From: a virus
Virus record (IMG/VR): IMGVR_UViG_3300042882_001139
Coordinates: 59,068-123,067 of that record
Reading direction: 5' to 3' (one strand)
DNA: 64,000 nucleotides
Of the stretch, positions 1-64,000 are shown piece after piece. How positions within the stretch are numbered: the first letter of the stretch is position 1; each line of letters starts with the position of its first letter. Under the pieces are notes generated by a model. The model made no database searches. It saw only the letters and a program-made list of their open reading frames with translations, and was not told where the DNA came from. The translations under genes and the position numbers were made by a program.

Positions 1-1
1 C

Positions 2-64
2 CTGACAGCCACCATGCCTCAAATGCAAACCAACCCTGGCGGTATAACAATCGCAAAAACCTGA
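2..64 (+). CDS. 3' end of an upstream structural gene (partial)
   Basis: An open frame enters from the left edge and runs 20 codons to a TGA at 62-64, ending in a Gly/Thr/Ile-rich tail. The stop lies 10 bases before the next start, which fits the tight operon that follows. Too little is present to name a product. It is probably the C-terminus of another tail or baseplate protein. Confidence 0.45.
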   Translation: MTATMPQMQTNPGGITIAKT

Positions 65-74
65 CGAGTCGAAA

Positions 75-575
75 ATGGCAACCTCTGTATTTACACCATG
101 CGAAGGCGCAGTTGTGCGCGTCAACCTGTGCGAAGGTTCTGGCGGCACCGGCGGCGGAACTTTTAACGTAACAATTGACGGCGCCGCTATATCCTTACCT
201 GTGACCGGCTTTGTGCATGAAATGCAGGGCAACTATCAGTTCCTTCACGCCCTTGATCGCTTTGTGTATTTTTATTCGTTTGGTGACCGCATCGGCGAGA
301 TTACCGTGTCTGGTATTTCTTTTGCCGCAGCACCATGCGGTCCGGCTGCGGCGGGTACAAAGCCGCCGACAATTTGCAACCTGTACGAGTTATACGCTGA
401 AAAGAAACAGTCCAAATTAAAAAAAGCAGTTAAAATTGGCGCGAGCAATTGCGGCTCGTTTCAGGCGTTTCTTACCGGAATGCGCTTAGAGGTTACCGCG
501 GCCAATAGCGGTGTGCCGATTGGGCAGTGGTCGCTGCGGTTTCATGTCATCCCGCCACAAGACACAACAAAATGA
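75..575 (+). CDS. Putative tail/baseplate protein, function unknown
   Basis: This 166-residue protein has a Gly/Ser-rich N-terminal third, predicted beta-rich segments and four scattered Cys. It has no signal peptide or membrane segment. I do not recognise the family. It is the first complete gene of a co-directional operon leading into baseplate genes, and its stop overlaps the next start in an ATGA arrangement, so the two are probably translationally coupled. A small structural or assembly role in the tail is inferred from position only. Confidence 0.6.
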   Translation: MATSVFTPCEGAVVRVNLCEGSGGTGGGTFNVTIDGAAISLPVTGFVHEMQGNYQFLHALDRFVYFYSFGDRIGEITVSGISFAAAPCGPAAAGTKPPTICNLYELYAEKKQSKLKKAVKIGASNCGSFQAFLTGMRLEVTAANSGVPIGQWSLRFHVIPPQDTTK

Positions 576-1561
576 TTAATCACGCAAGAACGCTTTTACT
601 TAACAAAGCCTACAAAGACAATCACATTACACGCGACACAGGGGCAGAATATGTGCCACTGGAGTTTGTGCCGGTACGGTTATCTAACGAACTAAAATTG
701 TTACGCCGGGTGCTCTTTGGCAGTAATCCGGACGCGCGTTTTATCAATCTGCGCGTGCGCGAGTTGATGAGTTACGTCCATCAGACAGAGTTAGCGGATT
801 ACGTACATGCACTCGATAACCGGATGACGTACTGGCCGTTAAGCGTCGTTGATTTTTATGACACGTCAAAAAAAACAGTAACCGTTACGCAACTAAACGG
901 CCCGCCGCAGCGCCTTACGATTATCGGCGACTATCAGGCAGACAACAGCGTAGGTCGGTCACTGTTTCAGTACATGATTAGTGCGGGCACAGAAACGCCA
1001 ACGTTGCCCATGCAAGCCCTGGCGTTCTCTACCGACCTCCCGCTCATTGCAACAGCCCAAGAACTGAGCACAACTGCTGCCCCAATTACGGCAGACGTTG
1101 GTACAGCCGCAGAGTCCGAAGTTATGCGGCTTGAAAACACAGGTTTAAAAGTATTGCTCGATTTCGCTAATCAGTCTGAAAACGATTTGTACGCAAGCAT
1201 CGTAACCGAAGCCGGCAACTTTTTAATGCACGAAATCTACGGTGATAGTGCCGGCAACCTTATATCCGATCAGATGTCGACAACTATTGCGTTGACGGCT
1301 CCGCCCATCGCGGAAGTTATCGCCCAGTGGTTTGTCACTGTACGTGCTGTCCCATCGCCAATTATTACAACCGGCATTCCGACGATCGAACTGCTCGGCG
1401 AGCCAATTATGTTGGGCTTATTTGGGCTGGGGGATGAAGAACCCTACGCCACGTTTAGAAATTTATGGCGCGACCATAATTCGCCGGTGTATCGCCTCGC
1501 CGGCCTGACCATGGCCCTGATCTATCGTACGGAAGAATTGCGGAAGAATAAACATGCCTGA
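572..1561 (+). CDS. Tail/baseplate structural protein, unknown family
   Basis: A 329-residue acidic-to-neutral protein without membrane segments. The start was chosen at the ATG that overlaps the preceding stop (ATGA). A frame extension to 527 exists but would run far into the upstream gene. Mixed alpha and beta stretches and the position between a small structural gene and the hub-like protein suggest a tail or baseplate component. I recognise no motif. The 3' end overlaps the next gene by 8 bases, typical of this operon. Confidence 0.6.
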   Translation: MINHARTLLLNKAYKDNHITRDTGAEYVPLEFVPVRLSNELKLLRRVLFGSNPDARFINLRVRELMSYVHQTELADYVHALDNRMTYWPLSVVDFYDTSKKTVTVTQLNGPPQRLTIIGDYQADNSVGRSLFQYMISAGTETPTLPMQALAFSTDLPLIATAQELSTTAAPITADVGTAAESEVMRLENTGLKVLLDFANQSENDLYASIVTEAGNFLMHEIYGDSAGNLISDQMSTTIALTAPPIAEVIAQWFVTVRAVPSPIITTGIPTIELLGEPIMLGLFGLGDEEPYATFRNLWRDHNSPVYRLAGLTMALIYRTEELRKNKHA

Positions 1562-3221
1562 CAATTACGTATTCTCGCAGTTTAAACTTTACGCCATGAT
1601 AGAAGACATCGGGCGTGTAGACGATATTGTCGCCATATCCGGCAACTTTGCGTTAAACACGATTCCAACAGCTGCACTCATTTTGGCTTGCGGTATTAAC
1701 GCTACAACGAACGCGCAGGCCAGTGCCCACTCAAAAATTATGGGCAAAATAAAGTCACGTGCTCGCGTGTCCGTGTACTTAGAAGTAGACACGACCGATG
1801 GCTACAAGGAAAAAATGCCGAGCGAAAAAACGTTCATGGTGTTTGACGGATACTATGCGGGGTTTGGTTTTCAGCGTTCGAACAATAATGCAAATTACAC
1901 GCTGCACCTAGTGCACTGGCTCGATGACTTAAACATAGGCTCGATGTTAAACGGGCAGTGGTTCCCCGGGGCGCCGTTTAACGTAGCCGATAACGCGGGC
2001 TACTACACGGCGACGAACCAGGCACAGGGCTCTGGCTTTGTAATGGCCCCGGCAATTGATCCTGACAATCAAATCATAACGTATTCAAATATCACGAACG
2101 ACCTGTGGGGCGATGTGCTGAAGCCTGTTCTAACAGTTATTGCTGGTTGGGGCACGAATAAGTGCGCCACAGGCGTAGACACCGAGCATGAAAAAAAGAT
2201 CAAAGCGGCCTTAGAGAAGATGCCTGGCTCCGCACCGAACAAAGTAAAACTTGGCTTAAACCTTGACGGCCCCGGCGGGCTTACGGGAGATCTCATTAGA
2301 GATTCCGTCAACGATGCTTTAACAAAAGTTGGCGTGCAAGCGTTTAGTTACTCAACTTTTTGGAGCAAACTTACCGGCGAATACGCACCGCAATTTTTGT
2401 TCGCACTGTCGCCCGGAGTTGACTTTGCACAAGTCGTGCCTGTCTTCGGCGGGTTAAAGTGGCGCGACGGCGACAAAGTCGTTTACGCTGACGAGTACGG
2501 CTACGCTAATTTTATGGGCAACACCCGTCAAACACTTGGCGGCATAGACATTATCTGGCCTGCAAGTTTTGGCTCTGGTTTAGTCGCCGGCACGCCGGTA
2601 CAGAACGATTATCGCCCGCCGTCGTTTTGCGACCCGCCAGGTCTTTTTCCGTCACATGAAGCCCGCAAAACGCGGCCGGGCACTGTGCTTGTAAAAGAAC
2701 CACCGAGTTGGTTCGGCAACATCATGAGCAAAATATCGAATACATCTCGGACGGCCGGGTTAAGCGGTAGCGTGCTAGGCGCTAATAACGACGCCAGCAA
2801 AGGTGCCGACGCTACAGAAAAAGCAAAAAAAGAATCTGAACTGCAGCAAAATATAAAAGACAGTCCGGTGTTAGACAGGTTTGCCGAACAGTGGTTTAAA
2901 ACAGAATTACTGCAGCAGCGTTACGGCGAGTTTTCCGGCAAGTTACGCTTTGATATAGCTCCGGGCAGCGTCATTAAAATTAAAGCACCCACAGAAAACA
3001 TGCCGCAGTTGTCAGATAACACGGACATGATAGCAACTGTCGTGCAAGTTTCGTTCTCCATTAACGCTGAAAACGCAAACGCAGGTACGGCGTTTTCCGT
3101 ATCACATATTCGTTCACCTGCTGAAAACGACGATCGTTTAATCGCTGGGTCCGACACGCCGCCGTTATACAATGAACGCTGGGCCGGCGGCCCGCTCTCC
3201 TCAAAAATTAAATACACATGA
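1554..3221 (+). CDS. Putative baseplate hub / tail-associated protein
   Basis: A 555-residue protein that starts inside the preceding stop. The N-terminal half is beta-rich with repeated small, Gly/Asn and aromatic residues. A low-complexity Ala/Lys/Ser linker lies near residues 395-440. The C-terminal third is again beta-rich. Its size, two-lobed layout and place just before wedge genes suit a gp27/gpD-like hub, but I see no diagnostic motif, so this is inference from context. It overlaps the sigma-factor gene by 4 bases (ATGA). Confidence 0.5.
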   Translation: MPDNYVFSQFKLYAMIEDIGRVDDIVAISGNFALNTIPTAALILACGINATTNAQASAHSKIMGKIKSRARVSVYLEVDTTDGYKEKMPSEKTFMVFDGYYAGFGFQRSNNNANYTLHLVHWLDDLNIGSMLNGQWFPGAPFNVADNAGYYTATNQAQGSGFVMAPAIDPDNQIITYSNITNDLWGDVLKPVLTVIAGWGTNKCATGVDTEHEKKIKAALEKMPGSAPNKVKLGLNLDGPGGLTGDLIRDSVNDALTKVGVQAFSYSTFWSKLTGEYAPQFLFALSPGVDFAQVVPVFGGLKWRDGDKVVYADEYGYANFMGNTRQTLGGIDIIWPASFGSGLVAGTPVQNDYRPPSFCDPPGLFPSHEARKTRPGTVLVKEPPSWFGNIMSKISNTSRTAGLSGSVLGANNDASKGADATEKAKKESELQQNIKDSPVLDRFAEQWFKTELLQQRYGEFSGKLRFDIAPGSVIKIKAPTENMPQLSDNTDMIATVVQVSFSINAENANAGTAFSVSHIRSPAENDDRLIAGSDTPPLYNERWAGGPLSSKIKYT

Positions 3222-4042
3222 AACCAAACATGCCGCAAACGAATAGCCCAAAAGGTATGCCGTCCATTCTGGGCGACGTCACGCCGCCATATTCGGCACC
3301 AAGATCTATTACCGGCGTCGCGCCGGAATTTGATGACCTGTACACGACCTGGCAAACGACAAAGACGCCAGAAAACAACACCAAGGTGCTAGCCGCATTA
3401 CAGCCGGTTATTGACACCGCTGTTTCGTCATACGGTGGCGCCAACGCTACTCCAAATCTTAAGTCTCGTGCCAAACTCATGGCTCTTAAAGCGCTTGACA
3501 CATATGACCCCAAACGAGGCAATGTGCGCACGCATTTGTTGTCTCAGTTGCAAAGCCTGCGGCGGCTGTCAGCAAAAGAGCAACACATCATTAGCCTGCC
3601 AGAACAAGTAGGGCTAGATTTTCAAAAATTGACGCTAGCTGAAAGTGAGCTTACTGATGCACTTGGCCGCGATCCGACAGACGACGAACTAGCCGATCAC
3701 ACCAATTTGTCTACACGGCGAATTCGTAAGATTCGTGCGTTTAATCAGCCGCTTGCAGAAGGTTCTGTTTCTCGTGTCACAGAAGAGTCAGCCGGTGGCG
3801 ATGTTGCAAGTCACATCCCAGGCAGCAACCGTGGAACAGATGCGTGGATGAACTTCGTATACGACGATCTCGGACCGACCGATAAAATGATCATGGACAT
3901 GACGCTGGGCAGGAACGGTAGACGACGTGCGTCGACGCAAGATATCGCAGCGCGATTAAAAATAACGCCCGGGGCGGTCAGTCAGCGTGCGGCAAAGATA
4001 CAGCAAATGCTCGATAAACGTTTTGACTACGGAGGCTTTTAA
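3218..4042 (+). CDS. Sigma-70-like RNA polymerase sigma factor
   Basis: A 274-residue protein with the order expected of a sigma factor. Residues about 80-120 resemble region 2 (ALKALDTYDPKRG, then a basic QLQSLRRL helix). Residues about 145-175 resemble region 3 (DALGRDPTDDELA, common in sigma factors). Residues about 220-268 resemble region 4, with a helix-turn-helix around STQDIAARLKITPGAVSQR. It would direct host RNA polymerase to phage promoters, most simply late ones. It sits inside the baseplate operon with 4-base and 1-base overlaps on its two sides, so it is probably made together with structural proteins. The 50-residue N-terminal tail is Pro/Ser-rich. Confidence 0.8.
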   Translation: MKPNMPQTNSPKGMPSILGDVTPPYSAPRSITGVAPEFDDLYTTWQTTKTPENNTKVLAALQPVIDTAVSSYGGANATPNLKSRAKLMALKALDTYDPKRGNVRTHLLSQLQSLRRLSAKEQHIISLPEQVGLDFQKLTLAESELTDALGRDPTDDELADHTNLSTRRIRKIRAFNQPLAEGSVSRVTEESAGGDVASHIPGSNRGTDAWMNFVYDDLGPTDKMIMDMTLGRNGRRRASTQDIAARLKITPGAVSQRAAKIQQMLDKRFDYGGF

Positions 4043-4503
4043 TGGCAAACGGCGTTTCCCGTGCGAGCATAGACAGCACATTTGAAAAGCGCATTCGGCA
4101 TTTAGAAGAAGCGGCGCAGGCGTCAGCGGACGCTTTTCGCGATGGCTACTCTACGTATTTAAAGTGGTGCACGCCAAAAGAAGTGAAAGATCTTCTAGAC
4201 GTGCCATCGCTGCATAACCCTGCTTGGGACCGCAACAAATTAAACGAGATGTATTGCTCGCAGGTGCTCGCGGGTCCGGGTGATGCTGGCGGTACCGTAG
4301 CTGACTGCATCGGTGTCAAATCGCAAATCGATTTCATGGCCGTCGAGGAGCGTGCGTTTAGATTACGCCACGCAACTTACTCCCGATGTGCTGCTATGGC
4401 ACATGGCCGCTTGGACGGGTACGGCAAAAAAGACCGCGGCGTGTTTTCGTTTGTTTTAAACTCAATTGACAGCATTATCAATGCCGGTCGTGTAAGCAGT
4501 TAA
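4042..4503 (+). CDS. Conserved-looking tail operon protein, unknown function
   Basis: A 153-residue protein whose ATG overlaps the sigma-factor stop (TAATG) and is preceded by GGAGG. It opens with a helical, charged segment (residues 8-35) followed by a mixed region with four Cys. It is neither membrane nor secreted. It sits between the sigma factor and the gp25-like gene, so a baseplate or assembly role is possible, but no family is recognised. Confidence 0.55.
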   Translation: MANGVSRASIDSTFEKRIRHLEEAAQASADAFRDGYSTYLKWCTPKEVKDLLDVPSLHNPAWDRNKLNEMYCSQVLAGPGDAGGTVADCIGVKSQIDFMAVEERAFRLRHATYSRCAAMAHGRLDGYGKKDRGVFSFVLNSIDSIINAGRVSS

Positions 4504-4511
4504 GGTGAGCT

Positions 4512-4976
4512 ATGGCAACAGCATATGAAGGACGAAAATACGACTTTCTAGGTTTTAGAAACGTCGCCCCGCGAGGCGAGCGGCAACTGGGGCTGGCGTT
4601 GTACAGCGAAGATAGTTCCGGTCAGATTTGCGTTGGCGTACAAAAACTGGCGCAGCGCTGGGCACTCGAGTTTCTTACAGAGGTGGGGTCAATGCCCGGC
4701 CTGCCCGAGCGCGGCTGCGAGTTCATGGCAGCCGTCCGAACGCAGACGGCTCGTACAGAGCAAGAAATAATATGGGCGTTTTTATCGGCTGATATCGACA
4801 TTACACGCAATTTGAAAAACGAAGAATACGCCGACATGCCCGACGACGAAAAGTTTAAATCGGCGACGCTCACGTCTGTTACATTTTATCCGGGATATTT
4901 ATCGTTACATGTTATGATTGAGAGCGTTGCAGGCACGTCGCGGGCCGCAATTATGCCGATCAATACCCTGCCGTAG
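4512..4976 (+). CDS. Baseplate wedge protein, gp25-like
   Basis: A 154-residue protein. The middle (about residues 36-65) reads G-QICVGVQKLAQRW-x-LEFLTE-GSMP. This matches the gp25/gpW baseplate pattern of a polar strand, a Leu/Gln-rich helix and a TE-G turn. In contractile tails gp25 joins the wedge to the sheath. The gene directly precedes the gpJ-like wedge gene, the usual gpW-gpJ order. The length fits the family. The start at 4512 has an AAGGTGAG ribosome site just upstream. Confidence 0.7.
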   Translation: MATAYEGRKYDFLGFRNVAPRGERQLGLALYSEDSSGQICVGVQKLAQRWALEFLTEVGSMPGLPERGCEFMAAVRTQTARTEQEIIWAFLSADIDITRNLKNEEYADMPDDEKFKSATLTSVTFYPGYLSLHVMIESVAGTSRAAIMPINTLP

Positions 4977-4984
4977 GTGCCGCC

Positions 4985-6628
4985 ATGGCTATTGAAATTA
5001 CAAGTCTAAAAGAACTGGCTCCCGAAAAAATCGAGGCCATGTTTAACACTTTGAGCCAGTTAATGCAGGAGCGCCACCCGGAGGTAGAATTAACTCGGGG
5101 TGTATTTCACGACTTAGTGCTGTATTTTAATGGCGTACTTAACGCGGCCATCCAGGAAAACGTAGACCGCGTCCGACAAAGCAATAGTTTACTCAGCATA
5201 TCGGCCAACCCGGCCTTAGCCGAGCCGGAACTTGTCGACCAGGTGCTGTCTAACTACGGGCTCTCGCGGGATCAGGGGCGTGCAGCGTCTGGAACCATAA
5301 CGCTCGTCCTGCCTCTCGCTGCCCAGACCACTGTTGCCGTTGAGACGCGCATGACTGCCGGCGTCGCCATATTCCGGCCAACAGCCACATTCATTATTTT
5401 AGCCCCGGGCAGCACAGCGTCGCTTGCCACAGAGCGCGTAATGCAGCCCGTCGGTGACGGCACATATGTAGCGACAATAACGGTGCAGGCTGAAGAAGTT
5501 GGCACCAGCGGCAACATAAATAAGGGCACAGAGTTAGTACCAGATTTTCAACCTGTTAACGTTAGCAAAATTTACGCCACTGTAGATTTCGTAAACGGGC
5601 GCGATGTAGCGACAAACGAAAATTACATTTCAAAACTTGCTCCGGCCCTAGCAGCGAAAACAATCGGCGGGCGGCAGAGTTACGTCGCCGCAATCAGGGC
5701 CAATGCAGCGTTCGCAGATATCCAGCACATTTCAATTATCGGTGCTGGCGACGTTGAGCAGCAACGTGATCAGCACGGTTTGTTTCCAATATCGGGCGGC
5801 GGCAAAGTTGACATTTATTTGCAGAGTTACCCGTACCCGCAGACACAAACACAACTGCTGGAGGCGACGTACATCGGTCCCGGTGTTACAGGTGGTCGGT
5901 GGCAGATCATACTAGATCGCGATACGTTTCCCGCGCTGTACGAGATTTCACGCGTAGCGAAGCCGAACGCGTTAACAACGACAGGCTACAAAATTGTTAA
6001 CGAGTACCGCGGCGTCAATTTTTCAGAATTAGCATTTGTGCCGTCAATCAAATACATGCATGAAAGCGCATACACGCGGTATCAGACCGTCATGATTCAG
6101 TTTGAGGACACCGATACATCGATTATTAATCTTGTGGCTAATCAGAGCAAAGCAAAGTACGACGTAGAAGCCGTGTGCATGCCCCTGATCTCAGATGTGC
6201 AAGACATGTTCAGTGCCCGCGAAAATCGTTCACGTACAACTGACGTGCTTGTGCGTGCCGCACTGCCGTGCTTTACAAAGATCTCGTTTCAAATTCGCAA
6301 AGATGCGAACGACTTAGATCCAGATATCGCGGCCATTCAGCAGGCGGTCAGTAATAAAATCAGCACAATTGGGTTTTCCGGGCAACTGCACGCATCCCAC
6401 ATTTCATCTGTTGCACAGCAGTTATTGTCTGGCAAACAGGGTCTAGGCCCCATCGACATGTTTGGCCGGATTAGACGGCCTGACGGTAAAAACATCTACG
6501 TGCGTGATTCGGCGATCCTGCAGATCCCCAATGACCCCGGGCATTTAATAACAGGCCGCACAACCGCATTCATGACGCGACCCGAAGACGTCACCGTATC
6601 TACTGTTGTTGCGGGCTTTGCTTACTAA
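4985..6628 (+). CDS. Baseplate wedge protein, gpJ/gp47-like
   Basis: A 547-residue protein. The first 70 residues are helical with the ELTRGVFHDLVL type of start seen in baseplate J-like proteins. A TITLVLP strand and a stretch of small residues with the turn EEVGTSGNINKGTEL (about residues 155-185) are characteristic of the baseplate J core domain. The protein forms the wedge arms that bind fibres and control sheath contraction. It follows the gp25-like gene by 8 bases and abuts the next gene, as in P2-like and T4-like baseplates. Confidence 0.8.
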   Translation: MAIEITSLKELAPEKIEAMFNTLSQLMQERHPEVELTRGVFHDLVLYFNGVLNAAIQENVDRVRQSNSLLSISANPALAEPELVDQVLSNYGLSRDQGRAASGTITLVLPLAAQTTVAVETRMTAGVAIFRPTATFIILAPGSTASLATERVMQPVGDGTYVATITVQAEEVGTSGNINKGTELVPDFQPVNVSKIYATVDFVNGRDVATNENYISKLAPALAAKTIGGRQSYVAAIRANAAFADIQHISIIGAGDVEQQRDQHGLFPISGGGKVDIYLQSYPYPQTQTQLLEATYIGPGVTGGRWQIILDRDTFPALYEISRVAKPNALTTTGYKIVNEYRGVNFSELAFVPSIKYMHESAYTRYQTVMIQFEDTDTSIINLVANQSKAKYDVEAVCMPLISDVQDMFSARENRSRTTDVLVRAALPCFTKISFQIRKDANDLDPDIAAIQQAVSNKISTIGFSGQLHASHISSVAQQLLSGKQGLGPIDMFGRIRRPDGKNIYVRDSAILQIPNDPGHLITGRTTAFMTRPEDVTVSTVVAGFAY

Positions 6629-8340
6629 TGTACAAGCGCACTTTTATTTACCCGGGATCAGATATTGATCGCAGCAGAAACATGCTGGCGATGCTGGGTA
6701 GTTTTTGGTCCCGCATTTATTCCGCCAAAGATCAACTGACATCTTATGCGGACGCGACTGCGACGCTCGTAGCACAGACGTATCGAAATATTCTAGAGGC
6801 TGTCGCCGCGGTTAGCCGTTTTGACGTGCCAGTGTTCCACAGCGAATACTGGGTGCCGATTGTCATTAAAAAATCTGACATCAACGGCCAGCGCTTAGTT
6901 AATAATTTTTTTGATGGTACTGCAGATAAGTTTAATCAGACAACTGCGGTCTTTGACGGATCGGCACAGACTGAGTTGTTTTACGCCCCGGCGCCAAAAA
7001 ACTTAGTCGGTGTCGGGCAAATCTTCAACAAGATTATTTTTCCGACTGTCGCCCTGCTCGAACACATCGACTACATCATTGATACAAAATCTAGTGCTAT
7101 CGTCTTCTCTGAAAACCCGTTCGATAACCCGGCTATTTTGAAACGTGCTGCAGTCACCAGCGGACAGCCGGATGAAGAAATTGTACTGTGGGGTTTCTGC
7201 GGGCAGTTTGATTATAACTACGTTTTTGAGCAGTTTGCGTACGCACTGGGTATCCGGCTAAAGAGCAGTCAAGGTTACAAAGATTTAATGAATGCCGTTT
7301 TCAACGGCTTAATTAATGGCGGTGCGTCTGCCGCAGATTTGGATCTGGCACTATCTGCTATCTGCGGAATTCCGGTAACGCTCGATAACCACGAGACAGT
7401 AGAAGTCGTTGACAGTGATACGCACGGCGTATTCATAAGCACGGATAAAAACCTATACCGCTTTGCCGCAACAGCAGTACCTGTTGTAATCGTCGGCCAA
7501 AAACTTAAGGCCGGCTCACAGTTGGTGCGCGGCTTTGAGATTGACGAGTTTTTTGTAGGTAGCACGTATGGTCCGCCGCCAGACGATGAACTGATCTGCT
7601 GCCCGGCACCAAATCTTTTACTGGCTACCAATGCTTACCACGACTTGCTCACTGAAACAGACGAAGATCTTTTACTAGACCCAAATCTGCAGAGCTGCTA
7701 CGGCCGAAAGGCGTTAGCGGCTTTGAGTCTTGATCGTGGCTTTTTGTCTGCCTGCTTTTACGGCGACCTAGTATTTGAGAACAAAGAAGTGCCGGTACAT
7801 GTCAACACAAATCATGTAACAGATTACACGTATGTTAGTTTTCCAGTCGTCGGTTTGCCGGCGGACGTAGAGCGGTTTTTTGACGAGATTCACTACCGGG
7901 GTGTTCTCGCGGCACAGGCAGCGGCACCGTGTCCGCCAGGATATAAAAGACACACGCTTGCCCAGTGGCTCGACCGGCGTAAAAACCCGCTAAGCGAGCC
8001 CGATGCGACACATCTGCCGAAAACTATAAACCCCCTGAAATTTGTTGTTGAAAACGTGCTCCGTAACAATGTTTTTGTTGTCAGAATCAACATAAGCGCC
8101 CTAGGGCAAAATAGGCTGGGTTTGTACAATATTAGACACCTGCGTCAGTTGCTGCCGCCTGGCACCGCAATGTTGTTGGTATTTGAATTAAACGCACCAG
8201 AAGACAGGATTCGCGGCGATCGGCAGTTGACCGAGGGTACTAGTTTTTTTACAGGTATGGCACCCGTAAGCGATACAATCAGCAATCAAATTAACGATCG
8301 CGGCGTAACCGTCCGTCTGATATCCGGCACGTGCCAATAA
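6628..8340 (+). CDS. Putative baseplate wedge / tail protein I analogue
   Basis: A 570-residue protein immediately after the gpJ-like gene, its start overlapping the previous stop by one base. The N-terminal 80 residues are helical. The middle is a mixed alpha/beta region with Asp/Asn-rich turns, and a Cys-rich patch lies near residues 315-330. In contractile-tail operons this position is taken by the gpI-like wedge protein or a fused version of it. No motif confirms that here, so the call rests on synteny. Confidence 0.55.
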   Translation: MYKRTFIYPGSDIDRSRNMLAMLGSFWSRIYSAKDQLTSYADATATLVAQTYRNILEAVAAVSRFDVPVFHSEYWVPIVIKKSDINGQRLVNNFFDGTADKFNQTTAVFDGSAQTELFYAPAPKNLVGVGQIFNKIIFPTVALLEHIDYIIDTKSSAIVFSENPFDNPAILKRAAVTSGQPDEEIVLWGFCGQFDYNYVFEQFAYALGIRLKSSQGYKDLMNAVFNGLINGGASAADLDLALSAICGIPVTLDNHETVEVVDSDTHGVFISTDKNLYRFAATAVPVVIVGQKLKAGSQLVRGFEIDEFFVGSTYGPPPDDELICCPAPNLLLATNAYHDLLTETDEDLLLDPNLQSCYGRKALAALSLDRGFLSACFYGDLVFENKEVPVHVNTNHVTDYTYVSFPVVGLPADVERFFDEIHYRGVLAAQAAAPCPPGYKRHTLAQWLDRRKNPLSEPDATHLPKTINPLKFVVENVLRNNVFVVRINISALGQNRLGLYNIRHLRQLLPPGTAMLLVFELNAPEDRIRGDRQLTEGTSFFTGMAPVSDTISNQINDRGVTVRLISGTCQ

Positions 8341-8349
8341 GGATTACTT

Positions 8350-8982
8350 ATGCTTGCTGACAACATTAGCCCAGAGCAGTTCGGCGTGCGTGGCCATGTG
8401 ACGCTGTGGGCTGTCGATGAGGCGACTGGTTTAAAACTGCCTGTCTGCTCGCAGCTAAACCAGATTCAGTATTCATGGGGGTTTGTTGCCGCCAAGCAGC
8501 TTGGTCGTCGTGCTCAGCCAGATAGGCCTGACTACAGTATCTCCGCAATGTACATTGAATATGAGAATCAGTCAGATCCTGAACTTGCGGTATCTGAGGC
8601 GTCAAATTTCCCCCGCACACTTAGTGTCAATTACTATAACTCTTTAGGTAGTTCTACAAATCGTGACTTCTTACGTGTACCAATCATTGTTGAACCGGCC
8701 ATCGGTGTCTCGACCGGTTTTGAGTCATATCTGGATGTTAATCAACAAGGCAACAAACTAACGTTTTTCGTGCAGACGTCTGGGGCCGTGGGCGCACACG
8801 GACGTGCGTTTAATGACACGGTAAACAGCAAAGTGTTTGCCGCGGCACTGGTAGCCGCACCTGTGTTTAGTGACCGCACCAAAGACGTAATTTTTGCCAG
8901 AACAGTTTTTTCGTCGGCCAACCAAGTAACAAAAGAGGCGTCGTCGCAAATCGGCATCACGTGGGACATCTCGTTCGAATAA
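8350..8982 (+). CDS. Tail/baseplate structural protein, unknown family
   Basis: A 210-residue beta-rich protein with no Cys cluster or membrane helix, preceded by AAGGA. Repeated Thr/Ser/Val strands and a Gly/Asn turn-rich centre give it the look of a structural beta-sandwich. It sits between wedge and fibre genes and may link the baseplate to fibres. The family is not recognised. Confidence 0.6.
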   Translation: MLADNISPEQFGVRGHVTLWAVDEATGLKLPVCSQLNQIQYSWGFVAAKQLGRRAQPDRPDYSISAMYIEYENQSDPELAVSEASNFPRTLSVNYYNSLGSSTNRDFLRVPIIVEPAIGVSTGFESYLDVNQQGNKLTFFVQTSGAVGAHGRAFNDTVNSKVFAAALVAAPVFSDRTKDVIFARTVFSSANQVTKEASSQIGITWDISFE

Positions 8983-9007
8983 TCGCCCGTCTGACTGGAG
9001 GACAAGG

Positions 9008-10912
9008 ATGTCCGAAAATTGGCTGTACAACATTAAACATGTGACGCCGGGCGAGCCGGTACAGGCAGGCGTCGTAAGTCGACCTGACCAGGCCCTGCAA
9101 GACAGAACTGAATATTTGCGGCAGCGCTTAGACGCCGCCGAACTTGGCAAAGCCATTTTCGACACGGGTGCCACCGTTGCGCCCGACGTGCAGCCCGGCC
9201 ACGCCGTGTACTGGAACTACACAACAAAACAATATGAGAAGGCACTGGCCGCCGTAGAGTTAAACGAAGAAAGCCAGACGTATACCGTACTGCCATCGTC
9301 TGATTGCGTCGGGCTGTGTTGCCGCAAAATCAACGAGACGCTCGGCGATATTGTGTTAAACGGTATCGTCACTTTGCCGGAAATTGCTAATAGCGTGGTC
9401 GGCACACTCACGCCGGGCCGCTATTACTTGTCGGCCGCTGAGCCCGGAAAACTCGTAAAACAAAAACCGGGCGTTACTGTCAGCGTGTGCTATGTGCAGG
9501 GTGCTACAGACACGTGTAACCCAGCACCGCGCGTCGTTGTTATGCCGAACACGCGCGAGTTAATTGACGAGCACACACATTATCGTTTTGAATTAGTTGC
9601 CCGCCCGGCCGGTAACAATCAAATCGTCGTAGATGGTGACAGCAATGAGCGCCACGAAATCGGCAACGCCGACAGCGATCTGCCCGGCTGGCTTCCATTT
9701 GATGATGCCGTGTTTAACGGTAAGGCTCCGGCTGGCGCTGTTTTTGGTTACAACTTGTCTCGGCACCCGGCACTGAACAGCGTGTGGCCGCCACTGCCAG
9801 TGCAATCAGTGGCCGTGCTAGTCGATAAGGCAACGAGTTACGCCGGGGCTACTGAGGTCCCAACAGGTCCCGACGGCCTCGTTATTTGCGATCTGCACGG
9901 CATCTGGTGGATGAGCGATTGTCGCGGCGATGTGCCCTGGCCTGAAAACTACAGCGGCACACCGGAAGAAGACACTGTTATTACGGAAACAGAATGTCCG
10001 CGTGCCGAGAGCATGCGCGTCGTCGTGGTATTCATCCGAATGCTCGTCGGCAACGATCGCAGTTTGGTGACTAGTTTAATTCCTGGCACAGACAGCCCCG
10101 TGCAAATCATTACGTGCGCCACAGGCCTGCCGGCAACCGCGGCAAACCCAGGCACAGGCGACCTTGAATTAAATCTTAGCCTTCAGTACGCCGTGGATAA
10201 CGACGCACGCGATGACGCTAACACGCCGGCAGAACAAGGTTTAATTGTTACCGGTAAGACGCCATCTGGTCGGCGGTTGCAGCGCGGCTGGGTGGCCGGC
10301 GGAATTGTCGCCCACAATTTACCGCAAGTGTCAGTATCAAGTACGAATCAGCGCAACTTGACGACGGCTGAAAAAACAGCACTCGCCCTGCCTACCGGGG
10401 CCACTGTGCAACTACATCGCGGCCTCGTGAAATTGAATTTTGACGTGTTAGCAGATAAAGAACTGACGCCTCAAATTATCCGCCTGAACGACACAGTTGA
10501 ACGCCTTTACAATGACATTCCGTATCTGGGCTTTCCTGCCGGGCAGGCGTCGTCTATGCGTTTGCGATTTAATGTACCGGACGCAAACATCGGCACGGGT
10601 GTTTTAATGCGTGTGCGGCTGCAATTGTTTGGCAAGGGCACGCAGACCATGCCAGCGCTTTATATGTCGTACCGCAAACTGCAGAAACCCGGCACTACAC
10701 CGACGACGGCGATATCTCTGCTGAATACTGACACGCCGCTTAACATTGATACAGCATTAGCAGTCAGTGCGAACGCCGCCATTGTTCGTGATAGCGAGGC
10801 GTTTAGCGTAACCGCTGGCGACACAGTGCTTGTCACTATCGGCCGCACAGCAGGTGACACATATCCGGAGGTTGGCGTTTTACGTGTAGCCGGAATCTTA
10901 TCGCTTACATAA
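9008..10912 (+). CDS. Large tail fibre-like protein
   Basis: A 634-residue protein preceded by a strong GGAGGACAAGG ribosome site. It begins with a short domain containing QDRTEYLRQRLD, a short helix common near the N-terminus of large-phage fibre proteins. Long beta-rich regions with Gly, Asn, Thr and Val follow. The C-terminal third (about residues 500-634) is predicted all-beta. Its probable role is as a structural fibre or spike at the baseplate. The receptor is unknown. Confidence 0.6.
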   Translation: MSENWLYNIKHVTPGEPVQAGVVSRPDQALQDRTEYLRQRLDAAELGKAIFDTGATVAPDVQPGHAVYWNYTTKQYEKALAAVELNEESQTYTVLPSSDCVGLCCRKINETLGDIVLNGIVTLPEIANSVVGTLTPGRYYLSAAEPGKLVKQKPGVTVSVCYVQGATDTCNPAPRVVVMPNTRELIDEHTHYRFELVARPAGNNQIVVDGDSNERHEIGNADSDLPGWLPFDDAVFNGKAPAGAVFGYNLSRHPALNSVWPPLPVQSVAVLVDKATSYAGATEVPTGPDGLVICDLHGIWWMSDCRGDVPWPENYSGTPEEDTVITETECPRAESMRVVVVFIRMLVGNDRSLVTSLIPGTDSPVQIITCATGLPATAANPGTGDLELNLSLQYAVDNDARDDANTPAEQGLIVTGKTPSGRRLQRGWVAGGIVAHNLPQVSVSSTNQRNLTTAEKTALALPTGATVQLHRGLVKLNFDVLADKELTPQIIRLNDTVERLYNDIPYLGFPAGQASSMRLRFNVPDANIGTGVLMRVRLQLFGKGTQTMPALYMSYRKLQKPGTTPTTAISLLNTDTPLNIDTALAVSANAAIVRDSEAFSVTAGDTVLVTIGRTAGDTYPEVGVLRVAGILSLT

Positions 10913-10921
10913 CGAATTATC

Positions 10922-11866
10922 ATGCCAATCGGTAACTGGAATCTACAGTGGCTTAACCACAACTCGCAGCGATCTTATCCGCTGACAGAGGCCGCTACCA
11001 AGACGGACATTACGAACACCGTCATAATTCCAGATAACTTTATTGTAGGTCTTTATTTTCCTACGCACGCCGGCGGCAATTTTCTGCCAACAAACTTTTT
11101 TATTAAGAGTTTGATGATTGCACCAACTGGCTTTGCAATCACGCTCGGCTACAGCGACGGTATAAGCAATATTGACGTAGCCAGTGCTAACGTCGTGCGT
11201 GGCACACACGTGCCAAACCGTTCGTACGCCCTTGGCGGCATAGACGAGTTTGATGATTCTATTGGAACTATTGTGCTCGGCGTGCTTGACGATATCGACC
11301 GCTTGGCCCCCGGATTTTATACCTTTACACCAGCAGGCGGCGCCGTAGAGCCCGACGCCATACGCCCGATGCTGCGTGCCGTGCAGCGTCTGCAAATTTT
11401 AAACAACAATGAATACAGTGACCCGATTTACGGCCATGTCACGTTAGTAGCCGGCACCAATGTACGTATAGACGTGCAGACGAGCGGCAATCAAACAGAG
11501 ATCGTGTTCAATGCCATCTCTGGTGCAAATCTAAATCAAGACTGTCTTTGCAACGTACCGCCAAGCGGAGAATGTATTCGTTGCATTAACGGTGTCTGCT
11601 CGGACGACGGGACGTTCACGTTTGCACAAGACGCATGCGTAGAAATTTCACAGATCACAAACGGCTTATCATTTACTGACACGTGCGCGTCGCCGTGCTG
11701 TGGTTGCAATGAGTTAGACGCAATCAACACGCAGATTGACCGCTTTGGCGATGGCGTGACCACGCTCCAAAACTTTGTAACGCGCCTGGGCTCTGAGGTC
11801 ACGCAAATGAGCCTGGTCGTACTGGGTAGCCGCTTTTCCGATTACGCAGCCTGCACACCGGAGTAA
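10922..11866 (+). CDS. Tail fibre/adhesin paralogue 1
   Basis: A 314-residue protein that opens with NWNLQWLNHNSQRSYPL, an aromatic head ending in R-x-YPL that recurs in the downstream genes. Near residues 215-235 it carries the second shared element, CINGVCSDDGTFTFAQD. Nine Cys cluster at residues about 208-265, and the last 50 residues form a helix. It is probably a fibre or adaptor subunit at the tail tip. Arrangement and repeated heads suggest tandem duplication within this operon. Confidence 0.6.
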   Translation: MPIGNWNLQWLNHNSQRSYPLTEAATKTDITNTVIIPDNFIVGLYFPTHAGGNFLPTNFFIKSLMIAPTGFAITLGYSDGISNIDVASANVVRGTHVPNRSYALGGIDEFDDSIGTIVLGVLDDIDRLAPGFYTFTPAGGAVEPDAIRPMLRAVQRLQILNNNEYSDPIYGHVTLVAGTNVRIDVQTSGNQTEIVFNAISGANLNQDCLCNVPPSGECIRCINGVCSDDGTFTFAQDACVEISQITNGLSFTDTCASPCCGCNELDAINTQIDRFGDGVTTLQNFVTRLGSEVTQMSLVVLGSRFSDYAACTPE

Positions 11867-11869
11867 CCC

Positions 11870-13429
11870 ATGAGTTGCCCCGGTTTCACATTTACACCGC
11901 ATGGCCGTGAAGGTATCGGGATCTGCCAGCCGCAGAGCGGTCTTGACTACCCATTCGTGGCGCCGTCGGAGGATATCCGTTTTCTTGTTGCTGACCTGCA
12001 TGTAGCGTTTGACGACCCGGCAGTGGCCGTGCCAGGCACAGCCGAGCGGCAGCCGCCATATCGTGTGAAGTATTTATACAACGTCGGTTGCAATCCGAAT
12101 GCCTTGCCTGCTGGGGCGCCCGCCCCGCGCGGCAACGAGGCTGACATTGTCATTGTTGACATAAATAACAACGTGGTATTCGACACCACTGGTGCGGCGA
12201 CGGTAACTTACACCGCAACACCGTGGAACACAGACTACACGATCTATAAATGGACAACTGCCGCTGGCACGTGTCATCTCGTCGCTCACACAAACTGGAA
12301 GACTGGTGAACCAGCCCCTAGGCATTATGACCGGTATATCGCGCCGGCAAACGGCACGCTTGACGCCCGAGTTGTGTATAAGCTGCCAAAAAGATTGCTT
12401 TCCCTGCGCGTAAAGCAACGCAGCGGCACAACCGTGCTAGGCCCGTACACCGGTAACGTAGTTTTTAAAAACGGCTACAACACAGAAATAACTGCGACGA
12501 GCAGCGTTTCAAATTACCTAAAAAATACAGAAGTTAGATTGTCTGCTGTCGCAGGTTCCGGCGCTGGCTATTACCCGGTTTGCGGTGACGGTTTTGATCA
12601 GGGCATCGGCCCGCGCCCGCCGCAACCAATCAGGACAATTAACGGCGCGGCGCCCAACGCATCCGGCGACTTCCTGCTGTCGGCTGGCGATTGTTTGTAT
12701 CTCCGCAGACCGACTGTGCGGCCTACAGCGAACAGTCTTTATCCAGATCCAGTGCATAAACAGCAAATGGGCGCCGACTGTCCGCCGTGCTGCGAGTGCG
12801 ACGATTATGTGGCAGCCGCACTGTACATGAATAGCGTTGGTAGCCGCTATCAACTTGTCGGCACTCGTGTAGAAAACATAAAGGGCATTCACGAATCTAA
12901 CATTGACCGATGGCTCGACAAGCGTGATTGTTCGCTGGGTAACCCATTAAAACTTATTTTGGTTCCGCAAGGTTGTCCGTTTATGGACGTGGTTGCCATG
13001 ATTTGCAACCCATGCGATAGCTGCCTTAGCGGAAGCACGTTACAGTTAACTTTAACCCCAGTGAATCAGCCGGGCACGGTATCAGCCGAACTTGTTTGCG
13101 GTTACACGGCGTTGTTCGCACCAGGGATCAACGGCCAGTCAGTCGGTATAACTGTGACCGCAAACGGCAATGTTACGGCAGCAACTTTTAAAATGCCGTC
13201 AATTAATTCAGGCTCGTCTGCTTATTTAAAATTTAGGCTCAAGTTTTCACCGAGATTGAATTTCGCCATAAAGGGCGTACTCACGGGTACACTAGATTCG
13301 CCGGTCGGGGCACCGCTAAAAACAGGCTGTGCTGCCGAAACACCAGAAGCTGACCGTATCGTAGCAGTAGCCGAAACGACACAGGCACTGTACTGCGACG
13401 ATAACGGCGATACAGATATGCCGTGTTAA
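11870..13429 (+). CDS. Cys-rich tail fibre/adhesin paralogue 2
   Basis: A 519-residue protein. It lacks a clear R-x-YPL head, but it carries the shared RTINGAAPNASGDFLLSAGD element near residues 250-270, followed by Cys pairs (CPPCCECDD). It also has Cys motifs around residues 370-385. The C-terminal region is beta-rich. It lies 4 bases after paralogue 1 and 2 bases before paralogue 3. A virion-exposed fibre is likely. The Cys may be metal-bound or disulfide-linked outside the cell. Confidence 0.55.
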   Translation: MSCPGFTFTPHGREGIGICQPQSGLDYPFVAPSEDIRFLVADLHVAFDDPAVAVPGTAERQPPYRVKYLYNVGCNPNALPAGAPAPRGNEADIVIVDINNNVVFDTTGAATVTYTATPWNTDYTIYKWTTAAGTCHLVAHTNWKTGEPAPRHYDRYIAPANGTLDARVVYKLPKRLLSLRVKQRSGTTVLGPYTGNVVFKNGYNTEITATSSVSNYLKNTEVRLSAVAGSGAGYYPVCGDGFDQGIGPRPPQPIRTINGAAPNASGDFLLSAGDCLYLRRPTVRPTANSLYPDPVHKQQMGADCPPCCECDDYVAAALYMNSVGSRYQLVGTRVENIKGIHESNIDRWLDKRDCSLGNPLKLILVPQGCPFMDVVAMICNPCDSCLSGSTLQLTLTPVNQPGTVSAELVCGYTALFAPGINGQSVGITVTANGNVTAATFKMPSINSGSSAYLKFRLKFSPRLNFAIKGVLTGTLDSPVGAPLKTGCAAETPEADRIVAVAETTQALYCDDNGDTDMPC

Positions 13430-13430
13430 C

Positions 13431-15242
13431 ATGAGCGTTAGAAATCACAATTGGTATAACCTGCAGTCGACTCGGCGATATCCGCTAGATGAAAATAGCA
13501 CGGGTATCTCTGACGACGGGCAACTTATTCGAGACGACATTCTCGTCGACTGCCATATAAAGTTTCCAGCCGCAGTCGGGCGTTATTTATATGTGCAAGG
13601 CATTACTGTTTCGACTGGCATTGTAACAGTGCTCTTCGGAGCGGTGAGCGAACTAGCCGCGGCAACTGGCCCAACGGTCGCCGTGCTGTCGCTACCGAAG
13701 CCCGTAGTGCCGTATGTTAATTACCCTGTCACGGCTATGTTGCCAGGTGTAAGCGGCTGGGTCGTTTTTGGTCCTGGTATTTTGACAAATTTTACGGGGC
13801 GTTACGGCAGCCCGCGCCAAACACTGGTCGCACCGAGGAATGGCCGCGGTTATCGACCAATCGGCGTCACATCTTTGCGGAAGGATGGTGTCAGTGCAGG
13901 GCTTGAGGGCGTTATTAACATTGTAGGCGACGTGCCCATAAAAGTTAGCCGCGTTGCCAACGTCGGTCGAATCGTCGACATGACGTCTGGCACAAAAACA
14001 GTTGTTAAAAACGCGGCAAGCGGAATTGTCATAGAACTCGACACTACTCAGATCACGACAGAATACAATCCGTTAAAACAGTTTCTTGGGCCGTGCGGGC
14101 AGCGACCAGAAAGCGGCACCTGCGACAAAACACCCATTGAAAGTATTAACGGCATATTGCCTGATTGCAACGGCAATATAGCCATCGACTTTGGCGGGCT
14201 TACTGGGAAATTATTTGACGCGTGCGGCGGCGTCGACGTGCTTACCGACGTTGACTTGCCGTCAGTGTGCGGCACAGTTAATCCGCCGCGCAACTTCAAA
14301 GACAATTGCTGCAGTCCAGATCTTGAGGTGGAGCGGGAAGCCGACATTTACACAATACCGTCTTCCAATCGCACCGCCGGAATGCTTGTAAAAACTAAAG
14401 ACACAAACAATCGATTTACGCTTAATGCAGATTTGATCACATGGACAGCCGCCGAGTCGGAAGAGTACTGCGGGTGGCCCGATCCCACCGATAAAATACC
14501 AGACATTATCGCAGAGGAACTTCCGCCCATCGCGAACTATCCATGCCTTACCGTACCATTTTGCGTCGACTTCAACACGTGTAACGGCGCCGCACCTGCT
14601 TTTAACACGCAGTCCGGTACATTTTTTGCTGCCAGTATTGCGGCACCTCCGCCGTGTGCCTACTGCGACGCAAGCGGCAACCCGCTTCCCCCAAACCCCG
14701 CTAACTTTTTATCAGACAACTACACACTGTCTGCGCACAATACCTATGCCGCGACTGACAGCGGCAATGTAAATATAGCCACGCTAAAAAATTGTGCGAC
14801 TAACTGGAACATCGGGCAGACGGTCACAACTGAACTACGAATAAGTTCAGCGGGCATAGAGCGTAACGGCGGATTAATCTTAAACTTTCGTCGTGATTTA
14901 AGCGCTCTGCAACTCGTCTATACGACATACATTGCCATCGTCATAGATGCATCTAAAAGCCAGTTGCGCGTACTGCGGTACACTAATAATTCAGTTACGG
15001 TAGAAAGCACCGTAAATGTCCGCATAAAAACAAATACGTGGTACCGGTTATCCGCCACGCCCAACATCAACGGTAATAACGTCATTATCAACGCTATTGT
15101 CGAGGAGATGACGCTGAACAGTCCGGCAACCGCGAACATTGTTGTGAATATTAGCGCCGCAAATTACGGTGCATTTACCGGGGCGGCGGGCTTATTTACA
15201 AGCCGAGCGTACACCTACTTCAATAAATTCACCATTACGTAA
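13431..15242 (+). CDS. Tail fibre paralogue 3 with lectin-like C-terminal domain
   Basis: A 603-residue protein with the shared head (NWYNLQSTRRYPLDE) and the shared element SINGILPDCNGNIAIDFGG near residues 235-255. The last 190 residues look like a concanavalin/laminin-G-type beta sandwich: alternating strands, a TWYRLSATPN stretch and a final strand with aromatic residues. Such domains bind glycans, so this is a good candidate receptor-binding protein. The lectin call is by pattern only. Confidence 0.6.
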   Translation: MSVRNHNWYNLQSTRRYPLDENSTGISDDGQLIRDDILVDCHIKFPAAVGRYLYVQGITVSTGIVTVLFGAVSELAAATGPTVAVLSLPKPVVPYVNYPVTAMLPGVSGWVVFGPGILTNFTGRYGSPRQTLVAPRNGRGYRPIGVTSLRKDGVSAGLEGVINIVGDVPIKVSRVANVGRIVDMTSGTKTVVKNAASGIVIELDTTQITTEYNPLKQFLGPCGQRPESGTCDKTPIESINGILPDCNGNIAIDFGGLTGKLFDACGGVDVLTDVDLPSVCGTVNPPRNFKDNCCSPDLEVEREADIYTIPSSNRTAGMLVKTKDTNNRFTLNADLITWTAAESEEYCGWPDPTDKIPDIIAEELPPIANYPCLTVPFCVDFNTCNGAAPAFNTQSGTFFAASIAAPPPCAYCDASGNPLPPNPANFLSDNYTLSAHNTYAATDSGNVNIATLKNCATNWNIGQTVTTELRISSAGIERNGGLILNFRRDLSALQLVYTTYIAIVIDASKSQLRVLRYTNNSVTVESTVNVRIKTNTWYRLSATPNINGNNVIINAIVEEMTLNSPATANIVVNISAANYGAFTGAAGLFTSRAYTYFNKFTIT

Positions 15243-15247
15243 AACCA

Positions 15248-16078
15248 ATGTCTAGCGCACGTATTCTATTCCCACAGTTTCGGGACGAGCAGGCGGATTC
15301 AAAGTATCCGTTTGCCGATCACGTCACACTGCTTGCAATAAACACCGGCATTAGACTGCCGACCGATTTGTTTTTAGACGCGTCTTTTTTTGGTATTGGC
15401 ACGAACGTCGGGCTGTATTTATCTGCAGTAATCGTTACGACGCAAACAGTCACCGTCACAATAGGCGACAGCGGTGCTGATAGAAAATTTACTGCGACCT
15501 ATGCCTCTGCCTCGCCACCGGACAGCGGGGTATTAAATTTTGTCGACACGTACGGGCGGCCTGCGGGCTTGCTCGTGGCGGCACCAACGGTTCGTGACGC
15601 GGCCGGCACCATAAAAGAAGTGACGCCACTTGTAGACCTCGCGGCGTGGCCGGCTGGCGAGCACAGGTTTAATGCCGCAACAGCAGAGTTTGTTGCCAGC
15701 GTATCAGTGCCGGCACAAGAACCCGGCGTACGGGCTATCACAGCGTCGTCATCACCCGAGATAAGCACTGGCGACGTATGGCTGATTGGTAACGCTGGCG
15801 TTGTACTGCGTGTTGAGGGTGCTAACACAATTCGTGTTGATGTCGTAGGCGTGCCGTTATTTAAACGTTTTGTGTGTGCCCCGCTGACGTCTTTTCCGCC
15901 AAAAAAGTTTTTACGCACTATCAACGGTTGCGGCGCTGACGAGTACGGTAATTTTACGTTTACAGCCACGGGTAATATCTCGCATGTGGCGAGCGAGAAA
16001 AACCCGCATACAGTTGTTCGGATATACCCCACGGGCGACGCCATTAATTTTGACACCGTTGGTCCGCAGGTGAGCTAA
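15248..16078 (+). CDS. Tail fibre/adhesin paralogue 4
   Basis: A 276-residue protein with the shared head in the form QFRDEQADSKYPFAD followed by a stretch containing LPTDLFLDA. The shared element is TINGCGADEYGNFTFTATG near residues 222-242. It is beta-rich with Ala/Val strands between. It starts 5 bases after paralogue 3 and overlaps paralogue 5 by one base. Its role is inferred from its siblings. Confidence 0.6.
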   Translation: MSSARILFPQFRDEQADSKYPFADHVTLLAINTGIRLPTDLFLDASFFGIGTNVGLYLSAVIVTTQTVTVTIGDSGADRKFTATYASASPPDSGVLNFVDTYGRPAGLLVAAPTVRDAAGTIKEVTPLVDLAAWPAGEHRFNAATAEFVASVSVPAQEPGVRAITASSSPEISTGDVWLIGNAGVVLRVEGANTIRVDVVGVPLFKRFVCAPLTSFPPKKFLRTINGCGADEYGNFTFTATGNISHVASEKNPHTVVRIYPTGDAINFDTVGPQVS

Positions 16079-16992
16079 TGCCGCAACCAGGTTTTTACAA
16101 CGACAACGAGCATCGGGCTTACCCATTTATTTTTAGGCCCGGCGAACCCAGGCTGCCGGAAAGTGCAGTCGTTGATGCTGGTTTTATCATGAGAATTGAT
16201 AGCCAGTTCGAAGAATCTTTGCATACTGTGTGGCTCGCCCAAGTGGCCCGCACCGCAATGCAGTTTACGTTTACGTTCCGGACGAACGCGCATGCCACCC
16301 CACTAACGTTCACATGCCCGAGCAGCAGCAACGAGTGGGCTATTGTGTACGGAGAAAGTGCGAGCTTGGCCCGCACGGCGGACAACGCCGTATCGTGTGA
16401 AGAAAATTATGACCCAGTCTGGGAAGGCTTTATCGTTACGGGGCCGTTGCAAGCACTCGCGGCCGATGTGCCCGTCGATAGCGTTAAAACATTTGCACAA
16501 AACGAACAGCAAATAGAGCCCGCGCGAATACAGAACTTAAACAAAGGTTATGTCCGCACAATAAACGTCGGGAACTACGAGCGGACATTTATCCCGGCGT
16601 GCGGCGACGACGATACCGCGCCTGTCCCGGACGTGGTACTAAATAAACTCTGCCTCACCGGAGATGTAAAATTTAAAGAGGGTTACAATTGCAGCATTCG
16701 TCAGCCGAGCTGGACTAACGAGTTAAGAATTGGTGCCGCCATAGGCGCCGGAATGCCGACAGACGCAGAGTTATGCGCTAACGGCAGTGAGTTGCCGCTT
16801 TTCGCGGGCGAGATAGCCACAGGTAAGTTTTTTACTAATGGCCCGGCGTGTGACGATTTGATTTTTACTTTAAACGGCCTAAGTGGTCCCAACGTGACAC
16901 TTCTTGGTGGGCAAGGTATAAATATTGCCACGCAAACTGATCCACCAAAAATTACGATCACAAGAAATATCAATAACGCCGGCAACTGTTAA
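16078..16992 (+). CDS. Tail fibre/adhesin paralogue 5
   Basis: A 304-residue protein opening with FYNDNEHRAYPFIFRPGEPRLP, the same R-x-YP head as its upstream siblings, followed by the AVVDAGF strand. A late FTLNGLSGPNVTL segment is a diverged form of the shared ING element. The Cys are fewer than in paralogue 2. It lies directly before the giant collagen-like fibre and may connect it to the baseplate. Confidence 0.6.
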   Translation: MPQPGFYNDNEHRAYPFIFRPGEPRLPESAVVDAGFIMRIDSQFEESLHTVWLAQVARTAMQFTFTFRTNAHATPLTFTCPSSSNEWAIVYGESASLARTADNAVSCEENYDPVWEGFIVTGPLQALAADVPVDSVKTFAQNEQQIEPARIQNLNKGYVRTINVGNYERTFIPACGDDDTAPVPDVVLNKLCLTGDVKFKEGYNCSIRQPSWTNELRIGAAIGAGMPTDAELCANGSELPLFAGEIATGKFFTNGPACDDLIFTLNGLSGPNVTLLGGQGINIATQTDPPKITITRNINNAGNC

Positions 16993-16995
16993 ATC

Positions 16996-19900
16996 ATGGC
17001 TGACAACACATCCGACAATCTTTTTGTAGAGTCTGATCCCGACTGCCAAGTGGCGCCGGTACCAAAAGTCAATTTTGACTTTATTCAAGATTGTCGTATC
17101 GCGCCGACACCGCCGCCGATCTTTGAGTGCGTGTTGCCAATCGTGCCGCGTACGCCTGATTTCCAATGCCCAGAATTTACAGCCGAATCTACGATTCGCG
17201 TCGCGACCGCCGCAGCTGGGTGCGACAATACTCCGCGAGCTTTGCTCACAATTACGCGACCGAGCAAAGAAACAAATCCGTGCGAATATGAAATTAACTT
17301 AGACATCAATGTTCCGGTACCAAACATTCCGTGCCCGCAGATTAATATCGCTCCCACGTCGCAGTCGGTTTACTTCGTTGACAACTCAAATTGCCCGGCT
17401 AAGACAAGCACGCTAACAATTAACCGACGGCACACGCCTCCTACCTGTAGCGACCCCGGGCAATGCACGTTCGACATTGTGTTGGACATCAACATACCTA
17501 TTCCGCGTCTCAAATGCCCTGAGTTCAGTTTAAATCGGTTCAGGGTCAATACGTATTTTGAAGACGAAAATTCTGACGCCTGCAAAATTAATAACGTCTT
17601 CTTTATTACGCCGCGGCATGAAGAGCCGCAAAACTGTAACGACCCGGGTCGATGTATTTTTGACGTTGAGCTCGCTATCAATATCCCGGTTCCGAGAATT
17701 AAGTGCCCGATAATCTCGGTCACAGAGTTCAACGTTGACACATATTTTTATGACCCGAACGACCCAGACGATATTTGTGGTAGCGGCGCTAACAACAACA
17801 AATTTCGAATCATTCCTCGGCACATTGAACCGCAAAATTGCAACGACCCCGGCCAGTGCATATTTGATGTCGAACTGGTCATCGAGGTACCGATTCCGCG
17901 GATACCGTGCCCTGAGTTCAATCTTCTTGATTTCGGCGTCAGCACATATTTTGTCGGTGATGACTCGGTTACTGGTTGCACGATTAAAGAAAACAAATTT
18001 AGCATTGCACGCCGCAATAGCGGCTCAGCCGCCACCGCGACACCAGTTAAAGCAAAAGATAGCGTCTACCTGCTTAATAATGTCACCAATAAAATAACGG
18101 CCGATGGCGTTGTTTTAAATCAAGACGAAGTGTTTATCTGGACGCCAAAAAACACAAACCCGGGCGGCGCGGGCACAGTCGTTAGCGACAACCACAGAGC
18201 CGGCGTATACGTTGTCGATTATACAAAAGCAACTGGCGGTGATCCGTTTAACGTCATAACACGTGTAGAGTATTTAAATAGTTCAGCAGATTTTCTAACG
18301 AACAACTATCGCCAGTTTTTAGTCGCTGACGGACTGACGAACAAATCAAAATTGTTCGAGTTAAACGTTGTTGAAAACTTTACGCTCGGGACAGATGCCG
18401 CCACGTTTAGTCCAGCAACTGCCTCAAGTTGTAAAGATCCAAACGCGTGCATCTTTGATGTCGAAGTCTACATCAACGTACCAATTCCACGCATCCCGTG
18501 CCCCGAAATAACCGTTACAGAGTTTACTGTAAATCCGCATATAGACCGGCCAGAGTGCCCGGTAAGAGAAAACAAGTTTCGCATTTATCCGGTCCGGCAA
18601 AGTCCGGCAACATGCGACGACCCGGGCCGTTGCGATTTCGAGGTCGAGCTGGTCATCGACATTCCGATACCGCTGCCGCCATGCCCGCAATTTAATGTCT
18701 TGCCCGCCAAGGTAAATTCGTATTTCAATAAACCGGGTTGCAAAAAAGAGAACACTAAATTTTCAATTACACCAAGACACACTGAGCCCACGTGTGATGG
18801 GCCGGGTCAGTGTACGTTTGACGTCGAACTTATTATTGACATACCTATTCCGGTGCCACGATGCCCGCAGTTAAACGTCAAAAAATTTAGCGTGGACAGC
18901 GGCTACGTAAATTACGGCGGCTGCATTACTAAACAAAACAAATTCGCGATTACGCCAAACCACACTGAGCCCACCTGTAATGATCCTGGGCAGTGTATTT
19001 TTGATATTGAATTAGAGATATACATTCCGCTGATCGGGCCGGTGTGCCCCGCGTTTGTAGTGTCGTCAAACTTTGCCGCCGGTGCATATGCAGGCTCAAC
19101 ATGCGCGGCGGCAAACCAATCAGCGGTTATGTCATTACCGAATGCCAGAAGTTTTGGCAACGGTAATGCTTCAGCGTTTTACATCGTATCCCGCAACATT
19201 CCCGCCACGTGCAAAACACCGCCGATCTGCGTATTTGAATTTGGTCTAGGTGTATCCATTGCCTTGCCAAAACCACCGTGCCCGACGTTAAACGTTATTT
19301 CAAGTCGGCTTAACGCGTCGTATGAAAATAACACAAACCTAGACTTTCGAATTGTCAAACGACCTATCGTCAAAGACTGCGAAGTAGACGAATGCAACTT
19401 TGATTTCTACTTGTCGATAGACATTCGCATTCCGAAGCCGCCGTGCCCGACTATCTCGCCGGGGCCGGTCATAATCAGAAAAATTGATCCGGACCAAAAT
19501 CCGACAGGCCAGTTGACAGTAACGTCAGCCACCAATCCAGGATATTACTGCAACTACAACATTGGTCTGCAACTTAATCTGCCGTTTTGCAAAACGACAA
19601 TTGAGTACGACTTCACAGGGCAGAAAACCGGCGTCGGGCCAGAGAACCAGCGCGTCGTTATTTGCTATCACAAAAAAGGCTCGGCGTCTCCCGGCGGGCA
19701 GCATAAAGCGGCAATCGCCGTCGTGCGTGACCAGTATGACAAGTGCAAATACTGGATTGCGCCGTACATCAGATTAAATATTGAACTTCCAGTTTTTGAG
19801 CCGCAAGAAACTGAATATGTGGGTTACCAGATCGGCGGCGGGACGGGGCTTGTCGGCGGCGTTTACAACCCAGTCGAGTACATCAAACTAGAGGCCACGA

Positions 19901-21108
19901 CTGATGGCGGCGGCTGCGGCAGTGGCGGCGGCAATTCGTTAACGTATAAGCCAAAGTTAAAAATTAAACCAAAGGCATTACGTGGCGGGAAAGTCACAAT
20001 AACTCCAGAGGGTATCGGTACTGGTGAAATAAAATTTGTCGAAGAAAGCGGCATGACTTTCATTGACTTAGATTTAAATTTTCAAACTACGACTTGCCCG
20101 GAACCTGACAGCGACACCGGTGGCGGTAGCGGTGGTGGTAGCGGTGGTGGTTCTAGTGGCGGCGATTGTCCGGAGCCGATTACGGGACCGACGGGGCCGA
20201 AGGGAGAAAAAGGTGAGCAGGGCGACAAAGGTATTACCGGCGTTACAGGTCCGACTGGTATTACCGGTGTAACCGGCGTAACAGGTTTTCAGGGGCCACC
20301 CGGGCAGCCGGGTAATAACGGCTTAGACGGTATGACGGGCATGACCGGCCCGAGCGGCATGACAGGTGTAACGGGCGCTACAGGTCTTAGCGGCCCCAGC
20401 GGCCCTATTGGTCTGGGCGGCCCACGCGGTTTCGACGGCTCTCCGGGCCTTATGGGGATGACGGGGGTTACAGGCCCAACCGGCGCCGAAGGCCCGTCAG
20501 GAGTCACGGGTGTTACAGGTATTACAGGCGTCACAGGTCCAACTGGACCTACGGGGCCAGACGGCCCAAGCGGCGCCACCGGCGGCACAGGCCCAAGCGG
20601 CGGGCGTGGCCCGAGCGGCGCCAGCGGCGGTACAGGCCCAAGCGGCTCCAAAGGCGATAGGGGTACAAAGGGCGACAGGGGCGAAAAGGGTGTTACTGGC
20701 AGCACCGGCCCAACTGGTCGTACAGGGGCTACAGGCCCATCTGGCCCGCCAGGGTCTACAGGCCCGTCTGGCTCGCCCGGGGCTACCGGACCGTCAGGAT
20801 TAGGCCTGCAGGGTGTGCCTGGGCTGACGGGCGTTACAGGAGCCACAGGGCCTGCAGGATTAGGCGTAACGGGCGTAACAGGGCTGACGGGTCCAAAGGG
20901 CGACAAAGGCACAACAGGCGTCACAGGCTTAACTGGCGTGACTGGGCCGACAGGTTTATGCGGGCCTCCCGGTGCCCCAGGCGAGCAGGGTATTACCGGG
21001 TCTACAGGTCCCACCGGCGGAGCAATGTTAACAGCGGATTTCTTGGCGCAGTTAATTGTCGCAATTAATACGAATGCGGCATTACGGACTGCTATCCGCA
21101 ACGTTTGA
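16996..21108 (+). CDS. Giant fibre: Cys-rich repeats plus collagen-like stalk
   Basis: A 1370-residue protein. Residues about 45-900 hold 10-11 imperfect repeats of about 60 residues. Each has the form CP-x-F-x-V ... NKF-x-I-x-PRHTEP-x-C-DPGQC-x-FDVEL-x-I-x-IPIPR. Repeat 5 contains an insertion of roughly 130 residues. A Gly/Ser linker (about 1038-1055) leads to a collagen-like Gly-X-Y stalk (about 1060-1345) dominated by [10 protein letters not shown] triplets, with two Lys/Glu-rich [10 protein letters not shown] patches. The last 25 residues are a helix that may help trimerise. It is probably a long flexible adsorption fibre. Phage collagen-like fibres are known; this Cys-repeat partner I do not recognise. 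Confidence 0.75.
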
Positions 21109-21170
21109 TGCGGCTGCGTTGACAGGCAGGCAAATTGCCGACAAAATTTGATCCCCACTAGGTGCCAAAA

Positions 21171-21545
21171 ATGTCACACATAACCACAAGCATTTCTATC
21201 TCCCGCGACAACATTTTACGGTATTTACTGGATGACTCGTTCTACGAAAAAAATCCAGGCTTCCAGCCATTGTTGCCAGATGTGGCAACTTGTCGCGAGC
21301 AATACGCGCAGTCAAAACAAAAAAGTAGTTGTGGCTGTGGCGGAAACATTCAACACATGCTGCCGTGCATTGAACAGTTTATAATGCTTTTAGAGCAGGC
21401 AAAAACCACAGACGTCGGCGTGGTGCAAACATTTGTAGAATATGTTAACGGTCGGCCGGTGCTGCCCGGTCAACAAACATGCGTCAGCATCTATTTTGCC
21501 AAAGCCGGCGAAACTAATCCGCAAAAATACGAGTTCATAGCCTAA
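21171..21545 (+). CDS. Small Cys-containing protein after the fibre, unknown
   Basis: A 124-residue protein. The ATG at 21171 is preferred over a GTG three codons earlier because AGGTG lies 7 bases upstream. A CGCGG motif near residue 55 and further Cys residues give a possible metal site. The C-terminal half is mixed alpha/beta. It may be a fibre assembly factor or a minor virion protein; the only support is its position. Confidence 0.55.
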   Translation: MSHITTSISISRDNILRYLLDDSFYEKNPGFQPLLPDVATCREQYAQSKQKSSCGCGGNIQHMLPCIEQFIMLLEQAKTTDVGVVQTFVEYVNGRPVLPGQQTCVSIYFAKAGETNPQKYEFIA

Positions 21546-21547
21546 CG

Positions 21548-21967
21548 ATGCCTACAGCACGCAGAATTAAATTAACGTGGCAGGTGAGCCGATATTACGC
21601 CAGTTCTACGGACGGCAACGGTATTCGCGTACGCATTACTGCCAGCAATGCGAACCTTATGCCAACAAAGATATTCGCTTACATGCTGATGCCAGTTCGG
21701 CCGGGCGACGATTTTCGCGTCGGGGCGTTCGATCATGTGTGCTCGGCTGTGGATCTGGAAGAGTACCCCGAGGATGACCCGATCCCCAACGTGCGGCCAG
21801 CCTGGTTTCGGCTGCCGTACGTAGATGTGTTGTTGCGGTCTAGGGAAGAAGTAGACGCCTTTATTCGCGACGTCACGGCCGACGTAAACGCGTTGAAGGA
21901 TACACTGGACGTCTCGGATAATTTGTTACCGGGCGGAATGACGTGGATCGGAAACCCGCCACCGTAG
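21548..21967 (+). CDS. Small protein of the fibre operon, unknown
   Basis: A 139-residue soluble protein with an N-terminal beta region (KLTWQVSRYYASS, then RVRITASNAN). A central acidic turn (EEYPEDDP) is followed by a helical C-terminus. It starts 2 bases after the previous stop. The opening strands resemble a small beta-sandwich, and a structural role is possible. Confidence 0.55.
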   Translation: MPTARRIKLTWQVSRYYASSTDGNGIRVRITASNANLMPTKIFAYMLMPVRPGDDFRVGAFDHVCSAVDLEEYPEDDPIPNVRPAWFRLPYVDVLLRSREEVDAFIRDVTADVNALKDTLDVSDNLLPGGMTWIGNPPP

Positions 21968-21977
21968 GATTCAACAC

Positions 21978-22280
21978 ATGCGCCCGCTCGTTGTACTCGA
22001 CGACAGTCTGATTATGTCATTAGTTAATGACGTAGAGTTTTCTACGCAGATTCCGTGCTTATACAACAAGAGAGAAGTGTTCAGGCCCGGAGCCGGCGGG
22101 TGCAGTTCGTGTGCTCGTAAAAGACAAGAAAAATACCGCCGAGAAATGGCAACGATAAAAACGTGCCTTTCAGGTTTAAGCCCGGATAAGAAAGCACTTA
22201 TCCGGCAAAAGTTAGACGCACAGCAAGTGCGCATTCTTTACGTCAACGGTGCCGGGCAAACCGTGCAGTTGACCTTCTAG
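21978..22280 (+). CDS. Small protein with a CxxC motif, unknown
   Basis: A 100-residue protein. A GGCSSCARKRQEK segment (residues about 40-52) could form half of a zinc site. A Lys/Arg-rich helix follows, and then a beta hairpin (RILYVNGAGQTVQL). It closes the co-directional late operon. The next 96 bases are non-coding and structured. No family is recognised. Confidence 0.55.
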   Translation: MRPLVVLDDSLIMSLVNDVEFSTQIPCLYNKREVFRPGAGGCSSCARKRQEKYRREMATIKTCLSGLSPDKKALIRQKLDAQQVRILYVNGAGQTVQLTF

Positions 22281-22376
22281 TACGCCGCTAAATTTCTCCC
22301 AGAATCGCGGCATATTAATTGTTCCCGTTGTTCGGTATCAACGGGCATTGTTCGGTTCTCATCTCACTGGGAGAGT
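22281..22376 (+). promoter_or_regulatory. Structured leader that pairs with the ribosome site
   Basis: This 96-base gap folds on paper. CTCCCAG (22296-22302) is the exact complement of CTGGGAG (22367-22373), which contains the GGGAG ribosome site of the next gene. Between them CCCGTTG (22324-22330) pairs with CAACGGG (22339-22345). The outer pairing would hide the ribosome site, so this may be a translational switch. The inner hairpin may instead end transcription of the late operon, although it has no strong T-run. Confidence 0.45.
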
Positions 22377-22784
22377 GTGATGTCTCATCTCGTTTTGGAT
22401 AACAGGGAAGTTGAACAGACCTGGGCGGCGATTCAAGGACGAATCGGCCGACATCCGACCTTTCAGGTGGTGGCGGAAGATGCCATCCATACCATCGAAA
22501 GCGTCATTATGCTCAATCACGACGAAGCGTTCGATCGCTGGTCGACGAACTCTCTCGCCGATAAGAAGTGCCGCGTGCACTTCTGGAAAGAGCAAGTTCT
22601 CGAATCGGTCGAGAACAACAAACGCGGTCTCTTCGCCGTGTACTTTCACGAGTACGTGGCAGCCTCTATCCGAGGCGAGATGGCGATGTCCGATGACGAC
22701 GACAGCCCCACGATTCCGTTGTACGGCGGCCACGCGCGAGCAGCCTACGACGCCTACGTGGCGTCAGTTGCGTCTTTGACGTAG
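22377..22784 (+). CDS. Isolated gene between structured elements, unknown
   Basis: A 135-residue acidic protein with GGGAG five bases before the start region. It is predicted mostly helical, with HxD and Trp residues but no recognised motif. Third codon positions favour G/C (AAG, GAG, CTC, ATC), unlike the A/T-ending structural genes to the left. With a folding leader before it and a long hairpin after it, it looks like a separately expressed 'moron' gene. Confidence 0.6.
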   Translation: MMSHLVLDNREVEQTWAAIQGRIGRHPTFQVVAEDAIHTIESVIMLNHDEAFDRWSTNSLADKKCRVHFWKEQVLESVENNKRGLFAVYFHEYVAASIRGEMAMSDDDDSPTIPLYGGHARAAYDAYVASVASLT

Positions 22785-22796
22785 AACAATCCCTGT

Positions 22797-22862
22797 CTAG
22801 TGGCGATGACGCCCGGACACTCCACCCCAAAAAGGTGCAGTGCTCTGGTCGTCCGCCACTAG
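22797..22862 (+). ncRNA. Long imperfect hairpin, RNA element or terminator
   Basis: CTAGTGGCG (22797-22805) is the exact complement of CGCCACTAG (22854-22862). Inside it GACG pairs with CGTC, CACT with AGTG and CACC with GGTG, leaving a CCAAAAA-type loop. The result is a four-helix hairpin of 66 bases in the gap between two genes. No T-run follows directly, so it may be a stable small RNA, an mRNA-end protector or a protein-binding site rather than a simple terminator. Confidence 0.5.
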
Positions 22863-22911
22863 GTAGGGTATGTGTGTTTAACTATCGGGCCTTTTCCTTA
22901 GATATCAGCAA

Positions 22912-23394
22912 ATGAAAAAGCATACGCTCAAAAAGAAAGACGCAGAAAAAAAGCCGGCAGCCGCATACGTTATGCCGCCACCCAACGATGATGCAGAGGC
23001 GTTCGGCTGGTCACTGGGTAAACTGCGGCACAAAGACCCGAACGCAGATCCAAAAGATACCGACCCGTGGCCAGGGCCGTATGTGTTTACCGTCCCGACA
23101 AGTTTAGAGACGCGAAATATCTACGGGCACAATATAGACTTCATATGCACTGGTTACGTGCAGATGCTGCTCGACGCAGAGCCGGCAATTCGAGCAGGCG
23201 CGGAAAAAGTAAAGAGTGCTGGTTACTCGACCGAAGCTATTAAAAAGTTCAACAAGACCGTTATGGCCGTATTCGAGCAGCGGGTTATGACTGATATTTT
23301 AGAGCGGTTCCGTGCCGTAAGCGGAATGGTAGCGGAATTTTATGCTGCCCGGCTAGCTCACATTGAAAAGTTTGGAGCAGAAGAAAATGAGTGA
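22912..23394 (+). CDS. Hypothetical protein with basic N-terminus
   Basis: A 160-residue protein. The first 18 residues are almost all Lys, Asp and Glu (KKHTLKKKDAEKKPA). A Pro-rich stretch follows, and the second half is a helical domain (residues about 80-155). It has no membrane segment. It is the first gene of a three-gene overlapping run with a zinc-finger protein and an HTH protein, so nucleic-acid binding is a reasonable but unproven guess. Confidence 0.55.
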   Translation: MKKHTLKKKDAEKKPAAAYVMPPPNDDAEAFGWSLGKLRHKDPNADPKDTDPWPGPYVFTVPTSLETRNIYGHNIDFICTGYVQMLLDAEPAIRAGAEKVKSAGYSTEAIKKFNKTVMAVFEQRVMTDILERFRAVSGMVAEFYAARLAHIEKFGAEENE

Positions 23395-23581
23395 CAGCAA
23401 ACGACAGTGGGCCAGGTGCGACGAATGCGGCGGCGAGGTGTGGTTCGATGCATGGGTTGATCTCGGCGGTGCTGTTGCCGGCGGCCCGTACGACAACACC
23501 TTCTGTGAGGAATGCGGCGGAGAGGCACGCTACACAGTGGTTGATAGCGATCCGCTTGAGGAGGAAGACGATGAAGCGTAA
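23387..23581 (+). CDS. Small double-CxxC zinc-finger protein
   Basis: A 64-residue protein with CDECGG (residues about 11-16) and CEECGG (about 45-50). Together these give a four-Cys zinc ribbon, followed by an acidic tail. Its start overlaps the previous stop by 8 bases and its own 3' end overlaps the HTH gene. The sequence shows the ribbon; a role in protein or nucleic-acid contact is inferred. Confidence 0.65.
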   Translation: MSDSKRQWARCDECGGEVWFDAWVDLGGAVAGGPYDNTFCEECGGEARYTVVDSDPLEEEDDEA

Positions 23582-23912
23582 TCCGACTACAGACGGCGAT
23601 ACGTATGCCGTAGGCGTCGAAATCACTGCGACTGATTGGCTTGCCACGTTGCAGTTAAACACAAAGATGTCAAACAGCATCGTGGCTAGAAAGATGCGCC
23701 TTACAACCAAGCACATCGAAGATATCATGGGCGGTAGTCCCACGCTCTTCGACATCGCCAAGATGTTTCACGCTCTTGGCTACAAGATGCATATCTACAC
23801 AGAGAACATCGAGACGGGCAAAAAAGAAATGCAGCCGCCCGCACTTCTGCCGCACGCCCTCAAGCATCCCCACATTCGGGCGCAACTTGAAAAACAGCGG
23901 GCACAAAAGTGA
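23571..23912 (+). CDS. XRE/Cro-like helix-turn-helix protein
   Basis: A 113-residue protein with GAGGAGGAAG just before the ATG. Residues about 28-75 form a Cro/C1-type HTH: MSNSIVARKMRLTTKHIEDIM, then a Gly and a recognition-like helix with FDIAKMFHALG. The length and the short basic C-terminus fit single-domain phage repressors or antitoxin-like regulators. It ends 5 bases before the stop of a - strand gene. Confidence 0.65.
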   Translation: MKRNPTTDGDTYAVGVEITATDWLATLQLNTKMSNSIVARKMRLTTKHIEDIMGGSPTLFDIAKMFHALGYKMHIYTENIETGKKEMQPPALLPHALKHPHIRAQLEKQRAQK

Positions 23913-23917
23913 GGCGG

Positions 23918-24193
23918 TCAGATCGACGCGAGCACCACAAAGTCCCGGCGATAACCACTGATCGGACCACGCTTGCCCATTAACAGGTCATCGTCGGTCT
24001 TGCCGGCGGCGTCTACCGGGTACGGGCCACTTGCGCTAGAAACGCCGGGACGATTTAATCCAAGCTCAGCCGCTTTCTGCAGTACGATGTGTGACGTGTC
24101 GCCGGCCATCAGTTCCTTGATGCTGGCGCCCGACACAACAAATTCTGCTCGCCCGTTCGTGACGACCGAAATATCCTCGAGAATTGAGACCAT
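23918..24193 (-). CDS. Inverted single gene, 91-residue unknown protein
   Basis: A - strand gene with an excellent GGAGG ribosome site 8 bases before its ATG. That site lies inside the first codons of the opposing + strand gene. The protein is soluble and ends in a Gly/Arg-rich region (MGKRGPISGYRRDFVV). I do not recognise it. Its ATG and the + strand ATG share two bases (CATG). Its stop is 5 bases from the + strand HTH gene's stop. Confidence 0.6.
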   Translation of the reverse strand: MVSILEDISVVTNGRAEFVVSGASIKELMAGDTSHIVLQKAAELGLNRPGVSSASGPYPVDAAGKTDDDLLMGKRGPISGYRRDFVVLASI

Positions 24194-24719
24194 GGAAGAA
24201 ACCTCCAAAGAAAGAAACAAGTTAACTCTGGGTATGGTAACAGCTGGTTTGAATTTCAGCAAGTTACAGGTGAGGACTATTTTCACGACAATACTACAAA
24301 AGTCAATGCCTGCCGATACCAGCGAAATAGCCCAAGAAGACTTGTTTTGCCTGCTCGTGGCTGACGCCTTAGAACGGATATCCGCTCTGCAGCCGGAACA
24401 GCGCACGCTGCTTTTAACAGAATTGCGTACGGTGTTTAATGCTGACCCGGCTACGGATTTAATACACCTGCTGTTTGCCGACAACCGGTACAGCACGTGG
24501 ACCGGCTATACGGGCTTTCTTGACCTGCAGAGCGGCGAAAACGTTACCTGTATGCCCGCCGTGCCCGTCATCTCAATCGGGTACAATTTAAGCGAGCTGT
24601 ATAGGCAGGGTGTTCTAATGCTCGAAAACAGGAACGGATTCCATGGTCAAAAATATAATGCAGGAAGCGTGGACAAGTCAGGAGACGTTTGCAGCCGTTC
24701 TGCTAACGCTGTTTCTTGA
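24192..24719 (+). CDS. Helical unknown protein, divergent start
   Basis: A 175-residue protein whose ATG overlaps the ATG of the - strand neighbour. The upstream ribosome site is weak, so the start is less certain than the frame. The middle is helical (LLVADALERISALQPEQRTLLLTEL) and the C-terminal part is beta/Gly-rich. It overlaps the next gene by 77 bases. No family is recognised. Confidence 0.5.
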   Translation: MEETSKERNKLTLGMVTAGLNFSKLQVRTIFTTILQKSMPADTSEIAQEDLFCLLVADALERISALQPEQRTLLLTELRTVFNADPATDLIHLLFADNRYSTWTGYTGFLDLQSGENVTCMPAVPVISIGYNLSELYRQGVLMLENRNGFHGQKYNAGSVDKSGDVCSRSANAVS

Positions 24720-25323
24720 CGCCTTCGGGACCGAGGCACTCACCTGGGACCCCGCGACCATCGCGCTTGAGGTCGAAGAGGAGTTTAACGTCGACTTGCC
24801 GCAAGAAACTTTCGACAAGTTAATTGCCGCAATTCAGATCCTGACTACCGACAGGTTCTACAAAAACCTGCCCGACTTCATCATGTTCTGCAACGTCCTG
24901 AGCGGCGACGAGTACCGCCCGGACGTGTTCAATCCGGCGGATGCCGAAGAGGTGGCGTGGGGGATTACGGAAAGTGTCCTCATCAGCCCGCCTGACGACG
25001 ACGACCCAGAGCCGTTCACGGACGAGATACGGGCCTACATCGGTGCCGTGCTGGATAGCGAGGGCATCATCAATCCGCCTGATGTCTTGCGGATTGCCCT
25101 CAGAGCCGCCCGAGTCTCGCCGACAATTGGCGACTTCTCGGACGACCCTACAATGTTCAATGCCGTCTACGATTTGGAGACGGGCAAGACAGAAGACATC
25201 AACCACACGATTGTATTGCGTACAAAACTGCTGGCCGCGCAATTAGCAGCACTGCAACTTAAAAACGGCAAGACAAAGCAAGTTGCAGAACTACTGCAAA
25301 ATAGTCTCGGCCGCTCAGCCTAA
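24643..25323 (+). CDS. Acidic helical protein, unknown function
   Basis: A 226-residue, strongly acidic and helical protein with repeated TxDP, PPDDDDPEPF and amphipathic LLAAQLAAL segments. No membrane helix or catalytic motif is evident. Codons end in G/C more often than in the preceding gene. The 77-base overlap with the upstream frame argues for coupled or recently shifted starts; an internal start cannot be excluded. Confidence 0.55.
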   Translation: MVKNIMQEAWTSQETFAAVLLTLFLDAFGTEALTWDPATIALEVEEEFNVDLPQETFDKLIAAIQILTTDRFYKNLPDFIMFCNVLSGDEYRPDVFNPADAEEVAWGITESVLISPPDDDDPEPFTDEIRAYIGAVLDSEGIINPPDVLRIALRAARVSPTIGDFSDDPTMFNAVYDLETGKTEDINHTIVLRTKLLAAQLAALQLKNGKTKQVAELLQNSLGRSA

Positions 25324-25332
25324 AGGTGCTTT

Positions 25333-25626
25333 ATGGGTTGGAACGATCGACTGTTTGAAGATCCGTATTGGCCTGAACAGAACAACGACGATCGCGACTC
25401 TTACGAAAACTGGTGCGCCTACCTTGAAAGCCAGTTAGATGAAGCAGAAGCCAATGCGGGCATCTCGTCCCAGAATATATCAAAAGACGACATTCGACGA
25501 CTGACCGACATAGTCGATGAGAGCAATGAGAAAGAAGCGAACGATAATTCACGTCAACCAACACATCATCAAGAAGAATGCGACAGCGGGACAACTGGAA
25601 CCGCCGCTGACTGTCAAGACGTATAA
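25333..25626 (+). CDS. Small acidic protein, unknown
   Basis: A 97-residue, Asp/Glu/Asn-rich protein opening with MGWNDRLFEDPYWPEQNN and preceded by AAGGTG. It has no Cys motif at its N-terminus and no membrane segment. Its last 100 bases overlap the next gene in another frame. Its short length and high charge suggest an early-type accessory protein, but its role is unknown. Confidence 0.5.
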   Translation: MGWNDRLFEDPYWPEQNNDDRDSYENWCAYLESQLDEAEANAGISSQNISKDDIRRLTDIVDESNEKEANDNSRQPTHHQEECDSGTTGTAADCQDV

Positions 25627-25873
25627 CAGCAACACTAAATGCCACGAAGTCATAATCTCTGGCCCGTGTAGGGTCGTATACCAGCCCAAAGAGCCGCTCG
25701 ACTGCGGCGCTCGTGTATGGATTGAAACACATGACGAAGTCAAGACGATCACCCACCAAAAAGAAGACCGCAAAGAAAACCGCAAAGACAGTTGTAAAAA
25801 AGAAAGCAGCAAAAGCCCCGGCTGTGCCGCCAGCCCCAACACCGGCCGACTTTTTCGCTGCTGCGGAATTTAA
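25526..25873 (+). CDS. Conserved phage-type small protein (IHVNQH family)
   Basis: A 115-residue protein. The first 75 residues (RTIIHVNQH ... LTVKTYNSNTKCHEVIISGP ... VVYQPKEPLDCGARVWIET) match, from memory, a small uncharacterised protein common in phages and bacteria. The remaining 40 residues are Lys/Ser/Cys-rich and lie entirely within the overlap with the next gene. They may be a neutral extension. No biochemical role is known to me. Confidence 0.6.
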   Translation: MRKKRTIIHVNQHIIKKNATAGQLEPPLTVKTYNSNTKCHEVIISGPCRVVYQPKEPLDCGARVWIETHDEVKTITHQKEDRKENRKDSCKKESSKSPGCAASPNTGRLFRCCGI

Positions 25874-26255
25874 TCTAAACGAAGTTAGTCGGTATTGCTG
25901 GTCGTGCTACGGCCCAAAGGCGTCATTCTTTGACGTTGATATAGCTTTAAGCCTTGGCTCTGCGCAGGCGGTCATTAGCCTTACCGACCAGCAAGTCTGC
26001 GAAATAACGGCCGTAGATAATCGTGAGTCTCGGCGGCAGCAGGCATATCGCTGGATAAATCCAAAGTACGCTCGCAAGCTGCACGCCGAAGCCGGCAGGC
26101 GCAACGTTGACGAGCGTATTGCGTGGGATAAGGTTGCATGGCATGACGTTCCGGCCGCAACTGTTTTAAAGCGGCTCAAGAAACTGCTTCGCGATACGGC
26201 GACACTTCGCCGGCCGAAGACTGTAAAAAAGAAACCCGCCGGGGCACGCTCGTAG
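25731..26255 (+). CDS. Conserved phage protein with Lys-rich N-terminal tail
   Basis: A 174-residue protein. Residues 1-33 are Lys/Ala/Thr-rich, like histone tails. After a Pro linker, residues about 50-155 form a compact domain containing the stretch QAYRWINPKYA and the stretch AEAGRRNVDERIAWDKVAW, which I recall from uncharacterised phage proteins. The tail is encoded in the overlap with the upstream frame. The start at 25731 is preferred to 25713 because the longer form adds no recognisable sequence. Confidence 0.6.
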   Translation: MTKSRRSPTKKKTAKKTAKTVVKKKAAKAPAVPPAPTPADFFAAAEFNLNEVSRYCWSCYGPKASFFDVDIALSLGSAQAVISLTDQQVCEITAVDNRESRRQQAYRWINPKYARKLHAEAGRRNVDERIAWDKVAWHDVPAATVLKRLKKLLRDTATLRRPKTVKKKPAGARS

Positions 26256-26292
26256 CCACACCCGGCGGGTCAAGGTTAGTCCCTATCGGGAC
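26235..26292. terminator. Bidirectional terminator hairpins between convergent genes
   Basis: Two perfect hairpins lie at the meeting point of a + and a - gene. The first is CCCGCCGGG (26235-26243) with CCCGGCGGG (26261-26269), spanning the + stop codon. The second is GTCCC-TATC-GGGAC (26279-26292). Neither has a long T-run, but the pair fits a transcription barrier working in both directions. Confidence 0.5.
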
Positions 26293-26297
26293 CAAGG

Positions 26298-27467
26298 TTA
26301 ACTGTTAGCCAGTTCGTACAGTTTGGCCAACGGAAGCAGTGAATCTTCAGAGGCTTGTTTCACGACGGCCGTCGCACCGCTTTCTTGCAGCAGCCGGTCT
26401 AAAGTCATGGCCATGCCGCGATCAAGTGTGGGGATAATCGCCGCGAGCTTGTCGCGGTCCATGTACACGCCACCAGCACTGACAGCGTCTACGAAGTCAT
26501 CACCCAGCCATTCCCGGACGTCCTCAACCGCCAGTTTCTCAAGATCGGATAACGAGTAAACATTACCAGTTGTGGTTTCGACGTTGTCGGCCATAAACGC
26601 CCGAGCGACCTTTTCCGTGATAGCAAAGAGCACCTCTTCAGGCCTGGACAGCCCGCCCGAATCGTACAGGCGATTAAGATGCGTATTCCTATCAAAAGTG
26701 TCGACCGCGCTCGCCAACTTAAGACGCACCTCGACCGACCGGGCCCGTTCAGGGTTTTGGTCGATAGCGTCGGCTAACTTGGACAACTCACCCGCCAAGT
26801 CATGATACTTGCGCTGAGTAAGCCTTACGCGATCTTTGAGCATGTCACTGGCAACCTTGGAAGCACAAACCCCCAGGCCAGCCGCGAGTGCCAGCGTATC
26901 GTCGGCCTCGCTAACGTCGGCGTCATACTGCGCCGCTTTGTTTAAGATTTTTGTGGCAATAACGTGCCGGTCGTTAAACGTAAACTCGTCACGGTACTTT
27001 TTAAAATGCGCCGCGGCAAATTTAACTTCAGTGGCGTTACGCAGCGGCCACTGGCGAACAGCCCCGCCCTCGCTAGCCCACACAATAGCGAAATCAGAAT
27101 CGGGCAGCGTTGTCAGATCGGAGGCGTTCGAGGCGGCTACCTTCTCTTCCAGCCCGCGTACCAACCCGGCAATACCGAAGTATTCTGCGGCGGTATTAAT
27201 ACGTTGCCGGATCTCACCCGCAACCTTTTCGTTAAACTCAGCCTGCTTGTCCGCGAAGAATAACGCAGACATCCATGTTGCGGGACCGGTGTGACACGGG
27301 TAAAGTTTATTGTGCTGGTCAGCGTATAAATGACGCGGAAGGTCTGTACCGACCAGTCGATCCTCGGATGCATTTTTAACAAAGTCGGGCGCGGCATACA
27401 GCGACGTTAAACGGTGCGTTTCGCGACCACTGACGTCGTGTGCGTGATCCAGCGGAATATTCGTCAT
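26298..27467 (-). CDS. Inverted single gene, probable phage structural protein
   Basis: A 389-residue acidic, mostly helical protein. The ATG at 27467 is chosen over an in-frame start 13 codons earlier because AGGTAGGT lies just upstream. An early element LYADQHNKLYPCHT (about residues 47-60), followed by an aromatic helix, resembles a motif I remember from uncharacterised large-phage proteins. The rest is long helices with few Cys. A scaffold, prohead or head role is possible but unproven. Its ATG overlaps the next + strand ATG by two bases. Confidence 0.55.
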   Translation of the reverse strand: MTNIPLDHAHDVSGRETHRLTSLYAAPDFVKNASEDRLVGTDLPRHLYADQHNKLYPCHTGPATWMSALFFADKQAEFNEKVAGEIRQRINTAAEYFGIAGLVRGLEEKVAASNASDLTTLPDSDFAIVWASEGGAVRQWPLRNATEVKFAAAHFKKYRDEFTFNDRHVIATKILNKAAQYDADVSEADDTLALAAGLGVCASKVASDMLKDRVRLTQRKYHDLAGELSKLADAIDQNPERARSVEVRLKLASAVDTFDRNTHLNRLYDSGGLSRPEEVLFAITEKVARAFMADNVETTTGNVYSLSDLEKLAVEDVREWLGDDFVDAVSAGGVYMDRDKLAAIIPTLDRGMAMTLDRLLQESGATAVVKQASEDSLLPLAKLYELANS

Positions 27468-30096
27468 GGGTTTACCTACCTGTTTAATTCGCCGACATAA
27501 CCACATTCGCGCCCTGTCGGCTCTTGGGGTAGCCCCGGAAACTCCTGCGTTTCCGGCTGTGGTTCTATGTCCATTATGTCAGGAAAATACCCTACATTTG
27601 TTTGACGATATTGTCACTGACGGTATCTGGCTGCACTGTAATTCGTGTTTAGCCCATGGAGATATCATAACCTTTGGGGCTCAAATCTGGAATACAAGTT
27701 TACCGCATGCCCTGTCAAAAATGGCGGAACTAGGGGTAATAACGCCGTCCGAAGCCGACAAAGCAGCGGCTGATTACGACCGGGCGTTTAGTCGTCAAAA
27801 AGCGGCTGAAACATTCTGGACGGCAGCGGCAAGTCAACTCTGGAATCACAGCGACGATTTGCTAGCCTGCCGGATCTACGACATCGGTTTAAAACCAGAG
27901 TATGACGTAACAAACCTTGTCGGAGCCGCACATCCTGATCAAGTATTAAAGTTGTGTCGCGAACTCGGGCGAGCAAAGCCACGTCTAGCCCGTAAAGACG
28001 GCTCTAGTCTTGTGCTGCCGTATTACACGCTTCCGGGCCGCCTGTCTGGTTTCTTATTGCTCCATTACTCCGCTGACGCAGAAATGCGTAAAACATTTAT
28101 CCCGGTCAGCGGGTATGACCGCCAACGCGTTGATGCCGGTTATTGCTTCTTGCCGAATCTTTTATTGCCGCCACCGACCGTGCTAAAAAACAAACAGTTT
28201 GTCGTAGAGGACCAGCTGTGGGCATTAAAAGAGCAGTGCCGGCAATTTAAGTACGGCCTACCCGCACTGCCCATCGTCGCCGGGTACGCCGGGCCGGAGG
28301 CGATTAGTTACGGCACTAATTGGAGCGCCCTGCCACCCACGCCCAGATTTTTTCAGGGCAATGCCGCTACACCAGAATTACTGAGTCAGGCGGCCAATGG
28401 AAAAGGCTACGTAAGCGTCGTGGCTCCTGACGTCGCGGCCCGGCCTAGTTGCCGGTATACGCTGCAGTGTCTCGCAAAAATATGTAGTGCCGCGGATACT
28501 TGGCAAAGCGTATTGAATAAAACGCTCGCCGGGCACAACGAGATGACGTCGTACTCATTTGCGACAAAACTGGCTATCGAACATAGCCGGCTACAGTTGT
28601 TCTTTAAAAACCACGGCGATCAATTCTCTGAAGACTTTGTGAAACGCGTACTGCAGACAATAGATCTGGCCCCGACAGCGCCGACAAGAACGCATAAAAA
28701 ATGGGTTTTGGTCGAGCAGGACAATGCGTGGTGGAACCATGTCGGGCAGCAGGTGTGCAATGCCCGCGTGGTAATCACGCAAATTATGCAGGCAGACGAC
28801 GGTGAAAAAATTTACGCCGGGCGTGTCTGCATGCGGGATTGGGAGATAACGTTCACAGAAAACGCACGACGAATCGAGCACATGGGGCTTCTTGCTTATG
28901 CAGCCGCCATCGCCGCCCCTCACGGGAAACTCATCACCTACGACAGGTCCTGGAATAAGCGCAGCCACCTTATTTCTATACAACTGCACAGCCCCGTGCT
29001 CACGCTTGTTTCCACAAAAACAGGCTGGGACGAGCAGGCGAGCATGTTTCGTTTCCGTGACTATGCGTTCACCAATGCCGGGGAAACTATAAACACGCCG
29101 GCGATAATTAAACAATCACAGGCGGTTAGTTTCCCAGAGCCGCTCGATGCCGGCCCGATTGGCGTGCGGCGCTTTCTAACAGCAGAAAATAAGAACGCGT
29201 TTGTCTGGGGCGTCTTTGGCACCATAGCCGCTAATTTAATTGCACCAATTGTCAGAAAAGATTGCGTCGCCACGGCTATATCTGGAGTCGCGTTTAATAC
29301 CGCCGCTCGAATCGGGGCAGCACTTGGTTGCCAGCAGCGGGTGACATCCACACTGCACCGCGCCAGCGTCGCCGACTTCTTGCGTAAAAACTCGGCCGAT
29401 TTACTCTGGCCGGTGTTTCTAGCCAGTGAGTTCAACGACGCCGACACAGCACCTAGCATTACACATATTCATAACAGACCGGTAATCGTGCGCATGCCAG
29501 AGTCCGGGGCGGTTGCCGCACTAGGTTACGGCTGGAACAAAATAAGCACCGGCGTAGCGCCCGACACGCTAAACGATTTTAGCGATTTGCGTTATGTACT
29601 GCCGGCCTATATCCGCCATACCCTGCTTAGCCGCATGAATCTGGTCGCCAAGTCACCAAATTTGGTCATCAGCGTTTTAACAGATTTGCACACATGGCTC
29701 GACGAGGTTTACGGCGCCACGTTTCATTTACCCCAAACGCTCCAGCAATTTGGCGTGTCGGAACGTGCCCACGAGGCTTTAATCCAAGAAATAGTTCGCG
29801 GCGTGCACCACGAAAAATTAGACGTAATTCCTAGGCCCCGGCGAAAAATGCAGCCAAAAAATTACCTGCTCCGCCGCAAAGAGTTTTGGTGGTTAAATCG
29901 CCGGGCCATAGATAACTATTTCACAAACGATAAAAATATTCCGCCAAACTGGCTCGGTGTTATAAACTTGCTAATTAATGACGGCGTGTTTGGCGGAGAA
30001 GAAACCGTCCAAGGTATGCCGGGCATTTTAGTCAGTACGCCGTGGTGTGATAACTACTGGACAAACAACGAGATTCCTGCAAGAGAAATTGGATAA
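27466..30096 (+). CDS. Primase-like replication protein (876 aa)
   Basis: The N-terminus carries CPLC (residues about 35-38) and CNSC (about 58-61) around short strands, the layout of a primase zinc-binding domain. Residues about 180-215 (VLPYYTLPGRLSGFLLLHY) resemble the start of a DnaG/TOPRIM-like region. The C-terminal half (about 480-876) is alpha/beta and resembles DUF927-type helicase modules, but I see no intact Walker A. It is probably a primase or primase-helicase relative acting at the replication fork. The ATG overlaps the opposite-strand ATG, and the ribosome site is weak. Confidence 0.5.
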   Translation: MGLPTCLIRRHNHIRALSALGVAPETPAFPAVVLCPLCQENTLHLFDDIVTDGIWLHCNSCLAHGDIITFGAQIWNTSLPHALSKMAELGVITPSEADKAAADYDRAFSRQKAAETFWTAAASQLWNHSDDLLACRIYDIGLKPEYDVTNLVGAAHPDQVLKLCRELGRAKPRLARKDGSSLVLPYYTLPGRLSGFLLLHYSADAEMRKTFIPVSGYDRQRVDAGYCFLPNLLLPPPTVLKNKQFVVEDQLWALKEQCRQFKYGLPALPIVAGYAGPEAISYGTNWSALPPTPRFFQGNAATPELLSQAANGKGYVSVVAPDVAARPSCRYTLQCLAKICSAADTWQSVLNKTLAGHNEMTSYSFATKLAIEHSRLQLFFKNHGDQFSEDFVKRVLQTIDLAPTAPTRTHKKWVLVEQDNAWWNHVGQQVCNARVVITQIMQADDGEKIYAGRVCMRDWEITFTENARRIEHMGLLAYAAAIAAPHGKLITYDRSWNKRSHLISIQLHSPVLTLVSTKTGWDEQASMFRFRDYAFTNAGETINTPAIIKQSQAVSFPEPLDAGPIGVRRFLTAENKNAFVWGVFGTIAANLIAPIVRKDCVATAISGVAFNTAARIGAALGCQQRVTSTLHRASVADFLRKNSADLLWPVFLASEFNDADTAPSITHIHNRPVIVRMPESGAVAALGYGWNKISTGVAPDTLNDFSDLRYVLPAYIRHTLLSRMNLVAKSPNLVISVLTDLHTWLDEVYGATFHLPQTLQQFGVSERAHEALIQEIVRGVHHEKLDVIPRPRRKMQPKNYLLRRKEFWWLNRRAIDNYFTNDKNIPPNWLGVINLLINDGVFGGEETVQGMPGILVSTPWCDNYWTNNEIPAREIG

Positions 30097-30101
30097 CGTC
30101 T

Positions 30102-30443
30102 ATGGCATATGATCGTCGACGGGCTGAACAATCCATTTTTAGCAAAAAAGACCACGACGACGGGTTGGACGACGATTTCATTGAAGAAGAGTGGCAGTTC
30201 GTCAGCGACAACGATGACGATGACGATGACGACGATGACGACGTCTTATACAAGCCAAATGTCGACTGGTACGCCGACGAAGATGACGAAGACGAAGATG
30301 AGGATTACGAAGACGAGGATTACGAAGAAGAAGATGACGAAGAGTCATTTAGCTGGAATGACGAAGACGAAGACGACGAAGACGAAGACGAAGAAGAGCC
30401 CGAGTACGAGCACGACTTTGATTCCGACGATTACGATGACTAA
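30102..30443 (+). CDS. Extremely acidic low-complexity protein
   Basis: A 113-residue protein that is mostly Asp and Glu after residue 20, including a run of ten Asp, with a few Tyr, Trp and Phe. The first 18 residues are mixed and basic (YDRRRAEQ). It follows the primase-like gene by 5 bases. Such composition suits a DNA-mimic or histone-like-protein inhibitor, but it could also be a disordered chaperone-like tail. Composition alone cannot decide. Confidence 0.6.
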   Translation: MAYDRRRAEQSIFSKKDHDDGLDDDFIEEEWQFVSDNDDDDDDDDDDVLYKPNVDWYADEDDEDEDEDYEDEDYEEEDDEESFSWNDEDEDDEDEDEEEPEYEHDFDSDDYDD

Positions 30444-30448
30444 TTAAC

Positions 30449-30910
30449 ATGCAAACATTTCTGCCCCTGCCGAGTTTTCGGCGGTCGGCGGCGGTGCTGG
30501 ACAATAAGCGTCTAGGCAAACAGCGCGTAGAGTGTAAACAAATACTGCTGTGCCTAGGCGTGCCGATTGGTGCCCATATGCCAAGCGTCTCTCGCTGGCG
30601 TAACCACCCGGCGGTGCAAATGTGGGCAGGCTATGAAACAGCCCTGCTTGTTTATAGCATCGTCATGTGCCGTGAGTGGCGCCGCCGCAAGTTTACAGAC
30701 AATCTATGCCGGGAATTTGAACATCGGTACTCAATTATTAGACCGACAATAAAAGCAAATAATTACCCGCCGTGGTTTGGCGACGATGACTTTCATGCGT
30801 CTCACCGCGGCAATCTCTTGCGTAAAGATTACGCGCACTATTCCAAATTTGGCTGGATGGAAGAGATCTACCTGCCGTACGTATGGCCTACAAAACTGGA
30901 GCCCGTATGA
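30449..30910 (+). CDS. Pyrimidine-dimer glycosylase-like (Pyr_excise family)
   Basis: A 153-residue protein. The N-terminus reads MQTFLPLPSF ... VLDNKRLGKQRVECKQIL, followed by WRNHPAVQMWAGYE. These match the family that includes T4 endonuclease V relatives (MSMEG_6728-like proteins). T4 endonuclease V cuts the glycosyl bond at UV-induced pyrimidine dimers and nicks the strand. The length is close to that of the family. Whether this member is active is unknown. It overlaps the next gene by 4 bases. Confidence 0.7.
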   Translation: MQTFLPLPSFRRSAAVLDNKRLGKQRVECKQILLCLGVPIGAHMPSVSRWRNHPAVQMWAGYETALLVYSIVMCREWRRRKFTDNLCREFEHRYSIIRPTIKANNYPPWFGDDDFHASHRGNLLRKDYAHYSKFGWMEEIYLPYVWPTKLEPV

Positions 30911-31272
30911 CTGCTGAACACAAGGCTGTCCTGATTGACCCGTACAAAGAAGAAGTCACAGACGTCACGTATAACGGCGACTACAAGCAAATCTATGAGC
31001 ACATCAAGGTCGATTGTTTTGCGTTGGTGCGTCTGGCTGATGACGATGACGTCTTTGTTGACGACGAAGGCTTACTCAAACTCGAGCCCAGCACTAAGTT
31101 TTTTGCACTGCCCGACTACCCGCAACCGCTGGCGGGTTACGGTTTAGTTCTTGGCAATGATAACGAGGGCGAATCAATCAGTGCTCATCACGACGCGGCT
31201 TTTTACCGCGAACGCGTTAAATTCATGACCATGCGACAATTTGCGGCTATTAGCGCCATCGATTTTGGGTAA
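30907..31272 (+). CDS. DUF3846-like small acidic protein
   Basis: A 121-residue protein starting in an ATGA overlap with the previous stop. The order VLIDPYKEEVTDV, an acidic DDDVFVDDEGLLK turn, a FFALPDYPQPLAGYGLVLG segment and a DNEGES tail matches, from memory, phage proteins of the DUF3846 type. Their function is unknown. It ends just before tRNA-Thr. Confidence 0.5.
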   Translation: MTAEHKAVLIDPYKEEVTDVTYNGDYKQIYEHIKVDCFALVRLADDDDVFVDDEGLLKLEPSTKFFALPDYPQPLAGYGLVLGNDNEGESISAHHDAAFYRERVKFMTMRQFAAISAIDFG

Positions 31273-31284
31273 ACTGTGCGGATC

Positions 31285-31357
31285 GCCGGCGTGGCACAAT
31301 TGGCAGCGCAACTGATTTGTAATCAGTAGGTTGCGGGTTCGACTCCCGCCGCCGGCT
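31285..31357 (+). tRNA. tRNA-Thr (anticodon TGT)
   Basis: A 73-base cloverleaf. The acceptor GCCGGCG pairs fully with CGCCGGC. The anticodon stem ACTGA/TCAGT holds the loop TTTGTAA (anticodon TGT, reading ACA). The T-arm is GCGGG-TTCGACT-CCCGC. The D-stem has one A-C mismatch. No CCA is encoded. Phage tRNAs often supply codons that the phage uses more than the host. Confidence 0.93.
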
Positions 31358-31392
31358 ATAGTTAAACTCGTGTGCCAGGTATGGAGGCCTAT

Positions 31393-31842
31393 ATGGACGA
31401 GATTAACATTTACATCAAAGACATCAATCAATTGCGGCCGGTTGATGTCGCTGCTATTTGTTCGCGGCTTTCGTGGCCAGACTCAGGCAGTGCGAGCTCT
31501 ATTCAAAAAGAACTGGATAAGCGTTACCTCAACCCGCAGCCAGGCCCGCACCCCAACATGGCAATAGCCTTCGTGTGGCTTAAAGGTGTTTTAGTCGGCT
31601 GGGTGGGCACACGCCCATGGCGCGAGCATGTAAAAGACACGTTTGTCGCTGTGCAGACGGTGGAATGCTTTGTCGACCCGGCGTTCCGGCGGCGGGGCTT
31701 TGCTCGATTAGGCTTGCAGGCACTTATCAGCACTGGTTATCTCGACAAAGAGAAACTAGTCGCGGGCTATGCAGATGATGTGCTTCCTCTCGCAACATCG
31801 TGCGGCTGTCGCAACGTCATTCTTGGCGACAGCGCTAAATAA
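31393..31842 (+). CDS. GNAT-family N-acetyltransferase
   Basis: A 149-residue protein. The ATG at 31393 has a perfect GGAGG five bases upstream, so it is preferred to earlier in-frame starts. Around residues 83-105 the sequence VECFVDPAFRRRGFARLGLQAL gives the GNAT acetyl-CoA loop (R-R-x-G-x-A) after a strand. GNAT enzymes move an acetyl group to an amine on a small molecule or protein; the substrate cannot be told here. It lies between tRNA-Thr and a repeat array. Confidence 0.7.
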   Translation: MDEINIYIKDINQLRPVDVAAICSRLSWPDSGSASSIQKELDKRYLNPQPGPHPNMAIAFVWLKGVLVGWVGTRPWREHVKDTFVAVQTVECFVDPAFRRRGFARLGLQALISTGYLDKEKLVAGYADDVLPLATSCGCRNVILGDSAK

Positions 31843-31850
31843 CATACTTA

Positions 31851-32680
31851 TGGTCGGCTGGCGTAAGGTCAGGTCCGGCTCGGTATGGCGGCGTAAGGTT
31901 AGGTTTTTTCTTTCAAAACTTTATCGTTAGGTCGGGTCTGGTGACGTGAGGTGTTGTAACGTTCGATCGGGTATGGTTTTTTCTTTCAAAACTTTGTGGT
32001 TAGCTTCGGTCGAATGCCGTCGGGTTAGGTTTGGTACGGTGTGGCAGGGTTTTTCTTTTTCAAAACTGTAGCGTGGGGCAGGGTAAGTTGGGGTTTGGTC
32101 AGATCTGGTTTTTTCTTTCAAACATATAAGGTGTTGTAACGTCGTGTAGGGTCTTGTCCGGTACGGCATGGTACGGTATGGCGGGATCAGGTCAGGTATG
32201 GTTTTTTTCTCAACAAGCGTACGGCAGGGTATCGTTAGGCTCGGTTTTGTTTGGTTTTCTCTTCTCAAAATTTTGCGGTCAGGTCCGGTATCGTTGCGTT
32301 TTGTCCGGTAGCTTTCGGTATGGTTTTTTCAAATAATTTGCGTTAGGTCCGGTACGGTTCGGTAGTGTCTGTTTTGGCAACGTTTGATTTCGTTCGGTAA
32401 CGCATGGCGCTATTGGGTTTGGTTCGGTTTTTTCTTTCAAAACAATTTAGGGTGCGGTCTGGTTCGGTAGCGTAACGTCAGGCACGGTAAGGTCTGGTTT
32501 TCTCTTTCAAACAAAATAGGGTTTGGCTCGGTGGGGTGGCATAAGCTGGGGTTTGGTCAGGTCTGGTTTTTTCTTTCAAACAAAATATGGTCCGGTAAGG
32601 TCGGGTAACGTCCGGTAAGGTAACGCAGGGTGACGTTGGGTTTGGTTTTTTCTTTCAAAACAATTAGGGTAGGTTGCGGT
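31851..32680 (+). repeat. Non-coding GGTNN pentamer array with T-rich linkers
   Basis: About 830 bases without a convincing gene. The + strand is mostly GGTNN pentamers kept in phase, for example ggtcc-ggtaa-ggtcg-ggtaa, with GT repeating every 5 bases. The blocks are broken 11 times by a linker close to GGTTTTTTCTTTCAAAAC, at 31902, 31975, 32048, 32107, 32200, 32253, 32322, 32426, 32496, 32565 and 32644. The mean spacing is about 74 bases (range 53-104). The strand is G/T-rich. It could be an origin, a recombination or packaging site, a protein-binding array or a GU-rich RNA. Confidence 0.85.
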
Positions 32681-32710
32681 TTTATGTGCTGCGGAAACTA
32701 CACATAAACC
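32678..32710 (+). promoter_or_regulatory. Hairpin between the array and the HNH gene
   Basis: GGTTTTATGTG (32678-32688) pairs with CACATAAACC (32701-32710) with a single T bulge, leaving a 12-base loop. It ends just before the AGGGG ribosome site of the HNH gene. It could end transcripts leaving the repeat array or regulate the HNH mRNA. Confidence 0.4.
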
Positions 32711-32721
32711 AGGGGTAACAA

Positions 32722-33039
32722 ATGGATTCAACGACGTTAAATTATGCCGTGCGCATGGCCAGATATGACTGGTGTGAAAAGCGCACGCAACGTCTAGTGA
32801 TTGACAACTATGAATGCCAAACGTGTTTGCACGACGGATCTGTATATCAGCTCGAAGTGCATCACAAGACGTATGAACGGTTTGGCGAAGAGGATGTCGA
32901 AAAAGATTTAATTACGCTATGCAGCGAGTGTCACGAAGCAATAACAAATGTAATACGAGCTCGTCGCTACAAAAACAAAGACTTGGGCTGTAATTACATT
33001 GTTCCCACGATTCATCAACGGAAGGACATAGATCAATGA
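32722..33039 (+). CDS. HNH endonuclease
   Basis: A 105-residue protein with CxxC at residues 32-35, LEVHHKTY (His47-His48) as the catalytic HH strand, and DLITLCSECHEAI with C67, C70 and H71. Together these form a zinc-supported beta-beta-alpha-metal HNH fold that cleaves DNA. It may serve packaging, homing or defence. It is followed directly (4-base overlap) by a conserved phage gene and preceded by the GGTNN array, which it might act on, although nothing shows that. Confidence 0.8.
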   Translation: MDSTTLNYAVRMARYDWCEKRTQRLVIDNYECQTCLHDGSVYQLEVHHKTYERFGEEDVEKDLITLCSECHEAITNVIRARRYKNKDLGCNYIVPTIHQRKDIDQ

Positions 33040-33728
33040 GTTGGGTTAATGTTGATTACAAGATCACCGGGGACGGCCCGATGGTTGTGAAAAACGTTCA
33101 GATGGCAAACCCGCTGAACAAGTTCTCTAAGGCGCTCAAGAGCGTCAGTTCGAAGCGCGTCAAGACCGACGCCGACCACATCGAGATGGGGCATATTGAG
33201 TTCCTCGGCAGCCTGCATATGCACGAGGAGTTGGGTCCCGTACTGCCCGGTGCGACCATCGTAGCAGCGATTAACGCCGCGGCTCGAAAGACCAAGGAAG
33301 GCCAGCTCGCCAAGTGCGCTGTGTTCGCGGCGCCCCCGGGATTCTTTAAGTTAGAGTACGCCGGTCCGCGCGAGCCGGAAGCAATGTTTGAAGACACGTC
33401 GCCCCGCCCGACTCCGGAAGCCGAAGGTTTCCGGTTCACCACGCTGGTGGCGCGGCAGCAGTCTCGCGTCGTCTCGACTCGGCCAATCTTCCATGACTGG
33501 TCGGCTGTTGTGTCGATTTCGTTCGAGGACTCAATCATCAATTTTGCCCAACTTGATCGCTGGATCAAGAAAGCGGGCACGATGTGCGGCCTGTGCGAGT
33601 GGCGGCCTAGGTTCGGGCGCTTCACGGCTGATTGCCTCACGCCTGGCATGAGTGCCGTGTACGGCGAAGAGCCCACTGAGGCTGCGATGAAGAAGCGTCG
33701 TGCTTCGAAGTCGCTCGTCAAGGTCTGA
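33036..33728 (+). CDS. Conserved phage protein with RPRFGRF motif
   Basis: A 230-residue soluble protein. Near residues 195-205 it has CEWRPRFGRFTAD, an ending I recall from many uncharacterised phage proteins that also share an LPGATIVAAINAAARK-type helix and a TRPIFHDWSAVVSI strand, both present here. The fold is probably a two-lobed alpha/beta domain; no function is known to me. Codons end strongly in G/C. It overlaps the HNH gene by 4 bases, so they are likely co-translated. Confidence 0.65.
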   Translation: MSWVNVDYKITGDGPMVVKNVQMANPLNKFSKALKSVSSKRVKTDADHIEMGHIEFLGSLHMHEELGPVLPGATIVAAINAAARKTKEGQLAKCAVFAAPPGFFKLEYAGPREPEAMFEDTSPRPTPEAEGFRFTTLVARQQSRVVSTRPIFHDWSAVVSISFEDSIINFAQLDRWIKKAGTMCGLCEWRPRFGRFTADCLTPGMSAVYGEEPTEAAMKKRRASKSLVKV

Positions 33729-33739
33729 TTCCCGCGTGT

Positions 33740-33758
33740 TACAATAACTATGTAGTTA
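33740..33758 (+). promoter_or_regulatory. Candidate promoter and overlapping operator
   Basis: The 49-base gap before the next gene holds TACAAT (33740-33745), one base from the -10 consensus. Its last T begins the perfect palindrome TAACTA-TG-TAGTTA (33745-33758). No good -35 is visible, so a regulator bound at the palindrome or a phage sigma factor would be needed. Confidence 0.3.
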
Positions 33759-33777
33759 CTTGTACACGGAGTTAAAA

Positions 33778-34023
33778 ATGAAACGCTATCACGAAGAAAA
33801 GCACATTCTAGAAAATCGCGCTAAGTTGCGCCGGCACTTACTTTGGTCTTTAATCGGAAATTGGCCAGAAGTAGAAGCCGGTCGATTCAGAAAGTCTTTA
33901 CGTTGTGCTGGCTGCGCCCGAGCTCGTTGTCAGGTATGCCACCCGGAAAAATACCCCAAACGGCAACTGACTATTAAAGAACAGAAGTCAAATTACGACT
34001 TCAAAGATTACGAAACCACTTAG
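33778..34023 (+). CDS. Small Cys/His zinc-binding-like protein
   Basis: An 81-residue basic protein starting at an ATG with GGAG seven bases upstream. The motif CAGCARARCQVCHPEKYPKRQ (residues about 41-61) holds four Cys and one His. From memory it resembles small proteins of unknown function with the pattern C-x2-C-x4-C-x2-CH-x-EK-x-PKR. A zinc site is likely; the role is unknown. Confidence 0.6.
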   Translation: MKRYHEEKHILENRAKLRRHLLWSLIGNWPEVEAGRFRKSLRCAGCARARCQVCHPEKYPKRQLTIKEQKSNYDFKDYETT

Positions 34024-34031
34024 AGAAAAAA

Positions 34032-34346
34032 ATGACTGATTTTGTGCGTAACATCGAAGTAACAGCCTCTAATCTCGCTGATGCCACGCTCGCTGAAATG
34101 CGACTCGAAGATAACCGGATCGCGGTAAAGTTGGCGGCTATTGAAAGAATCATGGCTAGCGGCGACAATGCACTGACGGGCAAGCCGCACTCGTATTCGT
34201 CTGCAGAAGCGATCGTAAACACTGACGTGCAGTATCAGGATTACCTTGCCGACATGCGTAACGCTGTCCGTGCCCGTATTCTTGCCCGCGGTAACTACGA
34301 GGCCAGCCTGGCCGCGGCCCGACTGCAGGAGGATTCCCGTGTTTGA
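34032..34346 (+). CDS. Helical protein, unknown
   Basis: A 104-residue, mainly helical protein rich in Ala, with DYLADMRNAVRARILARGNYE near its C-terminus. It has no motif or membrane segment. It starts 8 bases after the previous stop and its end overlaps the GTG start of the next gene, so the pair is probably translated together. Confidence 0.5.
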   Translation: MTDFVRNIEVTASNLADATLAEMRLEDNRIAVKLAAIERIMASGDNALTGKPHSYSSAEAIVNTDVQYQDYLADMRNAVRARILARGNYEASLAAARLQEDSRV

Positions 34347-34851
34347 CGAAGACACCAGCCCACTAGACGAATTTTTCCATCGTAGTTCTGACGGGCAGCC
34401 GGACTTTGAAAACCCAGGCGCCCCAGTTCTGCCTATGGAATGTTTGCGAGACTCAGCGATCAAGTTGTTCGATCACTACATTGCCGAGCAAAGCGGCATA
34501 GCAGTCGATGCCAACAGCGCGTCGTTTGAAGAAAAATGCGCGTTTCTGTCGCTGCAGGAAACCGAAACCATCGTGCGCGACTTCAGTGCCGCGGATAACG
34601 GAGCGCTGTTTGCTGTCGGTGGCAATTCCAAGAAGGCAGCCATGGAGCAACTGCATAAGTTGATGGAAGCACTGTTTACGCGAATCATGTCAAACGTCAT
34701 TTCAGCAGGCGTCAGCAGAGATCTTATTGATGTCTCTTTCGATTCTGACAATGATAGTTTTGCGTTTTCCGTAAACGACAATGGCCGTCAGTTTGTTGCC
34801 AACCACAGAAGTCTATTTGAAAAGGACGATGACGATGTACAAGCCGGGTGA
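34339..34851 (+). CDS. Unknown protein with GTG start
   Basis: A 170-residue protein. The GTG at 34339 has AGGAGG six bases upstream and overlaps the previous stop, so it is preferred over an ATG 31 codons earlier. The protein is acidic, with helices in the middle and a beta-rich C-terminal part (RDLIDVSFDSDNDSFAFSV). It ends in an acidic DDDD tail. No family is recognised. Confidence 0.55.
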   Translation: MFDEDTSPLDEFFHRSSDGQPDFENPGAPVLPMECLRDSAIKLFDHYIAEQSGIAVDANSASFEEKCAFLSLQETETIVRDFSAADNGALFAVGGNSKKAAMEQLHKLMEALFTRIMSNVISAGVSRDLIDVSFDSDNDSFAFSVNDNGRQFVANHRSLFEKDDDDVQAG

Positions 34852-35068
34852 CCGCATTCGCATGGTTTTTATGCCTAATGACCCACAGCCAATCCCGCCC
34901 GGCACCGAGGGTACTATCGAAGATGTGACACACGTTAACGCGGGCTGGGCACGAGAGAAGTTCACGCAATTGCACGTAAAGTGGGATAACGGTCGCGGGC
35001 TGTCGTGTATCTGCCCGCCTGATATCATTGAGGTTATTACGCAGCCAGTCGCCGCTGCAGGCACTTAA
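34829..35068 (+). CDS. DUF4314 family protein
   Basis: A 79-residue beta-barrel-like protein. GDRIRMVFMPNDPQPIPPGTEG followed by WDNGRGLSCIC matches the DUF4314 family (GDRxRLxxMxDDPxPIPPGTxGTV ... WDNGRSL). These small proteins are common in phages and plasmids, and their function is unknown. The ATG at 34829 follows AAGGA; a second ATG two codons later is possible. Its TAA overlaps the terL stop on the other strand. Confidence 0.75.
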   Translation: MTMYKPGDRIRMVFMPNDPQPIPPGTEGTIEDVTHVNAGWAREKFTQLHVKWDNGRGLSCICPPDIIEVITQPVAAAGT

Positions 35069-36993
35069 TAGCCGAAAAAACGATCTGCCGTAGCGTCGTC
35101 TGCCCAGTGGTCGTCTTCAAGTTCGTTTTTGGCCTGCTGCTGCGTAATGCGGCCGAGACCGGCCAACTGGGCAAAGTTAGGCCAGGCTTCGTTGATGTGC
35201 CACAACGCGGCACAGCCGATGTTTACAGCCTGCGCGAAATCATCGCTAAGAAGCGTGTTTCGCGTGATGGTGTAAATGTCGCCGCCCATGCGTGATTCTG
35301 CTTTGTTCTCTACCAGCGCTAAAAAGTCAGAAATCAAACCAGGCGAGTCCTGCGAAGCCCAGTCGTACTGGAAAAACCTGACTTGTTTTAATTTGATAGC
35401 CTGACACGTGTAAAGAATAGAACGTGTTTTATCTAGGCTGTAATGTGCGCGGTGGTTGATCGCTGTCGGCGGTTTGTACACCATAAGATCCTGCGACGCT
35501 GACCGCACCAAACGCATCGCTAGCACGCGGTCTAGGTTAAACCCCGCCTGCACCATAACGGTTTCACGTACCGTGCCGGCCCCGGTGTAATCGTGAGCCA
35601 CAAATTCGCACTGAAATAAATCAGAGTATTTCATGCATTCAACGGCTTCTGCTAAGTGATCGCCGCCGATGAGCAGACGTTTCCCCCAGAGGACGTCAAT
35701 TGTGCCGTCGTGACGAAAACCAAGAACCGTCAACACAGTAAACGAAATACCCTCTTCGCCACCGCCGCCCCAGTCGATGGCCAGCACGCGTGAGCGGTAA
35801 TCATTCAAATTTTCAAACACTTCACGTACGGGTTCTTTTTTGTTTTCCCATGGCAACAGGCACGCCGCACGTAGTTCTGTTTCGCTAATAAGTTTTTGAC
35901 CGGCGTCGATAGATTCGCCCATGACTTCGTTGTAGAACTGTGCCTGCGTCATGTTGCCGTAACCTTCGCGCTTCAGTAGCAGCGTGTTCCATTTTTCAGG
36001 ATCTGAGAAGTGCAGCGGCAAAATTAATTGCGGCACGTGATACCCGGCAAATTGCCAGCGGCGGTCAGGGTGTCTATGCACCCACCGCCCATGCCGCGGG
36101 CTAATCGGTTTGCGACACTTTGCACATACAGTACCAGGGTTTTTCTCGCTGATGTGAATGTTCATGGGCCCGATCATGGCATCAAGATCGTGCTCGATAG
36201 ACGGTATGTTCCACTTGCCGCACGAGTAACACGGAATGAACCACTCGGCTTGACTGCTCCTTTTATACAACCCCTCTAACGGGTTATCAGTCGATTTTGG
36301 CGTCCCCGTAAAATGAGAAATCGCGTAACGCGAATAACTCATCGTCTCTTGAATAATTGGAATGTGGTCAGGGTCCATGTCTTGAACTTCGTCGATGCAC
36401 ATTCGATCAGACGACACACCGCGGACACGGTCAGCGTCAAGCAGTGCAAAAGAAAACAGCATTAAAGACTTGTTCTTGAAGCTGCGCTGCAACACAGAGT
36501 TCTCAGTCTCGCTGCTCGACCACTGAGACTTGACAGGCGACTGGTCGATAAACGGTCGCACGTAATTGTTGGAAAAACGGCGAATCTGCTCGTACAGCGG
36601 CGTGACATACAACGTCTTAAAAAATGGAATAGAGTTAGCGACTACAATTCCATGCGCCGCGAGCGACGTAGATTTACTTAACTGACGCCCGGTTTTCCAC
36701 ACTTGATTTTTGGGTGTTAATACTCTGAATAATGGGCCGAACGGGTAATGATCTTTAATACTGTACGGCTTACCATTTAAATTCAATACAAGCGGAAGAA
36801 TTGGCTCAAGCGACGGAAACGCGCATCTTGTTGCCAGTTCTTTCAACACAGCCGTCCGCGATGTAACGGACGCTTGGTCGGCCGTGTTAATTGACAGCAG
36901 TTCTTGTAACAGCGATTGAACTCCTGCGTCTGGAATTTCAACCGCTGTTGATTCGTGCAGGCTACCATCCTGCATTATTTTTTCTGGTGCCAT
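35065..36993 (-). CDS. terL: Terminase large subunit
   Basis: A 642-residue packaging motor of the gpA/T7-like type. The ATP site KTGRQLSKST (residues about 100-109) is a Walker A variant, and MCIDEVQDMD (198-207) is Walker B. A zinc site uses C255, C258, C290 and C293. The nuclease domain starts with AIDWGGG (Asp407), followed by HDYTG (Asp468) and a C-terminal ADDATADR. It pumps DNA into proheads and cuts it. The ATG at 36993 is chosen; a GTG at 37035 is an alternative, and neither has a clear ribosome site. It is alone on the - strand. Confidence 0.92.
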   Translation of the reverse strand: MAPEKIMQDGSLHESTAVEIPDAGVQSLLQELLSINTADQASVTSRTAVLKELATRCAFPSLEPILPLVLNLNGKPYSIKDHYPFGPLFRVLTPKNQVWKTGRQLSKSTSLAAHGIVVANSIPFFKTLYVTPLYEQIRRFSNNYVRPFIDQSPVKSQWSSSETENSVLQRSFKNKSLMLFSFALLDADRVRGVSSDRMCIDEVQDMDPDHIPIIQETMSYSRYAISHFTGTPKSTDNPLEGLYKRSSQAEWFIPCYSCGKWNIPSIEHDLDAMIGPMNIHISEKNPGTVCAKCRKPISPRHGRWVHRHPDRRWQFAGYHVPQLILPLHFSDPEKWNTLLLKREGYGNMTQAQFYNEVMGESIDAGQKLISETELRAACLLPWENKKEPVREVFENLNDYRSRVLAIDWGGGGEEGISFTVLTVLGFRHDGTIDVLWGKRLLIGGDHLAEAVECMKYSDLFQCEFVAHDYTGAGTVRETVMVQAGFNLDRVLAMRLVRSASQDLMVYKPPTAINHRAHYSLDKTRSILYTCQAIKLKQVRFFQYDWASQDSPGLISDFLALVENKAESRMGGDIYTITRNTLLSDDFAQAVNIGCAALWHINEAWPNFAQLAGLGRITQQQAKNELEDDHWADDATADRFFGY

Positions 36994-37176
36994 ATGTGCA
37001 AACGTAGGCGTAGGTTTAATCGGTCGTCTCGGCACGACTCAGATCCGGTCGAACTACAGTGGCTCGAAAACATAGCCACCGAACTATGCATAATAACAGG
37101 AGGCTTAATCCTGACCGTGCTTTTCGGTGTGCTTATGTTGCCGGTGTATGCGTACCGAAGTTTGTGTAAGCAGTAG
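36994..37176 (+). CDS. Small single-pass membrane protein
   Basis: A 60-residue protein with a basic N-terminus (CKRRRRFNR) and one membrane helix (about residues 32-52). Its ATG directly abuts the terL ATG on the other strand (CATATG). The start and ribosome site are weak, but the hydrophobic helix and position support a real gene. It could act at the membrane in lysis or host takeover. Confidence 0.45.
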   Translation: MCKRRRRFNRSSRHDSDPVELQWLENIATELCIITGGLILTVLFGVLMLPVYAYRSLCKQ

Positions 37177-37185
37177 ACCGAGTAT

Positions 37186-37232
37186 TTAAGTAGGCGGCGG
37201 GTATACTAAACGGTGACCCGCTGCCTACTTAA
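37186..37232 (+). terminator. Strong 17-bp hairpin before a small gene
   Basis: TTAAGTAGGCGGCGGGT (37186-37202) pairs with ACCCGCTGCCTACTTAA (37216-37232), with one G-T pair and a 13-base loop. The GAAGGAG ribosome site of the next gene follows after only a few bases. The position suits a terminator after the membrane gene or a leader controlling the next gene. No T-run follows. Confidence 0.5.
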
Positions 37233-37247
37233 TCGAAGGAGTATAGC

Positions 37248-37490
37248 ATGGCTCAAGTTGGAAAAAGTGCACGTCTATATCAGGATCGCCGGCAGGCCGA
37301 GTTTCCGGGAACGTCCCGTGGCCCGAAACCTCAAGTGTACCTCCCTGATAATCCGGTGCATCACATTACGCTGACGGCGCCGTATCCGGCACCTAAACCA
37401 GTAGAAATAGACTGCGTTACCGACAGCCCGATTGTTAATACTTCAAACCTAACTGAAGCCTGGCCAAATGGAGATGCCAATGCGCCCTAG
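37248..37490 (+). CDS. Small Pro-rich protein, unknown
   Basis: An 80-residue protein with AAGGAG before the ATG. It is rich in Pro, with repeated PYPAPKP-like stretches, and has no helix-forming core. It is probably disordered or a short structural linker. It sits in a run of small membrane and cytoplasmic genes just after terL. Confidence 0.5.
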   Translation: MAQVGKSARLYQDRRQAEFPGTSRGPKPQVYLPDNPVHHITLTAPYPAPKPVEIDCVTDSPIVNTSNLTEAWPNGDANAP

Positions 37491-37500
37491 GACAAATTAA

Positions 37501-37689
37501 ATGAGCTCTAGTCCCACCAATTCGTTTATTACGCTCGCTGGTCTAATGCTGCTGGCGTCTTTGGTGTGCGGGCCGGTATTTGGTGCTGGTGCTGTAATTC
37601 CTATTTATGTCGCCATGTACTTCATGCTTACCGCCACAAACGCTATCAGCCGCGGCGAAAAGAAAGCCCGGCAAAAGAAACGCCAATGA
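37501..37689 (+). CDS. Small protein with two membrane helices
   Basis: A 62-residue protein with hydrophobic stretches at about residues 9-30 and 31-47 and a Lys/Arg-rich tail (KKARQKKRQ). The layout suggests a hairpin in the inner membrane with a cytoplasmic tail, as in small holins, but no lysis enzyme is seen nearby. It overlaps the next gene in an ATGA. Confidence 0.5.
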   Translation: MSSSPTNSFITLAGLMLLASLVCGPVFGAGAVIPIYVAMYFMLTATNAISRGEKKARQKKRQ

Positions 37690-38081
37690 CATTCACACTT
37701 CTCGATTTTATTGCTGTCATTTTCGCCACTGGTGCGGTGATCGAGGTCTGGCACAAAGGCTCGATATTCGACCATTTGCGGGCGTACTCGCAGGCTGTGC
37801 AAGACGTCACAGCGCCAGACTCGATAAAAGGCAAATTACTTGAGTTGCTGAATTGCCCGTTTTGCAAGAGTTATCACGTACCATTCTATTTTTTCATCGC
37901 CCTCTTGGCGGGAGTCTGGCTCGGTGATACGATGGCCGCGGCGGCACGATTAATTATCTACAGCCTCGCCGCAACACGCGTGAGCAACATCGTAGACGGC
38001 TTATTACCAGCCCGTATGCGATATGTACAAGACCCTTTTGGAGACAATCATGGACAGTCAGCCGACACCCGATCAGAGTAA
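37686..38081 (+). CDS. DUF1360-like membrane protein
   Basis: A 131-residue protein with a first membrane helix (residues about 5-22), a short LLELLNCPFCKSYHVPFYFF segment, and two further hydrophobic stretches. The CPFCKSYHVPFYFF block resembles DUF1360, a small family of membrane proteins found in phages and spore-formers. The role is unknown. The start overlaps the previous stop by 4 bases. Confidence 0.5.
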   Translation: MTFTLLDFIAVIFATGAVIEVWHKGSIFDHLRAYSQAVQDVTAPDSIKGKLLELLNCPFCKSYHVPFYFFIALLAGVWLGDTMAAAARLIIYSLAATRVSNIVDGLLPARMRYVQDPFGDNHGQSADTRSE

Positions 38082-38454
38082 TCAGATAGAACCAGCCCGT
38101 CTGCCTTTTGACGCCGAATTCTATAAGCGTTGCGATGATTTTTGTGTCGAAGCCCTCACGGCAGTGCCAGAACTTGCCGGCGTGGCGATCATTCCAATCT
38201 GGACAAACCAACCCGAAAACTTGCCCGCGGGTCTGTTGCGGTTGCGGCAGCAACAGCCGCCGTACATCGCAGGCCTCTTAGCGTTATTAAAACGCATTGC
38301 AGCGTTCAGCGTAGACGTGCAACGCGACTTTGTAAATCAATTGCAAATGTTCGATCGGTATGCCGCCGAGCTCGCAGAACGCATTAAAGATCGAGTCGAT
38401 CAATTAAATGCATTAAATCAGCCCACTGACGAACAACAGCGTAATGAGCAATAA
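38050..38454 (+). CDS. Helical unknown protein
   Basis: A 134-residue protein starting at an ATG with TTGGAG eight bases upstream. The centre has PIWTNQPENLPAG and the C-terminal half is a long helix (VQRDFVNQLQMFDRYAAELAERI). There is no membrane segment. It overlaps its neighbours by 32 and 11 bases. Confidence 0.5.
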   Translation: MDSQPTPDQSNQIEPARLPFDAEFYKRCDDFCVEALTAVPELAGVAIIPIWTNQPENLPAGLLRLRQQQPPYIAGLLALLKRIAAFSVDVQRDFVNQLQMFDRYAAELAERIKDRVDQLNALNQPTDEQQRNEQ

Positions 38455-38752
38455 AAAATGTCCGGAAAAAATATCTATTCCGTTCACCGGTTCTCGCGAG
38501 GCACTTGTAACTATACTGGCGCATCAATACGGCAGGTATGAGCGCGGCGAAATACGGACACTGCTGGAAAACGCGTACGCCGATGAAGTGTGGACCGACG
38601 AAGAACTGCTAAAAATATTCGAGGTCGCCTTTTTCGATGCACCGTACGTTTACGTAATCCGTAAAAAAGACGGCCAGCGTGGTACAGTGCTGTTTCTTGA
38701 TACACCCAGGTTTTATTTCTCCTTCGTCGCAGAGACTCACGATGAGCAATAA
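38444..38752 (+). CDS. Small unknown protein
   Basis: A 102-residue soluble protein. The helical N-terminal half (ALVTILAHQYGRYERGEIRTLLENAY) is followed by a beta-rich C-terminal half (APYVYVIRKKDGQRGTVLFLD). No known motif is seen. It overlaps both neighbours by about 11 bases. Confidence 0.5.
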   Translation: MSNKKCPEKISIPFTGSREALVTILAHQYGRYERGEIRTLLENAYADEVWTDEELLKIFEVAFFDAPYVYVIRKKDGQRGTVLFLDTPRFYFSFVAETHDEQ

Positions 38753-39221
38753 TCGTCATGAATACGACACCGGCGCTGTTCGAAGTGCTGATTGCGATAA
38801 CGTACGCTACGATTTGATTTCGCCGATTGGGCTGCGGGCTCTAGCACGCACGTATGCTGAAGGTGCGGAAAAATTTGGGGCCGGCAACTGGGAGAACGGC
38901 ATGCCGGTTACTGACATGCTGAATCACGCAATCGCACACATATACAATTTTCTTGGCGGTGACCGCAGTGAAGAACATTTGGCACATGCAGCCTGGAATC
39001 TGCTCGGGGCGATCCACTCAATGGAACTGTGGCCGCATCTGAACAAAGACTTGCTGCGTACAGAAAATTGCGGTGCCCCGCCGAATGTCGCCGCCAGTCG
39101 GGCACCGACGGCGTCTAACCTTCCGGTACCAACGCCCGTACCGCCACCGCAGCAACAAGTAGTGCAAACGACCAGTACGTTTGAAGCACTTAGAGCCCTT
39201 GTTGCTGCTTCAAATCGCTAA
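38742..39221 (+). CDS. dATP/dGTP diphosphohydrolase-like (DUF5664)
   Basis: A 159-residue protein. Residues about 8-100 match DUF5664: DTGAVRSADCDNVRYDLIS, ALARTYAEGAEKFGAGNWENGMPV, LNHAIAHIYNFLGGDRSEEHLAHAAWNLLGAIH. This MazG-like domain is found in nucleotide pyrophosphohydrolases such as cyanophage MazZ, which supplies dGMP for diaminopurine DNA. The last 55 residues are Pro/Gln-rich. It probably adjusts the dNTP pool. It does not by itself prove modified DNA. Confidence 0.7.
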   Translation: MSNNRHEYDTGAVRSADCDNVRYDLISPIGLRALARTYAEGAEKFGAGNWENGMPVTDMLNHAIAHIYNFLGGDRSEEHLAHAAWNLLGAIHSMELWPHLNKDLLRTENCGAPPNVAASRAPTASNLPVPTPVPPPQQQVVQTTSTFEALRALVAASNR

Positions 39222-39246
39222 TCTAGTCGGCAAAATTTGTCGGCTA

Positions 39247-39274
39247 TTGATTTCTGTTTTTCTGGGTCTATTGT
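39247..39274 (+). promoter_or_regulatory. Candidate sigma-70-type promoter
   Basis: TTGATT (39247-39252), 16 bases and TATTGT (39269-39274) lie in the 92-base gap before the next gene. A small GTCGGC-ATT-GCCGAC palindrome (39282-39296) follows near the expected start site and could be an operator. The match to consensus is moderate. Confidence 0.3.
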
Positions 39275-39313
39275 AGATGTTGTCGGCATTGCCGACGGCA
39301 ACAAGGAGTAGTC

Positions 39314-40093
39314 ATGTCCAAAAAGGTAGAAGCCGGAGAAATTATTAACCCGGCAAATCTTTGGGGAAAACCGCTTGGCAACCGCCCGGCGCCAGCCCTA
39401 AAAACTTCAAAGGAAAAGGAAACACGGATGTTGCCTGATGATGAGATCGACTCGGACGTCGACGCGGAACTCGAAGACGAGCCCACTGATGCTGAGCTTG
39501 TTGGTTCCGCGGTAAGTGATGACGTTGAAGACGACAGCGCCGATGACGACGCTGACGGATTCGATTCCGAAACCGGCGACGACGCCGACGAGGAAGATGA
39601 CGAAGAGGTCGACTCCGCTGTGGACGCCGACGAAGAACCAAGTAAGACCACGAGGGTAGTTACTGCCATGGCTGATAAGAAGAAGAAGAGCATGTCCGAT
39701 TACGTCCGTGACGAGATTGACCGGCGCAACGCCGCTGGCGAATCTCTCCGCGGCGTTGACATTGTTAACGCACTCACGAAGAAGGGCGTTAAGGTTAGCC
39801 CAGCACAAGTAAGCCAGCTTTTAAAGAAGGCGGGCGTTAGTGCCAAGGGTCGTAACCCGCGGAAGACCAAGGCGGCTGAAACCGCCGAGCAGCACCGTGC
39901 TGCCGTAAGCACACGCAAAGGCGTGGAACTGAAGCGGCCAGCCAATAAGGTGCGTCCCGCGGCCGACACCACTGACTCCCTGCCTGTCGCTCATCTGCGA
40001 GCGGCAAAGGCATTTATCGCCGCCTGCGGCGATTCGTACGAAGAGGCACGTAACGTCTTGGAGCTGCACCAGCAGCTGACCGACGTTCTCTGA
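39314..40093 (+). CDS. Acidic-linker protein with C-terminal HTH-like domain
   Basis: A 259-residue protein. After 35 mixed residues comes a long Asp/Glu region (about residues 40-115). A basic stretch follows, and then a helical region SLRGVDIVNALTKKGVKVSPAQVSQLLKKAG (about 145-175) that looks like a winged or helix-turn-helix DNA-binding motif. From memory it resembles a repeated motif of planctomycete proteins. It probably binds DNA. Codons end in G/C. Confidence 0.55.
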   Translation: MSKKVEAGEIINPANLWGKPLGNRPAPALKTSKEKETRMLPDDEIDSDVDAELEDEPTDAELVGSAVSDDVEDDSADDDADGFDSETGDDADEEDDEEVDSAVDADEEPSKTTRVVTAMADKKKKSMSDYVRDEIDRRNAAGESLRGVDIVNALTKKGVKVSPAQVSQLLKKAGVSAKGRNPRKTKAAETAEQHRAAVSTRKGVELKRPANKVRPAADTTDSLPVAHLRAAKAFIAACGDSYEEARNVLELHQQLTDVL

Positions 40094-40211
40094 GCCTCTT
40101 AGCCCAAAGCCGCGTCGCTGGTCGAGGCGTTTATGCCCGGCCAGCACGCGGTATTTGAGGTTCTCTCTCGCTTCGGCTATGCTGGCCGATGCCGGCCGTG
40201 CCGCCCATTAA

Positions 40212-40520
40212 ATGAGCACAGACCAAAAATACGTCGAGGACAAAGAACGTATTTTGGACGCCTTAGACGCATTATTTCAATTGCGTGAGGCGTACAAAGA
40301 CGTTGTCGCTATTCCAGAGGTCGTGACCCTCCACGACATCACCGAATACCGCCTGGAAACCGCCAGCGGTGTAAAGTTGTTTAAAGACATGTTTGACCGA
40401 GAAACGGCACAACACGTCTTAGATTATTTCAACGGCGCCGACTACATTGCGCCGGAAGATTTTGAAAACACTATTGTTTGTGCCATTCAAGAGCATAAAC
40501 AAAACAAGAAAAAGAAATAA
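40212..40520 (+). CDS. Small helical protein upstream of the AAA ATPase
   Basis: A 102-residue protein, mostly helical, ending in a Lys-rich tail (QEHKQNKKKK). It lies 3 bases before the AAA ATPase gene and may belong to the same unit. The 118-base gap before it contains GC-rich sequence with no clear gene or promoter. No family is recognised. Confidence 0.5.
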   Translation: MSTDQKYVEDKERILDALDALFQLREAYKDVVAIPEVVTLHDITEYRLETASGVKLFKDMFDRETAQHVLDYFNGADYIAPEDFENTIVCAIQEHKQNKKKK

Positions 40521-40523
40521 CGC

Positions 40524-41987
40524 ATGTACCTGTACGTGAACGAAGACGCTGACGCTGTTGGTTTTATGCCGAGCAACCGTGGTCGTATGGCCGCGAATCA
40601 CTATAACCGCGAAGATATTGAAGTGGCTGTCAGCGTTGTTCCAAACGAACTTATCAGCGCTGAAGGCACGACTGCCAAGAAGTTAAAGGACTGGGTAATC
40701 GAGAACGGGTCTGCCTCTGATAGCGACGCAGTGTCCGGCGAATCGGTCGCCTATGGCGTGCTCGTCGCGATGATCGATACGCTGTCCGGCTCGATGTGGG
40801 AGAAACAGCGTAACTCCCTTCAGGCACTTGTAGACGAATTCAACGCTGCCGACGGCTGCCCAGGTTCTGACTGGATGGGTCGTGCAGTGGCTGTTATTAA
40901 CTTGAACAAGCGGGCTGTGAACTCGATCATGAACGAGCGAAAGTACGGCTGGTTCATTAACGGTCACCCCAAGGCAATTGCCGCCGCAGAGAAGGCGGCC
41001 GAAATGTCGTTTGGAACGCCGGTTGCGGGTAACGATTACGGCTTCGCCCGGATGACCAAGGAGTCTCCAAAGCTCGGTGTGGTTAGTGCGGAAGCCGAAA
41101 AGGAAAAGGACGAAGAGCACGGCGTCTTTTATCCGAAGTCTGACACGACGTACATCATTAACCCGCAAATCGAGCGCCTGTTTGGAATTCTGGAAACGTC
41201 CAGCAAAAAGTGCCCGCAAAATGTTAATCTTATCGGACCACATGGTTGCGGTAAGACTGAACTGGCCATCCAGTTTGCAGCCCGACACGATCGGCCGCTG
41301 CTGATCATGGACTGCGCTAATCTCCGTGAGGCTCGCGACTGGTTCGGGTACAAGTCTGCCCGCGAGGGCACCGTGTTCTGGCATGAGTCGCAGTTTGTGC
41401 GTGCGGTGCAGAACGGCAACCACGTCATCCTGCTCGACGAGCTTAACCGTGCAAATCCGAATCTGCTCAATACGTTGATGCCGATTCTGGACGCCCGCCG
41501 GTTTACATACCTTGAGGAGAAGGGCGACAAGATCATCGTCGGGCCGGGTACGGTGTTCTTTGCGTCGATGAACGAGGGCGCCGGCTATACCGGTACGTCG
41601 GCACTCGACCGTGCGATTCGAGATCGTTTCCCGCGTGCCGTCGAACTGACGTATCTTGCCGAAAGCGACGAGGTAAAGTTGCTTGTTAACCGTACTGGCG
41701 TAACCAAGGACATTGCGTCGCGGCTCGTACAGATGGCTAACAAGATCCGGCAAGATTCGACTGGACTGTCGGCTACGCTGACGGAAAGCCTGTCTACCCG
41801 GCAGTTGATCGCGGCAGCCCACGACTTTGTGCTGGGCGGCGTTGACACCCTGCAGTTTACAATCACAAACCATTTCTCTCCCGAAGGCGACGACGATTCC
41901 GAGCGCGTCAAGGTGCAGAGCATTATTCAGGGCAAGTTTGGTGACCTGATCGCGGCCCAGGCGGCGGCGACCAGCAAGGGAGCCTAA
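40524..41987 (+). CDS. MoxR/CobS-like AAA+ ATPase
   Basis: A 487-residue protein with an unassigned N-terminal region (1-225). The AAA core has Walker A GPHGCGKTE (238-246), Walker B VILLDELNR (301-309) and FFASMN (about 348-353) as sensor 1. The GxxGCGKTE and LLDELNRA forms are typical of the MoxR and CobS clade. These ATPases work with VWA partners as chaperone-like remodelers. Here the partner is encoded immediately downstream (3-base gap). Confidence 0.85.
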   Translation: MYLYVNEDADAVGFMPSNRGRMAANHYNREDIEVAVSVVPNELISAEGTTAKKLKDWVIENGSASDSDAVSGESVAYGVLVAMIDTLSGSMWEKQRNSLQALVDEFNAADGCPGSDWMGRAVAVINLNKRAVNSIMNERKYGWFINGHPKAIAAAEKAAEMSFGTPVAGNDYGFARMTKESPKLGVVSAEAEKEKDEEHGVFYPKSDTTYIINPQIERLFGILETSSKKCPQNVNLIGPHGCGKTELAIQFAARHDRPLLIMDCANLREARDWFGYKSAREGTVFWHESQFVRAVQNGNHVILLDELNRANPNLLNTLMPILDARRFTYLEEKGDKIIVGPGTVFFASMNEGAGYTGTSALDRAIRDRFPRAVELTYLAESDEVKLLVNRTGVTKDIASRLVQMANKIRQDSTGLSATLTESLSTRQLIAAAHDFVLGGVDTLQFTITNHFSPEGDDDSERVKVQSIIQGKFGDLIAAQAAATSKGA

Positions 41988-41990
41988 TTA

Positions 41991-44900
41991 ATGGCAGATA
42001 AAAAGTGGAAGTCTCTGTGGGGCAACTACGAAGCCGAAAAGGATACCGACGAGGCTAAGAAGCCTCGCGGTCCTCGGCCAAATCCAGATTATCGATCTAT
42101 TGAAGACGACGGCGACGAACACGGACCAATTGGTTTTCACACTGAAAAGTCAGGCGGTTATTCCTCTTACGGCGATTATGCTGCCGATGATCGCGCGGGT
42201 TCTGATTACGGCGGATACGGATACAGCGGCTACAGTTACAGCGAGTCGTTTGACGATTCGGACATGGACTGGTATCGCCGAAACAGTTTTCGATATAGTC
42301 GCAATGTCGATTACTCGCCTTCTAGCTTGTTTCGTTCGACGTTTTCTAGTCGTACGTCATTTGCTTACGGTACAGACAGCGACGCACAGAACAAGGCGAT
42401 CCGTGCACTGCGCAACCTGACACGCAGTGCCAATACGATTGTCGATAAGACTGGTCAAAATAAGACGTCATTTGCTGTGCAGTTTAGCCAGGGCTCTGAC
42501 AGCAACGGCGTCACCGACGCATTAAACGACAACAAACAGCGTGTCGTTTTTGTGTCGCCCGACGACCTGCTGGCGAGCGATACGGCCGAAGTCGAAGACG
42601 CGATTGTCGACGCACTTACAGGGTTTGTATTGCTTCGTGTGCAGATTTCGCAGGATATCACTCCTGACGTGCTGGGACCAATTAACGGCACAGGTCTGCA
42701 ATTGATTGGCTTTCACGCGGCCAAAGAATTTTTCGCAAATGACGCAAATTTTAGCAAGTTAGACGCCAAGAAAATGGCACTCGCTACAACCGAGTACTAC
42801 CTGGCTGGAATGCTTGCAAAAAGCATGCTCACGCGGCTGGCTCGCCGTACGGTGGTGTCAGACTGGGGTGGTTTCGCGCCCTACTTCGTGCGTCACGCGA
42901 AAAAGTTTATTACGGTACGTGAAAACCTGGAAAAGGCAGAACCGTCGTTAGAAGCGATTGTAGGCCGGCTGGCTTACAACATGATCGCTGATGAGGACCC
43001 GCTAGCCATTCCAGAGCAAGTAGCCGAACTCGCGTCAAAGCATTTGGGTGCCGAGGTCGAGCCGGCAAACTTGCTTGAGACGTGTCAGAAGCTTGTACAC
43101 GACATCAGCGATTTGTTGCATAAAGAAAACGAAGATGCCCCCGCAGGCGATATTGAAAACGCCCTGCAGGATATGTTCAAGCAGGCACAAGAAGAGCAGA
43201 GTAAGACGAGTACTGGTGCCAGTGCAATGAAGGATATGCTGACCTGTCTCGGCGAGGGTATGGGCGATATTGCAGAGCAGCAGCGCAACGGGTTGGCAAA
43301 AAGCAACGAGCAAGAAGAATTGTTGGCACGGGCAGGCAGCAAGGCGCGTGGTGAGCAGTCTATTGAGCAGTTAATCAAAGCGATTAAGTCGCTCGATAAG
43401 CAGCTTGAAAGTGTTAAGTCTAGTTGTGCCGACGAGCATCTCACCCCCGCCGCCAAGCGTTCAACCGTTGACACGCTGCGGCATCAAATAGCCTACGCGC
43501 TGCAGGCTCGGCCGCAGGCAATAGAGGCTTTGGAAAAAGCGGGTGTGGCAGAAGCTCGCGAGTTTGTACCGAATCTCGATAAACTGCACGCCGAATTAAT
43601 GAGTACAGCGCCGACCGAAAAGGACGTCGAAAAAGTCCAAAGCCTGCTAGAAGATCTTGTTAAAAAGGCAAAAGCCGCAGCTAAGACGCTTCACGGCCCA
43701 AACAAGACAGAAGTTCAAGAGGCAATTCACGGGGCAAAAACTCATTTTGAAACCCAGCGAGAAAAGTTCGTAGAGATTCAAGCAAAACTTGAAAAACTGC
43801 GAAATGACGTTGCGGCCGGCCCCACGTTACACGGCGAAAAAGTGTGTGCAACAGCGTTGTTAAATAAACTTATTGAGGGTGTTTCCACTTATATTCAGAC
43901 AATCAAAGACAATCTGCCGCGCATCGAGCATTCTGAGAATCTTGTCGCGGAGTGTCGTACGTCAGACAAACTGGTAACACAGCTTAACGCAGTCAGATCC
44001 GTAATGTCGGCACTTAATAGTCGTGCTGCACATACGTTTTATGACAACTATGAGTTGCACACTAGTGGACTGCTGCGGAACTTGGTTCGCGAGTTGAGCC
44101 AGGCGATGCAACATGATGACCTGCCTAAATCAGCGGCTGTGCCCGTGGCCGTAGAAAATACCATGGGCCACGAGGCAATCTCCGACGTTGGATTTCTCGC
44201 ACAGTTGCTTGAGACGCTGTCGGGCGGCTTTCTGTCAAAGTTAAGCGGGCTGGAACCGATAGAGCGCCGTAACGCGATAGCCGCGCCCAAGCTCGACCTA
44301 GATACGATGGAAAAGTTAATTCGGGCATTGAATACGCTCAGGGGTTCCGCCAAAGACAGCAGTGCTGCAGAAAAGACCGCGGAAAACGTTAATGAAAAGA
44401 TGGGGGCCGCACATGCGGCATTTAGTCCGGTTGACGGTGGTTTGTTCGGCGAAAAGGTTGAGGCTAAGACCAAGGTTTTGACTGGCGACGCTATCGGTCA
44501 CGTTAATGACGAGGCCAGCAACGCCCAAGAAGAAGAGTATGTTGCGTATTTAAACAACAGCGATTCTACAAAACCAAAGGCACGGGTGCGCGAAGAAAGT
44601 GGTCGCCTCGGTGACAGCCAAAAGACTGTGCAAATCGTACGTACGAAAAACAAAAACGCTATTGCACGTATTCGGAGTGCATTGCAGTTCCAGGCGGGCC
44701 GCCGCAGCGTTGAAGTTCACGGCTTATTGTCCGGCGATCTCGACGAGGGCAGCCTGCATAAGTTGGATTACGACTGCGAACATATCTGGTCGCAAAAGAC
44801 GATAAGCAAACTGCCCGACGTGGCAGTCGGTTTACTCGTTGACCAGTCTGGTAGCATGTCAGGCCCCAAAATCAACAGTGCCCGTGACATCTGCATTATG

Positions 44901-45413
44901 CTCGCCGAGGCGGTCAGAAAGATCGCGGGAGTGCGTTTGTATGTTTACGGTCACACTGCTAATGAGTTTGGTGCCGACTCAATGACTATTTTTGAGCACT
45001 ATACGCCGCGCGACGGTGAAAATTTAACCAGGCTCGGCGGTATTCGTGCACATTCCAACAATTACGACGGCTACGCTATCAAAGATGTAGCAAAACGGCT
45101 GTCAGAGGATCAGGCTAAAAAGAAGTACTTGTTTGTAATTGCCGACGGTTTGCCAGCTGGTTCTGGCTACGGCGGTGAAACTGCTGAAAAGCATGTCACG
45201 AGCGTGTGCAAATTCACACGTGAGCGCCTCAAGATCAGCACATATGCGTTCGCTGTTGGCGTGCACGGTACGCAGCAGGGTGCTTTTAAGCGACAGTATG
45301 GCGACAAGCACGTTGTGTTTGTCAACGATGTCGCGAAGTGCTTGCCGCAAATTGTGCGTTTCCTCAGAAACGCAATGCAGCAAGAACGGAAGTTGGTCGG
45401 GATCGGAGACTAA
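41991..45413 (+). CDS. CobT-like VWA-domain protein (1140 aa)
   Basis: The first 120 residues are Asp/Gly/Tyr/Ser-rich and probably disordered. Residues about 130-900 are largely helical, with long Glu/Lys/Ala coiled-coil-like stretches. The C-terminal third (about 930-1140) is a VWA domain with the MIDAS motif DQSGSMSG (about residues 951-958), preceded by AVGLLV. It is the likely partner of the upstream AAA ATPase, like CobT with CobS. In the cell the pair inserts metals or remodels proteins; the phage target is unknown. Confidence 0.8.
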   Translation: MADKKWKSLWGNYEAEKDTDEAKKPRGPRPNPDYRSIEDDGDEHGPIGFHTEKSGGYSSYGDYAADDRAGSDYGGYGYSGYSYSESFDDSDMDWYRRNSFRYSRNVDYSPSSLFRSTFSSRTSFAYGTDSDAQNKAIRALRNLTRSANTIVDKTGQNKTSFAVQFSQGSDSNGVTDALNDNKQRVVFVSPDDLLASDTAEVEDAIVDALTGFVLLRVQISQDITPDVLGPINGTGLQLIGFHAAKEFFANDANFSKLDAKKMALATTEYYLAGMLAKSMLTRLARRTVVSDWGGFAPYFVRHAKKFITVRENLEKAEPSLEAIVGRLAYNMIADEDPLAIPEQVAELASKHLGAEVEPANLLETCQKLVHDISDLLHKENEDAPAGDIENALQDMFKQAQEEQSKTSTGASAMKDMLTCLGEGMGDIAEQQRNGLAKSNEQEELLARAGSKARGEQSIEQLIKAIKSLDKQLESVKSSCADEHLTPAAKRSTVDTLRHQIAYALQARPQAIEALEKAGVAEAREFVPNLDKLHAELMSTAPTEKDVEKVQSLLEDLVKKAKAAAKTLHGPNKTEVQEAIHGAKTHFETQREKFVEIQAKLEKLRNDVAAGPTLHGEKVCATALLNKLIEGVSTYIQTIKDNLPRIEHSENLVAECRTSDKLVTQLNAVRSVMSALNSRAAHTFYDNYELHTSGLLRNLVRELSQAMQHDDLPKSAAVPVAVENTMGHEAISDVGFLAQLLETLSGGFLSKLSGLEPIERRNAIAAPKLDLDTMEKLIRALNTLRGSAKDSSAAEKTAENVNEKMGAAHAAFSPVDGGLFGEKVEAKTKVLTGDAIGHVNDEASNAQEEEYVAYLNNSDSTKPKARVREESGRLGDSQKTVQIVRTKNKNAIARIRSALQFQAGRRSVEVHGLLSGDLDEGSLHKLDYDCEHIWSQKTISKLPDVAVGLLVDQSGSMSGPKINSARDICIMLAEAVRKIAGVRLYVYGHTANEFGADSMTIFEHYTPRDGENLTRLGGIRAHSNNYDGYAIKDVAKRLSEDQAKKKYLFVIADGLPAGSGYGGETAEKHVTSVCKFTRERLKISTYAFAVGVHGTQQGAFKRQYGDKHVVFVNDVAKCLPQIVRFLRNAMQQERKLVGIGD

Positions 45414-45432
45414 GGAAACTAGGTAGTCTGGG

Positions 45433-45456
45433 GTGGGCTGAAATTTTTCAGCCCAC
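45433..45456 (+). terminator. Terminator-like hairpin after the VWA gene
   Basis: GTGGGCTGA pairs with TCAGCCCAC around an AATTTT loop, 20 bases after the VWA stop. The nine-pair stem is perfect, but no strong T-run follows, so it may be leaky or may end transcripts on the other strand. Confidence 0.5.
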
Positions 45457-45548
45457 TCTGGACCGCCCGGTGTGTTTGTGTTAGAAGATCGGTTCACGCA
45501 ACGGACGCGTGCACCTTGTTGTTCGATTTTTCAAGGAGATTTCTAGTA

Positions 45549-45875
45549 ATGAAGACCTGTATTGCTTCTTTTGCGTTCGCTCTGTTCTGCGCTTGCGGCC
45601 TCGCCGGCGAGGAAAGTGTTCTCGTCAAGACGCCGGAGCCGACCCCCGTGGTCGTCGCTGCTCCAGCTACAGACTGCAATGCTTGTGCTCAAGGTACGTG
45701 TTGTGCGGAAAGTTCGACCCGTGCTACGTGCCGTCCAGGTCTGTTCGGTCGCACGATCGAGCGGACGCGTACCGTTACGCGTGCGGTTGTTGAGGTGCCT
45801 GTCAAGGTTGTGACGGCTCCGGCTCGGGCGGTTCGCGTTCGTCGCGGCTGCTGTGCTGCCGGTCGCTGCCAGTGA
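45549..45875 (+). CDS. Exported small Cys/Arg-rich protein (moron-like)
   Basis: A 108-residue protein with AAGGAG before the ATG. Residues 1-20 are a signal peptide with a hydrophobic core ending in AxA-like small residues. The mature part has a Pro/Ala region, Cys patches (CNACAQGTCC, and CC near the end) and Arg-rich stretches (ERTRTVTRAVVEV). It should act outside the cytoplasm. The style resembles small exported proteins of planctomycetes, so it may come from the host. It is bounded by two hairpins and likely has its own transcript. Confidence 0.65.
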   Translation: MKTCIASFAFALFCACGLAGEESVLVKTPEPTPVVVAAPATDCNACAQGTCCAESSTRATCRPGLFGRTIERTRTVTRAVVEVPVKVVTAPARAVRVRRGCCAAGRCQ

Positions 45876-45909
45876 TCTCGGCGGGCAACTAACAAGTTCG
45901 CGCTAAGGA

Positions 45910-45945
45910 GGGCGTCGAGTATGTACTCGACGCCCTTTTTGTTTT
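45910..45945 (+). terminator. Rho-independent terminator
   Basis: GGGCGTCGAGTA-TG-TACTCGACGCCC forms a perfect 12-pair stem with a two-base loop (the innermost pairs will probably open), followed directly by TTTTTGTTTT. This is the clearest intrinsic terminator in the window. It ends the exported-protein transcript before the accessory cluster. Confidence 0.9.
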
Positions 45946-45973
45946 ACACCCACAATGTTAAGGATTTTGAACA

Positions 45974-46225
45974 ATGAAGTACTACCATGTCCGCGTCAGC
46001 AACCAGAACAGCCAAGAACTTGTTGTAATCGCGGCCAACGCTGACGACGCAAAGCGAGCAGCCGCTGAACGACTCCACGGCGGCACACCCGAAAATGTCA
46101 AGTTTCTACGAGAAGACGTAGGTGCGTCTGTAGACGTGAGCGAGGCGACGCGCGAAGGCTGGCTTGAGGCCTGTGCCCGCGAAACTGAAGCCAAGAATAA
46201 CGAGGGCAAAACTGATGGGAATTGA
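45974..46225 (+). CDS. Small unknown protein
   Basis: An 83-residue protein. MKYYHVRVSNQNSQELVVIAAN forms two strands, followed by a helix (DDAKRAAAERLHG) and a helical acidic tail. The small alpha/beta fold has no motif I recognise. Its end overlaps the next gene by 11 bases. Confidence 0.5.
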   Translation: MKYYHVRVSNQNSQELVVIAANADDAKRAAAERLHGGTPENVKFLREDVGASVDVSEATREGWLEACARETEAKNNEGKTDGN

Positions 46226-46745
46226 CATCTATTTAAAGTGGCCCGGTATGACTGATGAAGAGAAGCAAAATCAAATAACGGGCTACTCCACAACTTCTGG
46301 CAACGTCGGTTACCTGCGAGAGGCCTATCACGGCGGGCCATATGCGACAAAGATTTTGGTGCGTGAGGCGTTTGAGGCTAGCGAATGCGAAGCCCAGATC
46401 CCTGCCGCCACGATGCGGATGCGGCTCAAATGCGTCACAGAGCCAGCCCGGGGCGTCGAGGGCGGTGACATGCTAGCGATGCTGCTTCCGGAACTGCTCA
46501 AAAAAATACACAACGGCAGCGAGGATAAAGAACCGGTAACAATCTCTGGCGCCCACAGCGGAAACGTACACACCGCACCTATGTCTGTCGAGGAGGCGAT
46601 TCGCCTGCGCTGCAATTCGCTCTACCCGGAAGACGGGGAAGACTATATTTACGAAGTTACAAAATCGTTTAGGGAGTTTGTCGCACTTGCCGAAAGAAAA
46701 GAAAAAGAAACTGGAGAGCCCTGCACCGTCCTCGCCTCCTACTAA
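46215..46745 (+). CDS. Conserved hypothetical protein (YLREAYHGGPYAT family)
   Basis: A 176-residue protein starting MGIDIYLKWPGM. The segment VGYLREAYHGGPYATKILVREAF (about residues 31-53) is one I remember from uncharacterised phage and environmental bacterial proteins. The rest is helical. It overlaps its neighbours at both ends. The function is unknown. Confidence 0.6.
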   Translation: MGIDIYLKWPGMTDEEKQNQITGYSTTSGNVGYLREAYHGGPYATKILVREAFEASECEAQIPAATMRMRLKCVTEPARGVEGGDMLAMLLPELLKKIHNGSEDKEPVTISGAHSGNVHTAPMSVEEAIRLRCNSLYPEDGEDYIYEVTKSFREFVALAERKEKETGEPCTVLASY

Positions 46746-47151
46746 AAAGGGCACCGAACGGGATATGGAGCTTGAACTGCGTAAAATAATCGGCAAAGCT
46801 CCGGCTATAGACCACGCGCAGAAAATCAAAAAATACTGCAAAGAGCTGTACGCTGCCGGATGGAAAAGTATGTGCGTAACATACTCAGGTTCCGGCGACA
46901 GCTGCAGCGACTTTGAATTTTCTATCGCCAACGAAGAAGAAGAATTTCATTTCTCGGACGTGACGACCGTGTTCACCGGCGGTTTTACGCTTAAAGACGT
47001 CGAGCGTGAATTGTGGGAACTGCTGCCCGTTGGATTCGAAAACAACGAAGGCGGCGAAGGCACTATCAAAATTACAACTAAAACAGGCCGGATAGTTGTT
47101 GACCATACGACCTATTACACCGAGTCTAGCCGTGATGTGAGGCGTTACTAA
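46687..47151 (+). CDS. DUF6878-like protein, copy 1
   Basis: A 154-residue protein in the longer form; the start is uncertain. TTG at 46687 has AGGGAG upstream and encodes a Lys-rich head, while the ATG at 46765 gives a 128-residue core. The core includes VTYSGSGDSC, a Gly-rich PVGFENNEGGEGTIKI turn and VDHTTYYTE, which match the DUF6878 pattern. A second copy lies two genes downstream. The function is unknown. Confidence 0.55.
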   Translation: MPKEKKKKLESPAPSSPPTKKGTERDMELELRKIIGKAPAIDHAQKIKKYCKELYAAGWKSMCVTYSGSGDSCSDFEFSIANEEEEFHFSDVTTVFTGGFTLKDVERELWELLPVGFENNEGGEGTIKITTKTGRIVVDHTTYYTESSRDVRRY

Positions 47152-47540
47152 TGGGGCTATGTGTTTTTAAAACAACAGCCATACGCCGATGTGTTGAACA
47201 CGCCTTGATGTCAAAACACTGGAACATGGCGTGGTCGGACGCACCTGCCCAGCCAGGCTTTCTGTTCGTGCACGACCAAGGCGTTTATTTAATGTCGAAC
47301 GGCAACCCGCGAGATCTAGTTGCCGGCACTGACTCGTCCTACTGTGCTTACGCGCAAGACTGCAATCCGGCAATTGACGAAGAGTGGTGGGAGACTGCCC
47401 GAGCCCTCGTCGGCGGCGATGATTTTGGTGAGTTTATCGCCGTGCCAAAGAACTGGAAAAGTTCTCTAGAAAAATATGAAGAGTTCTGTATCGACGTGAG
47501 CGACGCCGCGTTCGACATTTATTTCCGGAAACCGCGATGA
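47151..47540 (+). CDS. DUF3085 family protein
   Basis: A 129-residue protein. PGFLFVHDQGVYLMSNGNPRD, then CNPAIDEEWWETARALVGGDDFGE, fits the DUF3085 family found in plasmids and phages. Its function is unknown. It is flanked by the two DUF6878-like genes with 1-base and 4-base overlaps, so the three are translated together. Confidence 0.7.
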   Translation: MGLCVFKTTAIRRCVEHALMSKHWNMAWSDAPAQPGFLFVHDQGVYLMSNGNPRDLVAGTDSSYCAYAQDCNPAIDEEWWETARALVGGDDFGEFIAVPKNWKSSLEKYEEFCIDVSDAAFDIYFRKPR

Positions 47541-48016
47541 CAAGTAAAACAAAAACTACCTTAGATTTTCTACTGGAAAAACTGCGGTATCACGAAATCA
47601 AATACGCCATTGCGTATTTTGACGGCTCAGGTGACAGCGGCTGCGTGTCATCTGTGCACGCTAAAACTATTGACGACGTTGAACTGTCGCACCAGTCACT
47701 AGAAACAATTGTGTTTACAGACGTCGCCAACGAGGACCTGTCGCACACCTATTTCGACGACAGTTACTTGGGCGGTGCAATCAAACCCCGCGATTTCAAA
47801 AAGAAACCGCTAACGCTCGTAGAACTTGTGGTTGACGTAGCGGAACTGCTCCTAGAAACAAAGCACGCCGGCTGGGAAATAGACGCCGGCGCGTATGGTC
47901 ACATTACATTTACGCCACTGGCTCAGTACCACAAAACAGATCCCGTAGTTATCGATTTCAACGAGAACTACAACGATCACGACGACTACGAGTCAGAAGA
48001 ATACAACGACAATTAG
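47537..48016 (+). CDS. DUF6878-like protein, copy 2
   Basis: A 159-residue protein with AYFDGSGDSGC (residues about 26-36) and GWEIDAGAYGHITF near residues 113-126, the same arrangement as copy 1. The middle is acidic, and the tail is Asn/Asp/Glu-rich. It overlaps the DUF3085 gene in an ATGA. The two copies have diverged a good deal outside these motifs. Confidence 0.6.
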   Translation: MTSKTKTTLDFLLEKLRYHEIKYAIAYFDGSGDSGCVSSVHAKTIDDVELSHQSLETIVFTDVANEDLSHTYFDDSYLGGAIKPRDFKKKPLTLVELVVDVAELLLETKHAGWEIDAGAYGHITFTPLAQYHKTDPVVIDFNENYNDHDDYESEEYNDN

Positions 48017-48035
48017 TTTTAATTACGAGGATGCT

Positions 48036-48617
48036 GTGCCAAACTGGTGCGATAACGTAGTCACATTCACACATTCCGACCCCACGCAGATTAGACGCGT
48101 AGCAGAGGCCTGGAACAACAACGCACTTATGGAGACATTTGTGCCGTGCCCAGAAGATGTAAAAAATACGCCGTCAGCCCACTATCCCAGCAATACCCCC
48201 GAGAAATTTATTCAAGAGCAGCGCGAAAAAATAAACGTCAAACTTTACGGTCATGCGAATTGGTACGACTGGCAGGTCGCTAACTGGGGCACTAAATGGG
48301 GCGTTGCACGACATGAGGGAGCACCTGATGTAGTTGTCACAAATAATGACAAGAAAATTACGCTAAGTTTTCGGTCTGCGTGGTCACCGCCAGTTGAGTT
48401 TTACTCAAAAATGACGGCACTTGGTTTTGGTGTTGCTGCCACATACTGCGAACTTAGCATGGGCTATGTTGGTGAGTTTAATTACGGGGTGGACGTAGAG
48501 TGGTCACTAGAAGGTTTTGACAACACCGTGCAGTGGCTCGAAGAGCACATCCCCCACAAAATCTGCGAAGACTTTAATTTGTACGAGCAGCTCTGTCATG
48601 AGGAAGAAAATGAGTAG
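48036..48617 (+). CDS. Api92-like / DUF1281 protein
   Basis: A 193-residue protein with a GTG start. MPNWCDNVVTFTH, a middle block with WYDWQVANWGTKWGV, and SFRSAWSPPVEFYSKM closely follow the DUF1281 (YubB/Api92-like) family found on plasmids and phages. Its role is not established. Overlapping accessory genes surround it. Confidence 0.8.
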   Translation: MPNWCDNVVTFTHSDPTQIRRVAEAWNNNALMETFVPCPEDVKNTPSAHYPSNTPEKFIQEQREKINVKLYGHANWYDWQVANWGTKWGVARHEGAPDVVVTNNDKKITLSFRSAWSPPVEFYSKMTALGFGVAATYCELSMGYVGEFNYGVDVEWSLEGFDNTVQWLEEHIPHKICEDFNLYEQLCHEEENE

Positions 48618-48837
48618 GCCTGTCCTAGACGAAGAATCAGACGCCGTTATAGACGACCTGGCTGAAAGCACCTGGGTCGGTACGAAAGACTTTTCTGTTT
48701 ACATTAAAAAGACAGACGAGGGCGTTATTGTCGATATCTACGCCGTCGACTGCGAGGATTGCGACGCGCTGGCTAGTTGCTACGCGTTTGACGCTGATGC
48801 CGCATTCATGCGCGAGGCTGTAGAAAATGACGATTGA
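48610..48837 (+). CDS. Small acidic protein
   Basis: A 75-residue acidic protein starting in the overlap with the previous stop. It has alternating Asp/Val/Ile strands (VIVDIYAVDC) and a DCEDCDALASC segment whose Cys could bind metal. It overlaps the next gene by 11 bases. Not recognised. Confidence 0.5.
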   Translation: MSRPVLDEESDAVIDDLAESTWVGTKDFSVYIKKTDEGVIVDIYAVDCEDCDALASCYAFDADAAFMREAVENDD

Positions 48838-49051
48838 CGAAGCCATTAAACTACTAGAAGCTGAAAAAGCCGCGGGCGTAAAAAGCATTATTCTTGCGTG
48901 GTGGAACGCTGATATGTTTGACCGGCAAGACGACGAAGCGTGGGCTGCCGACGTCGAGCAAATTGACGACAAGTTTGACTGGTCTTCTACGCACGACGAC
49001 ATTCTTTATTGCCTAGAATCTCTTTTAACAGACGAGAAAAACGGGGATTAA
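48827..49051 (+). CDS. Small conserved-looking protein
   Basis: A 74-residue protein. The region VKSIILAWWNADMFDRQDDEAWAADVEQIDDKFDWSSTHDD is rich in Trp and Asp and resembles a small protein family I recall from large environmental phages. No function is known. It ends one base before the next gene. Confidence 0.55.
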   Translation: MTIDEAIKLLEAEKAAGVKSIILAWWNADMFDRQDDEAWAADVEQIDDKFDWSSTHDDILYCLESLLTDEKNGD

Positions 49052-49447
49052 ATGGCCCACCCTTACCATCACGCACTTTCAAGCGTCAAAAAATGGGGCG
49101 GCAAACCCGAAGACTATCAAGCCATTCACGACTGGTTCGATGAGTCTAAAAGCCACATGGCAGATTTCCGGCATCGAGCCCTGCGGCACCATTCAGAAGG
49201 TATCTTTATGGCGGAAAGGATTTTCGGCCACACTATTACAAATTCTGCCGGACGCGAGGTAATGGTTCGCTATATCGGCGAACAACACGTACAAGAAGAT
49301 TTGGGGCGTATTCCGTCGATCAACGACTGGTTTCGCCACATCGCGGTTCAGAGTTGGATGTACGGCAACCGTAAAAGCCTTGAGAAAGAATTGCTTGAAC
49401 CGCCGACACCCGAGAACGACACGAAAGAGATAGAACTCGTCGCGTAG
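49052..49447 (+). CDS. DUF6915 family protein
   Basis: A 131-residue protein. MAHPYHHALSSVKKWGG, DWFDESKSHMADFRHRALRHH, the FMAERIFGHTITN segment and IGEQHVQEDLG match the DUF6915 family over nearly the whole length. It occurs widely in phages and in bacterial genomes near mobile DNA. Several His residues could bind metal, but the role is unknown. Confidence 0.75.
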   Translation: MAHPYHHALSSVKKWGGKPEDYQAIHDWFDESKSHMADFRHRALRHHSEGIFMAERIFGHTITNSAGREVMVRYIGEQHVQEDLGRIPSINDWFRHIAVQSWMYGNRKSLEKELLEPPTPENDTKEIELVA

Positions 49448-49477
49448 CGGCGGGCGCTGTTGTAAAGGAATTTTACA

Positions 49478-50161
49478 GTGCTGCAGTTATTAGATTTATT
49501 TTGCTGTGCCGGGCTTGCTTCTGACGGCTATGCAGCCGCAGGTTTTAAAGTCACCGGAGTGGATATTCGCCCACAGCCTAATTACCCGCACAAATTTATA
49601 CAGACCGACGCACTAGAACTTTTAAAAGACAAAGAGTTTCTTAAGCAGTTCGACGGTATTCACGCCAGTCCGCCGTGCCAAGCCCATACCCGGGCCAAGC
49701 ATTTGCGGGACGCACAAGGCGGCAAAAGTAAAGCAGGCGACCTGCTTACTCCCGCACTTGCTCTGTTGCGTGAGTTGAAAATTCCATGGGTAGTTGAAAA
49801 TGTTCCCGGCGCTCCAGGAATGGAGGCCGCGGTTATCGAATGCGGATCTTCACATGCTTTGAAGGTTCGCCGGCATCGCCTGTTTCTTTCAGACGCCGTA
49901 CCCCTCGTGCGGCTCCCGTGCCGCCACAAAGAGCAGGGAAAGCCTATTGGCGTGTACCACGTCATGGGCGACACATGCAAAGGCGTGTGCAAGAAAACAG
50001 GCAAACTGGTCATTGGCGGCTCAACAGCCAAGACGTTGGAAGAAGGCATGTGGGCTATGGGCGTTACACGTAAAGTAACGTGGAACGAACTTAAAGAAGG
50101 ATTGCCGCCCGCGTATACGCAACACATCGGCGAACAACTGGCGGCATTTATAACGAGGTAA
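49478..50161 (+). CDS. Phage-type cytosine C5 methyltransferase
   Basis: A 227-residue protein with a GTG start and AAAGGAA upstream. Motif I is LLDLFCCAGLASDGY, motif IV is SPPCQAHT with the catalytic Cys near residue 67, and motif VI is WVVENVPGAP (about 105-112). RHRLFLS (about 132-138) is like motif VIII. It is short, with a small target-recognition region, as in phage solitary methylases. It would methylate cytosine in phage DNA, perhaps against host restriction. A second enzyme of this kind lies at 54524. Confidence 0.8.
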   Translation: MLQLLDLFCCAGLASDGYAAAGFKVTGVDIRPQPNYPHKFIQTDALELLKDKEFLKQFDGIHASPPCQAHTRAKHLRDAQGGKSKAGDLLTPALALLRELKIPWVVENVPGAPGMEAAVIECGSSHALKVRRHRLFLSDAVPLVRLPCRHKEQGKPIGVYHVMGDTCKGVCKKTGKLVIGGSTAKTLEEGMWAMGVTRKVTWNELKEGLPPAYTQHIGEQLAAFITR

Positions 50162-50169
50162 CAGTTTTC

Positions 50170-50421
50170 GTGACGGAACCAAAAGAACCCGAACACGTTT
50201 TACAGTGGTGCCGAAATTTAACGCAAACGCTGAAAGACGGCGGTGTATGGGGCATTCCGCGCTCAGGGATAGCCTTTAAAATTGACAAAAAGAATCAACG
50301 TCTTATTCTCGTCACCGGCACCGAAACTGACGAAGACTACATAGCCACAAAGCGTGTCTTTGCACAAATTGGCTGGGACGTTATTACGAAAGAAATGCGC
50401 GATGGCGAAGACCATTCTTGA
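50170..50421 (+). CDS. Small unknown protein
   Basis: An 83-residue protein with a GTG start 8 bases after the methylase gene. The centre holds a beta hairpin (GIAFKIDKKNQRLILVTG), followed by a helix. It overlaps the next gene by 20 bases. It may be coupled to the methylase, but nothing in the sequence says how. Confidence 0.5.
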   Translation: MTEPKEPEHVLQWCRNLTQTLKDGGVWGIPRSGIAFKIDKKNQRLILVTGTETDEDYIATKRVFAQIGWDVITKEMRDGEDHS

Positions 50422-50623
50422 GTTCGACAGCAGTGAAGACCACAGCGAAATGATGGCCGCCATACATGGCATGGACTGGAAGCTGACTGTCGAAAGTATT
50501 GACCTGTGGTTACGAAACGCACTTAAGTACGGGCATGAATATACAACACCTAACGAAGCCCTTGAAGCCGCACGACGACACTTGCATGACGAAATGGTGG
50601 GAAGAGGCATTGATATTGTTTGA
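50402..50623 (+). CDS. Small helical protein
   Basis: A 73-residue protein. The segment AIHGMDWKLTVESIDLWLRNALKYGHE suggests a small helical bundle seen in other phage proteins. There is no motif for function. Overlaps on both sides tie it to its neighbours. Confidence 0.55.
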   Translation: MAKTILEFDSSEDHSEMMAAIHGMDWKLTVESIDLWLRNALKYGHEYTTPNEALEAARRHLHDEMVGRGIDIV

Positions 50624-51155
50624 AGACCATTGGTTCTTCAAGCCGTTTCGCGCCGTGCGTAATTGGCAATACCGCACCCGAAAACAAGTGCAGCGTATGT
50701 GGGCGTTTGCAATGTTCGGGCGAGAAAATTACGACTTTGACGGCGCATATTTAATTGCGTTGATAGTGTTTAAATTAAAACGCATTCAACGTTGTTTAGT
50801 TAACGACTCTGTGTGCAAGCACGACGCAAAGACTTTGCAGGCTTTACGCGTCGCCATTCGCTTGGGCGAACGCCTTAGCCGCGAGAACTACGACCAAGCA
50901 ATGAACTGCCACAACAAAAAGTGGGGCGAACCAGAAACAACGTTTGAGCCAGCCGGAAAGTTTGAAAACGGAAAGTTTGCTGGCCGAGGCGGGGCCGTAA
51001 TGGTGACCAAGCGACAAAACGTGACACCGGCCACCGCAGAACAAGAACGACAAGAATTCATGGCGGCAATTGACGCCGACGAAGCCACGCAGGCCAGAGA
51101 GGCTCGTTGGTTTTTTGCCATCATAAACCAGCACTATCCGATGTGGTGGGACTGA
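50586..51155 (+). CDS. Unknown protein with aromatic N-terminus
   Basis: A 189-residue protein. The ATG at 50586 is chosen within the overlap because earlier codons look out of place. The first 60 residues are rich in Trp, Phe and Arg; the rest is helical with Lys/Arg. A weak hydrophobic stretch (LIALIVF) might be a membrane-surface helix. It is not recognised. Confidence 0.5.
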   Translation: MTKWWEEALILFEDHWFFKPFRAVRNWQYRTRKQVQRMWAFAMFGRENYDFDGAYLIALIVFKLKRIQRCLVNDSVCKHDAKTLQALRVAIRLGERLSRENYDQAMNCHNKKWGEPETTFEPAGKFENGKFAGRGGAVMVTKRQNVTPATAEQERQEFMAAIDADEATQAREARWFFAIINQHYPMWWD

Positions 51156-51178
51156 TTTCAAACGCAGAAAGGACAATC

Positions 51179-51451
51179 ATGACAGCACAAAATAACGGAA
51201 ATAACGGCGGATTTTGGGTGGTACTTGCCATCGTATTTGGCATTGCTATGCTTGGCCAACTAGTCGGCGGTGGCGGCAGCACGAGCTCCAACTCGAGCTC
51301 TACAACGCCACCCGCAAGCAGCGGTTCTTTCGAGCACAGGTATGTGCAAGAGCGATTCAAGCAAGAAGGCTACAACGCCGCTGAATCTCGCCAAGCGGCT
51401 GACGCAGTGATGCGGTTTCACGAAGCACAACAGCAACGAAAAAACAGGTAA
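51179..51451 (+). CDS. Small single-helix membrane protein
   Basis: A 90-residue protein with a membrane helix at residues about 10-30 (FWVVLAIVFGIAMLGQLVG), a Ser/Thr linker and a charged helical tail. The orientation is probably N-in with a long outside or inside tail. The function is unknown. AGAAAGGA precedes the start. Confidence 0.5.
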   Translation: MTAQNNGNNGGFWVVLAIVFGIAMLGQLVGGGGSTSSNSSSTTPPASSGSFEHRYVQERFKQEGYNAAESRQAADAVMRFHEAQQQRKNR

Positions 51452-51453
51452 AA

Positions 51454-51765
51454 ATGATTCGACTCGCTGACAAAAAGCTCCTGGCAAAACTGAACGAGGC
51501 TGCAAACCACATGAACTACAACCGGCAAGTCGTGCCGGAGGCAATAGAACGATTGCCCGATGACGTCATTGTGGCTGTGTCGCCAATCATGATTCACGAA
51601 CATGCGGCCGGAAAACCCGTAGATCCGCACCTCCGATGCTCGTTGCAAATTTTGCATCCAGCGTCAGACCTATTTCGCGGGCTGTTTCTCGACATCCCGT
51701 GCGAGTTGTTCGAAAAATTGCCGCCGATGCCGACGCGGGAAGTTGTGCCCGCTGCGGTCGACTAG
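51454..51765 (+). CDS. Small unknown protein
   Basis: A 103-residue protein 2 bases after the membrane protein gene. Mixed helices and strands, with LPDDVIVAVSPIM in the middle. Its 3' end overlaps a possible upstream extension of the next gene. No family is recognised. Confidence 0.5.
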   Translation: MIRLADKKLLAKLNEAANHMNYNRQVVPEAIERLPDDVIVAVSPIMIHEHAAGKPVDPHLRCSLQILHPASDLFRGLFLDIPCELFEKLPPMPTREVVPAAVD

Positions 51766-51779
51766 TATCACAACGCTCC

Positions 51780-53129
51780 ATGAAAGGACACGCAAAGCAC
51801 GTGGACGCTATTAACGACGAAAACGACGACAACATCATCCCGCACGAAGAAAGCACGTCCTCGGACGAGCACGAGTCCGAAGGCACGGCAACAAAGTCGC
51901 GACCGTTTACCGTTGCGACTAGAAACACCAAGCAGAAGTATACGTTCAAGAACTTTACTTCTGCCCGCCAAGGCCCGGACATGTTCACCGAGAGCGAAGG
52001 ATCGCTCAAGGAAAAAAGCGACCTGTACGACATGGTTGCTTACGAACTGGAAGAACTTAACGAAGCGCTGCTTAAGTTAGAGAAAGAGCAGGGCATCAAA
52101 ACCAACGGCGGCACAATTATTGGGCTTGTGCCAATCAGTTTCATTACAGTCGATGAGGCTTGGTGCCGGCAACGAAAAGTTGACTGGAATCACGTCGCAC
52201 AGATCGTGGTGGACTTTAACCCAGGCTCGCTGTCGCTGCCGAAGATTACGTTCCGTAAGGTTTTTGCGGCAAACGGAAAACTGCAGTCCGTAGTTATTTC
52301 TTTAACGGACGGCGTACACCGCACCGTAGCGTTAAAGGAACTGGGCTTCACGCATGTACGGGCCACCGTGCTCATCGTGGAAGAAATGCGCGACGAAGCA
52401 CAGATCTACAAGGACGAAAACTACAACCGCCGTGCTCACGCAAAGCGAGATATTTATCGGGCCCGCATCGCCGAGAAGGACGAGCGGCTTGAGGAAATCG
52501 TGAAGCTGGTGGAGCATCACGGGTTCAAGTTTTCCACGCACGCCGGCACTCGCAGTAGCCGCTTCGAGATTACGGCGATCCAGACGGTCGAAAAGCTCTA
52601 TTACCGTTACGGGCCGGAAGTGCTCGGGCGTGTGCTAGAGTTGCTTGGCGATCCGGCCTACCCCGAGTGGAACGGCCATACGTCGGCAATCACGGCTGAC
52701 TCGCTGGCCGGCTGGTGCATGTACGTCGACGTGTTTGAGCGGCCTGGGTTTATTCACAGCAGCATGACCGGGCATCTGCTGAAGACCACACCGCCTGAGC
52801 TGATCGAGAATCTCGCGTCAGACATTAGCCGTGAAGCGTGCGACGGGCTGATGGGCTTTGAAGTATGCCCCGGCTCAAAGGGCTTTACGTCGCAAGAGGC
52901 TCGGTTCGTCAAGAACTGCTGTGCGGTTGTGAAGATGGTCAAGGAGTTGTTCAAGCCGGCTAGGCGGCCGTCTGAAAACTTCTCCCCGAAGTTCAAGGAC
53001 GCCCTGGACCTGTACTACTCCAAGGACGAGCACAAAGCGTCTGACCTCATGCACCTGCGGAAGTTCTTTGCTAAGAAAAAGATGGCGGATTACTGGTTTG
53101 CCAAAACCCACTCCGACATCGTGCGTTGA
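51780..53129 (+). CDS. ParB-like protein (DUF6551-type)
   Basis: A 449-residue protein. The acidic N-terminal 40 residues lead to a ParB/Srx-like core with VVDFNPGSLSLPKITFRK and a DGVHR motif (residues 177-181). The C-terminal half is helical. ParB-like enzymes of this class bind nucleotides or DNA. The ATG at 51780 has no ribosome site. A GTG at 51699 in frame would add CARCGR...GHAKH, a possible Cys/His finger, so the start is unsure. Codons end in G/C. Confidence 0.6.
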   Translation: MKGHAKHVDAINDENDDNIIPHEESTSSDEHESEGTATKSRPFTVATRNTKQKYTFKNFTSARQGPDMFTESEGSLKEKSDLYDMVAYELEELNEALLKLEKEQGIKTNGGTIIGLVPISFITVDEAWCRQRKVDWNHVAQIVVDFNPGSLSLPKITFRKVFAANGKLQSVVISLTDGVHRTVALKELGFTHVRATVLIVEEMRDEAQIYKDENYNRRAHAKRDIYRARIAEKDERLEEIVKLVEHHGFKFSTHAGTRSSRFEITAIQTVEKLYYRYGPEVLGRVLELLGDPAYPEWNGHTSAITADSLAGWCMYVDVFERPGFIHSSMTGHLLKTTPPELIENLASDISREACDGLMGFEVCPGSKGFTSQEARFVKNCCAVVKMVKELFKPARRPSENFSPKFKDALDLYYSKDEHKASDLMHLRKFFAKKKMADYWFAKTHSDIVR

Positions 53130-53180
53130 TTTTTGTCGATATTACGCCGCTATGTAGCGGTATTCCTTGGAGAAAAGAGA

Positions 53181-54104
53181 ATGGTCGCAACAACTGCTCG
53201 GTTAAAGTCGTCGCCCGTTGTCCACTCAAAAATACTGGGTGTTAATACTCGGGTTGAGAATATAGACCTAACAACGGTGCAATTTTGCAGGGATTATATC
53301 TTTGACGACAAACATCCAACAAGAATTGGAAAAGTGTATCAGCGGGTTTTAAAACCCAAAGTGATTAACGAGATCGTAGCGAACTATTGTCCGGTGTCGT
53401 TCGGCGCACCGATTATCGGCGTACGGGAGGATGGGACACGGTGGGGTGTTGACGGTCAACAGCGCATTACGGCCAAACAAATTATGGCTGAAAAAGACCC
53501 AGAAAACGCCGACGAGCACAACATGGCGCGTTGCATTATGTTTGAGTCGAAAGGGGTTGCTCATGAAGCCGAGGTCTTTGTCCGCATAAATAAAAACCGG
53601 GTTAACGTCGGGGCTCAGGAGTTGTTTATTGCCGACTTGGCAAAAAAAGACCCGCACGCCATATCGGTGCTCAAGACTGTGCGTAGTTGTGGCTTTGATT
53701 TTACATGCCTGTCGAACAAGACGGGCTACCCGAATTTTCGGGCCGTGAAGGCGGTGCAAAACATCGTCAGCGACGGCGGGATTGCACAACTTAAAACCGT
53801 CTTAGATCTCATTCACGACGCGTGGCCCGGAAAAAAAGAAGCACTGCAGGACGATATTCCGCGCGGGCTGTCGTACTTCTTGACAGTTTTTGATGACCGC
53901 GTAAACCTGCATCACCTTTTAAAAAGAATGAAACGAGTTACGCCCGAAAAGGTGGTCGACGCTATCGAGGGGCAGTCAAAGACAAGCCTAAGAAAACTGA
54001 AAAGCGGCGACCGTTACAAAGTAGCGGCGAAGTGTTTTCTTGACTTGTACAACAACCGCGTCGGTAGCAAAAAGTTTTTAACGGGCAATATTCCAGGTCT
54101 TTGA
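53181..54104 (+). CDS. ParB/DGQHR-like protein
   Basis: A 307-residue protein with GGAG eight bases before the ATG. RTRWGVDGQQR-type residues 85-95 (DGQQR at 91-95) define the catalytic-like loop of DGQHR/ParB-fold proteins. The segment EVFVRINKNRVNV follows. It forms a tandem with the previous gene and precedes a methyltransferase. It may sense or bind DNA; whether it acts in partition, modification or as a nuclease cannot be read. Confidence 0.65.
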   Translation: MVATTARLKSSPVVHSKILGVNTRVENIDLTTVQFCRDYIFDDKHPTRIGKVYQRVLKPKVINEIVANYCPVSFGAPIIGVREDGTRWGVDGQQRITAKQIMAEKDPENADEHNMARCIMFESKGVAHEAEVFVRINKNRVNVGAQELFIADLAKKDPHAISVLKTVRSCGFDFTCLSNKTGYPNFRAVKAVQNIVSDGGIAQLKTVLDLIHDAWPGKKEALQDDIPRGLSYFLTVFDDRVNLHHLLKRMKRVTPEKVVDAIEGQSKTSLRKLKSGDRYKVAAKCFLDLYNNRVGSKKFLTGNIPGL

Positions 54105-54121
54105 GTAAAAAGGATAGTGTT

Positions 54122-54502
54122 GTGTCTACCAAGAAAAAGTTAACTAAAGCCGAACGTGAAGCTAGTTTAACGTTGATGCGTAAGCATATTGACGCCGTTG
54201 CCAGTGCAATGGGCGCCAATACGCTGCTCGAAGTCGGCATTGCTGACAACGACAAGTTATTTGACGTCTTAACCGGCGTTGAACTTCTTTACGCGGCTGG
54301 TCCGGCGGTCCCCAGCGATCACTGGCCGTATACGCCGTTGATGGATAGGACCGTCAATCACCTAAACTCAATGCACAACCTGCATATGACGGGTTTTCAC
54401 GTCTGGCAGTTGTTGCACAGGAGCCGAAAGCACGGTACGCTGCCGCATTCGGGGGCCGCTGGTCGGCGCCCGTTCGCTACCGGAACCAAATTCACCCGGT
54501 AG
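54122..54502 (+). CDS. Small basic protein before the methyltransferase
   Basis: A 126-residue protein. GTG at 54122 with AAGGA upstream is preferred over the TTG at 54101. The head is Lys-rich (TKKKLTKAEREASL), the middle is a helical domain and the tail is basic (GAAGRRPFATGTKF). It might bind DNA next to the methylase, but this is a guess. Confidence 0.5.
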   Translation: MSTKKKLTKAEREASLTLMRKHIDAVASAMGANTLLEVGIADNDKLFDVLTGVELLYAAGPAVPSDHWPYTPLMDRTVNHLNSMHNLHMTGFHVWQLLHRSRKHGTLPHSGAAGRRPFATGTKFTR

Positions 54503-54523
54503 TACCTATGCAAGGAAGCACCC

Positions 54524-55528
54524 GTGATCACTATCGAGCCGAAGAAAAGGTTTCTGCGTAACGCTACGTTTATAGACCTTTTTGCCGGGATCGGTGGTTT
54601 TCGATTCGCCTTGGAGTCGTTTGGTGGGAAGTGTGTATTTTCTTCTGACATCGACGCCAACGCCCGGGAAGTGTATTTAAACAATTTCGGTGAGTGCCCG
54701 TCGGGCGATATCACCAAGATTGCGGCCAAGGAAATCCCAGCACACGATATCCTGTGTGCTGGGTTTCCTTGCCAGCCGTTCTCTATTGCAGGCCAACAAG
54801 AAGGCTTTGCAGATCTGACCCGCGGCACACTCTTTCACGAGATAGTGCGCGTAGCCAAGCACCACAAGCCCCGCTTGCTGTTGCTGGAAAACGTCAAGAA
54901 CCTTGCGGCCCACGACAACGGCCGCACGCTGACCACGATCCTCAACACGCTGGTTGGCATTGGGTACGACGTAACGTGGCGCGTGTTAAACGCCAGCCAT
55001 TACGGCGTCCCGCAAAAACGAGAACGTATTTACATCCTGGGCTTCGACCGAAAGCGCCCGTTCCGGTGCCATCGTTACGAATGGCCAGAACCTGTTAATA
55101 AAACAATTCGAGTCCGCGACATCCTACAGCCCGCAAAGTTTCCGGGCGTAGAAGACATGCATATTGACGAGGTTAAATACCCGCCAGTCGTCAACGTGCT
55201 TACCAAGGTAAAACCCGGCACCCCAAAACCCGTCAGGATCGGCCAGGTTGGCCTAGGGCGGCAGGGAGAGCGGATATACCATGTGGACGGCCACGCGGTC
55301 ACCATATCGGCCTCTGGCGGCGGCGTAGGGGCCAAGACGGGCATGTATTACGCTCACAAGGCTGTCCGCCGGCTGACGCCCCGCGAGTGTGCCCGCCTCA
55401 ACGGATTCCCAGAAACATTCGAGCCTCACGCCCGCACTACCGAAGCCATAAAACAATTTGGCAATAGCGTCGTTATTGACGTCATACAGCACATCGTACA
55501 AAACGCACAAGGAATGTTCGATGAGTAA
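54524..55528 (+). CDS. DNA cytosine C5 methyltransferase (Dcm-like)
   Basis: A 334-residue enzyme with all major motifs: I FIDLFAGIGGFR (about 16-27), IV GFPCQPFS (Cys83), VI LLLENVKNL (ENV at 122-124), VIII QKRERIYILGF, and X QFGNSVV (about 315-321). It transfers a methyl group from S-adenosylmethionine to cytosine in DNA. The length matches stand-alone C5 methylases. No matching restriction enzyme is seen, so it probably protects phage DNA. Confidence 0.9.
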   Translation: MITIEPKKRFLRNATFIDLFAGIGGFRFALESFGGKCVFSSDIDANAREVYLNNFGECPSGDITKIAAKEIPAHDILCAGFPCQPFSIAGQQEGFADLTRGTLFHEIVRVAKHHKPRLLLLENVKNLAAHDNGRTLTTILNTLVGIGYDVTWRVLNASHYGVPQKRERIYILGFDRKRPFRCHRYEWPEPVNKTIRVRDILQPAKFPGVEDMHIDEVKYPPVVNVLTKVKPGTPKPVRIGQVGLGRQGERIYHVDGHAVTISASGGGVGAKTGMYYAHKAVRRLTPRECARLNGFPETFEPHARTTEAIKQFGNSVVIDVIQHIVQNAQGMFDE

Positions 55529-56021
55529 AATTCCCGACTACTATCAAGTCAAGTTTCAATTGCCGGGTGTTGCCGGTCACACGGTGTACGGCATTCTGGA
55601 TCGCTACGGCGGTGCAGCGATTGCAAACTACAACGACCATAAATTGTTGACAATTTCAGACGCTATTACCGGCAAGACGTATCTTGTAAAAGAAACAGAC
55701 GTCCGTGAAATCCCTACGAGTTTTGGCAGCGAATACGACAACTACGTAAACAATGAAGCCGAAGCGGCACGGACGTTGTCGGACGCACTTCCCGACGGGC
55801 TGTTCGTCGGCAAACTTTTTAGTATCCCGCGGGGCGACGGCTACGCGTGGTATGTCGTTACCAAAGTCAACAAAAAGACTGTCGTAATCGCCTGGCGCGG
55901 CTACAGCCTCGATCGCTGGTTTGACCCGCTGCTGGGTTATGGCGGGAAATTCGACCGGGCCCTTATTGAGCCTTATGTTTTGCGGCGTGATGCTGTCCGC
56001 AAGCTATTTGCCAAATGCTAA
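55521..56021 (+). CDS. Unknown protein with Trp/Tyr-rich beta domain
   Basis: A 166-residue protein that overlaps the methylase stop by 8 bases. Several strands rich in Tyr and Val, with WYVVTKVNKKTVVIAWRGYS near residue 115, suggest a small beta-barrel. It ends in the overlap with the next gene. No family is recognised. Confidence 0.5.
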   Translation: MSKIPDYYQVKFQLPGVAGHTVYGILDRYGGAAIANYNDHKLLTISDAITGKTYLVKETDVREIPTSFGSEYDNYVNNEAEAARTLSDALPDGLFVGKLFSIPRGDGYAWYVVTKVNKKTVVIAWRGYSLDRWFDPLLGYGGKFDRALIEPYVLRRDAVRKLFAKC

Positions 56022-56356
56022 GAATAATTAACGACTATTGGCCGACCAGCATCAAGTGGTACTGGCCTATTGCGTTTGTCGGTTTCCGTACGTACGGCGA
56101 TGTGCGTGAGTACGGGTTTCGATTTCAACCGACCACAGAATGCACGTATTACACGTACGAATGGGGCTGGGGATTCTCGTTTGTAATCCTCGGCGCCGGA
56201 TTTGAAGCCGTGTTTTTACCGTTTCACAAAGAGGAACAAAATGCCCACGAAGGCAAAAAAGAAGAAAGCCAGCCCCAAGCGGGTGGCCAAAAAGGCGGCC
56301 GTAAAAAAGCCAGCAAAAAAGCCGATCGACGTCGCGGCCGAGGTCGCAAGGCGTAA
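56015..56356 (+). CDS. Aromatic-rich small protein, unknown
   Basis: A 113-residue protein. The first 70 residues hold many Tyr, Trp, Phe and Gly (YTYEWGWGFSF), like an exposed beta surface. The last 45 residues are Lys/Arg/Gly/Gln-rich and are encoded within the overlap with the next gene. It is not recognised. That tail may be only a by-product of the overlap. Confidence 0.45.
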   Translation: MLRIINDYWPTSIKWYWPIAFVGFRTYGDVREYGFRFQPTTECTYYTYEWGWGFSFVILGAGFEAVFLPFHKEEQNAHEGKKEESQPQAGGQKGGRKKASKKADRRRGRGRKA

Positions 56357-56906
56357 TAGACTGTTCGCAAAAGCCACGCCGGCTGGAAAGCGTGTGCTGA
56401 TCGCTGAAGACATCATTGCTCAGATCAAAGCCAAGCGGTTCAGGCCCAAGGCTGGCGTCTGGGTAAATCCCGTCAACGAAAAGAACACAGAGAACATAGA
56501 ACTGGATATCAAGTTCAACGGCACAGCGCCGGTCCGGGAATTATTCCTGGAAAAGAAGATCCCGGCCTGTGAGTGCTGTGCCCTTGGGGCGCTGTTTATG
56601 AGCTGCACGCTCTACAACAATCAAACAACCGTAAATGATTTCACGAAAGAGGTCATTCTTGACTTTCAAGAAACAGTTGAGGACGGTAAGTTTACAAACG
56701 GGCTGACCGGCTTCTTCTCGCGTGCGCAGTTGAAGCTGATCGAGATTGCGTTTGAAGGCGGTTACGGTGCATTTGATACAGATAGAATGTCCAATACGAA
56801 AGCCCTTAGAGTCGTTTCCTGGGAAGAAAAGCTCCCTGACGACCAAAAGCGCCTTGTTGCGATCATGAATAACATCATCAACAACAAGGGCACGTTCGTC
56901 CCTTAA
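56241..56906 (+). CDS. Conserved phage protein with CxxC-ALG motif and Lys-rich head
   Basis: A 221-residue protein. The first 35 residues are Lys/Ala-rich, encoded inside the previous gene's frame. The core contains EDIIAQIKAKRF and a CECCALGALF motif (about residues 113-122), with long helices after it. Similar CxxCALGxLF proteins occur in other environmental phages as I recall; the role is unknown. The 116-base overlap with the upstream frame is unusually long. Confidence 0.6.
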   Translation: MPTKAKKKKASPKRVAKKAAVKKPAKKPIDVAAEVARRNRLFAKATPAGKRVLIAEDIIAQIKAKRFRPKAGVWVNPVNEKNTENIELDIKFNGTAPVRELFLEKKIPACECCALGALFMSCTLYNNQTTVNDFTKEVILDFQETVEDGKFTNGLTGFFSRAQLKLIEIAFEGGYGAFDTDRMSNTKALRVVSWEEKLPDDQKRLVAIMNNIINNKGTFVP

Positions 56907-56957
56907 TTCACAGTGCTCGTTACGCAGCCTCTTAATCCGGTAAAGCGTGACTCACTT

Positions 56958-57068
56958 GTCTGTTATACGTGCTGGCCTAAGTCACCAGAAAACAGACTAA
57001 CATCCCGGGCTTAGTGCCGCTGTGGGCTCATAATCCACGGCGTATCTGCGCAAATCGGATGGCGGGAT
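56958..57068 (+). ncRNA. Structured RNA region with tRNA-like element
   Basis: GTCTGTT (56958-56964) pairs with AACAGAC (56991-56997), with CTGG/CCAG inside. At 57003-57068 a tRNA-like fold follows. TCCCG pairs with CGGGA, the anticodon arm is GTGGG-CTCATAA-TCCAC (anticodon CAT at 57029-57031), and the T-arm is ATCTG-CGCAAAT-CGGAT. The D-arm is too short and the T-loop is atypical, so it is probably a decayed tRNA or a tRNA-shaped RNA, not a working one. Confidence 0.35.
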
Positions 57069-57092
57069 CTCAAGGAAGAGTGCATTTAACGA

Positions 57093-57101
57093 TGCTATAA
57101 T
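57093..57101 (+). promoter_or_regulatory. Extended -10 promoter
   Basis: TG-C-TATAAT (57093-57101) is a perfect extended -10 element 39 bases before the next start. No clear -35 is present, which extended -10 promoters do not need. It probably drives the genes from 57140 rightward and is the best promoter in the window. Confidence 0.55.
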
Positions 57102-57139
57102 TGTGCCAGAACAACTGGCCTATGTAAACAGGATTTACA

Positions 57140-57439
57140 ATGATTGACACAATTTATCACTGGCAGAACGCCTTTTTATTTTGGGTCGCCACACTTTGCG
57201 GAGTACATCATGAAACCGTCAGCAAACACGTCTCAGTCTGCGTTTGCCTTAGTGTTCTTGCGTTGCTTGGTACTGTTATTTACCAAAAACGACAAGTAAA
57301 CAATTTGCTTAAACAGCCGGTACGTATAGCGCTTACACCCGCAGAATTATTGCGGGCAAGTCTGTTAAATCAACAACGCGATCAAAAGTATGGCGGCTAC
57401 AAAGTCAGCAAAAAGTCGACAAAAATCTGTAAAAATTAG
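57140..57439 (+). CDS. Small membrane protein
   Basis: A 99-residue protein with AGGA before the ATG. A hydrophobic stretch at about residues 28-50 (VSVCVCLSVLALLGTVIY) is a membrane helix, with three Cys near it. The C-terminal part is basic. It is the first gene after a consensus promoter and overlaps the next gene by 50 bases. The role is unknown. Confidence 0.55.
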   Translation: MIDTIYHWQNAFLFWVATLCGVHHETVSKHVSVCVCLSVLALLGTVIYQKRQVNNLLKQPVRIALTPAELLRASLLNQQRDQKYGGYKVSKKSTKICKN

Positions 57440-57839
57440 CACATGGAAACAAGCGGCAAAACTAAAATTGCTGCGCGTCTCACCGCTTACAGGGCAGTTA
57501 GAAGAACTAGAACGCGGTGTAAATTTCTTTGTGCTAATGATCGAAAAACTTGGCGGAAAACCACAATTCAGCTGCGAAGGACACCCAAATGGTTTTTACG
57601 TATTGTTCACAGGTAGTTACAAGCTAGCCCAGCAGATTAAAGCCTGTGGATTTTTTACTGTAGAAATAGAGGGCACCAATAGGTGGAGTATTCGAATGAA
57701 TTATCCCGTTATAGAAACACAACACCACAGAGTTTTAACTTGGGCAGCAGAAAGTTGGAATAGATCTTTTGGACCAATGACCGTCAAAACAAATCTGTTG
57801 AACCAAAAATCAGTCACTACCGTGCTTGAAAATGTTTAG
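57390..57839 (+). CDS. Small protein with EGHPNGFYV motif
   Basis: A 149-residue protein with a Lys/Ser-rich head and a compact domain that includes FSCEGHPNGFYVLF (about residues 58-71), a stretch I recall from phage proteins of unknown function. The rest is mixed alpha/beta. It ends before a 235-base non-coding leader. Confidence 0.55.
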   Translation: MAATKSAKSRQKSVKISTWKQAAKLKLLRVSPLTGQLEELERGVNFFVLMIEKLGGKPQFSCEGHPNGFYVLFTGSYKLAQQIKACGFFTVEIEGTNRWSIRMNYPVIETQHHRVLTWAAESWNRSFGPMTVKTNLLNQKSVTTVLENV

Positions 57840-58074
57840 TAACGTACACCCCGACTCAAAAAATCTTCACTACACTCCTTGTATTTCCGAAGGAAATACA
57901 CATGGATAGCGTACTTCGGACAAGATTTTTTTTGTGGCTTGTCAGATCTCATTGTGGTGCAATGGTTTGCGTCAAATTTTTGTCGCTCAAGGGGGTATGC
58001 AGTTTTGGGCCACTTGACGTTTTTGAGCGACTGGATATGCTTTCGTCCTCTCAACGACCGGCAAGGAGGCCAGT
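57840..58074 (+). promoter_or_regulatory. Structured leader of the SEC-C gene
   Basis: A 235-base stretch without a convincing gene; a 66-codon ORF at 57902 is not supported by its composition. It holds the perfect hairpin TGTATTTCC-GAA-GGAAATACA (57880-57900). It also has interlaced inverted repeats: CGTCAA (57970-57975) with TTGACG (58014-58019), and GTCGCTCAA (57982-57990) with TTGAGCGAC (58023-58031). The order 1-2-1'-2' would make a pseudoknot. It may control the next gene. Confidence 0.45.
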
Positions 58075-58581
58075 ATGGTTGCCAATCCCCGCGGCGGCAT
58101 GATCGTTCGTCGCAATGACCGTTGCCCCTGCAACAGCGGCAAGAAGTTCAAGTTCTGTTGCTCGCCAGAAGCGCCGGCAATAGTGCAGGCGGCCCCCCGA
58201 CGACCGCTGTTTATTGACTCTGGCGAGAGTCCTGTGCGCTGGGTAATTTGCGATCCAAGCGGCGTTCGTTTTTTTGCTGACAAAGACAATCGGGCATTGT
58301 TATTTGATACTTACGAAGACGCACTGCAGGTCGCCAGGCTTGAAGACTTTGCCGACCAAAACCCTGGCGAAATTAATGTGGCCGGAGTTGGCCCGACAAA
58401 ACTTGAATTGCTTAAGGAAAAAATTCCGTACGTTGAAGTTGATGTTGAAATAGCAACGCAGCTTGTGCGCGAGCGTATCGAGTACGGACGTGCTGGCGAG
58501 TTAACTCCGGCACAGGAAACGCTGGACGCCATTCAGGGCGGTCAGGAAACCACTAGCCAAGGAACAGGCGAAGACCATTGA
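58075..58581 (+). CDS. SEC-C zinc-motif protein
   Basis: A 168-residue protein with a perfect AAGGAGG before the ATG. The N-terminus is RNDRCPCNSGKKFKFCC (Cys17, 19, 28 and 29), the SEC-C zinc motif found at the end of SecA and in many small proteins that bind partners. The remaining alpha/beta domain is acidic. It overlaps the Rep-like gene by 4 bases, so the two are probably coupled. Confidence 0.75.
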   Translation: MVANPRGGMIVRRNDRCPCNSGKKFKFCCSPEAPAIVQAAPRRPLFIDSGESPVRWVICDPSGVRFFADKDNRALLFDTYEDALQVARLEDFADQNPGEINVAGVGPTKLELLKEKIPYVEVDVEIATQLVRERIEYGRAGELTPAQETLDAIQGGQETTSQGTGEDH

Positions 58582-59633
58582 CGTTTGAATTTGATTTCCC
58601 GCAATACGTCAAAAATTTTAGGTATCGTCGGTGGCGGATAGACAGGGCGGGCACACGCATCAGCAAAATTTTTGCTATGCACTTCGTGCTCGGAATGAAG
58701 AGCAAATCGCTTTTTACCCTGTCTCGTAGATTAAACCGATTTCGGCGGCTATGGATTTGGCGTCTGCAAGAGATGACCACCCGCGAAATGTGGTTGCCTA
58801 CAAAGCAGCGCTGGTTGTCGCCGTACGATCCAAATTTTGACTTGAAAAAGTTTAAGAGCGCGTATCGGCGGTGCATGTTTTGCCGGCCGTCGTGTGCTCA
58901 TTATCAGTCGCCTGATGGGCATCAGGTTGAGTTACGGCCGTGCTGGCGTACGCACATTTGTCCGTTTTGCACGGTCAACCTAGTAACGGCACACTATGTG
59001 TACGTCAAACACGCCATCAATAGGTTGTTAAAACATGATTCCAATTTTGTGGGCGTATGTCGCGTTGTTCGCTGGTATGTACCCGCTCCTGGTTTTAATC
59101 CAATACGTGGAACAGACCACAAGCAAATCCAAGAACACGCCCGGCTGCTGCGACGAGTGCTTGTTAAACAAAAACAAAACTACCGTCAATTAATTGATGG
59201 CAAAAAATTAGCACGATCGACGCGTGGATCATTGTGGCGGCTGGTTGTTATTCCTGACGCAGCAGGTTGGAACATTGAAGTGCGGCAGTTTTTCATTTGC
59301 CGGCCTAATATCCGATTGCCGGTTGTGCGTATTCGAGGTGCAAAAGTAACGTACTTAAAGAGCGTAAAATTGGACGCTACTCGGCCTGATTTCGCTACGG
59401 ACTTTTTCGAACTCTTCGGAGAGTTTTGCCGCTATCCTCTGGAGTTGCTTACTGGTTACGCGGAACTAACGTCGGCGTACCTGCATGCAGCACACGGTTT
59501 GCGGTTGGTGAGCGGCACAGGGTTGCTGGCAAAAACCGGCCGGGCACTCATACCATACATGCGCGAAATAAAAAACGATGCCCTCGCCAAAAAAACTCTC
59601 ACTGGCCCGGCAGGTGCAACGCCTGCTGTCTGA
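58578..59633 (+). CDS. Zinc-bearing Rep-like protein
   Basis: A 351-residue basic protein with a TTG start overlapping the previous stop. Residues about 98-132 carry CMFCRPSC, then ELRPCWRTHICPFC, a two-part Cys site. The C-terminal part has RYPLELLTGYAELTSAYLHAAHGLRLVSG, a pattern I remember from planctomycete plasmid- or phage-related replication-like proteins. A DNA-binding or replication role is likely; no HUH motif is visible, so the Rep call is tentative. It overlaps the next gene by 56 bases. Confidence 0.45.
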   Translation: MTFEFDFPQYVKNFRYRRWRIDRAGTRISKIFAMHFVLGMKSKSLFTLSRRLNRFRRLWIWRLQEMTTREMWLPTKQRWLSPYDPNFDLKKFKSAYRRCMFCRPSCAHYQSPDGHQVELRPCWRTHICPFCTVNLVTAHYVYVKHAINRLLKHDSNFVGVCRVVRWYVPAPGFNPIRGTDHKQIQEHARLLRRVLVKQKQNYRQLIDGKKLARSTRGSLWRLVVIPDAAGWNIEVRQFFICRPNIRLPVVRIRGAKVTYLKSVKLDATRPDFATDFFELFGEFCRYPLELLTGYAELTSAYLHAAHGLRLVSGTGLLAKTGRALIPYMREIKNDALAKKTLTGPAGATPAV

Positions 59634-60690
59634 GTCGTCGGTTTACCGTGCTCGCGTGCAGCACGTTGCGGACGTTCTTTTTGGTGGCAGCCTGAAACAA
59701 CTGGCCGCCACCACAAATGTGAACTACAGGCACTTGTACGTATGCATAAAGTTTAAAAAAACCATCACGGTACGGATGCTGGCACAAATAGCCGCACATA
59801 CGAATGTGCAAGCAGAGTGGCTCTTGCTCGGTATAGGGCCGATGGTTCTTGAGCCGGAGCAGTTACCGGCCGGGCTACCCATTACGTTTCCGGCAACGCT
59901 TGCTAGTTCGTTTCCCGTCTTTGACACGTTAACTGTTCCGGCCGTCGCTAAACCGTGCAAGCGTCGTGCCAGTAAGTCCCCGAGCAATGACGCACACACC
60001 GCCGGGACTGCGATTTACAGGGCCCGGCTTGCCGGGAAACCGGTGTGCTTTTTCTTAGGTGTCGACGGCGTAGCCGATTGCGGCACCAAAGCCGTGCGCG
60101 AGTTTATGCTGACAGATTACGTGACTAGTTTGGCTGTCACGCTTTCGGCGGTGGCGACCGCAGCCCCTGACGTGGACTTAACCGACATGGCGAAGTTTGC
60201 GGCGGCACACGGCATCGGCTACGGCGAAGCCATTGGGCGCTGGGCTGACGATTATCTCATGCATACGTGTTTTCACGCCAGGAAGCCGCTTACCGTGCAA
60301 GCCGAGATTGGTGAGATTGCGGCGCACACAGCACCGGCAATCCGCGGCGCTGAGTTAGGGGCTTCGGTCGGCGCAGCAGCGTACGTGGATCTGTTAGTGA
60401 TGACCGAGCAGTTGCGACAGGCATGCTTACCGCCTGGCGGCGTGCTCGTCGTGCTTGGTGAGCCACACAGGGCTTTGCGTCTGCTACACAAGACCGTACG
60501 CACGTTACAGTCTTGTATGCCAGACAATGCGGCCGGCGGAATGGTTGTTGTGCTTGGGGCACAGCAACACTCTAAAGAATTGTTGGCATCTATTCCGTCT
60601 GGCTGGCAGACCGTATTTATTGATGGCACATATTCAGATGCTTTTTGCAAATTAGTGTCGGCGTGCGACGCCGCATACATAGGAAAATAG
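59578..60690 (+). CDS. Fusion of HTH and deoxyhypusine-synthase-like domains
   Basis: A 370-residue protein. Residues about 35-90 form a helix-turn-helix (SLKQLAATTNVNYRHLYVCI ... TVRMLAQIAAHTNVQAEWLL). A Pro-rich linker follows. Residues about 145-370 match, from memory, a bacterial deoxyhypusine-synthase-like family: GKPVCFFLGVDGVADCG, GIGYGEAIGRW, PLTVQAEIGEIAAHTAPAIRGAE, AELGASVGAAAYVDLL. That fold binds NAD in deoxyhypusine synthase. This looks like a regulator with a nucleotide- or ligand-sensing domain. Function is not proven. Confidence 0.6.
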   Translation: MPSPKKLSLARQVQRLLSESSVYRARVQHVADVLFGGSLKQLAATTNVNYRHLYVCIKFKKTITVRMLAQIAAHTNVQAEWLLLGIGPMVLEPEQLPAGLPITFPATLASSFPVFDTLTVPAVAKPCKRRASKSPSNDAHTAGTAIYRARLAGKPVCFFLGVDGVADCGTKAVREFMLTDYVTSLAVTLSAVATAAPDVDLTDMAKFAAAHGIGYGEAIGRWADDYLMHTCFHARKPLTVQAEIGEIAAHTAPAIRGAELGASVGAAAYVDLLVMTEQLRQACLPPGGVLVVLGEPHRALRLLHKTVRTLQSCMPDNAAGGMVVVLGAQQHSKELLASIPSGWQTVFIDGTYSDAFCKLVSACDAAYIGK

Positions 60691-60693
60691 GTT

Positions 60694-61809
60694 ATGTCGG
60701 AGAAAAATCTTGTTTCTGACCACGTAACGAAACTCATTAAAAATATTCAAACCAACGAGTTGCAAAAAAAGGTATTCGTTATTGCGGCGGTAATCGAACT
60801 GCTGCGTCGGGCACAGTTGCTGGACAAACGGGCCGCCACGGCTATTGCCAATTTTGCGTCCAAGGTCCCCGACGTCGCTTGGGAAAAACTGCAGTTCTCT
60901 TTCACGCAGGCTGTGAGCACAAGTTGTCAGAAGGCAATAGCACAGCACGTAAAAGAACCCGCGGACGCCGACAAACTTATGCTCGTCTTGTTAAAGGCTA
61001 TTGCTGTCTTTAGTGACATCCTTGCAGACGCACCCGAAGAAGCGACGGCCGAAGTATTTGAAGCTGTAGTGAGCGAGCTAATAGAGACGCATTGGAACGC
61101 GCCGGCTATTGAGGGTACAGCAACTGCATTGTTTCAGCCGCAGAACATCAGTAAGATCTTCAAAGCAAAACCGCTCGATGAAAAAATTTGCCGCAGTCTG
61201 GGTATGCGGCTTGTTCTGTATAAGGCGCCGCATGGCCCGCAAATTCGGGGTGCTTCGTTCGGGTCTGACCCGCAGCACATAATCCTCGAGACCGGCGAAT
61301 ATCTGCAACTTCCGCAGGCTGAGGCCGGTATTACGTCGCTCACAACGCCCGAGGATTACACGTCTGTACCGGCAGTACTGCTGGCATACGTCTACCTGGC
61401 GTTTGCTCATTTAGAAAATGTTGGGGCTGTAATTGACCCAGAAGGTGTTGTAATCGGCGGTGCACTTGGTGCGTTTTCGGGCGACGTCAAAGTTATTCCT
61501 TTTTCAACCTTTGCCGCGAAGCCGCCAGTTAACTTTTTACAGGCAATAGTTGACACGTCTAAAACAGCAGATAGCATGGTGGCACATGTCACCGCGGCCA
61601 CGACGGCACGGCTCCCGGTTCCTGGTACGAACATGGCAGTAGCCCTGCACGCCGACTACGGCCATACAGGTGGCTACATAGTTTCTCGGCTAGTTGATCA
61701 GCAGACAGACGAGGTGCTGCTAAGAAACGACCAACCGCGTGAACTCGCGGTACAAGGCATTTATTTATTTCCGACTCAAGATAAGCTCATTGCATTAAGG
61801 ATATTTTAA
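60694..61809 (+). CDS. Large unknown protein after the fusion gene
   Basis: A 371-residue protein. The first 150 residues are helical. The second half has Gly-rich strands (GVVIGGALGAFSGDV, ALHADYGHTGGYIVSRLVD) like an alpha/beta enzyme. There is no clear catalytic motif. It lies 3 bases after the HTH/DHS-like gene, so it could be its partner. The start ATG has ATAGG upstream. Confidence 0.5.
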   Translation: MSEKNLVSDHVTKLIKNIQTNELQKKVFVIAAVIELLRRAQLLDKRAATAIANFASKVPDVAWEKLQFSFTQAVSTSCQKAIAQHVKEPADADKLMLVLLKAIAVFSDILADAPEEATAEVFEAVVSELIETHWNAPAIEGTATALFQPQNISKIFKAKPLDEKICRSLGMRLVLYKAPHGPQIRGASFGSDPQHIILETGEYLQLPQAEAGITSLTTPEDYTSVPAVLLAYVYLAFAHLENVGAVIDPEGVVIGGALGAFSGDVKVIPFSTFAAKPPVNFLQAIVDTSKTADSMVAHVTAATTARLPVPGTNMAVALHADYGHTGGYIVSRLVDQQTDEVLLRNDQPRELAVQGIYLFPTQDKLIALRIF

Positions 61810-62069
61810 TGACGCCCAACTTTGATTTTGAAGGCCATATCGACGACGACAACCGATACGAGATGACAGATGATCTTGGCGGTGTCGAGAAACACTTGAC
61901 GGTTTTTGGTTTCCTCTCCCTTAAATTCGGAAAAAAGGGTAAAACTATCTACCGGCAACTTGAGCGCATTGCAATGCGGGCGGCTGAAACGAACGGCGGT
62001 TCTCCTGGCATTCTGTTCGACAATGACGGCGGACAATTTGTCAGTTTTCACCCAAACGAATTCGAGTAA
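61809..62069 (+). CDS. Small unknown protein
   Basis: An 86-residue protein whose ATG overlaps the previous stop (TAATG). The first 35 residues are acidic, the middle contains a basic helix (FGKKGKTIYRQLERIAMRA), and the tail is acidic with Gly. It ends 2 bases before the exonuclease gene and may be an accessory to it. Confidence 0.5.
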   Translation: MTPNFDFEGHIDDDNRYEMTDDLGGVEKHLTVFGFLSLKFGKKGKTIYRQLERIAMRAAETNGGSPGILFDNDGGQFVSFHPNEFE

Positions 62070-62071
62070 GC

Positions 62072-62653
62072 ATGTATCTGTTTTTCGACACGGAAACTGG
62101 CGGGCTGACTCCTGACTACAGTCTGCTTACGCTGTCGGCAATTGTCACGGATGGCAAGTTCAACATTGTGCCAACGCACGGGTTTGACCCAGGTGTGTAC
62201 CTGCGGTTCAAACACGCCGAATACGTGACGCATCCGAGAGCCATGGAAGTTAACCAGATCAAACTGGCTGACAACGATGAGCATGGTTTTACGGTGGCAG
62301 AGGCCCAAGAAATTTTTCTGGCGTTTGTCAAAGAAGCCATTTCTATGAGCGGCGTCAAAAAACTTGTGCCGGCAGGGCATAACGTGCCTTTTGACATGAA
62401 GTTCATGCATGCCTATGTGATGCCGGACAAGGCGTGGCGCGACTACTTTACTCACCCGCCGCTCGACACTTGTGCTGTGGCCCGGTTTTTAATGACAGCA
62501 CGTATGATTTCCGGCGGGTGTGGTTTGCCGCATTTGCGCACGCTTTTCAACATTGAAACCGGCACGGCCCATAACGCAGAAAACGACAACCTTGCTACGA
62601 TCGCTGTCGCCAAGAAGTTTCTGGAGTTATTGCCAAATGAAGTCAGAACTTGA
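62072..62653 (+). CDS. DnaQ-like DEDDh 3'-5' exonuclease
   Basis: A 193-residue protein. Exo I is FFDTETGG (Asp6, Glu8), Exo II is AGHNVPFDMKF (Asp108), and Exo III is TAHNAENDN (His167, Asp172). All catalytic residues of a DEDDh exonuclease are present. Such enzymes trim 3' ends of DNA or RNA, as proofreading subunits or processing nucleases. The length fits a free-standing RNase T/DnaQ type. It overlaps the next gene by 17 bases. Confidence 0.88.
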   Translation: MYLFFDTETGGLTPDYSLLTLSAIVTDGKFNIVPTHGFDPGVYLRFKHAEYVTHPRAMEVNQIKLADNDEHGFTVAEAQEIFLAFVKEAISMSGVKKLVPAGHNVPFDMKFMHAYVMPDKAWRDYFTHPPLDTCAVARFLMTARMISGGCGLPHLRTLFNIETGTAHNAENDNLATIAVAKKFLELLPNEVRT

Positions 62654-63029
62654 GCACGAACTTGTAATGTCGTATCCCGAGTTGTTCGCGACTACGGAAT
62701 TACCGCCGACAGAAAGCCTGATGTGCTTCGGCTGCGAATGCGGCGACGGCTGGTATGGCCTGATTAACGCCACGTCAGAGTTAATCAGCCTGCACATGAA
62801 TAAGGTGCAGCAGGAAAATCCAGACGCAAAATTTGTCTGGGCTCAAATTAAAGAGAAGTTTGGCGGATTGCGGCTCTACCACGACGGATATTCTGACGAG
62901 TATATTTTTGGCGTGCTAAGCATGGCCCACGAGATGTCATTAGTTACTTGTGAGGTATGCGGCAACCCCGGCAAGCAAAGATCTGGTGGTTGGATTGTGA
63001 CGCAGTGCGACAGTTGTTGTAAAAAATAA
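62637..63029 (+). CDS. Conserved phage protein with C-terminal zinc site
   Basis: A 130-residue protein. CFGCECGDGWYGLINA (about residues 30-45), IKEKFGGLRLYHDG (about 70-83), and CEVCGNPGKQRSGGWIVTQCDSC (about 105-127) match a common but uncharacterised phage family. The last Cys pairs probably bind zinc. It sits just before tRNA-Gln. The start at 62637 is the ATG within the exonuclease 3' end. Confidence 0.7.
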   Translation: MKSELEHELVMSYPELFATTELPPTESLMCFGCECGDGWYGLINATSELISLHMNKVQQENPDAKFVWAQIKEKFGGLRLYHDGYSDEYIFGVLSMAHEMSLVTCEVCGNPGKQRSGGWIVTQCDSCCKK

Positions 63030-63034
63030 GCGGT

Positions 63035-63107
63035 TGCCCGGTAGCTTAACTGGCAGAGCAAGGGATTTTGGTTCCCTCGGTTGTAGGTTCGAATCCTACC
63101 CGGGCAT
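63035..63107 (+). tRNA. tRNA-Gln (anticodon TTG)
   Basis: A 73-base cloverleaf. TGCCCGG pairs with CCGGGCA, with the weak U1-A72 pair typical of tRNA-Gln. The D-stem is GCTT/GAGC with one T-G pair. The anticodon stem AGGGA/TCCCT holds the loop TTTTGGT (anticodon TTG), and the T-arm is GTAGG-TTCGAAT-CCTAC. No CCA is encoded. Confidence 0.93.
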
Positions 63108-63116
63108 TAAGCCGAT

Positions 63117-63189
63117 GGTGTTCTAAACACGGTCCCGTCTAATGACTGACACCCTACTGGCGAAATACGTGACGGCGGTGATGGTAGGG
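63117..63189 (+). other. Inverted repeats between two tRNA genes
   Basis: GGTGT (63117-63121) pairs with ACACC (63149-63153), and CCCTAC (63152-63157) with GTAGGG (63184-63189). The two stems share bases and cannot both form fully. This may be a spacer hairpin or the remains of another tRNA; I cannot fold a full cloverleaf. Confidence 0.25.
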
Positions 63190-63203
63190 CAGTTCTCGGC
63201 ACA

Positions 63204-63272
63204 ACTAGTGTAGCTCAGTGGTAGAGCGCCGGATTGTATCGGCAGGTCGCGGGTTCGATTCCCGCCACTAGT
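63204..63272 (+). tRNA. tRNA-like gene with short anticodon arm
   Basis: The acceptor ACTAGTG/CACTAGT, D-arm GCTC/GAGC and T-arm GCGGG-TTCGATT-CCCGC are perfect. The anticodon arm is two bases short: CCGGA-TTGTA-TCGGC or GCCGG-ATTGTA-TCGGC, with a 5- or 6-base loop, so the anticodon cannot be read. Outside this gap it resembles tRNA-His-type genes. It may be a broken tRNA, a decoy or a tRNA with an unusual loop. Confidence 0.6.
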
Positions 63273-63312
63273 TTTCGGAGGCTGACGTTTTAGTTATGAT
63301 CGCGAGGCATAT

Positions 63313-63393
63313 ATGACATTGGTTGACGTGACGCACTGCTGTATCTCAGCGGGCGGGCTGTTAGTGATACTGTGGCTTTTGAACAGGAAATAA
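63313..63393 (+). CDS. 26-residue putative membrane peptide
   Basis: A short frame from ATG to TAA encodes MTLVDVTHCC, then a hydrophobic run (GGLLVILWLL) and NRK. One membrane helix and a basic end suggest a real tiny protein. No ribosome site closer than the GCGAGG at 63301-63306 is seen, so support is modest. Confidence 0.3.
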   Translation: MTLVDVTHCCISAGGLLVILWLLNRK

Positions 63394-63402
63394 AAAGCAA
63401 CA

Positions 63403-63591
63403 ATGAATGACAAAGAAAAACTGATTGTCGAAGCGCGCGCGGGTTTTTTTTTCGCCGAAGTTGAGCGTTTGCGGCTCACAGACGAGGAGCGGGCGGCGGT
63501 GGAGTGGTGCGTGGAGATGGCCTTGCACTCAGCCACCGATTGCGTTGCCGAGATACGCACGCTGCGGGGGCTGCTGGAGCGAATGAAGTGA
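63403..63591 (+). CDS. LTDEER repeat-family small protein 1
   Basis: A 62-residue protein with LRLTDEERAAVEWCVEMALHS and an end TLRGLLERMK. From memory this pattern (LTDEER-x-AVEW ... LRGLLERL) is widespread in small planctomycete proteins of unknown function. It is the first of three tandem members here, which supports a planctomycete host. Confidence 0.65.
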   Translation: MNDKEKLIVEARAGFFFAEVERLRLTDEERAAVEWCVEMALHSATDCVAEIRTLRGLLERMK

Positions 63592-63616
63592 GAACACGCA
63601 GGATCAGGAGCATCGC

Positions 63617-63946
63617 ATGAGTGACGAAACTACACCGCAGGACGACAAGGCGATGTCTCCTGCATCCGCTGGTTCTCACGGGGAATCCCAACTGGAGCGG
63701 GGTGCCGAAATCGTCCACTGCGCCATGCGGTGGTATCGCGAGGGCACCACAAAGAAGTGGCAGGGCGGCAACAGTTACGCCGAAGACAGGGCGAGGCTTG
63801 CGGCGCGGAGGATTGCGAGGATTTTTCAGCCCACGCTCACCGACGAGGAGCGGGAGGCGGTGGAGTGGGCGGAAGAACTCGCTGGAAACTGCGAAGAGTT
63901 TGATCGCGTTGACACGCTGCGCAACCTACTAGAGAGAACGAAGTGA
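63617..63946 (+). CDS. LTDEER repeat-family small protein 2
   Basis: A 109-residue protein. The C-terminal 45 residues (LTDEEREAVEWAEELAG ... DTLRNLLERTK) are paralogous to the upstream gene. The N-terminal 60 residues are new, with a helical AEIVHCAMRWYRE and a basic ARLAARRIARIF. Its TGA overlaps the GTG of the third member. Confidence 0.65.
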   Translation: MSDETTPQDDKAMSPASAGSHGESQLERGAEIVHCAMRWYREGTTKKWQGGNSYAEDRARLAARRIARIFQPTLTDEEREAVEWAEELAGNCEEFDRVDTLRNLLERTK

Positions 63947-64000
63947 CTAAAACACAATGTCAAGTTCCGTCGCAAATAAACGTGACGCTCACAGACGAGC
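63943..64000 (+). CDS. LTDEER repeat-family protein 3 (partial)
   Basis: A GTG overlapping the previous stop opens a frame that reaches LTDE at the right edge of the window, after 15 unrelated residues. It is the start of a third paralogue, cut by the window end. Confidence 0.5.
   Translation, partial: MTKTQCQVPSQINVTLTDE

What the first reader, a model, noticed from the sequence alone, without database searches (positions are those of the whole stretch)
31851..32680. A phased GGTNN pentamer array broken by 11 T-rich linkers
For about 830 bases the + strand keeps GT every five bases (GGTNN) and is interrupted every 53-104 bases (mean about 74) by GGTTTTTTCTTTCAAAAC-like linkers. Runs such as ggtcc-ggtaa-ggtcg also place GG pairs 3 bases apart, which could form two-tier G-quadruplexes. 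The bias is strongly G/T on one strand. It is neither CRISPR nor coding. It could be an origin, a pac or recombination site, an array for a phage DNA-binding protein or a GU-rich RNA. I know of no described element with this structure.
Basis: partly seen in the sequence, partly recalled or inferred. Interest (0 to 1): 0.85.

Follow-up and report, generated by a model that had tools for sequence, protein, structure and literature searches.

The report
Phage guide-RNA array, VIPR type
The odd stretch of five-base repeats looks like an array of eleven guide RNAs of VIPR, a CRISPR-like phage system described in 2026, lying just before an HNH nuclease gene and the gene of the guide-binding protein in an uncultured phage.

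Summary
In detail: lag-5 autocorrelation z = 11.2, GGT pairs at spacing 5 34 against 2.6 in shuffles, 11 T-rich linkers with mean spacing 74.2. It is best read as a vrRNA array of a VIPR system (bioRxiv 2026.04.26.720920, PMC13142463): GGY positions are kept, NN positions carry 0.05 and 0.00 bits. The gene at 33036-33728 matches the solved SUSP1 Vipr protein (PDB 36pp) at E = 2.6e-26. Among 30 phage records searched, arrays and this gene family occur in the same 8. Each unit is a guide of 7-17 NN plus a T-rich tail. Decoded by the published 1-nt-skip rule, guide 10 spells a primase motif (recalled), with one exact, codon-phased match in IMG/VR. Differences from SUSP1: an HNH gene overlapping vipr, an unstructured tail, looser GGY, eleven guides. 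Related HNH genes precede vipr on Bradyrhizobium and Azospirillum plasmids. Known kind, new member; targets remain unproven and nothing here shows expression.

The parts
31285..31357 (+). tRNA-Thr (TGT) that marks the conserved gene slot in which the module sits
   Evidence: ARAGORN, Rfam; a tRNA-Thr also stands near the module in L005, L006, L104, L048
31372..31842 (+). GNAT acetyltransferase gene, left border of the module (not part of VIPR)
   Evidence: Pfam PF00583; in non-carriers such as L031, L057, L095 its homologue abuts the homologue of 33760-34023
31852..31904 (+). vrRNA guide 1, 10 NN
   Evidence: parsed
31925..31977 (+). vrRNA guide 2, 10 NN (decodes to YRL[DE][DE]V[KN]SR[IM]; 18/20 match in one relative contig, L105/L050)
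31998..32050 (+). vrRNA guide 3, 10 NN
32067..32109 (+). vrRNA guide 4, 8 NN (shares its last five NN with guide 10)
32130..32202 (+). vrRNA guide 5, 14 NN
32218..32255 (+). vrRNA guide 6, 7 NN
32277..32324 (+). vrRNA guide 7, 9 NN
32341..32428 (+). vrRNA guide 8, 17 NN
32451..32498 (+). vrRNA guide 9, 9 NN
32520..32567 (+). vrRNA guide 10, 9 NN (decodes to [FL]SGG[KN]G[FL][HQ]L)
32589..32646 (+). vrRNA guide 11, 11 NN
31905..32661 (+). span of the eleven T-rich 3' tails, one after each guide (TTTTTTCTTTCAAAAC-like, first at about 31905-31919, last at about 32647-32661)
   Evidence: two of them folded, no meaningful structure
32668..32680 (+). degenerate 12th unit
32678..32710 (+). possible hairpin between array and HNH gene (GGTTTTATGTG ... 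CACATAAACC)
   Evidence: seen in sequence; the fold of 32660-32720 is not better than shuffles, z = -0.31
32722..33039 (+). HNH endonuclease gene, candidate vap; its stop overlaps the vipr start (ATGA)
   Evidence: Pfam PF01844 E = 2.6e-8; overlap seen in window, L005 and L006
33036..33728 (+). vipr gene (230 aa, phrog_4652), RAMP (Cas7-like) protein
   Evidence: PHROG E = 1.3e-43; phmmer to PDB 36pp SUSP1 Vipr E = 2.6e-26; Foldseek of a weak model
33760..34023 (+). conserved 87-aa gene, right border of the module (not part of VIPR)
   Evidence: homologues directly after GNAT in non-carriers such as L031, L057, L095

Best explanation
The stretch is a precursor for about eleven VIPR guide RNAs (vrRNAs). 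Each unit is a run of GGY/NN pentamers ending in a short T-rich tail. Inferred working: the array is transcribed on the + strand, cut into single vrRNAs at or near the tails, and each is coated by the Cas7-like protein encoded at 33036-33728, one subunit per pentamer, which holds the GGY and exposes the NN pairs. The complex reads DNA in steps of three bases (NN paired, one base skipped), so guides fit codons with the wobble base ignored. It silences rival phages or satellites, and with the coupled HNH protein it may cut them. Shown here: the array, the Vipr identity, their co-occurrence, the HNH overlap. Reported in the preprint for the SUSP1 system, not shown here: expression, RNP formation, 1-nt skip, silencing. 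Inferred here: processing at the tails, one subunit per pentamer, targets, HNH action.
For: 5-base phase and GGY/NN information profile. Window protein to SUSP1 Vipr in the PDB, E = 2.6e-26. A low-confidence AlphaFold model (pLDDT 53, pTM 0.52) whose 50 listed Foldseek matches (of 409 at E <= 10, none at E <= 0.001) are all from CRISPR effector complexes or Cas7-family subunits, best E 2.2e-3. Arrays and phrog_4652 in the same 8 of 30 records (1/C(30,8) = 1.7e-7, but the 8 hold about six lineages, and six records were put in as known carriers). Phased GGY runs beside phrog_4652 genes also in Felixounavirus VpaE1, SUSP1, LESphi2, two Gordonia phages, one Mycobacterium phage and plasmids. Vipr dN/dS 0.18 between window and L005 and 0.011 between L005 and L006. 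NN pairs fit codon positions 1-2 better than the other two registers or background. Guide 10: one exact match in IMG/VR, codon-phased, in a gene with a DnaB-like helicase half and the recalled primase motif. L006 guide 3 (a relative's guide): 20/22 in 33 held loci, in a AAA ATPase gene, skipped bases at wobble positions.
Against: No transcript data. Promoter scan of 31200-33100 found none (0, shuffles mean 2.0). The two tails folded are not structured, unlike the SUSP1 clade's pseudoknot. GGY exact in only 72 of 114 pentamers. Guides 4 and 6 are short and guide 8 long against the published 9-16 repeats. Target evidence is modest: of 28 guides two reach E <= 0.028 in 8.5 million positions (only one of them, guide 2, from the window, and in one contig), while 69 of 14,560 shuffled guides do; a skip-3 hit (window guide 7, 17/18) reached E 0.013 by chance. 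Guide 2 has no exact match in IMG/VR. For window guides the codon-register margin is only about 2 log units. HNH between L005 and L006 gives dN/dS 0.53 on very few changes and was saturated against the window, so selection on HNH is not shown.
Confidence: 0.93

Rival explanations
1. An RNA sponge or attenuator: the GGU/NN repeats titrate or bind a ring protein such as TRAP, one subunit per five nucleotides.
For: Five-nucleotide period and about ten units per block recall TRAP's (G/U)AG sites (recalled, no call).
Against: Units run from 7 to 17 NN, not a fixed ring size; the neighbouring gene is a Vipr homologue; the NN positions are random. No search for a TRAP gene was made.
Confidence: 0.02
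2. A DNA element: replication origin, pac or centromere site bound by a phage protein, or a two-tier G-quadruplex / R-loop zone.
For: Strong G/T strand bias (GC skew 0.27 in 32001-33000); GG pairs three bases apart.
Against: GT is kept better than GG; arrays go with the phrog_4652 gene and were found in none of 22 sister records, several of about 200 kb, though records may be incomplete; in G013 the array lies about 81 kb from the terminase gene on the contig. No origin or G-quadruplex prediction was run.
Confidence: 0.02
3. It is a VIPR array but the system is silent or decayed in this phage (leftover guides).
For: Exact GGY in only 72 of 114; short and over-long units; degenerate 12th unit.
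Against: Vipr shows purifying selection; the 861 bases are identical in three records; the departures at position 1 are mostly to C (23 of 33), a patterned rather than random relaxation.
Confidence: 0.08

Closest known systems
VIPR system of Escherichia phage SUSP1 (preprint PMC13142463; PDB 36pp; record KT454805.2)
   Same: Vipr homologue (31.9% identity by tblastn; E = 2.6e-26), GGY/NN runs in intergenic DNA next to vipr, phage-borne
   Different: The preprint reports four vrRNAs (one upstream, three downstream) with structured tails and vap1; here eleven guides, all upstream, unstructured T-rich tails, an upstream HNH gene, and after vipr the 87-aa gene that non-carriers also have
HNH-Vipr loci on Bradyrhizobium and Azospirillum plasmids (CP126019.1, NZ_CP126014.1, NZ_CP054621.1, NZ_CP054617.1)
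   Same: HNH reading frame directly before vipr in 4 of 5 plasmid loci read (of 6 found). Three of the HNH proteins match the window's by BLASTP in tiny databases (1.4e-18, 7.3e-18, 4.3e-13); the fourth (NZ_CP054617.1) was judged by eye
   Different: One short GGY/NN run after vipr in each, weak in NZ_CP126014.1 and inside the annotated gene in NZ_CP054617.1; the phage has eleven units before HNH
Class 1 CRISPR-Cas (Cas7/Csm3 backbone on crRNA)
   Same: RAMP protein thought to polymerise on a guide RNA, with periodic base skipping (from the preprint and recalled)
   Different: No identical repeats with unique spacers, no cas-named match among the neighbours tested; 5-nt instead of 6-nt period; guide information only in NN
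TRAP protein of Bacillus (trp attenuation)
   Same: Trinucleotides spaced by about 5 nt bound by successive subunits (recalled)
   Different: Fixed motif and ring size (recalled); here GGY and variable unit length

Membership tests
VIPR | Vipr, a RAMP homologue | tested here: met
   phmmer to SUSP1 Vipr (36pp) E = 2.6e-26 over residues 7-204; CRISPR Cas7-family fold matches from a weak model
VIPR | vrRNA of tandem YNNGG repeats, GGY conserved and NN hypervariable | tested here: met
   114 pentamers: 0.83/1.32/1.46 bits at GGY, 0.05/0.00 at NN; but exact GGY in only 72 of 114
VIPR | 9-16 repeats per vrRNA | tested here: inconclusive
   7-17 NN per unit; guides 6 (7 NN), 4 (8 NN) and 8 (17 NN) fall outside or at the edge, depending on how ends are counted
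VIPR | Invariable 3' tail after the repeat tract | tested here: met
   T-rich tail, somewhat variable, after each of 11 units; related tail in L005 and L006
VIPR | Tail with conserved structure (stated for the SUSP1 clade) | tested here: not met
   two of eleven tails folded, z = -0.49 and +0.36; the preprint claims this for the SUSP1 clade only, so it bears on the subtype
VIPR | vap gene involved in DNA interaction | tested here: inconclusive
   HNH gene overlapping vipr, recurrent on plasmids; whether it equals one of vap1-6 could not be checked, supplements not available
VIPR | 1-nt skip target rule | tested here: inconclusive
   lowest E-values at skip 1 but only modestly beyond shuffles; exact codon-phased match of guide 10
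VIPR | vrRNA expressed and bound by Vipr | not testable with these tools
   needs sRNA-seq and pull-down
CRISPR-Cas | identical direct repeats separated by unique spacers, with cas genes | tested here: not met
   direct-repeat families in the array are 61-88% alike; no cas-named match among the neighbours tested, apart from a far sub-cut-off NCBIfam match of the HNH protein to IscB (28.9 bits, cut-off 175)
TRAP site | fixed number of (G/U)AG triplets per ring (recalled) | tested here: not met
   GGY not NAG, unit length variable

The most novel reading that the evidence does not exclude
A phage-carried, HNH-coupled VIPR that cuts rather than only silences its rivals, with an expanded array of eleven guides whose U-rich unstructured tails are the cleavage sites; the pair HNH-vipr has moved between plasmids and phages, and two distant VIPR kinds replace one another in the same tRNA-Thr slot of one phage clade, as if that slot were a weapons bay. 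The preprint's main text ties predicted nucleases to types III and V, found in host defence islands.
Probability: 0.35. Interest if true: 0.75.

Novelty: new member of a known kind. Interest (0 to 1): 0.55.

Why it matters
VIPR is a months-old discovery (a preprint) with a new RNA-guide code and a claim to precede CRISPR. This locus adds a phage lineage with eleven readable guides, a nuclease gene overlapping vipr, sister phages with and without the system, and a second VIPR kind in the same slot. That makes guide turnover, target choice and the role of the nuclease testable by comparison.

Tried and rejected
Coding reading: rejected, stops in all six frames. G-quadruplex, R-loop, origin: not favoured, see rivals; no dedicated prediction was run. 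TRAP-like ring or host-protein sponge: not favoured, variable unit length and the neighbouring gene. Rfam: no family in the array at gathering scores; in seven relatives' loci only a tRNA-Thr and two matches below their families' gathering scores. blastn of 31200-33400 in named phages: 219 records; the 20 rows shown are the tRNA-Thr region except one piece of the vipr gene; 199 records were not listed. The linker pattern scan of IMG/VR returned 14 stretches, of which 4 hold arrays, all of the two lineages already known. Four of 12 pattern-positive records (G014, G016, G018, G031) were dropped as not arrays after reading their matches. A profile search with the first three Vipr sequences gave no new loci. 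Guide 2 exact scan of IMG/VR: none. Relatives of the guide-10 hit protein: only itself; no other window guide matches that contig's 17.6-kb stretch or the 13 genome loci convincingly. phrog_4652 in 369 genomes of one class: none, but the control was silent, so no conclusion. The structure model is too weak to use alone. The second genes of L104 and VpaE1 are not detectably related (E = 0.34). The primase reading of guide 10 rests on a motif I recalled; Pfam names only the DnaB-like helicase half of the hit.

Full report
1. What was claimed and what is there. The region reads as described. Against 300 dinucleotide-preserving shuffles the lag-5 autocorrelation has z = 11.2, with further peaks at 10, 15, 20, 25 and around 69-74; GGT is followed by GGT five bases on 34 times, 2.6 expected. 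Eleven T-rich linkers lie 53-104 bases apart, mean 74.2. Parsing from each linker backwards gives runs of pentamers: 114 in all, with 0.83, 1.32 and 1.46 bits at the three GGY positions and 0.05 and 0.00 bits at NN; exact GGY in 72 of 114. So NN is free and GGY is held, loosely at its first base. Stops occur in all six frames.

2. Relatives. The window is part of a 123-kb virus record, G000; two of five other IMG/VR records searched carry the same 861 bases at 100%. In a diverged lineage (L005, L006; Vipr 62% and terminase 77% identical) the same element stands before the same two genes, but as GGCNN/GGTNN with a related T-rich tail. A terminase-profile search found 119 relatives, of which 80 were returned, in contigs up to 205 kb; a search with an 876-aa neighbour gave 18 loci, mostly of the same contigs. 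A 5-phase scan separated carriers sharply from the rest: window lineage, L005/L006, L104 (also L093, L089) and L048. A whole-record pattern search over 30 records added G013 and G017; four other pattern-positive records were not arrays on inspection.

3. The companion gene. Every array seen in this clade lies next to a phrog_4652 gene. Searching that family in the same 30 records gave 8 matches, G000, G001, G004, G005, G006, G007, G013 and G017, exactly the eight with arrays, and none in the other 22. Six of the eight were put in as known carriers and some are close relatives, so about six lineages support this; the records may be incomplete. The same pairing holds in named phages: Felixounavirus VpaE1, SUSP1, Pseudomonas LESphi2, Gordonia MakoManhole and Trine, Mycobacterium LittleE; Listonella phiHSIC has the gene but only a weaker phased stretch (AGCAAAGC-like, score 0.204), which I do not count.

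4. Literature. A text search listed PMC13142463, bioRxiv 2026.04.26.720920; I read its outline, text parts 1 and 2 of 4 (abstract to the start of the reference list) and its figure legends, and searched it for terms ('HNH' and 'tRNA' do not occur in the main text). It describes VIPR: a RAMP protein, Vipr, with vrRNAs of 9-16 YNNGG repeats and a 3' tail; NN pairs read DNA with one skipped base per step, usually the wobble base; natural targets are satellites and prophages; seven types; array forms named are those of type II, staggered, hammerhead-interspersed and single; predicted nucleases are ascribed to types III and V, enriched in host defence islands. Two more searches found no other paper (none; this one only). 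Supplements were not available to me.

5. Membership. The window protein alone matches the PDB entry for SUSP1 Vipr (36pp) at E = 2.6e-26. The AlphaFold model is weak (pLDDT 53, pTM 0.52), yet the 50 Foldseek matches listed, of 409, are all from CRISPR effector complexes or Cas7-family subunits; the best has E 2.2e-3 and none passes 0.001. Other branches are far: L104's protein reaches 36pp only at E = 0.98 and L121's at 6e-4, but both match phrog_4652. Vipr shows purifying selection (dN/dS 0.18 window-L005, 0.011 L005-L006).

6. Anatomy here. Order: tRNA-Thr, GNAT, eleven guides with T-rich tails, HNH (105 aa), vipr (230 aa), then a conserved 87-aa gene. In non-carriers such as L095, L031 and L057 GNAT is followed at once by the homologue of the 87-aa gene, so the module looks like an insertion. 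In L104 and L048 the same slot holds a different VIPR kind: a distant Vipr (E = 8e-5 between L104's and the window's), a phrog_15946 gene (60% between L104 and L048) and a GGC-rich array without T-linkers, followed by a hairpin (L104 z = -7.6, L048 z = -1.75); no GNAT homologue was listed for L048. In G013 that second kind lies elsewhere, beside tRNAs and a tmRNA, with a strong terminator-like hairpin (z = -5.7). The HNH stop overlaps the vipr start as ATGA in window, L005 and L006. An HNH frame also precedes vipr on four of five plasmid loci read, of six found: three by BLASTP, one by eye; in the fifth, from B. barranii, I saw none. So HNH-vipr is a recurring pair, though selection on HNH is not shown and a homing origin is not excluded. 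In named phages the HNH protein has one weak match. The two T-rich tails folded show no meaningful structure.

7. Guides and targets. Twenty-eight guides of window, L005, L006 and L121 were tested with 0, 1, 2 and 3 skipped bases against 8.5 million positions of held phage sequence, arrays masked; an earlier, smaller scan also held guides of L123 and L124. Skip 1 gave the lowest E: L006 guide 3, 20/22 in 33 held loci (some near-duplicates), in a AAA ATPase gene (Pfam AAA), the skipped bases at wobble positions and varying between phages; and window guide 2, 18/20 in a small gene of one contig (L105/L050), also codon-phased. In a shuffled-order control 12 of 14,560 guides reach 0.0023 and 69 reach 0.028, against 1 and 2 of 28 real ones: suggestive, not proof. 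A skip-3 hit at E 0.013 shows the noise. The AAA ATPase homologue was found in only one (L048) of 11 carrier stretches compared, so self-targeting was not seen, but those stretches are incomplete. Window guide 10 reads [FL]SGG[KN]G[FL][HQ]L, which I took, from memory, for the primase motif SGGKGFH before scanning; its one exact IMG/VR match is codon-phased in a 612-aa protein with a DnaB-like helicase half. In the genome collection it has 13 exact matches, five with the longest frame in the predicted phase (about two expected), three of these being near-identical archaeal proteins at that site; such hits show that the string resembles the motif, not that these organisms are targets. Guide 4 ends with the same five NN pairs as guide 10. 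The NN pairs of 36 guides (some shared between L005 and L006) fit codon positions 1-2 (log-likelihood -1142) better than 2-3 (-1159), 3-1 (-1228) or background (-1167); the window's eleven give -318.5, -320.3, -334.8 and -320.9, a small margin.

8. Guide turnover. L005 and L006 have near-identical HNH (99.1%) and vipr (96.4% at DNA level) but differ in whole guide units. Four guides are shared: one pair is identical (L005 6 / L006 6), one differs only at two Y positions (5 / 4), one at one Y and one NN base (3 / 2), one at three GGY bases and one NN base (1 / 1). The numbers are too small to say that NN is kept better than Y.

9. Verdict. The element is best read as a VIPR vrRNA array with its Vipr protein: a new member of a very recently described kind. 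The HNH coupling in a phage, the eleven-unit array with unstructured tails and two VIPR kinds in one slot may amount to a variant, but without the preprint's supplements I cannot say that it is not one of its seven types.

Noticed in passing
L122 1646-1691, 2979-3024, 3097-3142; L127 3588-3633, 3709-3754: In two Gordonia phages the GGY runs are flanked by 46-base elements that look by eye like the acceptor stem plus T-arm of a tRNA (GGTTCGACTCC loop), differing in stem sequence between the phages. They could be RNase P/Z cleavage signals between guides; ARAGORN was not run on them and no Rfam tRNA match appeared at E <= 0.5.
   Followed up: partly
L120 4950-7765 (G013 about 65000-67800): A VIPR of the second kind lies directly beside two tRNAs and a phage tmRNA (tag GASAPALAA), away from the slot used in its sister phages.
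   Followed up: partly
L121 5300-6000: G017 array with units of 9-15 NN and a T-rich linker CATGTTCTTTTACRTTGAGCC; three guides share their first three NN pairs.
   Followed up: no
window 27466-30096: 876-aa protein with no PHROG or Pfam match and no tblastn match in named phages, fast-evolving (34% to L005) beside a terminase that is 77% identical.
   Followed up: no
L005 5827-7178: Two minus-strand genes (DUF6065, 2OG-Fe(II) oxygenase) between GNAT and the array in one lineage, not seen in its near twin L006.
   Followed up: no
window 40524-45413: An ATPase gene (best PHROG named porphyrin biosynthesis, E 1.2e-38) beside a 1140-aa gene with a CobT-like PHROG match (E 1.5e-10), perhaps a cobaltochelatase-like pair.
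   Followed up: no
window 63203-63274: tRNA gene for which ARAGORN gives a two-base anticodon.
   Followed up: no
G014:C1:1-50: Contig end that is nearly a run of G, probably a sequencing artefact; it produced most of that record's false array matches.
   Followed up: yes
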